The translations under genes were made by a program, and so were the position numbers. Under the pieces are notes generated by a model, which did no database searches, had not been told where the DNA came from, and was given only the letters and a program-made list of their open reading frames with translations. Positions 1 through 40,389 of a stretch of 40,389 bases of DNA are shown here, piece after piece (within the stretch, counting starts at the first letter, position 1; the number at the start of each line of letters is the position of its first letter). Origin of the DNA: Vampirovibrio sp. (lineage in GTDB: Bacteria; Cyanobacteriota; Vampirovibrionia; Vampirovibrionales; Vampirovibrionaceae); the NCBI GenBank assembly GCA_019634025.1, contig JAHQWC010000035.1, forward strand, positions 1 through 40,389. Reading direction: 5' to 3'.

Positions 1-78
1 ATGGCATATACTCAGTGTGTTTTCAAAATACCGACAGCAAACCGCTATTCGTTGATCACATTAACTCGAATAAAATTT

Positions 79-726
79 TTAGAGTGGGCGCAGATAAAGC
101 TTTAGACGCAAATCCATTTTCACTGGTTTAAGCAAGCCAACATCTACTTGGCCTTTCACCGCATCAGTACGGTTAGGACCAGCTTCGTTTTCAACTCGGA
201 TGGTCGCCATTTCCACTAATTCTTTTTCCCGGCTCACAGCGGCAATAAAATCAACTAAGCTGCTGTACGTCCCCCGGACCGTCATATCATATTGAAAGCC
301 TTTAAGTTCAATGGGAGGAGGTGCTTCCTGTTCTTCAGGAGGTTTTCCAGCTTCTGAGGGTGGTGTGGGAACAGAGAACACCAAGTTATCTTGTTTTTCC
401 AGAGCCATTACCTGGTTACCGGAACCATCAGCAATGTCCACAATGTTGTCTAAAATGACTTTCAGATGCTCTTCTAACTTATTGGGTTCAAAGCGTCGAA
501 TAGTTATACCTTCCGGCAGTTCAACTTTTTGCTTGTATCGCTCCAAGTCTTTTTCCGCCCCTTCTTTCTGAGCGGTCAATAACGCCACCTCATCTTTCAG
601 GGCACCCACTTTACCCTGCTTGACCATCATATCTTTGATGGCAGGTTCGGTAAACGTAAACCCGACAAATACAGCGGCTGCAATACCTACAGCAGATATC
701 AGCATCACTTCACGACTTGAGACCAT
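79..726 (-). CDS. pilO: Type IV pilus inner-membrane protein PilO
   Basis: This 215-residue protein has the PilO layout. A very short cytoplasmic N-terminus leads into one membrane helix (about residues 8-26), then a coiled-coil stretch (about 35-66) rich in Lys, Glu and Gln, then a periplasmic ferredoxin-like domain containing the motif MTVRGTYSSLVDFIAAVSRE (about 148-167). In known systems PilO pairs with PilN to link the cytoplasmic PilM ring to PilP and the outer-membrane secretin. A Pro/Glu-rich insertion (about 121-138) interrupts the periplasmic domain. The gene follows the pilM-pilN fusion with no spacer: the TAG stop of that gene directly abuts this ATG, so the two are surely cotranscribed and probably translationally coupled. 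Bases 1-78 downstream hold no complete gene; a PilP or PilQ gene beyond the edge would be expected but is not seen. Confidence 0.85.
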   Translation of the reverse strand: MVSSREVMLISAVGIAAAVFVGFTFTEPAIKDMMVKQGKVGALKDEVALLTAQKEGAEKDLERYKQKVELPEGITIRRFEPNKLEEHLKVILDNIVDIADGSGNQVMALEKQDNLVFSVPTPPSEAGKPPEEQEAPPPIELKGFQYDMTVRGTYSSLVDFIAAVSREKELVEMATIRVENEAGPNRTDAVKGQVDVGLLKPVKMDLRLKLYLRPL

Positions 727-2307
727 CTACTGCATCCCCCCAGATTGGCCCGCAACCTCCGTTGGAGAGGCTGGAGAAAGTGCATCGGCATTTAAATTGG
801 CATTCATATCCGTCGTGAACTCAAAGACTTTGGTAGATTCAATAAAGTTTTCTTTCACCGACGTTAACAAGACTTGTTGAATATAGGGCAGTCGATCGAA
901 ACTACGGCTAAAAGTAATCACATCCTGTTCATTCATCGATTTACCTTGCACGGCAATCTGATTATCTAGTGAAACATCGGTCAGCCAAATCGTATTAGGC
1001 GTTTGAGACCGAAGGTTTTGAGAAAATTTCACGAAAAGCGTATTCCGCTTTTTGGCATCTCGGGCAATATTCACAATCAACTGCTGAACGGCAGCATCGG
1101 CTTTTAATTCCTCAATCTGACTATTCAGAGAAATAATATGGTTCAACGTATCTTGTTTTTCGGTCTCCAGGGTGTCAACCTGCTGACCTAAAAACAAACC
1201 ACCATAAAGACCCGCAACCAGCCAGCCACCTAATACTAAAAGCCATAGAAGCACAGCAGCACCTGCAAGCAGGCCAGCTAAGGGATTATTTTTTCCCTCT
1301 TCCGAAGACTGGCTCGATGATTTGCCGATATTCATCGGCGTGGTGGCATGATCCAACCCAGCCATCAGATCAAATTCCATGGGGAATGGAACACTCGATT
1401 TCATGGAAACCCCCACACTGGAAAGCAAAGCCAGGGGTTCAGCAGTCATTAAGCCAGGCCCAACAAGACATGGCGTAAAGGGGGTCATTAACTGCTCACT
1501 TAACGCCTGATTAGCCGCCGGCGTTAGCCGTTCTGTTAACCACACGGCAGGTTTATAAGTCTTCGTGGTCCGCTGGATTTCTTCCGCCAGCTCAGAAATC
1601 GCTGGAGAAGCTTGCCCCGCCATCTCCAACTCACGAGTCTCCATATGAACTTCGCGTAGCTCAAGCAGATTACTTCCGCTCCATATGAAAAACCTGATGC
1701 GGTCTTCTTCGACAAACAATGTTCCCCAAATGGCATCGGGACCGATTTGCTGCACCAGGTTATCCAGCACCCCACTACCAGCCATGCCGCGCAAGGTGTT
1801 CAAGGGGTTTAAATCTATGGACGCCGGCTTGACCTTGGCCAGTTGCAATGCTTTTAAATAGCCTTCCAGCGCATCCTGCCGGACGGCACCAAAGATAACC
1901 CGCTCAGCTCCGCCAGCAACGGTATCACTTTGAATCGTGGAGAAATCCACCACCGCTTCAGTATCATCAAATGATTTATATCGTTCCGCCTCACTGGAAA
2001 GGGAGATATAAAACTGATGCGGATCCATCTTCGGCATTTCCACCATCCGCAGCAAGGTCGCAGGAATGGATAGGTGGACATTTTTACTTTTGGCGCCTAA
2101 TTGTTTCAGCAATTGCTGAAACATCCGGCCCAATTCTGCCGGGTTGGCAACACGATCCCCCGCTTCTCCCAACACACCGGGCGGCATGGCCAAACTGGCT
2201 GACTTTTCAATCCCGAAGCCTTTTTTTGAGAAAACGACGGCTTCTACCACCGAAGTGGTAACAGAGATACCAACATTAGATTGAATACGTTTTTTGTTTT
2301 GAACCAC
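727..2307 (-). CDS. PilM-PilN fusion protein, type IV pilus assembly
   Basis: A 526-residue protein joins two proteins that are normally separate. Residues 1 to about 320 resemble PilM, the cytoplasmic actin-like protein of type IV pili, including a segment around 160-172 (KPASIDLNPLNTL) typical of PilM/ComA-type folds. A Ser/Glu/Asn-rich linker (about 328-342) leads to one membrane helix (about 345-373), a coiled coil (about 375-415), and a periplasmic PilN domain with the signature around 436-470 (TIWLTDVSLDN, then AVQGKSMNEQDVITF). In ordinary systems PilN binds PilM through a short N-terminal tail; the fusion makes that contact covalent. The usual PilM start (GxDIG-like nucleotide-binding loop) is replaced by VGISVTTS, so ATP binding may be lost. 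The start is GTG at 2307, with AGGCGG eight bases upstream. The family call is firm for the PilN half and good for the PilM half. Confidence 0.82.
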   Translation of the reverse strand: MVQNKKRIQSNVGISVTTSVVEAVVFSKKGFGIEKSASLAMPPGVLGEAGDRVANPAELGRMFQQLLKQLGAKSKNVHLSIPATLLRMVEMPKMDPHQFYISLSSEAERYKSFDDTEAVVDFSTIQSDTVAGGAERVIFGAVRQDALEGYLKALQLAKVKPASIDLNPLNTLRGMAGSGVLDNLVQQIGPDAIWGTLFVEEDRIRFFIWSGSNLLELREVHMETRELEMAGQASPAISELAEEIQRTTKTYKPAVWLTERLTPAANQALSEQLMTPFTPCLVGPGLMTAEPLALLSSVGVSMKSSVPFPMEFDLMAGLDHATTPMNIGKSSSQSSEEGKNNPLAGLLAGAAVLLWLLVLGGWLVAGLYGGLFLGQQVDTLETEKQDTLNHIISLNSQIEELKADAAVQQLIVNIARDAKKRNTLFVKFSQNLRSQTPNTIWLTDVSLDNQIAVQGKSMNEQDVITFSRSFDRLPYIQQVLLTSVKENFIESTKVFEFTTDMNANLNADALSPASPTEVAGQSGGMQ

Positions 2308-2461
2308 CGTAACTACCGCCTGTAGACGCTCACTTGCCCTTGAGTGGATGAAAACCCATCTCTTTGTAACTCAATATATCATACGTTTTTACATCGAGCA
2401 GGCCTCCTCCTCAGAAATCCATCATTCACTTGAGCACGGTTTGGGATTAGAGGCTTGCAGG

Positions 2462-2510
2462 CGCCCAAAATGCCTCAAAAAAAATTTATACTTTTTGGGG
2501 CATAAGGGCG
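2462..2510. repeat. Long interrupted inverted repeat (hairpin)
   Basis: The outer arm CGCCC (2462-2466) pairs with GGGCG (2506-2510). After a 3x2 internal loop, ATGCCTCAAAAA (2470-2481) pairs with TTTTTGGGGCAT (2492-2503) with one T-G pair, leaving a ten-base AT-rich loop. Neither side is followed by a clear T-run, so this is not a textbook terminator. It could be an operator, an RNA processing or attenuation site upstream of the pilus operon, or a dispersed palindromic repeat. Confidence 0.6.
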
Positions 2511-2544
2511 AATAAGCTTTTATACCTTAAATTACAGCGATCTA

Positions 2545-2575
2545 AAAAATGTCCTATGTCCCAAACTTAGGACAT
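2545..2575 (-). terminator. Rho-independent-like terminator after the XRE gene
   Basis: Read on the minus strand, ATGTCCTA (2575-2568) and TAGGACAT (2556-2549) form a perfect eight-base-pair stem with an eleven-base loop, followed at once by a run of T. It lies about 160 bases past the stop codon of the XRE regulator. The stem has only four G/C pairs, so its strength is uncertain. Confidence 0.5.
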
Positions 2576-2736
2576 GGATTTACAGTATCTTTTCTCATGG
2601 AATATCGTTTCATGTTGCAAGGGTAATAAGCATTGATAGGTTGTCAAAAGCATGTGAAATATTTTAAACATCACTGGACCTGAACCCGACATCTTTTGGG
2701 TAAAACTTAGGTCAGCAAGGCGCCCGATGATTACAA

Positions 2737-3171
2737 TTATCGTTCGCTCAAAAAGCCAATGACACCGTAAGCGGCGCTTCGTTGTAATTTCTTTGGCGCT
2801 TGCTGTATCAAGCGGACACATTCTGCCACAACGGGATCCGTGTTACTCAAATCCAAGCTAATAGACATGTGTGGTGGTTTATTTTCTATTTTTTGAGTCA
2901 TGCCATGCTGATCTCCCCTGGAAGAGTTAGCCCCTTCTACATCAAAGAAAGACTCCATCGACTGATTATACAGAGTTGATAGCAGAAACAGCTCCACAGC
3001 ATCCAACTTGCGGGTCCCTCTTTCCAAGGCTGAAATGGCGGACACGCCTACTTTAAGATGCTTGGCAACTTGTTGTTGTTTCATTCCAACCTTTAATCGC
3101 GCCTGTCGTAACCGGGCGCCTATCTGTTTTTGATCCGGAAAGTTGGGATATGTCGGCCCTAGTTTCTTCAT
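2737..3171 (-). CDS. XRE-family helix-turn-helix transcriptional regulator
   Basis: This 144-residue protein has an N-terminal Cro/C1-type helix-turn-helix domain (about residues 17-75). Its recognition region contains MKQQQVAKHLKVGVSAISAL followed by ERGTRKLD, the classic XRE pattern. The C-terminal half (about 80-144) has no recognised sensor or oligomerisation domain; it ends in a helical segment with PVVAECVRLIQQAPKKLQRS. The start is ATG at 3171, with a weak purine stretch (GAAGAAA) upstream. It is divergent from the folate gene, so it might control itself or that gene from the 175-base gap between them, but no operator could be assigned. No toxin gene adjoins it, so a toxin-antitoxin role is not supported. 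Confidence 0.85.
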   Translation of the reverse strand: MKKLGPTYPNFPDQKQIGARLRQARLKVGMKQQQVAKHLKVGVSAISALERGTRKLDAVELFLLSTLYNQSMESFFDVEGANSSRGDQHGMTQKIENKPPHMSISLDLSNTDPVVAECVRLIQQAPKKLQRSAAYGVIGFLSER

Positions 3172-3346
3172 AGATTTTCTTCAAATACTTTCGTTAGATA
3201 TAAACTCCGTTTATCTAGCAGGCTATTTAAAAACCCCAGCTCTTAAACCCGCCTTACAAAGGTGTCGGTGGATCATCTGAAATCTTTTGTTCTCCATGCA
3301 CATCTCCTTTAAACTAACCAAAAGTGTTCCGTTTTCGATAGATTTT

Positions 3347-3973
3347 ATGCTCATGACAGATGTACCCAACAAAACACTAGATTCAGATAAGCGAGAAGCT
3401 CGAAAGAAGGCAAAACAGTTACGCCTTGGCCTGGATACACAAGGTATTAGCCAACATATCCTCCAGCAACTAGCTGGCTTACCAGAATTCAGGGCGGCTA
3501 GGCAGGTGTTGGCATACTACCCACTATCTGCCCAACCCTTCAGCATAGCAGAAATTGACCTACTTCCCCTGATGACGACACCGGAAGGAAAGCTGAAGGC
3601 TTGGTTTCTCCCCAGAATGCAACCGCAAGAACGCCTGACGTTTCATCGTTATAAACCCGGAGATCTATTGGAATCAGGTGCCTTTAATGTACAAGAGCCT
3701 GCCGCCTCTTCAAAAGTCTATCAGTGCGGGCCTCAGTCGCATGATATGTTGCTTCTACCAGGACTGGCTTACGATACGTCAGGCCATCGCCTCGGATACG
3801 GTAAGGGGTACTATGATCGGTTTATCGCCGGGCTACCTGCGTTCCATAGCCTAACGCTTGTAGGGAGCGCGCCCGAGGCACTTGTTTGGCCAAGCCTTCC
3901 AGCGGATGAATGGGACCAGCCTGTTGATATTCTGGTGACAGAAACTCAGGTATACCGCCCCAAAAGACAATAA
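3347..3973 (+). CDS. 5-formyltetrahydrofolate cyclo-ligase (MTHFS, YgfA family)
   Basis: This enzyme converts 5-formyltetrahydrofolate to 5,10-methenyltetrahydrofolate using ATP, returning a stored folate to one-carbon metabolism. The protein is about 208 residues, normal for the family. It shows the N-terminal basic motif DKREARKKAKQLR, the conserved segment DMLLLPGLAYDTSGHRLGYG and the hallmark GKGYYDRF that contacts the nucleotide and folate. The frame stays open upstream to a TTG at 3287, but alignment with the family favours the ATG at 3347 or at 3353; neither has a good ribosome-binding site. In many bacteria 6S RNA lies just upstream of this gene. The 175-base gap here has a suitable size, but I could not recognise the 6S fold in it. 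Confidence 0.9.
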   Translation: MLMTDVPNKTLDSDKREARKKAKQLRLGLDTQGISQHILQQLAGLPEFRAARQVLAYYPLSAQPFSIAEIDLLPLMTTPEGKLKAWFLPRMQPQERLTFHRYKPGDLLESGAFNVQEPAASSKVYQCGPQSHDMLLLPGLAYDTSGHRLGYGKGYYDRFIAGLPAFHSLTLVGSAPEALVWPSLPADEWDQPVDILVTETQVYRPKRQ

Positions 3974-4235
3974 AGTTCTCTGTCACAGCCTATTAACCTC
4001 TAAAACGCCTCTAAATTCCCTGTAAAAAGTGTTTTACAAATGATCAAGAAATAAAACCAGCAAGTTTTTATTTATATATCACGCATTCATCATCCTCTTT
4101 TCTCAGATGCGTGAGGGATAGATAACCAGACACACGTTGAGGCAATACATACCATCCATTGGGCAACGTCATTTGGTAGAGCCCTCTGGTGACATGAAAC
4201 CGTTTATATTCAGGCAAAAGGAGTGTCATTGCGCT

Positions 4236-4352
4236 ATGCAATTTTCTGAAAAAGTATCCAGTTACCGGTACCAGTCCATGCTGGATCATCTCATGGAAGA
4301 ATGGGAAGAATTTAAACTGTTGGAGGAAGCGCAGTTACAACTAGATTATTAG
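4236..4352 (+). CDS. Candidate small protein (38 residues), unknown
   Basis: A short reading frame starts at ATG 4236 with AAAGGAG about twelve bases upstream and ends shortly before a strong rho-independent terminator in the same direction. The product would be acidic and helical (YQSMLDHLMEEWEEFKLLEE) with no membrane segment. The 262 bases between the folate gene and this frame show nothing else convincing. A frame on the opposite strand (4068-4289) also looks somewhat protein-like but lacks a ribosome-binding site and would clash with this one. The plus-strand call rests on the terminator and the Shine-Dalgarno sequence; I do not recognise the protein. Confidence 0.4.
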   Translation: MQFSEKVSSYRYQSMLDHLMEEWEEFKLLEEAQLQLDY

Positions 4353-4376
4353 AGAACACACTACAACACTAAGCTA

Positions 4377-4406
4377 AACAGGCAGCTCGAGAAGCTGCCT
4401 GTTTTG
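4377..4406 (+). terminator. Strong rho-independent terminator
   Basis: AACAGGCAGCT (4377-4387) and AGCTGCCTGTT (4393-4403) form a perfect eleven-base-pair stem with a five-base loop, followed by TTGTTTC on the plus strand. It ends transcription of the folate gene and the small frame after it, and lies just short of the convergent gene whose stop codon is at 4437. Confidence 0.85.
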
Positions 4407-4436
4407 TTTCTTCAATAATTTTCTTGTGACGTTTTT

Positions 4437-4883
4437 TCACAAAGATTGCATCACGTTATCCAGATCTTGTTGGCATGCAGCCACAAAAGCTTTTATTTTA
4501 GCCAATCGCCGATCCGGCTGATGGCTGATGGAGCGATAATAGTAAATGCGGCTGGCCCGGTTCAGCCGGTAGCCGGCAAAGCCTAGCAATAACGGTTCAA
4601 TAGGCTGCCCCTCCATAACAAAGGGAATATCTTCACGTAAGTACTGCCTGGCCTGAACATACAGTTTTTTATACAGCTGGTTCAGCGTAATAAAACCATC
4701 CACACTGTCTTGCTCACAAAACTGCTTTGCTTGCTCGCAATACTTTAAAAAACTGGCGGCCAACAGTCCTGCCATGTCATGGCGATCTTCAATCGATCGA
4801 TCTTGCACTTGAAATGCCGACGGCGATCTAACCAGATCTTCTTTTCTCAACGCTGCCTGTTCTGGGGCTTGGATGCCAACCAT
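4437..4883 (-). CDS. Hypothetical helical protein
   Basis: I do not recognise this 148-residue protein. It lacks a signal peptide and membrane segments and is predicted by eye to be mostly helical, with aromatic- and arginine-rich stretches such as LNRASRIYYYRS (about 108-119) and LNQLYKKLYVQARQYLRED (about 67-85). The ATG at 4883 is preceded by AAGGATAGGA at good spacing, which supports both the gene and the start. It stands alone, convergent with the upstream plus-strand unit and separated by about 194 bases from the TPR gene behind it. Nothing in the context gives a function. Confidence 0.65.
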   Translation of the reverse strand: MVGIQAPEQAALRKEDLVRSPSAFQVQDRSIEDRHDMAGLLAASFLKYCEQAKQFCEQDSVDGFITLNQLYKKLYVQARQYLREDIPFVMEGQPIEPLLLGFAGYRLNRASRIYYYRSISHQPDRRLAKIKAFVAACQQDLDNVMQSL

Positions 4884-4952
4884 GGAATCCTATCCTTCCA
4901 TTTTTGTAGCCATGCAGTTTTTGCGTGGACGCTATAATTATTTAAAAACAAG

Positions 4953-4990
4953 GCAAGTAAAAAAATTGCCCCCATGGGTATTCTACCCAT
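4953..4990 (-). terminator. Possible terminator after the TPR/NHL gene
   Basis: On the minus strand ATGGGT (4990-4985) and ACCCAT (4979-4974) make a six-base-pair stem with a five-base loop. A seven-T run follows, but only after an eight-base spacer (GGGGGCAA). The spacer weakens the case for a classical terminator. Confidence 0.35.
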
Positions 4991-5077
4991 CCATTATCAA
5001 GACTAATCAGATGTGTTTTAGAAAAATTTATGTCAGGTGCTCTTAAGCCCTAACTCGCTTATTTATTGAGCTTTTAT

Positions 5078-6016
5078 CTATTGGCCTAGTTGAATTCTGG
5101 AAACGGTATTGGTTTCTTGTTCAGAAACATACAGCACGTTGTTATTTGCATCCAGCAGTAAGTTATAAGGCTTGTTCAACCCATTGGCCAATTCCGTAAC
5201 ACTTCCATTGGAATTCACACGAGCAATGTTGTTTTTGAGGTAGTTGGCCACATACAAATTGCCGTTTCTCGGATCACGGACCAAGCCAATGGGACCACCC
5301 AAGCCGTCGCCTTCGACAAACATGGATTTATTCCCTAACGTGTCTACTTTGTAGATGGCGTTTTTGGAGTAGTTGGCCACAAAAATCGATCCATCTGGTG
5401 CAATGGCCATGCCGGTAGGTCCCAAAAAGCCTTTGGCAAATGTGTTGGCCGGATACTTTACCGTAATTCTGTCGGAGGCCGGCTGAGTCGTATGAGTATT
5501 GCTCTGGCCTGTGTGTTGATGTGTTTGCCCCGTGTTGGCAGACGCCGTTTTATTTTCAGACAACTTATGCAGGGAGGCGACTTTTTTCTGGGCCATTTGA
5601 TACTTGGGATCGTGAGCCGGAATGCTTAAAAAGGTTTGAATGGCAGCCGGGTACTGTTCCATTTTTTGGTAGCACAGCCCCATATTATAGCGAGCCTGGC
5701 CATCCGCCGGGTTGAGTTGCACCACTTTGGTAAAAGCCTGCAAGGCTTGAGGATATTGACGCATTTCGTAGTGGATGGCGCCGAGGTTAAAATACGCTTC
5801 AGCATAGTTTGCATCTTGGCGAACAGCCGCCTGAAACTTGGTTAAGGCTTGTTGAGTATTCCCTGCCCGGTAAAAATTATAGCCTTCGTCAAACAAGGCC
5901 ACGGCTTGCTGAGATTGAGCAAAAGCGCCGAAAGATGTGGCCAGCAATGCACCTGCTGTAGCACCGACACAAAGGGCTTTCATCAGATGATTTTTTTGCG
6001 TTGCAAATATGCTCAT
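5078..6016 (-). CDS. Exported TPR and NHL-type beta-propeller protein
   Basis: The 312-residue product begins with a signal peptide (hydrophobic core about 13-30, AFA then Gln as the likely cleavage point near 33). Three tetratricopeptide repeats follow (about 35-140; for example YAEAYFNLGAIHYEMRQYPQ and QARYNMGLCYQKMEQYPAAI), then a His/Thr/Gln-rich linker (about 155-182). The C-terminal part (about 190-312) consists of NHL/SMP-30-like propeller repeats such as GPTGMAIAPDGSIFVANY, GPIGLVRDPRNGNLYVANYL and KPYNLLLDANNNVLYVSEQ. TPRs bind proteins and NHL blades bind diverse partners, so this is probably a periplasmic scaffold. Three blades are too few for a closed propeller, so it may oligomerise. 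The start at 6016 is chosen over 6127 because GAGGTAA precedes it and it places the signal peptide correctly. A TATAAT box lies on the minus strand at 6082-6077. Confidence 0.8.
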   Translation of the reverse strand: MSIFATQKNHLMKALCVGATAGALLATSFGAFAQSQQAVALFDEGYNFYRAGNTQQALTKFQAAVRQDANYAEAYFNLGAIHYEMRQYPQALQAFTKVVQLNPADGQARYNMGLCYQKMEQYPAAIQTFLSIPAHDPKYQMAQKKVASLHKLSENKTASANTGQTHQHTGQSNTHTTQPASDRITVKYPANTFAKGFLGPTGMAIAPDGSIFVANYSKNAIYKVDTLGNKSMFVEGDGLGGPIGLVRDPRNGNLYVANYLKNNIARVNSNGSVTELANGLNKPYNLLLDANNNVLYVSEQETNTVSRIQLGQ

Positions 6017-6224
6017 TCCAGTTACCTCATTATTTTTTAAATACTTTACCGACAGCGTTCCTACTACAAGGATCTGATTATAGCGATCCCGAGGAGAAAG
6101 GTGAGGGGTTGGACAACCACAAGTCACCTATCCCAATCGTACTTCATTTATAATAATAGCGAGAGTTGAAACTGGCAAGTAAAAATCGTGGGAACGTTAT
6201 AGCCAATACGCCGGAGAAGAACCC

Positions 6225-8678
6225 TTGTTATCCCTGGATGAGACAGAATTACAACTTAAAGATTTAAAACAGGCCCTGGCTTTTGAAAAAAAGCACCAGT
6301 ACGTCGATGTACAGGGCCGTAAAAAGCCTTTTTCCAAATTTATGATCCAAACCCTACAAGAACTCACTCGAAGCGTTGCAGCCGATTCTGACGAGGTGCA
6401 GGTGAGTCTGAAACATCTCATCGACCGGTTTAAGAAATACCGATTCATGGATTTGGGCAATCGAATTGATACGTTGGACACTCTGGAAGCCTTTTTACAA
6501 ACCGCCTTCAAACCATCGGAACCCCGGCGCAAAACCGCCACCAAGGAGTCGGTCCCTGAAGACCAGTCGGTTCATGAAGTGGATGTGCAGTACCTAAAAG
6601 GGGTTGGCCCCAAGCTGTCTAAAATTTTAAACCAGGCCGGCATCTACACCGTGGAAGATATTCTGTACTACTTTCCCCGGACCTACCTGGATTATCAGCA
6701 CCGGATGAAAATTGCGGAGCTGTCCGATGATGAGGATGTAACCATTGTGGGCACCATTCGATCCCACGGCATCTTTCAAACCAAACGACGGAACTTATAC
6801 GTGGTCAACCTCAACATTGCCGATGAGACCGGCACCGTCATCGCCAACTGGTTTTTGGGCGGTAAAAACGCCAAGGCATTTGCTGAAACTTATCGCAGTA
6901 GATATCCCAAAGGGTCTGAGGTCATGGTCTCCGGCAAGGTCAAGTGGGACGGCTACAAACGGAAGTTTTTGTTTGATCGGCCCAACCTGGAGATCCTGAG
7001 TTACCATAACGGCGAGGAAGATTCTTTCCTCAACGTTGGCCGTATTGTTCCCATTTACCCCCTCACAGAAGGCTTAAACCTGCGGTTTCTTCGAAAGGCC
7101 ATTCACCAGGCGCTACAAGATTACCTGGCCCAGATTCTGGATCCATTGCCGCCGGATCTGATGAAACGCTATCACCTCATTGATCTTCATGCCGCCCTGC
7201 AACAGATCCATTTTCCCGACTCTCAAGAGCAATATGAAACCGCCAGACACCGGTTGGTGTTTGACGAATTTTTCTACGTCCAGGCCCGGTTGGCTATCAT
7301 TCGCCATCAATACAAACAAAACGCCCAGGGGCTCACGTTAAAACGGTCTGCCGGAGGACAAACAGAACGATTTATGCAGATGCTGCCCTTTGAGCTGACC
7401 AGCGCCCAAAAACGAGTGTTTGAAGAAATTACGGATGACATGGCCAGCCATGAACCCATGTACCGGATGCTGCAAGGAGACGTGGGAAGCGGAAAAACCG
7501 TGGTGGCAATTTTAACCCTATTAATTGGGGTAGAAAACGGCTACCAAGGCGCCCTGATGGCGCCAACAGAAATTTTGGCAGAGCAGCACTATAAAAAACT
7601 GGTGGATTGGCTGACGCCGTTGGGCCTGCGGGTGGGATTGATTGTGGGCAAAAACACCACCAAAGAGCGCCGGGAACTCTGCCAGAGTTTACTGAACGGT
7701 CAGATTCACATCGCCGTCGGCACCCATGCGCTGATCTCGGAAGGAGTGGATTTCCAGAGCCTGGGCGTCATTGTGGTGGATGAACAGCACCGGTTTGGGG
7801 TGCGGCAACGCACCGAGCTCAAGAAAAAAGGCGACACGCCGGAAATGCTGACCATGACCGCTACACCCATTCCCCGATCATTGGCCATGACCTTACACGG
7901 CGACTTGGATGTATCACTCCTCAACGAACTCCCGCCTGGTCGCACGCCCATCATTACCCACCTGATGAAGCCCAGCCAGGAACGAAAAGCCCATCAACTC
8001 ATTCGCCAAGAAGTAGTCAAGGGCCGCCAGATCTATGTGGTGCTGCCGCTGGTGGAAGAGTCAGAGACCCTATCAGCCAAAGCCGCCACTACCGAGTGCG
8101 CCCGGCTGAAGGAAGAGGTGTTCCCCGAATTTCGCATTGGGCTGCTTCACGGCAAGATGAAGCCAGATGAAAAAGAAGCCGTGATGAGCGAGTTTAACCA
8201 GCATCAGCTGGATATTTTGGTCAGCACCACCGTGGTGGAGGTGGGGGTGGATGTGCCCAACGCCACAGTGATTGTGATTGAGAACGCCGACCGGTTTGGC
8301 CTGGCCCAACTGCACCAGCTAAGGGGCCGGGTGGGCCGGGGACGCCATCAATCCCACTGTGTCCTGATTAGCAATGCCGGCCCAGGGTCCGAGACCTTTG
8401 ACCGGTTAAAGATTATGGAGCAGAGCGAGGATGGATTTTATATTGCCGAGAAAGATATGGAGATTCGCGGCCCTGGGGAGTTTTTAGGCACCCGGCAAAG
8501 CGGCCTGCCGGACTTTTTACTGGCCGACCTGGTGCAGGACAAGCCCATTTTGGAAGAGGCTCGGGAGGCGGCGTTTTATTTGGTAGAGCATCCAGATTAC
8601 CTTCTGGACCACCCTGAGATGCAGCGGATGATCTTCCAAAAAACCGAGGAGACCTTTCAGGTGCTGGGATCAGGATAA
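6225..8678 (+). CDS. recG: ATP-dependent DNA helicase RecG
   Basis: RecG remodels stalled replication forks and Holliday junctions. All its landmarks are visible: a wedge/OB domain (about 170-270), the Walker A motif GDVGSGKT (about residues 420-427), the DEQH Walker B box (VVDEQHRFG), TATPIPRS (motif III), and the C-terminal motifs TTVVEVGVDVPNAT and QLRGRVGRG. The protein is 817 residues, about 120 more than E. coli RecG. The extra length is an N-terminal helical region (about 1-110) before the helix-hairpin-helix-like KGVGPKLSKIL, a form I associate with cyanobacterial-type RecG. The start is TTG at 6225, with CGGAGAAG eight bases upstream. A TATAAT sequence at 6149-6154 could be the -10 box, but no -35 box fits it. 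Confidence 0.96.
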   Translation: MLSLDETELQLKDLKQALAFEKKHQYVDVQGRKKPFSKFMIQTLQELTRSVAADSDEVQVSLKHLIDRFKKYRFMDLGNRIDTLDTLEAFLQTAFKPSEPRRKTATKESVPEDQSVHEVDVQYLKGVGPKLSKILNQAGIYTVEDILYYFPRTYLDYQHRMKIAELSDDEDVTIVGTIRSHGIFQTKRRNLYVVNLNIADETGTVIANWFLGGKNAKAFAETYRSRYPKGSEVMVSGKVKWDGYKRKFLFDRPNLEILSYHNGEEDSFLNVGRIVPIYPLTEGLNLRFLRKAIHQALQDYLAQILDPLPPDLMKRYHLIDLHAALQQIHFPDSQEQYETARHRLVFDEFFYVQARLAIIRHQYKQNAQGLTLKRSAGGQTERFMQMLPFELTSAQKRVFEEITDDMASHEPMYRMLQGDVGSGKTVVAILTLLIGVENGYQGALMAPTEILAEQHYKKLVDWLTPLGLRVGLIVGKNTTKERRELCQSLLNGQIHIAVGTHALISEGVDFQSLGVIVVDEQHRFGVRQRTELKKKGDTPEMLTMTATPIPRSLAMTLHGDLDVSLLNELPPGRTPIITHLMKPSQERKAHQLIRQEVVKGRQIYVVLPLVEESETLSAKAATTECARLKEEVFPEFRIGLLHGKMKPDEKEAVMSEFNQHQLDILVSTTVVEVGVDVPNATVIVIENADRFGLAQLHQLRGRVGRGRHQSHCVLISNAGPGSETFDRLKIMEQSEDGFYIAEKDMEIRGPGEFLGTRQSGLPDFLLADLVQDKPILEEAREAAFYLVEHPDYLLDHPEMQRMIFQKTEETFQVLGSG

Positions 8679-8703
8679 CTCTTATCGGACTAAATAGTTT
8701 AAA

Positions 8704-8976
8704 TTAAAGAAGTCTTGCAACAGTATTCCTGACTCCCTTCAACATACTTTCAACTCCACGATGCCGGACACTACCCGCAGCTCGATCTAAAAATCCATAG
8801 GTCGCTTCTACTGCTCTTTGTCTAGCAGGAAGCCCCTTTGCTCTCGCAGACGGAAATCTTATATCTGGTGTTACACGAACAATCTGATCTTTGATATCGA
8901 GTGCTGTTCGTCTTGGGCGTAGCATACTCATCGCATCTCGATCAGGTGGCATTATATATCCAGATGTTATTTTCAT
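8704..8976 (-). CDS. Arg-rich orphan protein, unknown
   Basis: I do not recognise this 90-residue, strongly basic protein. Arginines are spread throughout (RPRRTALD, SARAKGLPARQRAVEA, GSVRHRGVE). Codon choice (many AGA, ATA and CTA-type codons) differs from the flanking recG gene, which favours CGG, CGC and ATC. The same style is seen in the orphans at 18658-19149 and 23270-23950. No clear ribosome-binding site precedes the ATG at 8976, so the gene is plausible rather than certain. It is convergent with recG, 25 bases away. It may be a lineage-specific or acquired gene. Confidence 0.5.
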   Translation of the reverse strand: MKITSGYIMPPDRDAMSMLRPRRTALDIKDQIVRVTPDIRFPSARAKGLPARQRAVEATYGFLDRAAGSVRHRGVESMLKGVRNTVARLL

Positions 8977-9193
8977 AACTCTAAAGTACTTTCAATTATT
9001 GATAATTACTTCTCTCTGATATAAACCCTTCAAGGAAATTTGTTGATAGTAGATAAACCAAATAGCATTCGTAAACATTTTTTATTTATGGAACGATCAA
9101 ACCAGATACTACAGGAAGAGGCTTTTCAGCGATATAACAGTAGTTATAGTAAACTATGGCAACATACTGACTTTCAGATATAAAAGGATTCTC
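8977..9193. other. Divergent intergenic region with a 31-codon frame
   Basis: The gap separates a minus-strand orphan from the TonB-C-like gene. It contains a plus-strand 31-codon frame (ATG 9088, TAA 9181-9183) with many Gln, Ser and Tyr codons but no ribosome-binding site. I regard this frame as probably non-coding. The gap most likely carries the promoters of the two flanking genes. Confidence 0.4.
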
Positions 9194-9976
9194 ATGATGA
9201 CGTCTCTTCACCCCTTTGTTATTCGAACCGCTTGTGGCCTTTTTGCCGCCGTTCTGTTGCTACAGCCCGTTACTGCCAAAGCCGAAGAAGATAAGCGACT
9301 GCTGGTGGATTACACCCAGTACAAAACCAGTGTGGTGCAACAAATTAAAAAAGCCTGGCATCCCAAAGCCGAGTGGCAGGGGTTAGAAGCCGGGGTGTGT
9401 TTTGAGGTGGAAGAGGATGGCAGTTTGGATGATCTGACACTGTGCCAAAACTCTGGCAACACTGAATTTGATGCTGCTGCTCAGGCTGCTGTTAAAACAG
9501 CTGCTCCTTTTGCAGCTCCTCCAGAGGTGCTTTCAAAAGCACAGCGAGACTTTGCTTTTATTTTGGAGGGCAAGCCCAAGCCTGTGGTGGCCACCTCAGA
9601 GACTCGGCCAGTGCTCACCGATGATCCTCGACTGCAAGACCAGCGGTCTGCAGGATATATTAAGAACCTGAACGCCGTGGTGCGTAAAAACTGGGCACTG
9701 CCGGTTAAGTCTAACAAAAAACGCCATGTGACGGTTGATTTGGTTATTGGCCCCCAGGGTGAATTGTTGGAGTATGAACTCTCTCGCTCTTCCGGCAGTA
9801 AAGCCTTTGATGATTCCGTGATTAAGGCCGTTAAAGTGTCTGCCCCGTTTGATCCGATTCCGGAGGGTTATGGGAAAGACGCGATGCATGCCGAGGTTAA
9901 CCTGAACTACGAGCCCTTTCGGCTACAAGATTTGAAATACCGCAAGCGGCATAAACGGAAGTGGTTCTGGCGGTAG
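9194..9976 (+). CDS. Exported protein with two TonB C-terminal-like domains
   Basis: The 260-residue protein starts with a signal peptide (about 1-30, AKA before Glu-Glu). Two successive TonB/TolA C-terminal-like domains follow: about 41-125 (IKKAW, CFEVEEDGSLDDL, NTEFDAAAQAAVKTAAPF) and about 152-241 (VVRKNWALP, VDLVIGPQGELLEYELSRSS, KAFDDSVIKAVKVSAPFD). Each has the diagnostic order of a Trp after a basic helix, a strand with DG or QG turn, a SG(N/S) box and a helix ending in APF. TonB normally has one such domain plus a membrane anchor and Pro-rich spacer; here both are absent, so this is not an energy transducer but probably a periplasmic adaptor. Domain 1 has two cysteines (about 69 and 84) that could form a disulfide. 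The tail is very basic (KYRKRHKRKW). The ATG at 9194 has AAGGA upstream. Confidence 0.8.
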   Translation: MMTSLHPFVIRTACGLFAAVLLLQPVTAKAEEDKRLLVDYTQYKTSVVQQIKKAWHPKAEWQGLEAGVCFEVEEDGSLDDLTLCQNSGNTEFDAAAQAAVKTAAPFAAPPEVLSKAQRDFAFILEGKPKPVVATSETRPVLTDDPRLQDQRSAGYIKNLNAVVRKNWALPVKSNKKRHVTVDLVIGPQGELLEYELSRSSGSKAFDDSVIKAVKVSAPFDPIPEGYGKDAMHAEVNLNYEPFRLQDLKYRKRHKRKWFWR

Positions 9977-10002
9977 TTCGTAAGTAACTTTCTTTAGCGC
10001 TT

Positions 10003-10488
10003 TTAGAATCGGGCTCTTGTTGGATTTTTTAACCCCCAAAGGGGGTCCATTTCTCCTGGAATAGATGAAAAAGCTATTGTGAATTTAATAACTGCTACTA
10101 CTAGAAAAGATGCTCCTGCAAGCAAGGCTATGCCAATAACAATCATTTTAGTGTGTTTAGACTTAATGTTTTCCCGTGTAGAAATATAGGACCCGTTTTG
10201 CCATTTCTTCATCCCACAATATATACACCACCAATTTCGGCCCTGAAAATCAAAAAAAGGCTTTCGGCACTCTGGACAGTCAAACATCAACATGTATTGC
10301 CTAGCACATTCCCAAACAGGAAGCCAAATAAACAGCAATATAATCGGCTCTATACTCAATATTTTAAATATACCGGTGTTTTCTCCCACAAACCAGCATA
10401 AAGGAAATACAGCAAGTATTCCCCATTGTAGATAACGGCGGCGCTTATATTCAGCCCAATTGGATGTTCGTAAGTGTTTAAAAAACAT
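10003..10488 (-). CDS. Membrane protein with a central zinc ribbon, unknown
   Basis: This 161-residue protein has hydrophobic segments at about 19-36, 43-58 and 113-137. Between them is a cysteine cluster, CPEC then CIYC (about residues 75-91), typical of a zinc ribbon of the rubredoxin-like type. The N-terminus is basic (KRRRYLQW). The ATG at 10488 is preceded by AAAGGTAGG, a good ribosome-binding site. I do not recognise the family. The layout, a zinc ribbon held near the membrane between helices, suggests a small membrane regulator or assembly factor. It is convergent with the TonB-C-like gene, 26 bases apart. Confidence 0.6.
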   Translation of the reverse strand: MFFKHLRTSNWAEYKRRRYLQWGILAVFPLCWFVGENTGIFKILSIEPIILLFIWLPVWECARQYMLMFDCPECRKPFFDFQGRNWWCIYCGMKKWQNGSYISTRENIKSKHTKMIVIGIALLAGASFLVVAVIKFTIAFSSIPGEMDPLWGLKNPTRARF

Positions 10489-10526
10489 GGCCTACCTTTA
10501 TGCTTCTTAAACGCTTATCGGATCGT

Positions 10527-10555
10527 CGCTCCAGATCTTAAAAATATCTGGAGCG
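10527..10555 (-). repeat. Hairpin overlapping the 3' end of tRNA-Gly
   Basis: CGCTCCAGAT (10527-10536) and ATCTGGAGCG (10546-10555) form a perfect ten-base-pair inverted repeat with an AT-rich nine-base loop. The second arm covers the encoded CCA and three bases of the acceptor stem of the tRNA, so in the precursor this hairpin would compete with the mature acceptor stem. No T-run follows on the minus strand. Confidence 0.6.
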
Positions 10556-10624
10556 GGCGACGCGACTCGAACGCGCGACAGCTTGCTTGGGAAGCAAGTA
10601 CTCTACCAACTGAGTTACACCCGC
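10549..10624 (-). tRNA. tRNA-Gly, anticodon CCC
   Basis: The minus-strand transcript folds as a full cloverleaf. The acceptor strand GCGGGTG (from 10624) pairs with CGCCCGC. The D-arm contains ACTCAGTTGGTAGAGT. The anticodon arm is CTTGC-TTCCCAA-GCAAG, giving anticodon CCC (glycine, codon GGG). The T-arm contains GTTCGAGTC. The gene encodes its own CCA (10551-10549 region). It stands alone between dabA and the membrane zinc-ribbon gene. Confidence 0.93.
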
Positions 10625-10685
10625 ACCAGACGTTTATTGTATCCAAAACCCGGCCAATGTATAGGATGAATCCAGAGGAAAAAGT

Positions 10686-13463
10686 TTAAATCCTGCCGAC
10701 TAATTCAGGATGTTGAGCAAACTCGTCAGCCGCTATCCAACCCTGACTTGCCCGGTAGCGATACAGAGGCTTGTCACTCTCATAATCAATGGCCATCAGG
10801 TGAATCCACTCGTTATCGCACAGCTGTTTCAGCACAGGCTGCCGCTCAACAATATCCAGAATGCGTTGCCGGGGCGCTTCAATGGCGACAAATAGCCGTA
10901 ACGGTTCATGGTAAGTCAGCTCCCCCTGCGCCATAGACTGAATAGGCAGTCCTGTTCGCAAATCGCTTTGGGGACCAGCCATAATGCCGACACGCCCGAC
11001 CACATTGTGATAAACCTTGCTGCCGCTTCCGTAAATATCGGGATCGGTGGCCGAAAAATAATGTTCGGCGTTAATCCACTGACCCACCACCATGGGGCCC
11101 ATTAAAATGCCTTCCAGCAGAGCGCCGGTGGGATCCAGCCGGTAATCATGGGAATTGAGAAAGGCCCTGCCTTCCAGGTTTAAGTCTTGGGTCAGGGTGC
11201 GCCGGCCAATAATAAATGAAGCGTTGCCTGATAGCCCCCACTCCGGACGGGTTTCACTCCAGTCGCCGGATCTGCGACGGGCTTCCTGGACTGCACCAGA
11301 CGGTGATACGTCTTTATCCACGCCCGGCAGACGCAGGCATCGCTCCAGATTATTCTTCACCGCCGCTTTTTGCAGGTCTGCCTGCAAGCGTTTGACATCC
11401 TCGCGGTGGGTCTCGGGCAGATCTTCCAGATCATACAAGTCCACCGCATCGGTGGTGGTGTTGTGCACGCCGCCAATAAAATGTGTGTCGTCTGGAATCA
11501 CAATGCCGTTTTTCGCCAGGGCCTGCCGAATATTTGTTTTGTTGGCAATGGCCGCAAACAGCCGGGCATTGGGCTCGCCTGAATTACCACCGCAGGCGCC
11601 GCAGTTCAGGGCGGCGTCAAATGGGTTGTTGTCTGACATACTGGTGTGCCCGCCCACAATGACCAGACGGCCAAAGTTCTCCGTCAGACCCATGGTTCGC
11701 AGGGCCCCTTCAATGCTGGCGATTTGTTTTTCCTCGCTCAACCCGCGTCCTGCATCGTCTTCATCGGCAGTCATTTTAGTGATGACCGGTGGGGCAATCA
11801 TCTTGCCAATCCGCTCATTCCATTGACGGTAGATGCCGGGAAAAAAGGTGCGCTCAATCAGATGCCATCCAAAAAACCAGCCAATAGACTCCACCATGAT
11901 GTAGGGTGTCAGCACATGGCTTTTCAGGTCGTGCAGGGTGTCGTGCAGCATATGAAAAAATTTAACGCCGGCGTTATGGGCGGCTTCCCCGTTATCCTGG
12001 CCGTCCCGGACAACCTCGTGAACGGTATAAGCAGGCTTGAGGATGGCGGGGCACTGATCGGTTTCGTGGTGGTGGTCTAGCGCCTGGCAGCTGATGGGAA
12101 TACCAAAAAATCCGGCAAACCCGATGGTTTCATAGTTGTCCACAGACTCCAGGTTTCGCCGGAACGGTTCTGAACGGACATCAATACAAAACATGAGCTG
12201 CGCCAGGGGCCGGCTTTTTTGCGAGTCATCCGGCTGATTAGAAGCGGCTGTTTGAATCTTGCCAATCAGGTCTTGGTGGTATCCGGCCTCGTAAGCATTC
12301 AGCCAGATCGGCCCGTGGTCTGATTCTGGAAATGCATCCAGCCATGACAATAATTGCTGCAGCTGGTCGTCGGTGGCCGCTTCAAGTTTATTTTGCGATA
12401 CTCCAAGCACATTGGCCAGCGTATTCAGCCGCCAGGCTGCCGCCAGCCGGGCATGTTCTGATGTGCCGGAATACGTGGCCTGATTGTGTTGGATATGCGA
12501 GACAATGGTGGTATACGTCCCGTCAATGCCAAGTCTGGTTCGGCAGGTTTGCTGGACCAGTTCTTTTTCGTAAAACAGACGCACGGCAAGATACTGGATT
12601 AAATCAATGGAGTGCGCTTTTTGCCAAGGGTATTCGGGATTTTCGGAACGCCAATGGATAAAGCTTGCCCAGCCGTATAAGGCCGTTAGGTGATGGGACA
12701 GGTAATCTTGCCGAAGATCTTCTGGAATGGCGAGCGAGTCAAGATGTTGCAGCAGCGCTTTTTCCGGTGATTCCGGCAGTGCGTTGATTTTGTTGCCGCT
12801 GTCCTGAATGCCACAAGGTGACCATTCTTTTGACGCCAACCGCCGCCAGGCGGCATAAAAGCCTTTTTCGCGATGAGGCATGGGCCAGGACGCCTGCCCT
12901 TCATCCATAAAGGCTTCGCACCACTTGATCACTTCGCGATCAATCTGCCAGACCAAATCAGTGTTTAAGAACTGATCGCACCAAGCCGCCGGAGTCATCT
13001 CACGCGCGACAACGGTTGTGTTGTCACCTGGCTCAGCCTTAATGTTGAGCTTTTTTGCCAACGAACGAATTGCGCGACTGTTGGGCAGGCGGTCAACCAA
13101 TGCGGGAACAGCCTGATCCAACGGCGGGGTAATGCCTTCCAGCAGGTGAGCCCGGAGAACCTCTGCATGGCGGACCGTTTGTCCGCCCAGATCTATTGTT
13201 GCGTCTTGAGCTACGGATTGAACTGCCGTGTCCAGTTGTGCAGAAGTAATTCGCCCGTTTTTGACCAGCTTTCGGTACATCTCGTTGGGCAAATAGCCCC
13301 GTCCGCCAATAAACCGGCGAGCGACGGCAGTAGCCTCGTGAAACGGATAGGTTTCCAAACTGCGGATGGGATTGTGGTGCACAAAGGTGGTCATGGGCCA
13401 GTAGTGGGCAATGACCACACTGGCTTGATGTACTAATGCATGAAGATCTGTTGCTGAAGCCAT
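10686..13463 (-). CDS. dabA: Inorganic carbon uptake subunit DabA (DUF2309)
   Basis: This is the cytoplasmic, zinc-binding partner of a DAB-type dissolved inorganic carbon pump. It resembles a beta-carbonic anhydrase site and is thought to hydrate CO2 in one direction, driven by the membrane subunit. At 925 residues it has family-typical length. The four expected metal/active-site residues are all present: Cys426 and Asp428 in LMFCIDVRSEPFRR, His606 in VIVGGHTSMSDNNPF and Cys621 in AALNCGACGGNSGEPNAR. The ATG at 13463 overlaps the stop codon of the dabB gene as TAATG, showing translational coupling. The function in H. neapolitanus and some other bacteria is established; here it is inferred from the residues and the partner gene. 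Confidence 0.93.
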   Translation of the reverse strand: MASATDLHALVHQASVVIAHYWPMTTFVHHNPIRSLETYPFHEATAVARRFIGGRGYLPNEMYRKLVKNGRITSAQLDTAVQSVAQDATIDLGGQTVRHAEVLRAHLLEGITPPLDQAVPALVDRLPNSRAIRSLAKKLNIKAEPGDNTTVVAREMTPAAWCDQFLNTDLVWQIDREVIKWCEAFMDEGQASWPMPHREKGFYAAWRRLASKEWSPCGIQDSGNKINALPESPEKALLQHLDSLAIPEDLRQDYLSHHLTALYGWASFIHWRSENPEYPWQKAHSIDLIQYLAVRLFYEKELVQQTCRTRLGIDGTYTTIVSHIQHNQATYSGTSEHARLAAAWRLNTLANVLGVSQNKLEAATDDQLQQLLSWLDAFPESDHGPIWLNAYEAGYHQDLIGKIQTAASNQPDDSQKSRPLAQLMFCIDVRSEPFRRNLESVDNYETIGFAGFFGIPISCQALDHHHETDQCPAILKPAYTVHEVVRDGQDNGEAAHNAGVKFFHMLHDTLHDLKSHVLTPYIMVESIGWFFGWHLIERTFFPGIYRQWNERIGKMIAPPVITKMTADEDDAGRGLSEEKQIASIEGALRTMGLTENFGRLVIVGGHTSMSDNNPFDAALNCGACGGNSGEPNARLFAAIANKTNIRQALAKNGIVIPDDTHFIGGVHNTTTDAVDLYDLEDLPETHREDVKRLQADLQKAAVKNNLERCLRLPGVDKDVSPSGAVQEARRRSGDWSETRPEWGLSGNASFIIGRRTLTQDLNLEGRAFLNSHDYRLDPTGALLEGILMGPMVVGQWINAEHYFSATDPDIYGSGSKVYHNVVGRVGIMAGPQSDLRTGLPIQSMAQGELTYHEPLRLFVAIEAPRQRILDIVERQPVLKQLCDNEWIHLMAIDYESDKPLYRYRASQGWIAADEFAQHPELVGRI

Positions 13464-16036
13464 TACATCCCTCCCGCTTTCCAGGCCATCGCCAATTCAG
13501 TCACCGTGGTGTTCAGCCAGTCATGGGGCATCAGGCACGGCGCAACCAGTAGCGCAATGACCAGGGCGAATACCGCAATCTCGGCAGGGCGAAGATCATC
13601 ATAACGAAGATCGTTGCGAGCTGGGCCAAACAGCAGATGCTGCATCAGTTTGAACAAATACCAGCACGCGGCAAACCAGGTGGCGATGATGACTGCCAAC
13701 CCGTAAGAGATGCCCGTTGCAGGGCTTAGCAAGATTCCCAAATACCCAAAGAAAAGCCCAAAAGGTGGCAGACCAACGGCGGCCATAATCAGCAAGCCCA
13801 TACACACCGCAAAACGGGGCATGGTGTCAAACAGGCCACCGATCTTTGTTAAATCCAAATCGCCGTAGCGGGCGCGCACCCGATCCCACAATAAAAACAA
13901 CCCGCCCCAAACCAGCGTAACGGTCCAGACATAGAATAAAGCCTCAGGTGAAATCGAGCCCGTCTGCGCCACATACCACCAGAATATGGAATAGACCGCA
14001 ATGCCGCCATACGCCAGCAGCCGGGTGACCTGTATTTGTGACAGCGCTTTTAGCGATCCCCATAAGGCACCTGCGATGGCCAGTACGCTAATGGCCGGCA
14101 GTAACTCTTTTGGGAGTTGCGGCAGAAAAGACTTTATGGCGAACACCCCAATCAACGGCATCAATACGCACAACGTTGTCGCCAAAATTTTAGGTGCTTT
14201 TGTTAAGGCTGTGACATAAACACTATGAAGGGGAAATAAGGGAACCAATACGGCAGCGGCTATCAGGAATATAATGGTCTGTCCCGATAAGCCGGAAAAC
14301 CCGATTGTTTGTGTGTAGGCCACCCCTAAGGCAATTAGCGCCACTAGAATGGAAGAAACCGGTGACTGATTGATTTGTTTGCCCATTCGTTTTAGCGTGC
14401 CAAACAGTCTCAGGGCAAACCCGTCCAGATACAGACGATTCATAAAGAATAAATACAGCGTTTCTTTCAACCCACCGGAGTCAGTTGCGCCTGGTTTTGT
14501 TTGACGGCGGTACACCGAGAAGAACCAGCCCCCGGCAATAGAAAGGGCCAGCAGCGCGGCCAGTATCAAGAACAAGCCCGGCGGCAATTCAGCGGCTTCG
14601 AGATAGGCATTGGCGGTAGCCGCATTGGGAATTAAAAAGTGGGTAAACTGTTCGGCGGCAAAGAAATAAGCGGTGGCGATGAGTGCAATACCCACCAGCA
14701 TGACCCCTTTTGTCAGCAGCGGTTTGTTTAAACGGAAAAGGGTCAGCATGGCTTGCGAAGCGGTGACCCAGCTGAACAGAAATAAAATAAACAGCCCCTG
14801 AGACTCCATAAACGAAATGCCCAGCAGTTCGTGCACACCAACGGCAATGCCCAGCGGCGCCAGAAAAGACAGGATCAAGGCCACTCCCCAGCCTACTATG
14901 CCCAGCACAGAGGTGGAGTGTGATTGTATATGTTCCGGCTTTACCTGGTGGCTGCGGGCTTCCTGAATGCCCTTGGCGCAATTCAGGAAAATATCGGCCT
15001 TGAATAGCCCGTGGGCAATCAGGTGAAACACCGCCAACGGAAATGCGCCGAGACCGCATTCCATAATCATGTACCCCATTTGCCCAATAGTAGAGTAGCC
15101 CAGACTTTTTTTGATGTCGTTTTGCACCAGCATCATGCTGCTGCCTAAAATTGCTGTGGCCAAGCCAATCAACAAAACAAAATGCAGGGTTGTCGGACTT
15201 AATATGTACAGGGGCGCCAGCCGGGTGAGTAAAAAGCCGCCGGCGTTAATGCCACCGGAGTGAAGTAATGCGTGAATAGGCGTTGGGGCATATAACGCGT
15301 CCGGCAACCACATATGCAACGGAAACTGGGCGGACTTGCTCATGGCGCCGATAAAAATTAACAGGGTTACCGCCGTCGCGCCGGTAATTTGCAGGCCGGT
15401 GCCGAACACTGAAAAGACAGTCTGATCCACCGCCGCCAGCTCAAACAGTTGCGTCAACTGGACGGTGCCGTATAAATGGTAGGCAAGGGCGATTCCTGCC
15501 ACAAAGGCCATTTCTCCCGCCCGCAAGAAAATAAAGGTTCGAAAAGCGCCATTTGCCGTAGGTACATGGGCATAGTTATGAGACAGCAAACTGAGAAACC
15601 AGCCCGATACCTGCCAAAAGATAAAGAGGGTGATTAGATCGCCACTGGATACCATAAACAGTAGCATTGACACTTTAAGGGCCAGCAAGGTTTGATAGCG
15701 GTTTTGGTGCGGGTCTTGCTGAAGGTATCGGGTGGAGTAGCGGTACAGAATCGTTCCAAACAATGAGATAACCGTCATCATGACTGCGGCTAGCCGGTCA
15801 ATGGTTATGCCTGCCGTTGGTAAAAATTCCCAAGGCGTTGAAAACAGAACGAGGTGGATCGGCTCAGGACTTTGTATTGCGTTCCAGAGCAGCGGCAGCG
15901 AGGTTAAAAACCCGGCAAATATTATCCACCAGCCAAGTGTGTAACTTTTTTTACCTACATAATTATTAGGCAACGCCGTTAGCAATGCTGCAATGAATGG
16001 CGCCATTGGAACGAGTAACGGGTATAAACTCATCAT
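13463..16036 (-). CDS. dabB: Inorganic carbon uptake membrane subunit DabB, extended with a second antiporter-like half
   Basis: Residues 1 to about 550 form a complete NuoL/Mrp-type antiporter subunit with DabB signatures: SKSAQFPLHMWLPDA (about 233-247), PTPIHALLHSGGINAGGFLL (about 251-270) and KSLGYSTIGQMGYMIMECGL (about 310-329). These helices carry the lysines and histidines of a proton path that should power DabA. The protein then continues for about 270 residues. This extra part contains FPLH (602-605), TKAPKILATTLCVLMPL (613-629), QVTRLLAYGGI (669-679) and DTMPRFAVCMGLLIMAAVGL (738-757), which match the order of motifs in NuoM/NuoN-type subunits but with key residues changed. DabB proteins known to me are shorter. 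The start is ATG 16036; a TTG one codon upstream is also possible. The 3' end overlaps dabA. Confidence 0.88.
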   Translation of the reverse strand: MMSLYPLLVPMAPFIAALLTALPNNYVGKKSYTLGWWIIFAGFLTSLPLLWNAIQSPEPIHLVLFSTPWEFLPTAGITIDRLAAVMMTVISLFGTILYRYSTRYLQQDPHQNRYQTLLALKVSMLLFMVSSGDLITLFIFWQVSGWFLSLLSHNYAHVPTANGAFRTFIFLRAGEMAFVAGIALAYHLYGTVQLTQLFELAAVDQTVFSVFGTGLQITGATAVTLLIFIGAMSKSAQFPLHMWLPDALYAPTPIHALLHSGGINAGGFLLTRLAPLYILSPTTLHFVLLIGLATAILGSSMMLVQNDIKKSLGYSTIGQMGYMIMECGLGAFPLAVFHLIAHGLFKADIFLNCAKGIQEARSHQVKPEHIQSHSTSVLGIVGWGVALILSFLAPLGIAVGVHELLGISFMESQGLFILFLFSWVTASQAMLTLFRLNKPLLTKGVMLVGIALIATAYFFAAEQFTHFLIPNAATANAYLEAAELPPGLFLILAALLALSIAGGWFFSVYRRQTKPGATDSGGLKETLYLFFMNRLYLDGFALRLFGTLKRMGKQINQSPVSSILVALIALGVAYTQTIGFSGLSGQTIIFLIAAAVLVPLFPLHSVYVTALTKAPKILATTLCVLMPLIGVFAIKSFLPQLPKELLPAISVLAIAGALWGSLKALSQIQVTRLLAYGGIAVYSIFWWYVAQTGSISPEALFYVWTVTLVWGGLFLLWDRVRARYGDLDLTKIGGLFDTMPRFAVCMGLLIMAAVGLPPFGLFFGYLGILLSPATGISYGLAVIIATWFAACWYLFKLMQHLLFGPARNDLRYDDLRPAEIAVFALVIALLVAPCLMPHDWLNTTVTELAMAWKAGGM

Positions 16037-16039
16037 CAA

Positions 16040-16386
16040 TCAGCTATCCGCCCTATATTTTTCTGAATTTGGATCAAAGATCTCTCTCTGCCCTGTCGCT
16101 CAATAATTAAACTACCCATTTTCAGAACGTATGACGCTGTTATGGGTGACTAAACTCTATAGATGATCAAAGTATAACCAAAACTCATGCCACCACCAAG
16201 GTCTTTCAAACGAATTTAAGATATCTTTCGTCAGTACTCTTCCTAGCGAAGCGCTTACACCTGTTTATTCCTCGGTCATCAACTAATCTTATAACTTTCT
16301 TTTGGATGACATGTCACTTATATCACTTCACTATCAAAATAGAAAAATTTAGTCAGAACTTTAATAATATGAGAAATGATAGCGTG
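16040..16386. other. Intergenic region upstream of dabB, with a perfect palindrome
   Basis: These 347 bases separate the carbonic anhydrase gene from dabB (both minus strand). I see no gene. The only distinct element is the ten-base palindrome TGACATGTCA at 16307-16316, which could be an operator. The region is AT-rich and probably holds the dabBA promoter, but no hexamer pair was convincing. DAB operons in other bacteria are often controlled by LysR-type regulators; none is encoded nearby. Confidence 0.5.
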
Positions 16387-17061
16387 TTAACCGGCAGCCA
16401 GCTTTTGTAGCGGGCGAACATTATATACCCCGCCAGCAACATCCTTGGTTACGTTGATGAACTGGTCTTTTTTAGGACTGTAGGCCAGCATTTTACCGGT
16501 TTCAAACTCGTACATCCAACCGTGCAACCGAACTCCTCCGCTGGCTAATTTGGCTGCAACGGCAGGTAAGGTTTGCAGGTTATGGAGTTGCAGCAATACG
16601 TTTTGCTCAATGGCTTTTTGTAGCTTTTTTGCTTCCGGCATCCGGTGATACAGGGTATCTATCATCTGGCGAATGGGTTTAGCGTGTTCCAGCCAGGCTA
16701 GTACCGTGGGTAAGTCTTTGTGTTTAGCAGGGTCGTCCAACAACGCTTGGATGGCGCCGCACTGGCTGTGGCCACAGATTACAATGTCTTTGACGCCTAG
16801 TGCATTTACGGCAAACTCAATGGTGGCAGCCTGCCCAGTGACGCCGGCGCTTACCGGCGGTACAATGTTGCCGGCATTGCGTAGGACAAACAGATCGCCG
16901 GGTTGCATTTGGGTAATGAGGTTGGGTGCAATCCGGGAGTCGGAACACGTAATGAACAAGGCCTTTGGATGTTGGCCCTTGCTTAACTTTTGGAACAATG
17001 GTTTTTGGGTTTTATAAACGTTTTTTTTAAACTGACGGGTGCCGTCAATCAGTTCTTTCAT
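16387..17061 (-). CDS. Beta-class carbonic anhydrase
   Basis: The enzyme interconverts CO2 and bicarbonate with a zinc ion. The zinc ligands and catalytic dyad of beta-carbonic anhydrases are present: Cys39, Asp41 and Arg43 in FITCSDSRI, and His98 and Cys101 in GHSQCGAI. FVLRNAGNIVPP (about 58-69), also diagnostic, lies between them. The length of 224 residues is typical. The reading frame remains open upstream to 17133, but the family normally begins as here (MKELIDGTRQF), so the ATG at 17061 is preferred although its ribosome-binding site is weak. No signal peptide is seen, so the enzyme is cytoplasmic. It lies upstream of dabB-dabA on the same strand, which supports a joint role in supplying inorganic carbon. 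Confidence 0.93.
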   Translation of the reverse strand: MKELIDGTRQFKKNVYKTQKPLFQKLSKGQHPKALFITCSDSRIAPNLITQMQPGDLFVLRNAGNIVPPVSAGVTGQAATIEFAVNALGVKDIVICGHSQCGAIQALLDDPAKHKDLPTVLAWLEHAKPIRQMIDTLYHRMPEAKKLQKAIEQNVLLQLHNLQTLPAVAAKLASGGVRLHGWMYEFETGKMLAYSPKKDQFINVTKDVAGGVYNVRPLQKLAAG

Positions 17062-17235
17062 CACTAAATTTACCCATGTATGAGATTGGATGCTTAAGGC
17101 ACACACTTTAACACGAATGTAGTGGGCACCCATAAGGTGTTTGAGGATTTTAACCGCTTCAGGTACACTAATAGTAGATTATGTGGGGAATAACTCGGGT
17201 GCTTTCATCCGTTTTAAAACAATTTCCCAGCAGAT

Positions 17236-18666
17236 ATGAGAGGTAATGCAACGGAAATGGATATGTCGTTTGTCTTTGGCATCGTGGGCATCATAATTGG
17301 CCTGTTCATCGGTTGGCTATTGGCAGGACGTCAGGCAGAGCAGAAACACCGGCAAATTCAAACGGATCATCAACACCTGGTGGAGCAGGATATCCGCAAA
17401 CAATCTGAATTGGCTGCGGCTAAAACCCAGTTAGACGCACTTGCCCTCCAGCAGACTGAAGGTTCGCTCGAGCTGGAAAAAACCCGCCTACAGGCGGCAG
17501 AGCTTCAGGCGCAAAAAGCAGCGGTAGAAAGCCGACTGACGACGCTACAAGAAGAGCAGGTAAAGCAGGAAACGTTGCGTAAAAAAGAGTTTGAAGCCTT
17601 TATGCTGAAGCAGCTGGATACCTTAAAGCAAAACTTTGAGGAAAAGGCTCATAACGAGCATCAGGAGAACCAGGAACGCCTGGATGAGAAGATGAAAAAT
17701 CTGCTGAAGCCGCTTACGGAAATTATTGAGGAGTATCAGGAAAAGGTAGAGCAGGTAGAAAAAGAGCATCACACCAGCACAGAGTTGATTCGGGTGGATT
17801 TGAAGCGGGTGGTGGATACCAACACCAAGGTTTATTCGGCCCTTAGCACCAATAAAGGCCGGGGCGACTGGGGGGAATTGCAGCTCATCCGGCTTTTGGA
17901 AGAGTCCGGCTTGCACGAAGGGACGGGGTATAAAAAACAAACCGCCTTTGCTGAAGGCAAAAAACGTCCGGACGTGCAGGTGTTTTTCCCCGATGGGCGA
18001 TCCATGTTTATTGATGCCAAGACCATTCAGTTGGATTTGAATCAGGAAGACGATGGGACGGAAGAGGCGTTTGAACAGAAAAAGCAGCGACACCTCACCT
18101 CGTTAAAATCTGCAGTGAAAGATCTGGTGGGCAAAGATTACCAGACCGAAGTGTCCCATGCGTCGGACTATATTATTCTCTACGTCCCGGTAGAAAGCAT
18201 GCTGGCGTATGCCTCTTTGGCAGATCCTGAATTGCTGAACTGGGCGTATCGCCAGCGGGTGATATTGGCCAGTCCGTTGATTGTGATGGCGATTTTGGGG
18301 ATGGTGCACCGCACATGGCAAAATGCTCAACTGTCTAAAGAGGCGGATACCATCCGAGACCTGGGGAAAGACTTGTATAAGCAGGCTAACACCCTGGTCG
18401 AGCGCTTCCAAAAACTGGGTCGGGCGATGGGGACCTTGAACACGGCCTATCAGGATACTTGGACATCACTGGACGGGAACCAGGGGCTGACCAAAAAAGT
18501 GAAAAAACTGGCAGATTATGGCTGTCAGGATGGAAAACCCTTGCCGGAGACGGTGTATCGGCCAGAGAATTTAATGGAAACCAAAGAGCCATTAGAAGAA
18601 TCTAGACAAGGGTATCAGAGGGAACAGGGCAAAGAAAAACCTGTTGTTATTAATTCTTCAAACTGA
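17236..18666 (+). CDS. rmuC: DNA recombination protein RmuC homologue
   Basis: The 476-residue protein has an N-terminal membrane helix (about 10-30), a long coiled coil rich in Gln, Glu, Lys and Ala (about 35-205), then the RmuC domain with a PD-(D/E)XK-like core: GDWGELQLIRLLEESGL, KRPDVQVFFPDGRSMFIDAK and ESMLAYASLADPELL. RmuC limits DNA rearrangements at inverted repeats in E. coli, and its exact biochemical action is not settled. The tail (about 425-476) is charged and probably disordered. The start could be ATG 17236, 17257 or 17263; none has an ideal ribosome-binding site. Its last nine bases overlap the end of the convergent orphan gene. Confidence 0.9.
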   Translation: MRGNATEMDMSFVFGIVGIIIGLFIGWLLAGRQAEQKHRQIQTDHQHLVEQDIRKQSELAAAKTQLDALALQQTEGSLELEKTRLQAAELQAQKAAVESRLTTLQEEQVKQETLRKKEFEAFMLKQLDTLKQNFEEKAHNEHQENQERLDEKMKNLLKPLTEIIEEYQEKVEQVEKEHHTSTELIRVDLKRVVDTNTKVYSALSTNKGRGDWGELQLIRLLEESGLHEGTGYKKQTAFAEGKKRPDVQVFFPDGRSMFIDAKTIQLDLNQEDDGTEEAFEQKKQRHLTSLKSAVKDLVGKDYQTEVSHASDYIILYVPVESMLAYASLADPELLNWAYRQRVILASPLIVMAILGMVHRTWQNAQLSKEADTIRDLGKDLYKQANTLVERFQKLGRAMGTLNTAYQDTWTSLDGNQGLTKKVKKLADYGCQDGKPLPETVYRPENLMETKEPLEESRQGYQREQGKEKPVVINSSN

Positions 18667-19149
18667 TCGAGACTTACGATCAGGTCCTACTGGGATTCCT
18701 AGTCGTAAACAGGCTTTGGCTAAAAATGTATAATTTTTGTATATCTCCCCTCTTAGTCTAGGGTCGCCTATTAATGCATTTAAGCTAGCTCCATTACTAA
18801 AATCTCCTTGATCTCTACGCGCTGCAAGATATCGAATGCTGCTTTTCCGAAGTGGTATGCTTCGTGCAGAAATTCTCCTTTGGCTAGAACGAGATCTAAT
18901 TCCCTGCATAGGTTGACCGGTATCTTGTGTTGTAAAAGCTACAATATCTTTGGCAAATTTGTATAAAGACTTGGCTGTTACCTGACTTCTTAGGCCGGAA
19001 TCGCCCATAAATCTAGATAAATTTACAGGTTTATCGATCCCCTGTCTGCTGATATGTTGCAGCAGCATTCGCCGGGCATGAGCGTCTATTGGATTGGGCC
19101 GCCGGTATCCAAACCGAATTGGTAAGTATTGACCTGTGTTTATAAGCAT
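18658..19149 (-). CDS. Arg-rich orphan protein, unknown
   Basis: I do not recognise this 163-residue basic protein. Arg- and Ser-rich stretches dominate the middle (IRSRSSQRRISARSIPLRKS, about 82-101). Both ends carry short basic motifs (FGYRRPNPID, VGPDRKSRSV). No signal peptide or membrane helix is seen. Codon use (AGA, ATA, CTA, TTA) departs from rmuC beside it and resembles the orphans at 8704-8976 and 23270-23950. The ATG at 19149 lacks a strong ribosome-binding site. The frame is long and has reasonable protein composition, so I consider it real, perhaps lineage-specific or acquired. It overlaps the end of rmuC by nine bases. Confidence 0.6.
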   Translation of the reverse strand: MLINTGQYLPIRFGYRRPNPIDAHARRMLLQHISRQGIDKPVNLSRFMGDSGLRSQVTAKSLYKFAKDIVAFTTQDTGQPMQGIRSRSSQRRISARSIPLRKSSIRYLAARRDQGDFSNGASLNALIGDPRLRGEIYKNYTFLAKACLRLGIPVGPDRKSRSV

Positions 19150-19300
19150 TCGTCATTAGCCATTCATATGATGTGCATGTCATGTAAAACAAAACAGCCT
19201 CTTATATTGCCTGTTTATATTTCTCGAGTAAGTAGAAGGTATAATAGGCATATATCACTCAGGATCAGTATTGGGATTAATTCGGAATTTATAGAGCGCC

Positions 19301-20029
19301 ATGAACACACTGACCACCCGCTTGGCCAACTCTAAGCAGAAGGGCTCTTTCGCAGCTCGGGCAAGGCAAAAACGGTTTCGGCTCCTGTTAGATCTGTTGC
19401 AAACCGTTCCGCGTCCGATCTCTATTTTAGATGTGGGGGGAAATCGGACCTTTTGGCAAAATCTGGTACAGGCGGCTTCTCATGACTATGGCTATTCTGC
19501 CGATTCCAGCAACCCTTTGTTTGAGGGCATGGCAATTACGCTGCTGAATATCAAAGTGGATGCTCTGGCCCAGGTCACGTCTGACATTGATGGGATTCGG
19601 TTTACCTATATTCAGGGCGATGGTTGCCATATGCCGAAGTTTGCTGATGGCCAGTTTGACGTGGTGTTTTCAAACTCGGTGATTGAGCATGTGTATACGT
19701 TTGAGAACCAACAAAAAATGGCCCAGGAGATTCAGCGGGTGGGCCAACGGTATTTTGTGCAAACACCTAACCGATACTTTCCGGTGGAGCCACACTTTCT
19801 GTTTCCTTGTTTTCAGTTTTTGCCCCGTCCGGTGCAACGGTTTTTACTCAAACACTGGGAGTTGGGGTGGTATCCCAAGGTTTCTGAGCCCAGTGTGGCC
19901 GATAGGATGATAGATGAAATCCGGCTGATGAAACGCCGTGAGTTGCAGGCATTGTTTCCGGAAGGTGAGCTGACGGAGGAAAAGTTTGCCGGGCTGGTAA
20001 AGTCCTTTATTGTGCATCACGGATTTTAG
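19301..20029 (+). CDS. Class I SAM-dependent methyltransferase
   Basis: The 242-residue protein has the order of motifs of a Methyltransf_11-type enzyme. Motif I is ISILDVGGNRTFW (about 40-52), which binds S-adenosylmethionine. An acidic residue follows in the second strand, then GDGCHMPKFADGQFDVVFSN (about 107-126) and VIEHV. The substrate is unknown. The second half (RYFVQTPNRYFPVEPHFLFP, then FLPRPVQRFLLKHWELG) resembles methyltransferases of cell-surface glycan or lipid gene sets, but no such genes adjoin it. The ATG at 19301 is preceded only by a weak GAG. Confidence 0.8.
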   Translation: MNTLTTRLANSKQKGSFAARARQKRFRLLLDLLQTVPRPISILDVGGNRTFWQNLVQAASHDYGYSADSSNPLFEGMAITLLNIKVDALAQVTSDIDGIRFTYIQGDGCHMPKFADGQFDVVFSNSVIEHVYTFENQQKMAQEIQRVGQRYFVQTPNRYFPVEPHFLFPCFQFLPRPVQRFLLKHWELGWYPKVSEPSVADRMIDEIRLMKRRELQALFPEGELTEEKFAGLVKSFIVHHGF

Positions 20030-20107
20030 CCCCGCACATCTGAGGGATGTTGGAGGTTGGGCCGGCTGGTTCAATAAAGTAGGTTGTATGACAGTAGGAA
20101 GTGTTTC

Positions 20108-20617
20108 ATGGCTCATCAAGTTTCGGTGACCTACACGCCTGAGCTGCTGAAAAAGGCGACAATAAGATACTTTGTCCGGTTGATGGGCAGGTGGAGCTGC
20201 TGCACGGGAGCCTTGGCCTCGGTTTGTTTTGCCCTGCCGTGGGTGCCGTTTTTTGCCGGGTGCTCTTTGACGTATTTGTTTCCAATACTGGGGTGGATTG
20301 CAGTGGGGTTGCTGGTTCTTTTTCCGCCGGTAATTTACCTAAGGGTGGTTCAATTAAACCAACAACTCCTCAAAAAATTGGACGGTGAGCCCCTTCATTT
20401 TGACTTTCAAGAGGAGCTGGTCACCATTGAATCTTCCTTGGGCAAGTCTGAGGTGAAGTGGCAGATTTTTGATAAACTGTGGATTTTCCCGGATCTTTGG
20501 CTGTTGTTTAACGGCGCCAGCAACTATTTTATCTTGCCGGAAGATCTACTTACGGCAGATAGCAAAGCGTTTATTCGCCAGCGGTGTGACGAAAACGATA
20601 TTCCGGTGAAAGATTAA
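20108..20617 (+). CDS. YcxB-like membrane protein
   Basis: The 169-residue protein starts with a short strand (HQVSVTYTPE), has two membrane helices (about 33-55 and 60-80), and ends with a soluble domain of about 85 residues (FQEELVTIESSLGKSEVKW, then LFNGASNYFILPEDLL). This is the layout of YcxB C-terminal-like proteins, whose function is unknown. The ATG at 20108 has AGGAAG seven bases upstream and is preferred over the upstream TTG at 20084. The stop codon overlaps the convergent fabF stop by four bases (TTAA). Confidence 0.65.
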   Translation: MAHQVSVTYTPELLKKATIRYFVRLMGRWSCCTGALASVCFALPWVPFFAGCSLTYLFPILGWIAVGLLVLFPPVIYLRVVQLNQQLLKKLDGEPLHFDFQEELVTIESSLGKSEVKWQIFDKLWIFPDLWLLFNGASNYFILPEDLLTADSKAFIRQRCDENDIPVKD

Positions 20618-21879
20618 TTATCCGAAAACTCTTGGAAAATCAGCGTGGCGTTGTGGCCGCCGAAGCCGAAGGAGTTGGACATGGCCATCTTCAAGTCGTC
20701 GGCTTTCCGGGCGGTTTTGGGCACGTAGTCCAAGTCGCACTGATCGTCAGGATCTTCCAGGTTAATGGTGGGCGGAATCATTTTGTTTTTAATGGCCAGC
20801 AGCGAAATAATCGCCTCTAAGGATCCGGCAGCGCCCAACAGGTGGCCGGTCATGCTCTTGGTGGAACTAACCCGTAGGCCGTTGGTGGCGTGTTCGCCAA
20901 ATACGCTTTTGACCGCAATGGTTTCCGCCACATCGCCCACCGGAGTGCTGGTGCCATGGGCATTAACATATTGGATCTGGTCCGGAGTGACGCCTGCATC
21001 CCGCAAGGCAGCCCGCATAGACCGGGCGGCACCTTCGCCGTCTGAGGGGGGAGACACAATGTCGTTGGCGTCTGCAGTACGACCGTAGCCGATGACTTCG
21101 CCGTAGATCCGGGCGCCACGCTTTTTGGCGTGCTCCATTTCTTCCAAAATCAACACGGCGGATCCTTCCGCCATCACAAACCCGTCACGGCCTTTTTCAA
21201 AGGGGCGAGAGGCGGTTTTAGGGTCATCGTTTCTTAGTGACAGCGCCCGGGCAGCGGCAAAACCGTCTACCGCCAACACCGTAATCGGGGCTTCTGCACC
21301 GCCGGCAATCATCACATCCACTTCGTCATCACGAATCATGCGGAAGGCGTTACCCACGGCAGATGCGCCGGAGGCACAGGCGGTGGAAACCGACTCGCTG
21401 GGTCCTTTGGCGTTAAATTCAATGGAGACCCGACCGGCAGCACTGTCACACAACATCATGGGAATAAAGAACGGGCTGGTTTTACCCCATCCTTTTTGAA
21501 TCCCTTTGGTGTGGTACTCCTCAATGGTATGAATTCCACCGGCGCCGGTGCTGATGATGGTACCCATCCGTTCCGGCACAACGCTACCGTTTAGCTTGGA
21601 GTCATCATACGCCAGTCGAGAAGCAGCCATTCCCAGTTGGGTATAGCGGTCCATTCGCCGGGCGTCTTTTTTATCCATGTAGTTTTCCGGCGCAAAGTCT
21701 TTACACTCGGCGCCAATTTTGCAAGCTATTTCGTCGGTAGGAATACACTCTAACAGGCCAATGCCGCTGTTGCCTTCAACCAGGTTATTCCAAAGTTGGT
21801 CTAAGGTGTAACCGACGGATGAGATAACGCCCATCCCGGTTACGACGACACGCCGCTTTTGTGTTTGAGTCATCGGCAT
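20614..21879 (-). CDS. fabF: Beta-ketoacyl-ACP synthase II (FabF)
   Basis: FabF condenses malonyl-ACP with acyl-ACP during fatty-acid elongation. The 421-residue protein carries the Cys-His-His triad: the nucleophilic cysteine in STACASGASAV, one histidine in YVNAHGTSTPVGD and the other in SMTGHLLGAAGS. The N-terminal RRVVVTGMGVISSVG and the C-terminal NSFGFGGHNATLIF are standard. The start may be ATG 21879 or 21873; the site before 21879 is weak. It lies downstream of acpP and fabG on the same strand, a common fatty-acid synthesis order. The 113-base gap before it contains the 14-base sequence TTTTATAAGCGTTT on the minus strand, shared with the aldolase upstream region. Confidence 0.97.
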   Translation of the reverse strand: MPMTQTQKRRVVVTGMGVISSVGYTLDQLWNNLVEGNSGIGLLECIPTDEIACKIGAECKDFAPENYMDKKDARRMDRYTQLGMAASRLAYDDSKLNGSVVPERMGTIISTGAGGIHTIEEYHTKGIQKGWGKTSPFFIPMMLCDSAAGRVSIEFNAKGPSESVSTACASGASAVGNAFRMIRDDEVDVMIAGGAEAPITVLAVDGFAAARALSLRNDDPKTASRPFEKGRDGFVMAEGSAVLILEEMEHAKKRGARIYGEVIGYGRTADANDIVSPPSDGEGAARSMRAALRDAGVTPDQIQYVNAHGTSTPVGDVAETIAVKSVFGEHATNGLRVSSTKSMTGHLLGAAGSLEAIISLLAIKNKMIPPTINLEDPDDQCDLDYVPKTARKADDLKMAMSNSFGFGGHNATLIFQEFSDN

Positions 21880-21992
21880 GATCCAATCTTGAGGGTCGGT
21901 TTATTTAAAAACGCTTATAAAACTAAAACTATCCAGATCTTTAGGCAAACATCAGGCAGATACCTGGTTGCAAGCTACTAAAGGGCTCTCGT

Positions 21993-22247
21993 CTACTTGA
22001 CGTTTTTCTCGATGTGAGAAACAGCGTCTTGAACAGTTTGAATTTTTTCAGCTTCTTCGTCCGGAATTTCCAGACCGAATTCTTCTTCAAAGGCCATGAC
22101 GAGTTCCACAGTGTCCAGGGAGTCAGCGCCCAAGTCTTGGGTAAAGCTGGCTTCTGGGGTCACCTCGGCTTCGTCAACGCTTAATTGTTCCACAATCACT
22201 TTTTTGACGCGATCAAAAACCGGTGAAGTGGTGGTGCTCATAGTCAT
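21993..22247 (-). CDS. acpP: Acyl carrier protein
   Basis: The 84-residue acidic protein contains [20 protein letters not shown], the site where phosphopantetheine is attached to the serine of DSL, followed by the helix [12 protein letters not shown]. It carries growing acyl chains between FabG, FabF and other enzymes. The ATG at 22247 is preceded by GGAGG at six bases, an unusually strong site that fits the high abundance of this protein. It lies between fabG and fabF. Confidence 0.98.
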
Positions 22248-22352
22248 GTGATGCCTCCATTTTCGGATAACGAAACACTAATTATAGCGGAAAAACCGTT
22301 TCTGTCAGCTATGGGGTGGTATTTTACTTCAAACATCTTCAAAGCGCCAACC

Positions 22353-23084
22353 CTAAAGGGTCAAGCCACCATCTACCTGTAATACCTGACCCGTCACATA
22401 CGGGCCGGAAGAGGTTAAAAAGACCACGGCTTTGGCGATATCTTCGGGCTGTCCCAGACGCTTGAGGGGAACGTGACTGGCAATTTCGTCTGAGGGTAAG
22501 CCCTCGGTCATATCGGTAGAGATGAATCCGGGTGCAATCACATTGGCCGTAACTCCCCGACTGCCCAGTTCTTTGGCAACACTTTTGGTGAAGCCAATAA
22601 GCCCGGCCTTGCTGGCGGCGTAGTTGGACTGCCCGGCGTTGCCGTATATGCCGGAGATGCTGGATATGTTTACAATGGTGCCGGAGCGCTGTTTCATCAT
22701 ATATTTGCCTGCGGCGCGGGTGGTGTAAAACACGCCGGACAGGTTGGTGGCGATGACGTCATCCCAGTCTTCATCGCTCATGCGAATGAGCAGCCCGTCT
22801 TTGGTAATGCCGGCGTTGTTGACCAGGGCGTCAATTCGGCCAAATTCGGTTTGGGCCTTGTCAATGAGCATTTGGGCTTCCAGCTGATTGGCGGCGTTTG
22901 CCTGGACGGACATGACTTTGCCGCCAAAGACTTTGACATCGTTTTCTAACTGGCTGGCGGCGGCTTTGTTGGATGCGTAGCTAAACACCACGTCAAACCC
23001 ACTTTCGGCCAATGCCATAACACACGCCCGGCCAATGCCTCGGGAGCCCCCGGTGACCACCGCCACCTTGCCTTGATTACTCAT
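22353..23084 (-). CDS. fabG: 3-oxoacyl-ACP reductase (FabG)
   Basis: This short-chain dehydrogenase reduces 3-oxoacyl-ACP with NADPH. The 243-residue protein shows the nucleotide-binding TGGSRGIGRA (about 11-20), NNAG (about 88-91), the catalytic serine in NISSISG, and the YAASK dyad. The C-terminal VTGQVLQVDGGLTL is typical of FabG. AGGAGG lies about eleven bases before the ATG at 23084. A twelve-base palindrome, ACCCTTTAGGGT, spans its stop codon. It is the first gene of the fabG-acpP-fabF set. Confidence 0.96.
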   Translation of the reverse strand: MSNQGKVAVVTGGSRGIGRACVMALAESGFDVVFSYASNKAAASQLENDVKVFGGKVMSVQANAANQLEAQMLIDKAQTEFGRIDALVNNAGITKDGLLIRMSDEDWDDVIATNLSGVFYTTRAAGKYMMKQRSGTIVNISSISGIYGNAGQSNYAASKAGLIGFTKSVAKELGSRGVTANVIAPGFISTDMTEGLPSDEIASHVPLKRLGQPEDIAKAVVFLTSSGPYVTGQVLQVDGGLTL

Positions 23085-23269
23085 CTGCGCTCTCTGCCTC
23101 CTGCATTCAAGACGGTTGAATAGCCTTGATTATGGGGGAAACATAGAGGATGTGCAAAAGGCTTATAGGGTCAGCATTACTGTGTGCATTAATACTATCT
23201 GCTGATTAAGCAGAGAAATAACAATTCGAAAAACTAATCTTCCAGACTTAGGGTTGGTAAGTTGAAGAT

Positions 23270-23950
23270 TTATTTTGTTGATCTGATTCTTTTAATTTGT
23301 CTGTTTAGGCTATCTACGTCGTCACGATGTAATGTTCTACGGTATGGATCTTGAAGCACATACGTGCTGCCAGGCTGCTTTTCACCACCAATCCATGTTT
23401 CTGTGATACCACGACGCTCTGGCTCTGGATACCAACTTCTTTTCGCAAGAGCAACTCTCTCGCCAGCAGCTTTTGCATCACTGATAGCTCTATTACATAA
23501 ATTATGGACACGAGGAAAACCTTTTCCCCTGCATGTAAATTGGTAATAGGGCCTGTCGTCTGTTGTTTCATAAACAACTACAGGATCATCAGTTGCAACT
23601 AAAGTCGATTTATAGGGTTCAGGAGTAAGATTGAAAAGGCGAATACCTCTTGCTCTTTCTTTATTAAGGAATTTAGTGCAGCGAGTACGGTCATTATTAC
23701 ATTCAACTTGACCATAGGATTGGCCTGGGGAATAGCTAGGAGTGTTAGCTTTCTCGACGCGCTCTAGTGGGTTACATGCGGCCGCAAGAAGACTTAGGCC
23801 AGCAATCATACCCATACCTTTTGCTCGTCCTAACCTGCGTGGAACTGCTTTTGCTGCTCTGGAACCCATTGCTGTTATAGGCCTTGATCTTTTTAGTGTA
23901 GGTATTCTACTTTGAATAGGACTTCCTAGGCGTATGGAGCGAATTGTCAT
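23270..23950 (-). CDS. Putative lipoprotein with long Arg-rich N-region
   Basis: The 226-residue protein has a basic leader of about 48 residues with many Arg and Lys (SIRLGSP, LKRSRPITAMGSRAAKAVPR), then a short hydrophobic stretch and the lipobox LLAAAC (Cys near 62). The mature part has two pairs of cysteines (for example ECNNDRTRC) and a Tyr/Arg-rich tail. The leader is much longer than a standard type II signal peptide, and it contains two Arg pairs but no clear twin-arginine consensus. The frame is open to 24160, but ATG 23950 has GGAG upstream and I prefer it. Codon use (AGA, ATA, CTA) matches the orphans at 8704 and 18658. The family is unknown to me. Confidence 0.6.
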   Translation of the reverse strand: MTIRSIRLGSPIQSRIPTLKRSRPITAMGSRAAKAVPRRLGRAKGMGMIAGLSLLAAACNPLERVEKANTPSYSPGQSYGQVECNNDRTRCTKFLNKERARGIRLFNLTPEPYKSTLVATDDPVVVYETTDDRPYYQFTCRGKGFPRVHNLCNRAISDAKAAGERVALAKRSWYPEPERRGITETWIGGEKQPGSTYVLQDPYRRTLHRDDVDSLNRQIKRIRSTK

Positions 23951-24274
23951 TTTGGGAAATTCTCCGACCAATAAAGGCTGTAAGCATCTGATGATGTGCG
24001 AGTGAAAAACTATAAGTCGTATTAAACGTGTTGAAAACACAGATATACAAACATAATATTTAATACGGTAGTTGAAATTCAAATGATCTGTCAAGTTTTG
24101 AGGAAAATAAGAGCGTTTCAAGCTCATATTAGGTGTTTGAATATCAATCACTATAGTCAAGCGTTTAAAAACGACTTAAAACAGGTCTTTATAGGCCTAC
24201 CCAGTAAGGAATACTACATTTGAATGTCCCGAAACAGACTACACAGACTACAAGGTAATGTGAACCGCCTAGGA

Positions 24275-24724
24275 TTACAGGCTGGAGGACTCTGTAGACA
24301 GTTGATATAAGCCTTGTAACACGATGGCTTCAGGTTGAATTTTATTGTGATCTGCCTGTTGAATCAGGGTTTTGGCTAAGTCTGAATCTATGCCGGAAGC
24401 CTGAAGGTATTGGAGCATGTTTCCTTGAGCCTCAGCGATGGTGTGCCCCTGGTGAATGGCGGCAGTGTACTGCCGGGCGGCTTCGTTTAAAATCATGGCG
24501 GTGATGGTTTTGCTGCCGGTATCTTCTGGCCGTTGTACCCGTAGGTGGGTAAAAAAGCCCATGGTCAGCTCGGCCTCATAGGCTAGTTGATCCCGCGTCA
24601 TTTCATCTATGGGAAAGTACTGCAAATGCACCTGGAGTGCATGCGCCGGTTGCGTGGGCAGTACACAGGCAACAAGGCCCAGTGCTAAAGCAAAGACTTT
24701 AAAACGGTGCAATAACAGGTGCAT
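24275..24724 (-). CDS. Exported protein of unknown function
   Basis: The 149-residue product starts with a signal peptide (hydrophobic core LALGLVACVL, cleavage likely after AHA near 30). The mature part is helical (MTRDQLAYEAELTMGFFTH, NEAARQYTAAIHQGHTIAEA, SDLAKTLIQQADHN) with no cysteine or known motif. The ATG at 24724 is chosen over 24742 because GAGGGAAG lies at the right distance. I do not recognise the family. It stands alone between the lipoprotein and the membrane-anchored protein, on the same strand. Confidence 0.7.
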   Translation of the reverse strand: MHLLLHRFKVFALALGLVACVLPTQPAHALQVHLQYFPIDEMTRDQLAYEAELTMGFFTHLRVQRPEDTGSKTITAMILNEAARQYTAAIHQGHTIAEAQGNMLQYLQASGIDSDLAKTLIQQADHNKIQPEAIVLQGLYQLSTESSSL

Positions 24725-24812
24725 ACTACTTCCCTCTGGCACTATTGGAGCCTTATTAAAAATTCCGAACCTAAAAAATGGATCTCTTATTCAAAGAGTT
24801 TAATCATCTCTG

Positions 24813-24841
24813 ACTAAATAAAAACCATATCCATTGGATAT
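24813..24841 (-). terminator. Weak terminator-like hairpin
   Basis: On the minus strand ATATCC (24841-24836) and GGATAT (24832-24827) enclose a three-base loop; GG and then TTTTTATTT follow. It lies 80 bases past the stop codon of the gene at 24921-25982. The stem is short and AT-rich. Confidence 0.3.
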
Positions 24842-24920
24842 TTTACAAAGATTTGTAAATATTCCGGGTAAGCCCCTGAACATAAAGCTTTTGGCTGTGG
24901 AAGCTTCTTAATAGTTGAGC

Positions 24921-25982
24921 CTAGTTATGATCCGGCATGGTGATAATTGCCGTGCCTGTAGATTCCAGTTTCATCTCACTTTCTGCCACATGATGCCAAT
25001 AATCCGGCATGGAAAACGTGAACAAATTATCCGGGTTTTTATCAATGACCTGAATTCGTGCAGGAGACATAAACATGGGACCAAACTGTGCACTGCCGCC
25101 GTTTAGATAGATGTAGTTTGGTGCGCCGGTGGCCGGAATATCTTGAAACATGGGGGTTTCCCCCTCAAAGTCCAGGCGGATCATGGCTTCAGTGACCACC
25201 AGGTCTTTTATTTGACCGTCAATATGAGGCGGCGGGAAAAGGCCGAAGGGCTTAATCATCATCAGATTGTCTTTTACCGATAGATGCGTGTTCGGCGACG
25301 GTTTGATAATCCGATCCAGGTGAAACGGTTTGATATCAATAAGCCACTTGGCCGGTACAAAGCCGAACAACTGCAGGTCCTGGACATCAATCACCAGACT
25401 ATTACTTTCGGCATCGACTCGCAAAATGCTATCCATTTCAAAGGGAATCCAAAGCAGATATTTGAGATTGCCCTGAAAGCTCACATGGTTTTGGCCATCT
25501 GCGGATGATCCCACAGGTGCGATTTTGACCACCAGATCTTTTAAACTGGAGTCTGGATAGTTGAAAATGCTTTTATTGAGCATTCCCTGAAGGGTTTCAG
25601 GGGGAATCAGGAGTTGAGACTGATGAATATTCACCAAAAAGCTGGTGGGATCATCGAAGATAACCGGCTCTTCTTCTCGTAATGGGGTGAGAGAAGCCGT
25701 TAAGCTATCGGTATGGGCGCAAATATCTTTTTGCCAGCAGAATCGAACATTTTTAAAAAGCACTCCGGTGTCCAACTGAGGCTTTTTCGGTTCTTCTGTC
25801 TCCAGGAATTCCTGAACTTCTTTTCGAGATTGGGTTTGGAATTGCTTGGCTTCGTTATCCCACAAGAGCAGAAAGACAGCTTGAATGATTATCACCAGTG
25901 CCATGACGGCAATAATGATGCCTGCCGGAGTGTGCAGGTGTTGTTTGATTTTTTCAATCCAAGGACGCATCTGCATAGGCAT
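24921..25982 (-). CDS. Membrane-anchored extracytoplasmic protein, unknown
   Basis: The 353-residue protein has a short basic N-terminus, one membrane helix (about 20-41), a charged spacer (about 45-70) and a large beta-rich domain. Segments such as SQLLIPPETLQGML, VSFQGNLKYLLWIPFEMDS and LQLFGFVPAKWLIDI alternate hydrophobic and polar residues, reminiscent of lipid-binding DUF2993/LmeA-like folds, though I cannot confirm that. Two cysteines near 82 and 87 (FCWQKDIC) could form a disulfide outside the membrane. The start could be any of three closely spaced ATG codons and no ribosome-binding site stands out. Neighbouring genes on the same strand give no functional clue. Confidence 0.65.
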   Translation of the reverse strand: MPMQMRPWIEKIKQHLHTPAGIIIAVMALVIIIQAVFLLLWDNEAKQFQTQSRKEVQEFLETEEPKKPQLDTGVLFKNVRFCWQKDICAHTDSLTASLTPLREEEPVIFDDPTSFLVNIHQSQLLIPPETLQGMLNKSIFNYPDSSLKDLVVKIAPVGSSADGQNHVSFQGNLKYLLWIPFEMDSILRVDAESNSLVIDVQDLQLFGFVPAKWLIDIKPFHLDRIIKPSPNTHLSVKDNLMMIKPFGLFPPPHIDGQIKDLVVTEAMIRLDFEGETPMFQDIPATGAPNYIYLNGGSAQFGPMFMSPARIQVIDKNPDNLFTFSMPDYWHHVAESEMKLESTGTAIITMPDHN

Positions 25983-26160
25983 AAATAGGATGATTAGGGC
26001 TTTCGTGGAATAACTTTATGACCACAACAACGGGCGCGTTAAAGATGAATCCACCACCTATTCATCACCCTTCAGTATAAACAAGTTGGACGGAAGGGGA
26101 ATCCTACGAATGACCTGCAACCTGATTTAAAGGCGCTCTAACCCCTTTTGTAGCAATCAT

Positions 26161-27135
26161 TTATGTTGCGTCAGTGGTGTCTAATGACGACATGATATCG
26201 GCCAGGATTTTTTCCATAAAATCCAGAGGCACATCTTTTCGGAATTCAGACAGAAATGGAAACCAGTGGCCTTGACCATGCATTTGGGTAAAGTGAACCG
26301 GGACGCCTGCAGATTTTAAGGCGGCCAACATTTCCTGGGATTGTTCAATATCCACAATTATGTCCTGATCGCCATGATAAAGATGGATTGTTGGTGCATC
26401 CGGCCGGACGTAGGTGATGGGGGATGCTTCTTCTGGGGGTGTCAGGAGGAGAAACAGATTTTTTTGAAGCAGGCAAAAGCTGGAATTCCAGGTCGCCAAA
26501 TTTGTGGGGCCGGCAAAACTTACCACGGCTTTGATGGGCAGGTGTTTTTCACGTAGTGCCGTTAGCATCGCTAAGTGGGCGCCTGCTGAATGGCCGATGA
26601 GAACAATGGGGGGCATTTCTGATGGGTGGCTTGCCGGTTTTTTGGCATATTGCGCCCGATTTTGCGGGAGCCATTGCTGAAGAAATTCAACGGCGTTTGC
26701 AACATCGTCTGCCGCGGCAGGGTAGGGGTGCCTGGGTAACATCCGGTACTCTACTGTGGCGCAAGCAATACCCTGCTGGGCCAACTGCTTGCTGTGGGCT
26801 TGGAAGTCTCGCCAGCTGCCCAGGCCGGTGGTCCAAACGCCGCCGTGGACAAACAGGAAAAATGCTTTGGGTTGGGCGGGCCGGTTAGAGGGGTGGGGCA
26901 GACAGATTTTCATAATCTGTTTGTGCTCGTTGTAGTGAATGGTTTCCTGAATAATTGAACGGCCCAGCTTAAACCGGGACTTAAGTTGCGTTAGGCCAAA
27001 CCCCGCCATCAGCAGTCGAGTCAGTTTCATGACGGCGGGTTGCTCGCCGGGCTCTTGCCAAACCTGTTGAATAAGTGAAGGAGATAGGGGAAGAAGAGGT
27101 CTGGACTGATTAGATTCTACGGGGCGGCGCAGCAT
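26161..27135 (-). CDS. Alpha/beta hydrolase (carboxylesterase/lipase-like)
   Basis: The 324-residue enzyme has the oxyanion motif HGG (97-99), the nucleophile elbow GHSAG (Ser183), and probable catalytic Asp258 (HGDQD) and His290 (HGQGHWF). The pattern fits the esterase/lipase group with an HGG motif (hormone-sensitive-lipase or kynurenine-formamidase-like). No signal peptide is obvious; a hydrophobic helix near 38-48 could associate with membrane. The ATG at 27135 overlaps the stop codon of the preceding hydrolase gene as TAATG, so the two are translationally coupled and probably act together on an ester substrate, perhaps a storage or envelope lipid. The substrate is an inference. Confidence 0.85.
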   Translation of the reverse strand: MLRRPVESNQSRPLLPLSPSLIQQVWQEPGEQPAVMKLTRLLMAGFGLTQLKSRFKLGRSIIQETIHYNEHKQIMKICLPHPSNRPAQPKAFFLFVHGGVWTTGLGSWRDFQAHSKQLAQQGIACATVEYRMLPRHPYPAAADDVANAVEFLQQWLPQNRAQYAKKPASHPSEMPPIVLIGHSAGAHLAMLTALREKHLPIKAVVSFAGPTNLATWNSSFCLLQKNLFLLLTPPEEASPITYVRPDAPTIHLYHGDQDIIVDIEQSQEMLAALKSAGVPVHFTQMHGQGHWFPFLSEFRKDVPLDFMEKILADIMSSLDTTDAT

Positions 27136-28145
27136 TAGACGACCAACACGGTTTCAATCTTTTGGAAAACCTTTGGATTTAACACCATCGTCAGATGATC
27201 GATATCCGGATCGTCAATAATATAGTTATTGACCGTCTCTTTTTCCGATTCGCCAGGCTGGTTAAGCTGGGCGGTACTGCCTTCTTCCTGGTTCAGGTAA
27301 CCCTTTTTAAAGTGGACGATGAAATCCCAAATTGTAATAAAGTTGTGGTAGTAGACCTCGGTCGTCTTACAGGCAAAGCTCAGGTTCCACTGGATGAGCT
27401 GATCAAACACAGCCGGAACGTTTTTCTCCGGGTGTTTGCTGGTCCAAATATCTTTAAGGACCTGAACGCCTTCGGCTCCGGAAAACCCAGTACCCAGGCT
27501 AATGAGATTGCGAATAGATTCTTCTTCCTGATTGGCTAGGTAATGGTGGGCGATAATGCCTCCCAGGCAATGGCCGATGACGTCAACTTTGTCGGCATTA
27601 CAACGGGCTTTTAAAGCGGAGATACCTTCTTCCAAGGTTGCCGTAGCCCGATCGATATCTGCAAAACCGTTATCGGGTAAGGTTAAAACAGAAACCAGGT
27701 AGCCTTTTTTCATAAAATACTCGTGCATCTCCCGGAAGAAAACAGGCGGCGTGTTTAATCCGGGAATAATGAGCAAAGGAATCCGCTTATCCTCATCATC
27801 CAACCGGTCGGCCAGTGCGGGTATGGTGTCCTCAATACTGTCTTGGGTAAAGCAACCGTGGCGGTTCATGGCAAAATAATCTTGCCGGGCGGCTTTACTT
27901 AGGCCCATGACCCGTTTAATGGCGCATACATAGCACATAAACAGGGCTTGAATGACGTTTAAAGATTTACGGTAGCCTTCTGGCACCAAGCTGCTGTTGA
28001 AATAATCTTGAATATTCTTCACTTCCAGACGGGTTAAGAGCCGGTGGAAGGGGTGTAACTTCATGATTGCGGTAAAAAGGGGCGCCCCAAAAGAGGAATA
28101 TATCCATGGTACCGGCTTTTTCTTGAAGTGAGTGGTTTTTGACAT
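27135..28145 (-). CDS. Alpha/beta hydrolase with cysteine nucleophile, PhaC-like
   Basis: The 336-residue protein has an alpha/beta hydrolase core with LLIIPGLNTPP (about 125-134) before the first core helix and the elbow GHCLGG (191-196), where Cys193 stands in place of the usual serine. His317 (IDHLTM) is the likely catalytic histidine. A cysteine in a GxCxGG box is characteristic of polyhydroxyalkanoate synthases, and PhaC also shares the PGL-type strand. However, the protein is about half the length of PhaC and lacks several of its motifs. It may be an acyltransferase or depolymerase-like enzyme. A consensus TATAAT lies about 35 bases upstream. It overlaps the second hydrolase gene by one base. 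Confidence 0.75.
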   Translation of the reverse strand: MSKTTHFKKKPVPWIYSSFGAPLFTAIMKLHPFHRLLTRLEVKNIQDYFNSSLVPEGYRKSLNVIQALFMCYVCAIKRVMGLSKAARQDYFAMNRHGCFTQDSIEDTIPALADRLDDEDKRIPLLIIPGLNTPPVFFREMHEYFMKKGYLVSVLTLPDNGFADIDRATATLEEGISALKARCNADKVDVIGHCLGGIIAHHYLANQEEESIRNLISLGTGFSGAEGVQVLKDIWTSKHPEKNVPAVFDQLIQWNLSFACKTTEVYYHNFITIWDFIVHFKKGYLNQEEGSTAQLNQPGESEKETVNNYIIDDPDIDHLTMVLNPKVFQKIETVLVV

Positions 28146-28178
28146 ACAAACCCCAGTATTTAAGGTTAATTCATTCTA

Positions 28179-28184
28179 ATTATA
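28179..28184 (-). promoter_or_regulatory. -10 box for the hydrolase pair
   Basis: A perfect TATAAT on the minus strand lies about 35 bases upstream of the ATG at 28145. No good -35 hexamer sits at 16-18 bases, so an activator or another context may be needed. Confidence 0.45.
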
Positions 28185-28220
28185 GTGTATTTGCGCATGA
28201 AATACACCGTTGTCCTCTTT

Positions 28221-28249
28221 TTGTGGGACTTTTATTTTTGTTTTATAAG
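28221..28249 (+). promoter_or_regulatory. Candidate plus-strand promoter
   Basis: TTGTGG (28221-28226), a 17-base spacer and TATAAG (28244-28249) form a plausible sigma-70 promoter on the plus strand. It points away from the hydrolase gene and toward the 3' end of the aldolase gene, where a short frame with a strong ribosome-binding site begins. Confidence 0.35.
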
Positions 28250-28335
28250 GGTTAAAAATAATAAAATGACTTGCTTTCAAGGTTGTCGCAAAGAGAGACG
28301 ACCACTGTGAATTTCGGTAACATGGAGGAGCGTTT

Positions 28336-28416
28336 GTGAAGAAATATTATAAAAATAACCTCCTCTATTGGGCCGCCACAGACTTTCCGGCAGATTTTAG
28401 GTCTTTAAATGCCTGA
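28336..28416 (+). CDS. Candidate 26-residue peptide, antisense to the aldolase 3' end
   Basis: GTG at 28336 is preceded at five bases by GGAGGAG, a near-perfect Shine-Dalgarno sequence. The frame runs 26 codons, starting with a basic and aromatic stretch (KKYYKNNLLYW), and ends at TGA 28414-28416, overlapping the last 52 bases of the convergent aldolase gene. A candidate promoter lies 87 bases upstream. It could be a short peptide, an antisense RNA, or a chance arrangement. Confidence 0.25.
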   Translation: MKKYYKNNLLYWAATDFPADFRSLNA

Positions 28417-29450
28417 TCCAGGCGGGCAATCATACCCTCTTCACCAATTCGGAGCCATTTCCGTGGGTCATAGAGCTTTTTATAGGGGGCCTGGGTGTCG
28501 GGATCGATTTGATGTTGGAAGGCCTTGGGGTTTTCTTTAACGAAATCACCGATTTTATTGGCGAAAGCAAATTGAAGATCGGTATCAATGTTCATTTTGA
28601 AGACGCCGTACTGCATGGCTTCATCGATTTTGGCCTGTTCAGACCCGGAACCGCCGTGGAACACCAGGTTTAATGGGTTGGGGTCAGTACCGTGGGTTTG
28701 TTGGACCAGTGCCTGAGAGTTTTTGAGAATCTCGGGGCGAAGTTTTACGTTACCCGGGGCGTAAACGCCGTGGACGTTGCCGAATGAGGCGGCTACAGAG
28801 AAGTGTCCCAATGGCGTCAAAGCGTCATAGGCTTTGAGAACGTCTTCTGGTTGTGTGTAGAGGTTGGGATTGTCTAAAGCATCATCATCAGAGCCGACGC
28901 CGTCTTCTTCTCCGCCGGTGATGCCGAGCTCGATTTCGATACTCATATCAATGGCAGCGGCGCGCTTAAGGAGCCGGGCGCTTTCTGAGATGTTGAAATC
29001 CAGAGGTTCTGCGGAGAGATCCAGCATATGAGAGGAGAAAAGCGGGAAGCCGGTTTGCTGGTAATGGTTTTCACCGTGTTCAATCATGGCCTCTACCCAG
29101 GGAATCAGTTTTTTGTCGGCGTGATCGGTGTGCATAACCACGCAAACACCGTAATGTTGTGCCATAAGGTGAACATGGAGGGCCGCAGAAATGGCGCCAA
29201 GGACCTTGGCCTGGAAGGCATCGGGGAAGCCTTTACCTGCGTAAAATTGTGCGCCGCCGTTGGAGAGCTGGATGATGACATCGGAGTTGTTCTTTTTGGC
29301 GGCTTCCAACACGGCATTCACGCCGTTGGTGCCGACGATGTTAACAGCAGGGAGGATGTAGCCTCCTTCTTTGACGGCTTGTACCAGAGCTTTATAGTCT
29401 TGGCCGGTAACCACACCGGGTTTAAGCTTGAGTTGGGATGCGACGGTCAT
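28365..29450 (-). CDS. fba: Fructose-bisphosphate aldolase, class II (FbaA type)
   Basis: The enzyme splits fructose-1,6-bisphosphate into two triose phosphates, or joins them in gluconeogenesis. At 361 residues it matches the class IIA (E. coli FbaA-like) form. Visible motifs are the metal and catalytic region MHTDHADKK, IEIELGITGGEEDG, GNVHGVYAPGN, HGGSGS and KMNIDTDLQFAF. The ATG at 29450 has GGAGAGGAA at good spacing and is preferred over the frame start at 29504. The upstream region contains TTTTATAAGCGTTT on the minus strand (29543-29530), also present before fabF. Confidence 0.96.
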   Translation of the reverse strand: MTVASQLKLKPGVVTGQDYKALVQAVKEGGYILPAVNIVGTNGVNAVLEAAKKNNSDVIIQLSNGGAQFYAGKGFPDAFQAKVLGAISAALHVHLMAQHYGVCVVMHTDHADKKLIPWVEAMIEHGENHYQQTGFPLFSSHMLDLSAEPLDFNISESARLLKRAAAIDMSIEIELGITGGEEDGVGSDDDALDNPNLYTQPEDVLKAYDALTPLGHFSVAASFGNVHGVYAPGNVKLRPEILKNSQALVQQTHGTDPNPLNLVFHGGSGSEQAKIDEAMQYGVFKMNIDTDLQFAFANKIGDFVKENPKAFQHQIDPDTQAPYKKLYDPRKWLRIGEEGMIARLDQAFKDLKSAGKSVAAQ

Positions 29451-29572
29451 AATGCTTTCCTCTCCTGCCTGATGCCTCATAATTGTGGTGTCACTATACC
29501 GCAAACAGGGTTGCCGATCAGGGTTGAGGAAACGCTTATAAAATCAGATGAAAGGGGTGTGTTTTATAAACG

Positions 29573-30661
29573 TTATTTTTTGGCGTTGTGCCAATTGTGT
29601 AGGGCTGCCTGAAGTTGGGAAGAGAGGAAAGGGGATTGGGAAGCAGGAAGAGCCTGAGAGCCTTTTTGATGAGGGGGCTTGGGCGAAGACGAAAGCTCCT
29701 CCGGTGGCGGTTCATTTTTATGCAGCCAGTATGTGTGAAAGGGGAACGCCTGTTTTTGCTGCCAATGGGCAGATTGGCGGTTTGTACGAACGCTGGAGCG
29801 GTACAACAGCGCCTGGTGAACCCCTGCTTTGAAATCCGAAGTATGGGGTTCTGAAGGCGCAATACCTAGCGCCATGGTCCGGTTATTCATAAAAACAATC
29901 GGTACCGTACGCTGGCCATTACTGTCAGATAAAGGCACCTCTACCGTATAAGGGTCTAGTTTTGGGCCTTGGTGAGAAGGTTTCACATTATACCCATCCG
30001 ACTGTGCGGTTGAATAATGGTGAAATACGTTCCTGAATTTTTGATGGGTGTCTTCCAGGTACTGAGGAAAGTCCATCAACCGGTATTCCGCCCCTTTAAC
30101 ATTTTTGTAGGGCCCAACACTCACAGCAGAAATCACGTCATCGGCAGAAATGCTAGGAGTACTTGGTATAGGAAACTTAAGGTAATGAGTGCTTTCAGGA
30201 GTCTCTACGGGTTGATCATGGTCTGGCGTGGCTCGGGCCTGCTCAATGGTCATCTTATGTACCAAAAAATCTTTCCGGGCCGTTCCTGGATAATAGTTTT
30301 GGTGAATGTTTTTCCAAACACCATCAAACAGCTCATCCTGGAAAGCGTGGATCTTCTCAAAGCCTTTTGAACCCTGTTTGTATTCAAAGTTTTGGATGTA
30401 ATTGGTGATACCGTTCAGAACAATAGCCCGGGGGTCTTTCAGCTCGGACTCGCTGACATGACGGGTGACGGTGTCAATCAGGAATTGGGTGGGAGATAAG
30501 TCGCCCTTAGGGCTGACAGTAACGTCCCTGCCTTCATGGAGTTGATAGTTGAATGCCGGGTGGCTTTTAAGCTCTTTGCCTTTTAAGCCAAAGCGGGGAT
30601 CAGTTGTATGAATATGGAAGGTGGCCTGGGGTGTGGACCTGAGAACGGAAGATACATGCAT
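29573..30661 (-). CDS. Unknown protein, paralogue of the gene at 30770-31855
   Basis: I do not recognise the family of this 362-residue protein, which is clearly homologous over its whole length to its neighbour. Shared blocks include the N-terminal M-H-V/I-S-x-VLRST, then PRFGLKG, the region PRAIVL(N/T)GITN, EYKQGS, FQDELFDGVWKNIHQ, and the C-terminal SPFLSSQLQAALHNWHNAKK. It has no signal peptide or membrane helix. The part before the conserved tail (about 315-342) is Pro/Ser-rich and likely flexible. A short N-terminal motif ending in FGLKG resembles leaders I have seen in proteins of Cyanobacteria relatives; that is only an impression. The ATG at 30661 has AAGG upstream, and a conserved promoter-like element lies 43 bases before it. 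Confidence 0.75.
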   Translation of the reverse strand: MHVSSVLRSTPQATFHIHTTDPRFGLKGKELKSHPAFNYQLHEGRDVTVSPKGDLSPTQFLIDTVTRHVSESELKDPRAIVLNGITNYIQNFEYKQGSKGFEKIHAFQDELFDGVWKNIHQNYYPGTARKDFLVHKMTIEQARATPDHDQPVETPESTHYLKFPIPSTPSISADDVISAVSVGPYKNVKGAEYRLMDFPQYLEDTHQKFRNVFHHYSTAQSDGYNVKPSHQGPKLDPYTVEVPLSDSNGQRTVPIVFMNNRTMALGIAPSEPHTSDFKAGVHQALLYRSSVRTNRQSAHWQQKQAFPFHTYWLHKNEPPPEELSSSPKPPHQKGSQALPASQSPFLSSQLQAALHNWHNAKK

Positions 30662-30703
30662 AGGGAAAGCCTTCTAAGATAATAACTGAATAGGGCTTGG
30701 GGC

Positions 30704-30717
30704 GATTGTATCATATT
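30704..30717 (-). promoter_or_regulatory. Promoter-like element shared by the paralogous pair (copy 1)
   Basis: The minus strand reads AATATGATACAATC, with TACAAT as a good -10 hexamer. The same element with one change lies at the matching place before the sister gene (31895-31908), 40-43 bases from each start codon. No strong -35 box is seen. Conservation against otherwise diverged flanks suggests function. Confidence 0.5.
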
Positions 30718-30769
30718 GCTGGAGGCTCTATAAGCATTTCACAACTCTCAAAATTTATATGTAGATGAG

Positions 30770-31855
30770 TTATTTTTTGGCGTTGTGCCAATTGTGAATC
30801 GCCGCCTGAAGCTGAGAAGATAGGAAAGGGGAAGGGGAAGCAGGAGAGGTATCAGAAAATTTACTTCCAGTCGGTGATTGAGATACGTCTGCTCCCTCAT
30901 CAGGCGGACGGTTGGTTTGATGCCAGAAATCATGATAGGCAAAGGGTTGAACTTGTTGCCAATGACTTGACTGCCGTTTTGGACGGACACTGGAACGATA
31001 GAGTAAAAGTTGATGGTGCCGGGAGCGAAAATCTTGAGCTAGAGGTTCAGTTGGGCCAAGTGCTTGGGCTATTTTACGGCCATTGACAAACAGAAGCGGA
31101 ACTTCAGGTTTTCCATGTTTATCTTTCACCGGAATATCTACAAGATACGGATCCAGCTTATCCCCTTGGTGTTCAGGTCTAACCAACCATCCATCGGTTT
31201 GTGCACTAGAAAGATGATGAAACACCTCTCTGAATTTGAAGCCTTTATCGGTTAAATACTGAGTGAAATCCATCAGTCGGAAGTTTCCGCCTTTTATGCC
31301 ACTCACAGGGCCAATGCTAATAGCATCAAAAGCATCGTCTGCAGGGAGGTGAGGTACGTGTGGAACAGGATATTTGACCGAACGTATACTTTCAGGCGCA
31401 TTAACCGGCTGCCTTTCTTCGTGCTGAGTTCGGCTATGCTCAACATTCACCTTGTGGATTAAGAAATCTTCGCGCCTTGTTTTAGGATAGTGAGACTGAT
31501 GAACATTTTGCCAAACGGCGTCAAAAAGCTTGTCTTGAAAGGCATGAATTTTTTGGAAGCCAGCAGAGCCTTGTTTGTATTCAAAGTTGTTGATGTGATT
31601 CGTAATTCCAGTCAGGACAATGGCACGAGGTTTATCTAAAGTCGTCTCACTAACGTTTTGAGTAACAAGGTCTATAAGAGCTTCAGTTGGACGAATATCC
31701 CCTTGAGCATCAATCAGTAAATCTCGGCCCTCTTGAAGTTGGTAATTATAGGCAGGGTGGCTCTTTAAAGCCTCACCTTTAAGTCCAAACCGAGGGACAG
31801 AGAATGGCTGGGAGGTTAATTGAGAGGTAGACCTGAGAACAGGGGATATATGCAT
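30770..31855 (-). CDS. Unknown protein, paralogue of the gene at 29573-30661
   Basis: The 361-residue protein is the sister of the gene next to it, in the same direction and separated by 108 bases. Matching blocks are MHISPVLRST, FGLKGEALKSHPAYNYQLQE, PRAIVLTGITNHINNFEYKQ, AFQDKLFDAVWQNVHQSHYP, GNFRLMDFTQYLTDKGFKF and the tail SPFLSSQLQAAIHNWHNAKK. It too lacks a signal peptide or membrane segment and has a Pro/Ser-rich stretch before the tail. Divergence is spread evenly, which indicates an old duplication with both copies under selection. The ATG at 31855 has AGGAGA before it. The longer frame to 32059 runs through the terminator and is rejected. The function is unknown. Confidence 0.75.
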   Translation of the reverse strand: MHISPVLRSTSQLTSQPFSVPRFGLKGEALKSHPAYNYQLQEGRDLLIDAQGDIRPTEALIDLVTQNVSETTLDKPRAIVLTGITNHINNFEYKQGSAGFQKIHAFQDKLFDAVWQNVHQSHYPKTRREDFLIHKVNVEHSRTQHEERQPVNAPESIRSVKYPVPHVPHLPADDAFDAISIGPVSGIKGGNFRLMDFTQYLTDKGFKFREVFHHLSSAQTDGWLVRPEHQGDKLDPYLVDIPVKDKHGKPEVPLLFVNGRKIAQALGPTEPLAQDFRSRHHQLLLYRSSVRPKRQSSHWQQVQPFAYHDFWHQTNRPPDEGADVSQSPTGSKFSDTSPASPSPFLSSQLQAAIHNWHNAKK

Positions 31856-31894
31856 GAGAAATCTCCTGAGATGAAGCGTATATGGAGTTAGAAG

Positions 31895-31908
31895 GATTGT
31901 ATCACATT
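31895..31908 (-). promoter_or_regulatory. Promoter-like element shared by the paralogous pair (copy 2)
   Basis: The minus strand reads AATGTGATACAATC, differing in one base from copy 1. TACAAT is the likely -10 hexamer, 40 bases before the ATG. The presence of its own copy suggests that each paralogue has an independent promoter. Confidence 0.5.
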
Positions 31909-31963
31909 CGGACGGCGATCTCAGAGGGGATTCTTGATTTCGTTCAAGACAACCATGAATAAC

Positions 31964-31998
31964 AAAAGCGGCCCGAAATAATGTTTCGAACCGCTTTT
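31964..31998 (-). terminator. Rho-independent terminator after the zinc-ribbon gene
   Basis: AAAAGCGG (31964-31971) pairs with CCGCTTTT (31991-31998), and inside it CGAAA pairs with TTTCG. On the minus strand TTTTGTTATT follows. It lies 34 bases past the stop codon of the gene at 32032-32325 and shields the paralogous pair from read-through. Confidence 0.8.
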
Positions 31999-32031
31999 TG
32001 AAATTTAGGTTGTAGTAGCTACGCCACTCGC

Positions 32032-32325
32032 CTAGTAGGACGAGTTGTTCTGGTAGCAATCCCGGCAGTAAACGGGCTTAGAACCGTTTGGCCGGAAAGG
32101 AACCTGAGTGTTTACGCCACAGGCTGCGCAAACAGCGTCGTACAGTTGCCGTTCGGACCGGCCACCGTATCCGCCGCCACCACCACGGGCTTGTTTGGCA
32201 GCATCCCGGCAGGGTTTACACTTCTTGGGAGGCTGGAATCCTTTGGAATCATAAAATTCCTGCTCCTCTGCGGTAAACTCAAACTCCGTACTGCATGCGG
32301 CGCATACAATCATGGTGGTTGTCAT
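32032..32325 (-). CDS. Double zinc-ribbon protein with CxxC-x17-CxxC domain
   Basis: The 97-residue protein contains two metal-binding modules. The first has CAAC and CKPC about 24 residues apart (near 9-38). A Gly/Arg-rich linker (ARGGGGGYGGRSERQ) follows. The second is CAAC, exactly 17 residues, then CRDC, ending in YQNNSSY; this spacing fits the CxxC-x17-CxxC family (TIGR04272) of unknown function. Zinc ribbons of this kind often bind nucleic acid, and the RGG-like linker is compatible with RNA binding; both are inferences. GAGG lies nine bases before the ATG at 32325, which is preferred over the ATG at 32340. A terminator follows. Confidence 0.75.
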   Translation of the reverse strand: MTTTMIVCAACSTEFEFTAEEQEFYDSKGFQPPKKCKPCRDAAKQARGGGGGYGGRSERQLYDAVCAACGVNTQVPFRPNGSKPVYCRDCYQNNSSY

Positions 32326-32459
32326 AGAAATAGACCTCATTTAACGTGATAGTAGGGTTAACCGATTCTTAAACATGAGGTTCGTTGATTCCCTTTAAGG
32401 ATTGTCCTAAAACCGAAACGAACTAAACCTATTTTAAAAACCTGTGGTACTACTATGAC

Positions 32460-33329
32460 GTGATCTGCCGGGAAATGCAAGTATTGATAAAGCAGCCAGG
32501 ACTCAACCCAACAATGCCTATCACCGGATCAAAACGCCTGAAAACATTGAGTGACAAGCTAGAACCCTGGCTTACACAGAGTAAAACCCTTGAATTTATT
32601 GAAACAGACCCCATTCGGTTTCCGTATAAATTTCGTGCGGACAAACAGACCTGTGAACTCGTCTCTTTTTTAGCTGCCATGTTAAGTTACGGGCGTCGAA
32701 CCAGTATTTTATCCGCCGTTACTGACTTACTGGATAGAATTGGTCCTGAACCGCTTGTTTTTATAGATAAATTTGAGACGGAGGCGCATCGTTCCAGTTT
32801 TGATGGGTTTATTTACCGGTTTTATAAGCCCGAAGATATGTTGTTTCTGTTTGAGCGGCTTCAGTGGGCGTATAAACACTATGGCAGTTTAGAAAATCTT
32901 TTTTTAACATGCGGAGACATTGAGAAGGAGGGCCTTCAACAGGTATTGAGCAGCTTTGTTAACTGCCTGCTATATAAAAATGTCGATAACGTGGCCGGGC
33001 AATCTAGAATTTACGGGAACGGCGTGAAGTTTATGCTGGCCGATCCGAGGCGGGGCGGGGCGTGTAAGCGTTTTAATATGTGGTTACGCTGGATGGTAAG
33101 GGACGATGGGATCGATTTGGGGTTGTGGAAATCAGCCTTAAAACCTTCTGACTTGCTATTGCCGCTGGATGCAAACACAGCTCGGGCAGCTCGGCATTTA
33201 AAGCTGACCCGGCGTAAAGCCGATGACTGGCAAACGGCTGAAGAGATTACAGCAGTGCTACGCCGCTTATCTCCAATAGACCCAATACAATACGATTTTG
33301 CGCTATTTTCTTACGGAATGGCTTTATAA
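32460..33329 (+). CDS. TIGR02757 (DUF2400) family protein
   Basis: The 289-residue protein matches the TIGR02757/DUF2400 family by its ordered motifs: PIRFPYKF, the helix LVSFLAAMLSYGRRTSIL, the region CKRFNMWLRWMVRDDGIDLG, the LLLPLDANTARAARHL segment, and a C-terminal DPIQYDFALFSYGM. The family is widespread but has no established function. Its fold resembles HhH-GPD glycosylases. The frame opens with GTG at 32460; ATG 32475 and ATG 32514 are alternatives, and no ribosome-binding site decides among them. It stands alone after the divergent zinc-ribbon gene. Confidence 0.85.
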   Translation: MICREMQVLIKQPGLNPTMPITGSKRLKTLSDKLEPWLTQSKTLEFIETDPIRFPYKFRADKQTCELVSFLAAMLSYGRRTSILSAVTDLLDRIGPEPLVFIDKFETEAHRSSFDGFIYRFYKPEDMLFLFERLQWAYKHYGSLENLFLTCGDIEKEGLQQVLSSFVNCLLYKNVDNVAGQSRIYGNGVKFMLADPRRGGACKRFNMWLRWMVRDDGIDLGLWKSALKPSDLLLPLDANTARAARHLKLTRRKADDWQTAEEITAVLRRLSPIDPIQYDFALFSYGMAL

Positions 33330-33430
33330 CAAGAGGGCTAAGCCTGAAGTAACAGACTAAAATTACTGCCTAGTATGAAAATAGACCAAACAATAGCCTG
33401 GTGGCGATACACACCATTTAAACAGGCAGG

Positions 33431-33436
33431 TATAAT
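33431..33436 (+). promoter_or_regulatory. -10 box upstream of the small acidic protein
   Basis: TATAAT preceded by AGG lies 75 bases before the ATG at 33511. No matching -35 box is clear. The leader after it has a small GC-rich hairpin (CGCC-GCTA-GGCG near 33465). Confidence 0.4.
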
Positions 33437-33510
33437 AATTAAAGATCAAATTTTTACCAGGGTTCGCCGCTAGGCGGGTGTATAGGACTTAGGAGCAAGG
33501 TACTGCAGGT

Positions 33511-33699
33511 ATGGACAAGAAACAATTAGAAACTCTCTTGGATGGTCAAGAGTTGATGAAAACCATTGATGTGAAAACCCTGGTTTTGGATTCTGTGAGA
33601 GAAATGAATGAGCAGGAATTAATGACAATTTTTTGGGACAAGCTGCCAGAATATTCTGAAGATTACATTTCAGGGTATTTCTATATGAAACGTTCCTGA
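33511..33699 (+). CDS. Small acidic protein, unknown
   Basis: This 62-residue protein is acidic and helical, with motifs such as KQLETLLDGQELMKT and VREMNEQELMTIFWDKLPEY, and no membrane segment. AGGAGCAAGG precedes the ATG by about ten bases, and a TATAAT box lies further upstream. I do not recognise it. Its compact length, own promoter and acidic nature make a regulatory or anti-factor role possible, but nothing specific supports this. Confidence 0.6.
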   Translation: MDKKQLETLLDGQELMKTIDVKTLVLDSVREMNEQELMTIFWDKLPEYSEDYISGYFYMKRS

Positions 33700-33753
33700 C
33701 CTTACCAGACTCAACCATCACTGAAAAGCCAGCCCGAAGAGCAGTACGAAGAT

Positions 33754-33782
33754 TTGTTCGTTCAGTGTCTTCAGAGTATGAT
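33754..33782 (+). promoter_or_regulatory. Promoter for the DUF3352 gene
   Basis: TTGTTC (33754-33759), a 17-base spacer and TATGAT (33777-33782) form a sigma-70-type promoter 88 bases before the ATG at 33870. Spacing is optimal and the -10 has one mismatch. Confidence 0.5.
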
Positions 33783-33869
33783 AGGACGTCAACTAGTACT
33801 CACCTCGGGAAGTGAGTGATACGGTTACAACGTTTTATCGTCTGGTAAAGATATGGAGGCAGGACGGCT

Positions 33870-36167
33870 ATGACCGAACAGCCCAATGAGCAGCAAGCAC
33901 CGCAGGTTTCACAATCAACAACAACTCCGGCAACGAATTCGCCCAAAAAAGGCAGTAAAGCGCCTTTATTAGTAGGGCTCGCCTTATTGGTAGGCGGCGG
34001 CATATTTTTGTGGCAACAGTTCGGCGGCCAGGGAAGTGATGGGCCAGTAAACCTTCATCTAAACAAATACTATCCACAGGCCACCTCCTTTTATATCGAG
34101 TTTGGTCCTGGTGAAAAACTTGTGGCAACGACATTCGACAACATCAAGAATGTCCGGGATTCTATTGAAGATGCAAAAGCCTCTCAAGAACCCGGAAGTC
34201 CACTGGCTCAATTACCATCCGTTTCTGGTGCGCCTAAGTCTGCCAATCAAGCTCCCCATGTATTAGAAACAGACACTCTGGATAGCCCTGATGCTGTAAC
34301 CACAACCAGCGAGTCTCAAACTGATTTTTTAGATCAGCTCTCCGAAAATTTTAATACACTCTTTAAGCCTTATTTTGCTCTCGGTATTTGGCCTAAGGCT
34401 TCGGTTGAGGGCCATATTGATGTGCAGGCCCCAATGGATGTGCTAATGGTACTACCGAAAAAAGACAACGCAACAGACGTGCCTGCCATTATTACTCAGT
34501 TTAAAGGAGATCCGGCCTCTTTCACCATTACAGAATTTGAGGGCACAAAGATCTATACCAGCCGCCGTAAAGATACGGTACTGGCCAGCCATAACGAAAA
34601 TCTGTTGGTATCGGGCAATGCCAAAACCGTTGAGGAAGCTCTCAAGCTTTATCAAGCCGGTGGTAAAAACATTTTTGATGCCCCCAGCCACAGTAAATAC
34701 CTGGCCAAACTACCGGAGGTACGTTATGGCACCCTGTTGATTGACAACACCGACTACATTGCTTCTTCTATTGCAGCCATGGACGAAGCGCCGGAAAACC
34801 AATATGTAAACAAAGACGCCCTGAACCGGATGAAACAAGTCGCTCGGCTGGCACCATTGAGTGTGGCGGCGCTACAGGTAAGCGGCGAGGATCGGATTAA
34901 CATTAACTCTTATACACCACTGATGATGGAAGAAGTGACTGACGCCGGCCTGAAACAGACCTTGTTGAGTCTGTACAAAGAGTCCGCCACTTTCTCCGCC
35001 CAGAAGTCTTTACCGGATGACACCCTATTAATGGTATCTTTCGCCGGAATGGACAAGTCCGTAGACTTCTTCCTATCCTTTATGCCGGATCAACAACGTC
35101 AGGGCATGTTAGCTTTTGCCCAAATGATGTTAGCCCAGTATGAACTGGATTTTAAACAAGACGTTGTGGCATTTTTCAGTGGAGAAACATCGGTAGCCGT
35201 TCGTCCGGAAGACTTTGCCCAAAACAATAGCCTGCCTATCATCCTGCTGAAAGGCGATGAACATAAGACAGCGACTCTGGACAAGCTCTCAAAAATGATG
35301 ACCACCATGAAAGTTCCGGTCAAGTCCAGCAAAGTGGGATCTGTGGCGGCAAAAACTCTAACGGTTCCAGGTCAGGATCCTTTAGATGTAAGTTTTGCCA
35401 GTATCGGAAAAACTGATGCCCAAAACGTTGCCATTGCCAGTACCCAAAACATGCAGGACATTGTGGCGGTGAACCAAGGTCAAGCAGACAGTCTGTCTAA
35501 AAATGCGTCGTTTAAGGAGATGGCTAAAGACTTTTACTCCAAAGGTAATGTGATGTTCTTTGCCGATCTGGGGAAAATCAGCGAGTTGTCTAAACAGTAT
35601 CCTGTGGAAGGTAAAAAACCGCTGGATCTGCAAGGGCGAATTGGCGGTAGTGTGAACTACCTGCCTTCGGAAAACGCCTTTGGCGGAAAGTTTGTGATTC
35701 AAATGGTGGCGCCAAACGGCACAGAAGCTTCTGCCGTAGATGTTGATATCAAAGCTGTTCCAGTTACTACGCCAGAACAGCACATTGATGCAGCTGCTAA
35801 AGTAGCCCCTTCAGGTCATGAAGAGAAAAGTCATGTCAGCACGCCTCAGCACAAACAGACTAGTGCCCCAGCTGCGACACCGGACTCTCATAAACCGCCA
35901 CAAGCTGCTCAACCCGCCCACCAGGCAACAAAAGCACCTTCTGCTAAAGCGCCTGTCACTGCGAAAACGGCAGTTCCACCTGTTACACCGAAACAGCAGT
36001 CGACGCAAGAGAAGGAACCTGTGACTCCTAAAAAAGTTACAGCACCTCAAAAAGCAGACAGTGTTGACACTGCCAAGATTCCCCCTACAACAAAACCAGA
36101 AAAAGCTGTGGAAACCATAGCACCTGCTACTGCCTCTACAAAAACGGCACCCGCTAAACCTCATTAA
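33870..36167 (+). CDS. DUF3352 membrane-anchored protein with Pro/Lys-rich tail
   Basis: The 765-residue protein begins with a polar cytoplasmic segment and one membrane helix (about 31-48, LLVGLALLVGGGIFLW). A large extracytoplasmic domain (about 55-625) follows, with segments such as KYYPQATSFYIEFG, VSGNAKTVEEALK and VMFFADLGKISEL, typical of DUF3352, a family I associate with Cyanobacteria and relatives. The last part (about 630-765) is low in complexity and rich in Pro, Lys, Ala, Thr and Gln, probably extended through or across the peptidoglycan. The function is unknown. A good promoter lies upstream, GGAGG precedes the ATG, and a strong bidirectional terminator follows. Confidence 0.82.
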   Translation: MTEQPNEQQAPQVSQSTTTPATNSPKKGSKAPLLVGLALLVGGGIFLWQQFGGQGSDGPVNLHLNKYYPQATSFYIEFGPGEKLVATTFDNIKNVRDSIEDAKASQEPGSPLAQLPSVSGAPKSANQAPHVLETDTLDSPDAVTTTSESQTDFLDQLSENFNTLFKPYFALGIWPKASVEGHIDVQAPMDVLMVLPKKDNATDVPAIITQFKGDPASFTITEFEGTKIYTSRRKDTVLASHNENLLVSGNAKTVEEALKLYQAGGKNIFDAPSHSKYLAKLPEVRYGTLLIDNTDYIASSIAAMDEAPENQYVNKDALNRMKQVARLAPLSVAALQVSGEDRININSYTPLMMEEVTDAGLKQTLLSLYKESATFSAQKSLPDDTLLMVSFAGMDKSVDFFLSFMPDQQRQGMLAFAQMMLAQYELDFKQDVVAFFSGETSVAVRPEDFAQNNSLPIILLKGDEHKTATLDKLSKMMTTMKVPVKSSKVGSVAAKTLTVPGQDPLDVSFASIGKTDAQNVAIASTQNMQDIVAVNQGQADSLSKNASFKEMAKDFYSKGNVMFFADLGKISELSKQYPVEGKKPLDLQGRIGGSVNYLPSENAFGGKFVIQMVAPNGTEASAVDVDIKAVPVTTPEQHIDAAAKVAPSGHEEKSHVSTPQHKQTSAPAATPDSHKPPQAAQPAHQATKAPSAKAPVTAKTAVPPVTPKQQSTQEKEPVTPKKVTAPQKADSVDTAKIPPTTKPEKAVETIAPATASTKTAPAKPH

Positions 36168-36203
36168 TTCTGGCCTTTTACCCCAGTTAGCAAACGTAAA
36201 AAC

Positions 36204-36232
36204 AAACGGCGAACCTTTAAGGTTCGCCGTTT
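36204..36232. terminator. Bidirectional rho-independent terminator
   Basis: AAACGGCGAACC (36204-36215) and GGTTCGCCGTTT (36221-36232) form a perfect twelve-base-pair stem with a five-base loop. The plus strand continues CGTTTATCTTTTTT; the minus strand continues GTTTTTACG. It ends both the DUF3352 gene and the convergent rne gene. Confidence 0.9.
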
Positions 36233-36292
36233 CGTTTATCTTTTTTATTCTGATGTCTCAAGCGAACCTATACGGTCAGCTTAGCAAGTAAC

Positions 36293-38530
36293 CTAATCTG
36301 AAGTACTCGCGGTAGTGACTTCCCGCTCCTGGGAACTTTCTTCATTATCTCCGCCAGTTTCGGCAGCAGGTTGATCCGTCTCCACGTCATCGGCTTCTTG
36401 AACCTTAGCCGGCTGACGTTTTGGCGGACGGCCCCGGCGACGCTTGGGTTTTTCCTCTTCAGCGCTTTCAACTTCTATCGGCGTATCAGAATCTTCTATA
36501 TCGTCTGTGGGCTGGTGCTCTTCCTTCGTTTCATCCTTAACGTCATCCTTAGCGTTTGCAGTACGCCTTGTGCCTGACTTAGTCGGCCGACCCCGGCGAG
36601 ACCGGCTGGCCGGAGCACGACGAGAAGAAGATTTACCTCCATCAGAAGCTTCTTCCTCTTCAGAAGATTCCGGATCTTGATCCTCTGCATCAGACTCTCC
36701 GACATCTTCTACGTCAGAGGCGGACACAACAGCATCCTCTAGCATATCTTCTTCGGGATCAACATCCATATCAGAATCATCAGACTCGTCTTCATCATCA
36801 GCACCAGCCATCCGAGAGCCGTGACGTTGAGGACGACGGCGTCCTGATGAATCCCGTGAATCCCGACGATCATCGTATTCATCAGATATCGGAACCCCAT
36901 CTTCGATAGAATGAACTAAGGTCAAAATATCATTGGTTTTGGGGTTAATACGGGCCAAAATGCTGTTGGCGCCTGGGGGAGTATGGACCATTTTGACAAA
37001 CATGGAGAACCAGGTGCTGTACTCCTTATACATTTTGTCTTTCAGGTACTCATCAATACGCTTTTGGGTATCCGGTTTGTTAGACGGCTGAGGAACACCG
37101 TTTTTAAGAAAGCCGGTGGGAAGCTCCAAGACTGCAGGTTTCGGCAGATGTCGCTGATTACCTACAGGTCGCTTGCCCTGCATAATTTTGTTGGACTGCA
37201 TACCCTTGTGCTGGTTATTAACAGCGGCTGCCGGCCGTGGCACATGGCCACCCCGGCCTCGGTGGTGTTGATGACGCCCACCTCGGCGATCAGATTGCTC
37301 AGAGGCCATAAAGGGCGTACCCCAGTGCAGATCCTCAATAGCATGGCCGTTCCCAGCACAGTTGGTACATTTTTTGGTAAAGATTTCGGCTAACGCCTGG
37401 CCTTGACGATGTCGAGTCATTTCAACCAAACCCAGATCCGAAAGTTGACCGATTTGGGGCTTAGCTTTATCATCAGCCAATTCGGTTTCAAAGGCTTCTA
37501 AAATCGTTAGCTGATCTGCACGAGACTCCATATCAATAAAGTCCACGATGATCATGCCACCGATGTTCCGCAGCCGGAGCTGTCGGGCAATCTCTTTACA
37601 GGACTCCAGATTGGTCTGGCGAATGGTGGCAGCCTGGGAATCTAAGCTGGTGAATTTCCCGCTGTTAACATCAATGACGGTTAACGCTTCGGTAGGTTGG
37701 ATATAGAGGTAACCACCACTTGGGAGCGGAACTTTGGTTTGCAAGGCCATTTTAATTTCTTTATCCACCCCGGTACCCACCACAATGGGTTGGTTCCCAC
37801 TATAGGTGGTCACTTTGATGGATTTTTCCAGGTTCCAGTTTTGCAGCAACTGTTGGGTCCGCTGCTGGCCAAAGCTGGAGTCCACCATGATTTCTTCCAC
37901 GTCTTCAGTCACACACTCCCGAATAACCCGGTACAAAAGATCTTGATCTCGATAGAGCAGCGAAGGAGGCGACGATGTATCGGCAGCGGCAACAATATGT
38001 TGCCACCGTTCCATGAGGGTTTCGAAATCCTCTTGAACATCAGACTCTTTTTGGCCTTCAGCCTCTGTCCGGATAATAACGCCAACGCCTGGCGGCTTTT
38101 GTAGGCTAACAGTAGATTTTAACCGGGCACGTTCTTTGGCGGATTCAATTTTACGGCTGATGCTGATGCCCTTAGATTCGGGCATGAGAACCAGAAACCT
38201 ACCCGGCAAAGAGATATTGGTCGTCACACGAGGCCCTTTATGACCAGTGGGCTCTTTCATGACCTGTACCACCAGTTGCTGCTTTGGCTGCAACCTGGCT
38301 TTAAGGTCACCCTTACCGGCAACGTCACTGCTGTGTAGGAATCCCATTTTTTCACCGCCAACATTCACAAAGGCGGCCTCAATACTGGGCAAAATATTTT
38401 CTACGGTTGAGAGATACACATCTCCCAGCAGCATATCGCCGCGGTTGATGATGAACTCAATGGCCTGATCGCCATCAAACAGAGCGGCGAGGTTATCGCG
38501 CTCAGATACAATAATCCGTCGTTTTCCCAT
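36293..38530 (-). CDS. rne: Ribonuclease E/G with acidic/basic tail and AT-hook-like motifs
   Basis: Endoribonuclease that starts mRNA decay and processes rRNA. The catalytic core spans about 1-400: an S1 RNA-binding domain (GDVYLSTVENILPSIEAAFV, about 36-55), the magnesium-binding Asp287 (VIDVNSGKFT) and Asp330 (MIIVDFIDME), and the zinc-link CTNC (Cys388, Cys391). A basic RGG/His patch follows (about 415-430). A compact helical module lies at about 485-545 (RIDEYLKDKMYKEYSTWFSM). The tail (about 560-745) alternates runs of Asp/Glu/Ser with Arg clusters and holds two AT-hook-like GRP cores, RRGRPT (645-650) and PKRRRGRPPKR (695-705). Its length is closer to RNase E than to RNase G, but the tail differs from E. 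coli RNase E. A weak TTGACG-17-TATTTC promoter lies upstream, and the radical SAM gene precedes it. Confidence 0.92.
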   Translation of the reverse strand: MGKRRIIVSERDNLAALFDGDQAIEFIINRGDMLLGDVYLSTVENILPSIEAAFVNVGGEKMGFLHSSDVAGKGDLKARLQPKQQLVVQVMKEPTGHKGPRVTTNISLPGRFLVLMPESKGISISRKIESAKERARLKSTVSLQKPPGVGVIIRTEAEGQKESDVQEDFETLMERWQHIVAAADTSSPPSLLYRDQDLLYRVIRECVTEDVEEIMVDSSFGQQRTQQLLQNWNLEKSIKVTTYSGNQPIVVGTGVDKEIKMALQTKVPLPSGGYLYIQPTEALTVIDVNSGKFTSLDSQAATIRQTNLESCKEIARQLRLRNIGGMIIVDFIDMESRADQLTILEAFETELADDKAKPQIGQLSDLGLVEMTRHRQGQALAEIFTKKCTNCAGNGHAIEDLHWGTPFMASEQSDRRGGRHQHHRGRGGHVPRPAAAVNNQHKGMQSNKIMQGKRPVGNQRHLPKPAVLELPTGFLKNGVPQPSNKPDTQKRIDEYLKDKMYKEYSTWFSMFVKMVHTPPGANSILARINPKTNDILTLVHSIEDGVPISDEYDDRRDSRDSSGRRRPQRHGSRMAGADDEDESDDSDMDVDPEEDMLEDAVVSASDVEDVGESDAEDQDPESSEEEEASDGGKSSSRRAPASRSRRGRPTKSGTRRTANAKDDVKDETKEEHQPTDDIEDSDTPIEVESAEEEKPKRRRGRPPKRQPAKVQEADDVETDQPAAETGGDNEESSQEREVTTASTSD

Positions 38531-38590
38531 GTGATGAAAACCCTTTATATACTTTTAAACTTGTAAACAAAAACTTTCAAATCTTTGGCT

Positions 38591-38619
38591 GAAATATTGT
38601 TCTTCCAAACAAACGTCAA
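38591..38619 (-). promoter_or_regulatory. Candidate rne promoter
   Basis: On the minus strand TTGACG (38619-38614), a 17-base spacer and TATTTC (38596-38591) lie about 60 bases before the rne ATG. The -35 is close to consensus and the -10 is weak. The rne gene could also be read through from the radical SAM gene. Confidence 0.35.
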
Positions 38620-38669
38620 CTTATCTTTTCTGTAAGCGCTCTCCAGCCAGCCGTCATTGACTTATATAA

Positions 38670-40389
38670 TCAGGCTGTTACGAGTTGTTTCTGCGTCTCT
38701 TTCAACATGATTTGGGTTCTGCATATAGACCATTCCAAAGCGCTTGCAGAGTGTGTATCCTTTTCAATCACATCCAACACCCATTGTGGTTTTATGATGA
38801 TGGGCTGCCCTTCATCAGTAAAACCAACATCCAGGGTCATATGAACAATGATGTCGTTTTTATCTTTTTCAAACTGAATATCTGATAGGTACTGTGATAG
38901 ATTGAAACTTTTTTTAGAGGTTTTGGTTTCGATGTCCATCGGAATATCCGATTGGGATCGCATCTGTTGGATCCGCTCCTCCATCATATACGCTTTTGCC
39001 GGATCTTTGCAAGTCCACCGGGCGGTGTATGTCATCTGCCGAATGCTCTTGTCGATTTTGGGCTCAGAGAGGGGTAAAACCGCCTCTGAAATAATTTTGC
39101 CGTTCTCCGGCAGGTAGACATTCACCTGGTCTGCAATACCCGTAACATGGCTGCTTAAAAACACGTCAATATACTCGCCGTCGCTTTCCACACCCAACGA
39201 GAGTGCGGGGCCAAAGGAGATTTTGTGCTTGGGGTTAAACCCTTGGGTATAGGCCACCGGCAGACCACTGCGAGTCAAAGCGCGCTGGAACATCCGAAGC
39301 CAATCCAGGTGTGAGAGAAACTTTACGCTTTTTTTCTTTTGAATGGCCACCCGAACCTTGCACACCGGTGGCTTTTTCAAGTCGGCTACCGGTTTGATGG
39401 CATCCACAGCGTCTTTCACGGCCGGGACAGAAGCTGCCGTTTTTTCTTCTTCCATATACGGGTTTTCAATAAACTTGGGCCAAGTGCTGTAGGTCCCACA
39501 GACGCCGCAGGCACTACATTCTTCAAAGCACGGAGTGGTGCCCATTGCCTCGCGAGCACGTTCGTACTCGGTTTTAAGCCACTCTTTGCTCAGACCCATA
39601 TCCACAACATCCCAGGGCACAGGTTCATCGGGGTTGGTGAATCGGCAGCGGGTGTATTCTTCTGGATCCATCCCCAGCTCATCCATCGCGGCAAACCACT
39701 TGTCAAAGTTCAATATATCGTCCCAGGCATCAAGGTAAGCGCCCTTACGATAGGCTCCTTCCAGAGCATCAGCAAGTTCCGGGCCTCCCTTGCTGATGAC
39801 GGCTTCCAGTTTGCTGATTTGTGGGTCGGTAAAGTTGAGCTTTACGCCCTTCATCCCCCGGAAGGCGTCTCTCAGGTATTGAATCTTCTGGGCCAAGGTG
39901 TCCATAGAATCCTGAGGAAACCACTGGAACGGTGTATGTGGCTTGGGCACAAAGTTGGAAAGGGTCACATTTACGTCTAGATGGCCTTTCAGAGACAGAG
40001 ATTTATCACGCTTCATCTCCAGGCAGGTCTGTTTCATCCGGCGCACAATGTCTACAATGCCATCCAGATCTTCGTTGGTTTCGGTGGGTAACCCCAAAAT
40101 AAAGTAGAGCTTAACCTTGTTCCAGCCCGACTGATATGCGGTGGTGACGGCATTCATAATTTCGGCATCCGTCAGGTTCTTGTTGATAACATTCCGCAAC
40201 CGCTCTGTGCCCGCCTCAGGCGCAAAGGTCAGGGTGCTTTTACGAACGCTTTGAACCGCCTCGGCCACTTCCACATTAAACCGGTCCGCCCGCTGGCTGG
40301 GTAAAGAGAGGGAGACGTTTTTTTCTTTTAAGGTCTCAGAAACACCCATCACCAAAGGCTTAAGGTAAGAAAAATCGGCAATAGAGAGG
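38670..40389 (-). CDS. Radical SAM protein fused to DUF2344 (TIGR03960/TIGR03936), partial
   Basis: The reading frame runs off the right edge: codons continue past the TTG at 40355 (reading LSIADFSYLKPL before it), so the N-terminal B12-binding region and the Fe-S cluster cysteines lie outside. Visible are the C-terminal part of the radical SAM barrel (STLTFAPEAGTERLRNVINK, YFILGLPTETNEDL), a cysteine cluster (CFEECSACGVCG), and the DUF2344 domain in the last 220 residues (VKFLSHLDWLRMFQRALTRS, GFNPKHKISFGPALSLGVES). TIGR03960 and TIGR03936 proteins sit next to rne/rng in many bacteria and in some are fused as here. Their substrate is not established; a link to RNA modification or ribosome biogenesis is an inference from location. 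The stop codon lies 139 bases before rne. Confidence 0.88.
   Translation of the reverse strand, partial: LSIADFSYLKPLVMGVSETLKEKNVSLSLPSQRADRFNVEVAEAVQSVRKSTLTFAPEAGTERLRNVINKNLTDAEIMNAVTTAYQSGWNKVKLYFILGLPTETNEDLDGIVDIVRRMKQTCLEMKRDKSLSLKGHLDVNVTLSNFVPKPHTPFQWFPQDSMDTLAQKIQYLRDAFRGMKGVKLNFTDPQISKLEAVISKGGPELADALEGAYRKGAYLDAWDDILNFDKWFAAMDELGMDPEEYTRCRFTNPDEPVPWDVVDMGLSKEWLKTEYERAREAMGTTPCFEECSACGVCGTYSTWPKFIENPYMEEEKTAASVPAVKDAVDAIKPVADLKKPPVCKVRVAIQKKKSVKFLSHLDWLRMFQRALTRSGLPVAYTQGFNPKHKISFGPALSLGVESDGEYIDVFLSSHVTGIADQVNVYLPENGKIISEAVLPLSEPKIDKSIRQMTYTARWTCKDPAKAYMMEERIQQMRSQSDIPMDIETKTSKKSFNLSQYLSDIQFEKDKNDIIVHMTLDVGFTDEGQPIIIKPQWVLDVIEKDTHSASALEWSICRTQIMLKETQKQLVTA

Follow-up and report, generated by a model that had tools for sequence, protein, structure and literature searches.

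PilM–PilN fusions as such are already known. GspL is the textbook case (as presented in PMC10191384): in GspL, EpsL, and PulL a single chain joins a cytoplasmic domain with a PilM-like actin fold, through one membrane helix, to a periplasmic domain resembling PilN; GspL works with a partner of the GspM/PilO type. A PilM–PilN fusion has also been described in the type IV pilus system of Clostridioides difficile (PMC6916266), and the two proteins are fused in most pilMNOPQ clusters of Campylobacterota (PMC11870540); the passages of these two papers that deal with the fusions, which we set beside our gene by description, mention neither a lost nucleotide site nor a duplication. In Thermus and Pseudomonas, by contrast, PilM and PilN are products of separate genes, and PilM has both the acidic residue of the phosphate loop and a lysine. 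This lysine, Lys-26 in Thermus PilM, adjoins the ATP phosphates, and a passage of PMC6325625 reports that K26A abolishes ATP binding and that PilM-K26A, although ATP-free, can still bind PilF and stimulate it when PilN is present. The premise of the sequence-only reading from which we started, that PilM and PilN are normally separate, therefore suits photosynthetic Cyanobacteria (see below) but not the systems in which fusions have been published, namely GspL/PulL, C. difficile, and most Campylobacterota.

We analyzed a window of 40,389 bases, which is the entire contig C20 of a Vampirovibrio sp. genome assembled in 161 contigs with a completeness of 78.7%. Positions 727 to 2307 of its minus strand hold a frame of 526 aa with a GTG start, here called FUS1; the plus strand over the same positions is full of stops. 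As had been proposed from the sequence, this single frame contains a PilM-like domain, a linker, a membrane helix, and a PilN domain, and the frame itself, Pfam, and hydropathy all bear out this order. The PilM-like actin-fold domain covers residues ∼6 to 307 (positions 1387–2292, minus strand), including a Pfam PilM_2 match at residues 13 to 167 (36.4 bits; cut-off 27), and the PilN periplasmic domain (PF05137, 41 bits; cut-off 22.8) covers residues 430 to 500 (positions 808–1020, minus strand). The linker, residues 316 to 345 (positions 1273–1362, minus strand), is marked by low pLDDT and leads into a hydrophobic segment from residue ∼346, predicted from hydropathy to be the single transmembrane helix (positions 1204–1272, minus strand); the helix in the structural model runs from residue 353 to 435.

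The AlphaFold model of FUS1, built from seven sequences, had a mean pLDDT of 75, with values below 50 at residues 323 to 357 and 360 to 376. Residues 6 to 307 of the model aligned with Thermus PilM (2ych_A) over 291 residues with a Z score of 26.1 and an rmsd of 3.4 (VIA-align). When the model was searched with Foldseek, PilM chains held ranks 1 to 10, FtsA followed from rank 11, and GspL appeared at ranks 31, 32, 34, and 35; the GspL structures 4pht_Y and 1yf5 reached E values of ∼5e-8 to 8e-8, behind PilM and FtsA. Actin folds filled the list of fold matches. In a PDB sequence profile search with FUS1, all matches with E < 0.001 were PilM or PilN entries, and no GspL or T2SS family was among its Pfam and NCBIfam matches, searched to an E value of 1. 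FUS1 missed the cut-off of the NCBIfam pilM family TIGR01175 (53.4 bits versus 133), on which a fusion from family f4 scored 183.6 bits. FUS1 thus differs from GspL in lying closer to the PilM fold, in matching PilM and PilN families and no T2SS family, and in occurring in genomes with PilT.

Right after the FUS1 stop codon, a gene for a 215-aa protein (positions 79–726, minus strand) is followed by the end of the contig 78 bases further on. The protein had no Pfam match. Its structural model (mean pLDDT 60) gave nine matches with E < 0.001, all PilO or Amuc_1100, of which the best were 3jc8_Oa and PilO 2rjz/5uvr (E 2e-7 to 6e-4), and we therefore call it the PilO-like partner; its place beside FUS1 is reminiscent of GspL with its GspM/PilO-type partner. 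In 11 of the 12 genomes inspected, the gene after FUS1 lies on the same strand and encodes a one-helix protein (the window and L055, L056, L058, L060, L061, L064, L066, L089, L090, and L092, with G014, locus L063, as the exception). Beyond the PilO-like gene, we noticed no pilus genes around FUS1 in the inspected loci; FUS1 and its partner are not beside pilus motor, pilin, or secretin genes. Upstream of FUS1 lie a gene for a small HTH protein (positions 2737–3171, minus strand) and a 5-formyltetrahydrofolate cyclo-ligase gene (positions 3287–3973, plus strand), an arrangement also found in L056, L058, L061, and L066. Six of the seven f4 loci show a prepilin-peptidase-like gene (identified by eye) and two one-helix genes flanking the fusion, and the remaining locus is truncated; the one f4 one-helix neighbor tested was PilO by Pfam (36.3 bits). 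A prepilin-peptidase-like gene precedes the fusion in f4, f5, and f8 (L068, L077, L078, L080, and relatives). The f5 fusion is shortened (444–473 aa), and in none of the four copies tested did its PilM part pass a PilM profile of our own making.

A sequencing error, or a stop codon lost between the two domains, had been named as a possible cause of the fusion. This was ruled out by relatives and by a survey of the class. A search with the window protein gave matches in 21 of 39 genomes (its own included), and 17 FUS1 copies, counting the window, align along the whole frame, the other 16 being 19 to 39% identical to it. Across Vampirovibrionia, PilN scored above the Pfam cut-off in 119 of 146 genomes; 120 of the 123 matches sit in frames of 447 to 772 aa, in which the presence of PilM was confirmed by alignment for the fetched copies alone, and every one of the 119 genomes has at least one such frame. 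Outside the class, 95 of 100 PilN rows (93 genomes) among the matches listed sit in frames no longer than 370 aa, one of them, of 53 aa, being a fragment. PilM and PilN occupy separate frames in 18 of 20 loci from other families of the phylum (L134–L153), which we take for photosynthetic Cyanobacteria; in L150 PilM alone passed, and in L153 PilN alone. Their unfused PilM is ∼370 aa long and their PilN ∼250 aa. The survey of related genomes that had been suggested thus bore the fusion out, and we conclude that the fusion is real and common to the whole group.

Within the class, the three PilN matches in short frames were G116:C126, G010:C159, and G131:C9. In G116 and G010 (loci L075 and L076), PilM and PilN are separate within a pilMNOPQ-like cluster, the tail reads INLLP or INLIP, and the sequences look proteobacterial; these are probably contaminating contigs, and both genomes also carry fusions. 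The genome of the window, whose organism is related to a predatory bacterium, groups with Vampirovibrionales, six named loci going with its closest relatives (two of Vampirovibrio chlorellavorus, two of Vampirovibrio sp., one of a Vampirovibrionales bacterium, and one of a "Cyanobacteria bacterium"); families f4 and f6 would be members of Obscuribacterales and Gastranaerophilales, respectively. A candidate second PilM in the same genome (G000:C150, a PilM_2 match) was rejected as an MreB-like frame of 352 aa by its sequence, judged by eye, and not a pilus gene.

PilN normally docks into PilM by its cytoplasmic tail, which FUS1 had been thought to lack. The literal INLLP is indeed absent, but a tail-like segment lies right behind the PilM domain, in a form that is degenerate in the window: residues 308 to 315, FPMEFDLM (positions 1363–1386, minus strand), within PFPMEFDLM. 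Relatives have FPFDMNFL and the like, and several show LNFL, LNLL, MNFL, or LNIL where the window has FDLM. Column 397 of the FUS1 alignment (D313 in the window) is N or D in all 17 copies and is the sole such column among 673. Unfused cyanobacterial PilM stops (...GLGLREV) ∼10 residues short of the motif, where FUS1 runs on to FPFDLNIL or similar, and unfused cyanobacterial PilN begins with MYSLDVNFLKDR or similar. In FUS2, the second fusion described below, the motif is LNLL, LNFL, MNLL, or INFQ in 8 of 11 copies; most of the 13 f6 fusions have F[ND]F-type motifs at a similar place; and f4 fusions have TVDLDLN[KR] or close variants instead of an LNFL-type motif. We found no clear counterpart in the alignment for the f5 and f8 fusions. 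Model residues 9 to 319 aligned with residues 10 to 366 of 5eou_B, by title and molecule name a PilM:PilN1–12 chimera, whose residues 355 to 366 would, from the chain lengths, be the PilN part. Because of the position of the motif and the range of this alignment, docking of the tail in cis is plausible in FUS1. Thermus and Pseudomonas PilM with PilN share the PilM fold and the PilN domain with FUS1, and apparently also a PilN-tail-like segment.

We compared the nucleotide-binding opening of FUS1, NVGISVTTSVVEAV, with those of Pseudomonas PilM, LGIDISSTSVKLLEL, and Thermus PilM, LGLEIGASALKLVEV, and confirmed that it is changed, as had been read from the sequence. In the altered phosphate-1 opening, residues 12 to 22 (VGISVTTSVVE; positions 2242–2274, minus strand), S15 replaces the acidic residue and E22 the equivalent of Thermus Lys-26. 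In an alignment of 105 sequences, the acidic residue was D or E in all PilM of proteobacterial type (2/2), in all cyanobacterial PilM (19/19), in all unfused PilM from other classes (5/5), and in the fusions of f4 (19/19), f8 (6/6), and f5 (7/7). It was S in 17/17 FUS1 and 13/13 f6 sequences, N, H, or A in 11/11 FUS2, and F, Y, or V in the four fusions from other classes. Lysine occurred at the Lys-26 position solely in the two proteobacterial-type PilM and in 0/17 FUS1, where the position was acidic in 14/17 (13 E and one D; the rest were one S and two G), as it was in 11/11 FUS2 and 13/13 f6. Elsewhere it was N, T, S, Q, or A in cyanobacteria, T, S, or N in f4, V, I, or S in f8, a gap in f5, and V or L in other classes. 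The Asp of the phosphate-2 motif, read by eye, is mostly kept in cyanobacterial PilM and missing in FUS1. Residues S15, W194, and G195 are present in 17/17 FUS1, and W209 is nearly invariant.

By these residues, the nucleotide pocket of FUS1 is dismantled at both phosphate motifs, and since the acidic and Lys positions are replaced, FUS1 is unlikely to bind ATP as Thermus PilM does. The earlier suggestion that an ATP-dependent switch may have been lost is therefore supported by sequence for FUS1 at both motifs, but it does not extend to fusion in general: the f4 fusions keep the acidic residue, and the loss of lysine is not tied to fusion, because unfused PilM of cyanobacteria (0/19 K) and of other classes (0/5 K) also lack it. 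PilM of photosynthetic Cyanobacteria, from the same phylum, shares the missing lysine with FUS1 and differs in being encoded apart from PilN, in keeping the acidic residue, and in mostly keeping the phosphate-2 Asp.

The genome also encodes a second, diverged fusion of 483 aa, FUS2 (G000:C51:11809–13260), followed by a one-helix gene. Among the 39 genomes searched with a FUS2 profile, long matches were found in G000, in six of the nine other family members (not in G001, G003, or G009), in each of the eight remaining genomes of the order, and in the four f6 genomes; FUS1 is the sole copy found in G001, which is a single contig, and in G003. We built a careful tree of the PilM domain from 63 of the 104 rows of a quick tree; long branches were flagged in both trees, HofM was excluded from both, and Escherichia coli GspL (branch 3.73) was excluded from the careful one. 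In the careful tree, FUS1, FUS2, f6, and the four fusions from other classes fell together (100/99), and a separate group held unfused PilM and f4 (98/91), in which f4 was placed next to the unfused PilM from other classes (95/83); in the quick tree, E. coli GspL joined the FUS group weakly (73). A clade of the class fusions alone, leaving out those of other classes, was rejected (AU p 2.9e-6), and all fusions held as one clade were not (AU p 0.197); the FUS lineage thus appears to predate Vampirovibrionia. The other-class genomes G150, G159, and G172 have a separate PilM or PilN plus a FUS-type fusion. Such fusions adjoin pilin-like genes in L127, L128, and L133, and the one in L127 is also near an apparent platform end and ATPase start (named by eye from sequence); these loci look like a second, T2SS-like machine. 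Compared with the Amuc_1101 family (NF045709, 608 positions), the f4 fusion matches positions 59 to 493, over the PilM domain and membrane helix, and FUS1 matches weakly (31.4 bits versus a cut-off of 650).

Because no motor, pilin, or secretin genes adjoin FUS1, its link to a machine comes from genome content only. Besides a Tad-like cluster, the genome has two PilB-type ATPases, one of them in a frame interrupted by a contig end, as well as PilC, two PilT-family ATPases (512 and 439 bits; cut-off 319), and three secretins. Two long secretin genes, for proteins of 666 and 806 aa, lie in tandem at positions 5098 to 9522 of contig C76 (L052), with no pilus neighbor of clear identity. A PilT-family ATPase scored above the cut-off in 18/18 genomes of the order and 32/39 relatives. 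All 32 genomes with PilT also have a PilM–PilN fusion, as does one of the seven without PilT (G022, f8), a company that comes mostly from two families lacking both and so does not represent independent events. Six genomes of the class, in f7 and f9 (G021, G023, G026, G028, G031, and G036), have neither PilT nor a fusion above the cut-off, which suggests that they lost the whole pilus system.

The main rival to a pilus platform is that FUS1 is the GspL of a T2SS-like (pseudopilus) machine, the genome running two machines with two fusions. We consider this a serious but unlikely alternative. GspL has the same fused architecture and groups, if weakly, with the FUS sequences; the other-class relatives adjoin pilin-like, platform-like, and ATPase genes; the secretins of the genome have slightly better scores for GspD than for PilQ; and two ATPases of the PilB/GspE type are present. 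However, both of these ATPases match PilB better than GspE, the fusion's family matches are free of GspL and T2SS, PilM entries rank above GspL structures, the fusions occur together with PilT ATPases, and part of PMC4451040 describes type IV pilus genes and visible bundles of pili in V. chlorellavorus. Together, these data favor a place for FUS1 in a platform of the type IV pilus type over a T2SS-like role.

We were also concerned that FUS1 might be an accessory or decaying copy, with a working PilM and PilN elsewhere in the genome. The second, paralogous fusion on C51, the degenerate tail motif in the window, and the incomplete assembly would fit such a copy, yet we found no separate pilM or pilN in this 78.7% complete genome, the open frame of FUS1 is conserved across the order, mostly with its PilO-like partner, and the lone FUS1 of G003 and of the single-contig G001, which is 94% complete and in which no other PilM or PilN was found, had already weakened this explanation; we regard it as very improbable. 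Somewhat less remote, though still improbable, is that the PilM part binds a nucleotide or another ligand in a rebuilt pocket. Strong conservation of the replaced positions (S15, E22, W194, G195, and W209) is more readily explained by a new function than by drift, but neither the acidic residue nor the lysine adjacent to the ATP phosphates is kept, and the conserved tryptophans may be simple core packing.

We therefore favor, with reasonable though not full confidence, a model in which FUS1 and the PilO-like protein constitute a nucleotide-free, cis-docked inner-membrane assembly (alignment) platform of a type IV pilus-type machine. The cytoplasmic PilM part would serve as a structural adaptor that keeps the PilB/PilT motor ATPases near the membrane, as the PilM and GspL literature suggests, and the membrane helix would join it permanently to the periplasmic PilN part, which would pair with PilO. 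Whereas PilM ordinarily receives the PilN tail from a separate polypeptide, here the short segment behind the PilM domain would serve as the tail and dock in cis. Because the acidic and basic phosphate contacts are lost, the adaptor probably works without ATP. A broader version, which we put forward only tentatively, is that the two fusions of Vampirovibrionales and those of f6 belong to an ancient lineage between PilM/PilN and GspL, with the tail docked permanently and no nucleotide site, that replaced ordinary PilM/PilN as pilus platform and amounts to an ATP-independent, always-engaged PilM; in that version the lineage predates the class and coexists with unfused PilM/PilN in the phylum's other classes.

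Our literature search, outside of which most subscription papers lay, found no published report of the fusion in Vampirovibrionia. What appears to be new is that a fusion lineage of long standing lacks a nucleotide site and has been duplicated in Vampirovibrionales. These bacteria provide a natural experiment on whether pilus assembly depends on PilM binding ATP and on the PilN tail docking and releasing: docking seems to have been made covalent in the entire class, and in part of the class the ATP site seems to have been dismantled as well, with PilB and PilT kept. The type IV pilus gene list of a published Gastranaerophilales genome comprises pilA, pilB, pilC, pilT, and pilD and no pilM or pilN, as given in a portion of PMC5877343; the fusions in f6, which we take without proof for Gastranaerophilales, may explain this annotation gap.

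Elsewhere in the window, positions 10,686 to 17,133 of the minus strand hold a pair of genes for DabA (896.8 bits) and a DabB-like (NuoL-type) protein beside a carbonic anhydrase gene, an apparent cluster for inorganic-carbon uptake in a presumably nonphotosynthetic Vampirovibrionales genome.

Follow-up and report, generated by a model that had tools for sequence, protein, structure and literature searches.

We identified a tandem pair of genes that represents a lineage-specific, probably inactive branch of the 2-oxoglutarate (2OG) oxygenase fold, in a window (the whole stretch of DNA that was analysed) of 40,389 nucleotides from Vampirovibrio sp. Both predicted proteins start with a short leader ending in FG, which recurs on unrelated proteins. 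Our explanation of the whole, that the pair are dead 2OG-fold paralogs carried under a cleaved FG sorting leader, is one that we regard as fairly probable. The features of the window on which this explanation draws are listed in Table 1.

Table 1. Features of the gene pair and of one further FG-leader gene, in window positions.
Feature	Position	Strand	Length	Remarks
Copy A	29573-30661	minus	362 aa	predicted pseudo-oxygenase, 2OG dioxygenase fold
Copy B	30770-31855	minus	361 aa	predicted pseudo-oxygenase; modelled by AlphaFold
FG leader of copy A	30587-30661	minus	residues 1-25	ends PRFG before LKG
FG leader of copy B	31784-31855	minus	residues 1-24	ends PRFG before LKG
C-terminal 20 residues of copy A	29576-29635	minus	20 residues	common to copy B only
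C-terminal 20 residues of copy B	30773-30832	minus	20 residues	common to copy A only
Extended -10 promoter-like element of copy A	30704-30717	minus		AATATGATACAATC
Extended -10 promoter-like element of copy B	31895-31908	minus		AATGTGATACAATC
Unrelated FG-leader protein	18658-19149	minus	163 aa	MLINTGQYLPIRFG; no Pfam family

The pair of paralogous proteins of 361 and 362 residues described in an earlier note on this DNA is real: the two open reading frames, both on the minus strand, encode proteins that are 57% identical from end to end (E=2e-157). The dN between copies A and B was 0.36 and their synonymous sites were saturated, which indicates that both copies are old and under purifying selection. 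No match above noise to the pair was found in Pfam, NCBIfam or PHROG, and a search of the PDB sequences with the family profile gave zero matches. The family is therefore unrecognised by sequence, as had been noted, but not by fold, which is that of the Fe(II)/2OG dioxygenases. No evidence pointed to the structural role that had also been suggested for these proteins. Elsewhere in the window, positions 10686-17133 encode a DabA inorganic-carbon transporter subunit adjacent to a partner of the proton-antiporter family and to a beta carbonic anhydrase, and these genes sit in a lineage that appears non-photosynthetic. The source genome also encodes a collagen-like protein in which GNA triplets are repeated over a long stretch (L017:2259-3131).

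The family is expanded as tandem arrays in the source genome, where ten full-length copies were found in four clusters: two copies in the window, a single one on C119, and tandem arrays of four on C98 and of three on C15. Two of the C98 copies, C98c and C98d, have GATATGGTCGTTCGTTTTACATTTTTAA in common in their upstream regions (L018:10100-11350), which suggests a fairly recent duplication. A homologue search of 382 genomes of the class returned no close homologues, and distant ones were recovered with the profile in G002, G004 and G010, three genomes of the same order as the source genome. The expectation of a lineage-restricted family with further copies was thus borne out. A contig scan of genomes with copy B as the query found no relative, and a weak first match in G046 was dropped, as it was absent from the later profile search.

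The earlier note had proposed a scan of the genome for copies with the same leader and the same tail, and the two ends of the proteins gave opposite results. Alignment of the ten copies showed that RFGLK is invariant in all of them, after a variable N-terminal stretch, while the C-terminal tail was found only in the pair and is absent from the other eight copies. The last 20 residues of copies A and B match at 19 positions (SPFLSSQLQAA[L/I]HNWHNAKK). Where the two copies have identical residues, they also use the same codon at 19 of 24 positions of the tail block, vs 65 of 183 elsewhere in the gene, and this agreement, far above that of the rest of the gene, indicates that the tail was exchanged or constrained at the DNA level. 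Recent gene conversion looks to be the simplest account of the tail and fits better than the targeting or secretion signal that had been supposed there. As a signal common to the whole family, the tail was ruled out by its restriction to the pair.

The presence of a conserved promoter element before each gene was also proposed, and AATRTGATACAATC, which includes the extended -10 box TGnTACAAT, was indeed found 39-42 bases upstream of both ATGs and nowhere else in the 650 kb of the source genome that were scanned. The element is not private to the pair, however, since four of the eight other copies have a related form, GTGATATAA upstream of C98a, C98c and C98d and GTGTGATAAGAT upstream of C119, at about 47-70 bases from these copies. 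We thus consider it to be a promoter type.

The FG leader consists of about 10-60 residues, is poor in acidic residues, has no hydrophobic core and ends in FG, often as RFG or KFG. A hydrophobic core of the Sec type is absent from the N-termini of the pair, and the leaders surveyed below were selected for that absence. The distant homologues of the family start with RFGW, KFGW, LFGW or QFGW, and comparable leaders were seen on unrelated neighbouring proteins, namely an ankyrin protein (L045:632-1096, LRFGDG), a GDPD protein (L072:14283-15206, LYFGKK) and a pentapeptide protein (L054:4042-4773, VSFGSA). N-terminal motifs were therefore counted over 1.56 Mb from four genomes of the same family. 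Genes were called simply as longest ORFs and grouped into BLAST clusters, N-termini were counted only if they had no hydrophobic stretch and no more than one acidic residue, and the null was given by shuffles of the N-terminal 60 residues.

The results of these counts showed a moderate excess of FG: 54 clusters had an FG leader vs 32.9 +/- 4.9 in the shuffles of the four genomes, a signal that is diluted by the spurious ORFs among these crude calls. Among 397 dipeptides, RF ranked second and FG third, and FG ranked first in the source genome alone. The top tripeptide was RFG, found in 11 unrelated clusters vs 2.4 in the shuffles, and [RK]FG was found in 18 clusters vs 4.4. The FG excess was near chance, in smaller samples, in G011, which belongs to a third family of the order (f3), and in G018 and G020, which belong to other families of the class. 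RFGLK was rejected as a genome-wide motif because a degenerate DNA pattern for it matched members of the family only; the general motif is thus RFG or FG rather than FGLK.

Carriers of the leader with a Pfam assignment included ankyrin, GDPD and pentapeptide-repeat proteins, a Lon-like AAA+ protease, an S1/P1 nuclease, and SIS, NUDIX, inositol monophosphatase, S33 hydrolase, GNAT and TPR proteins. In the starch-synthase-like glycosyltransferase at L223:7738-9813, FFG is found about eight residues ahead of the catalytic domain. The Lon-like AAA+ protease (L077:13537-16779) is 1080 aa long and has a long extra N-terminal part in addition to its FG leader, and three FG-leader genes adjoin each other at L128:5719-9187 (NUDIX, inositol monophosphatase and one without a Pfam match). 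One inositol monophosphatase of the source genome (L184) has an FG leader while its paralog in the same genome (L198) and its relatives elsewhere are leaderless, which suggests that a duplicated gene acquired the leader. Because it recurs on unrelated proteins, the conserved leader of the pair is probably a targeting signal, as the earlier note had proposed. No description of an FG-type leader was found in the open-licence literature, and we know of no described class of signal that matches it.

The position of FG relative to a mature N-terminus could be read in the S1/P1 nucleases. In these enzymes, the N-terminal Trp of the mature protein binds the zinc cluster (PMC11705217, PMC5201275), and they should not mature uncut since zinc is bound through a free N-terminal Trp. 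In nine S1/P1-nuclease homologues, which come from six genomes, five in the first family and one in the second, FG is directly followed by W/F/Y-x4-H (WWKKDH, WQGPQH, WFQSTH, FRSHTH, YMSSVH, WVDSLH, WAGHGH, WGAQSH and WGWNQH), a spacing which corresponds to the W1-x4-H6 register of the mature enzyme. The nuclease profile aligned the residue after FG to residue 1 of the crystallised plant endonuclease 2 (WGKEGHEIICKIA); the segment at residue 1 is weak alone and the significant match is the HxxxDxxxxxH part. One of the nucleases, used as a single query in a scan of the collection, matched its own record only. The nine homologues have the same Trp1-x4-His6 and HxxxDxxxxxH zinc-ligand spacing as the S1/P1 nucleases with a Sec signal peptide, but what stands before Trp1 is an FG leader that lacks a hydrophobic core, where those enzymes have a Sec signal peptide, and Trp1 is replaced by Phe or Tyr in two of the nine. 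The simplest reading of these alignments is that FG ends a leader that would be removed where other S1/P1 nucleases have their signal peptide.

Two points qualify this reading. The nine nucleases are homologous to each other, so that a single inheritance could account for their FG, and the oxygenase relatives also have Trp after FG (RFGW). On the supporting side, three GDPD homologues have FG at 4-6 residues ahead of the conserved GHRG, and six homologues in other genomes have no FG there. The FG leader resembles double-glycine leaders and transit peptides in that unrelated cargo proteins carry a short N-terminal segment whose end is conserved, but it ends in FG and not in GG, and no dedicated transporter was found adjoining the genes. 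It is also poor in acidic residues and lacks the helix pattern of double-glycine leaders. The proposed role of the FG leader would be that of a sorting presequence, removed directly after FG, which would take its cargo out of the cytoplasm via some exporter; we infer such cleavage and export, as well as any effect on partner or prey cells, from sequence. The broader claim, of a lineage-specific class of cut FG presequences that replaces Sec on zinc nucleases and was added to duplicated cytosolic enzymes and to dead 2OG oxygenases, is put forward tentatively, at somewhat less than an even chance.

Another reading of the same data takes the FG segment for a local structural element or a neutral extension, and the ten proteins for ordinary cytosolic, degenerate paralogs with an oxygenase fold. 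Several of the carriers are usually cytosolic enzymes (the inositol monophosphatase, SIS, Lon-like and NUDIX proteins), the dipeptide FG is common, and chance alone would be expected to give half of the FG-leader clusters. However, the leader recurs on unrelated folds, RFG tops all tripeptides, and FG abuts the expected mature N-terminus in the nucleases. In the family itself, the residues around FG are not conserved and residues 1-20 of the copy B model are disordered, which also speaks against this reading. We consider this explanation unlikely, and prefer that of a sorting leader.

Two candidate exporters of such a leader were rejected. VirB4 was absent, by our search, from the source genome (G000, 79% complete) and from G001, G002, G003, G005 and G010, and present in G004 (three loci) and G009; the genome of Vampirovibrio chlorellavorus (3.03 Mb) carries such systems on two plasmids and one contig (PMC4451040). 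The search for a contractile sheath found none in G000, G001, G003, G005 and G010, and the sheath was present in G002, G007 and G009. Neither VirB-type type IV secretion nor contractile injection explains the leader, because the genes of both are missing from most of the genomes that carry it.

The FlhA family was found in all 18 genomes of the order, and two full-length, clearly different FlhA genes were found in 16 of them. In the source genome these two genes (L224:1462-3591 and L225:7130-9235) are in two gene clusters which, when read by eye, place one of them amid fliP-, fliQ-, fliR- and flhB-like genes and the other close to genes for the flagellar rod and rings. The leader could thus mark substrates of type III export, for example by one of two FlhA-type systems, and would then not necessarily be cut. 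Type III signals are N-terminal, disordered and poor in acidic residues, and the make-up of the leader resembles theirs. However, family f3 (G011), in which the leader stays at chance level, has both FlhA genes as well, and type III signals normally stay uncleaved, at odds with the register of FG and Trp1 in the nucleases. A type III route for the FG leader is possible, though in our estimate improbable.

The fold of the family was predicted with AlphaFold, run on copy B with the ten-copy alignment. The model had a pLDDT of 81 and a pTM of 0.79, with very low confidence at residues 1-20 and most of 322-349. Comparison of this model with the PDB by Foldseek gave Fe(II)/2OG dioxygenases among the 50 matches listed (GlaH/CsiD, PlaO1, CarC, TauD, ScoE and AtsK, among others), with probabilities up to 0.99 and E values down to 4e-4. 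A model of the distant homologue L045:1123-2073 (pLDDT 68) matched CsiD, CarC, OrfP and clavaminate synthase with probabilities up to 1.00. The Foldseek TM-scores were low (0.25-0.41), so that a superfamily fold was assigned rather than a particular enzyme. On these models we placed the family in the predicted double-stranded beta-helix fold of the Fe(II)/2-oxoglutarate dioxygenases, with Foldseek probabilities up to 1.00 and low TM-scores.

Alignment of the distant homologues showed HxD in eight of eight and the distal His in all seven that reach that position; H-x-D followed by NN...H is the order expected for 2OG oxygenases. A conserved-looking Arg, a candidate for the one that binds 2OG, follows the distal His in several of them (NRTLY, PRTLY, KREYV and NRSYV), in a part where the alignment is uncertain. 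The distant homologues thus have the predicted fold and the HxD, GG, NN...H order in common with the group of CsiD, CarC, clavaminate synthase and TauD. The family differs from this group in having no sequence-level match to a Pfam family or a PDB chain, in the FG leader and in its ten copies in a single genome, and the pair of the window differs in having no triad.

The HxD position is occupied by SIS in copy A and by HLP in copy B, and the distal His is absent from both. Among the ten local copies, only L019:1596-2561 has the full triad (HFD and the distal His); L019:2640-3632 has kept HMD and lost the distal His, and the other local copies are without the full set. The loss of the triad makes the pair most likely inactive as oxygenases, and probably pseudo-oxygenases, which would bind something rather than oxidise it. 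That they still act as 2OG oxygenases by means of unusual metal ligands is very improbable: the dioxygenase fold is predicted, one local copy retains HFD and the distal His and all ten copies have an invariant Asp close to the motif, but with SIS or HLP in place of HxD and no distal His, neither copy A nor copy B has kept the triad.

As for where the leader would direct such proteins, it is hardly credible that it imitates a chloroplast transit peptide and sends them to the plastid of an algal partner: FGLK names a plant transit-peptide motif, transit peptides are poor in acidic residues and a cultured relative preys on Chlorella (PMC4451040), but FGLK is confined to the ten-copy family, the other carriers having FG only, and in algal RbcS transit peptides the motif cannot be clearly recognised (PMC5571161).

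That inactivated oxygenase-fold proteins have spread under an FG leader is already unusual. Should the FG leader prove to be a sorting signal that is cleaved, these bacteria, of a lineage that has been little studied, would have a route of export, or to a compartment, that is invisible to signal-peptide predictors, and the nucleases offer a ready test of cleavage after FG. If FG presequences are indeed cut as a class, this would be an undescribed pathway of export or compartment targeting with its own peptidase. The leader alone would then list the cargo, that is, candidate surface proteins or effectors, of bacteria whose probable cultured relative preys on algae.
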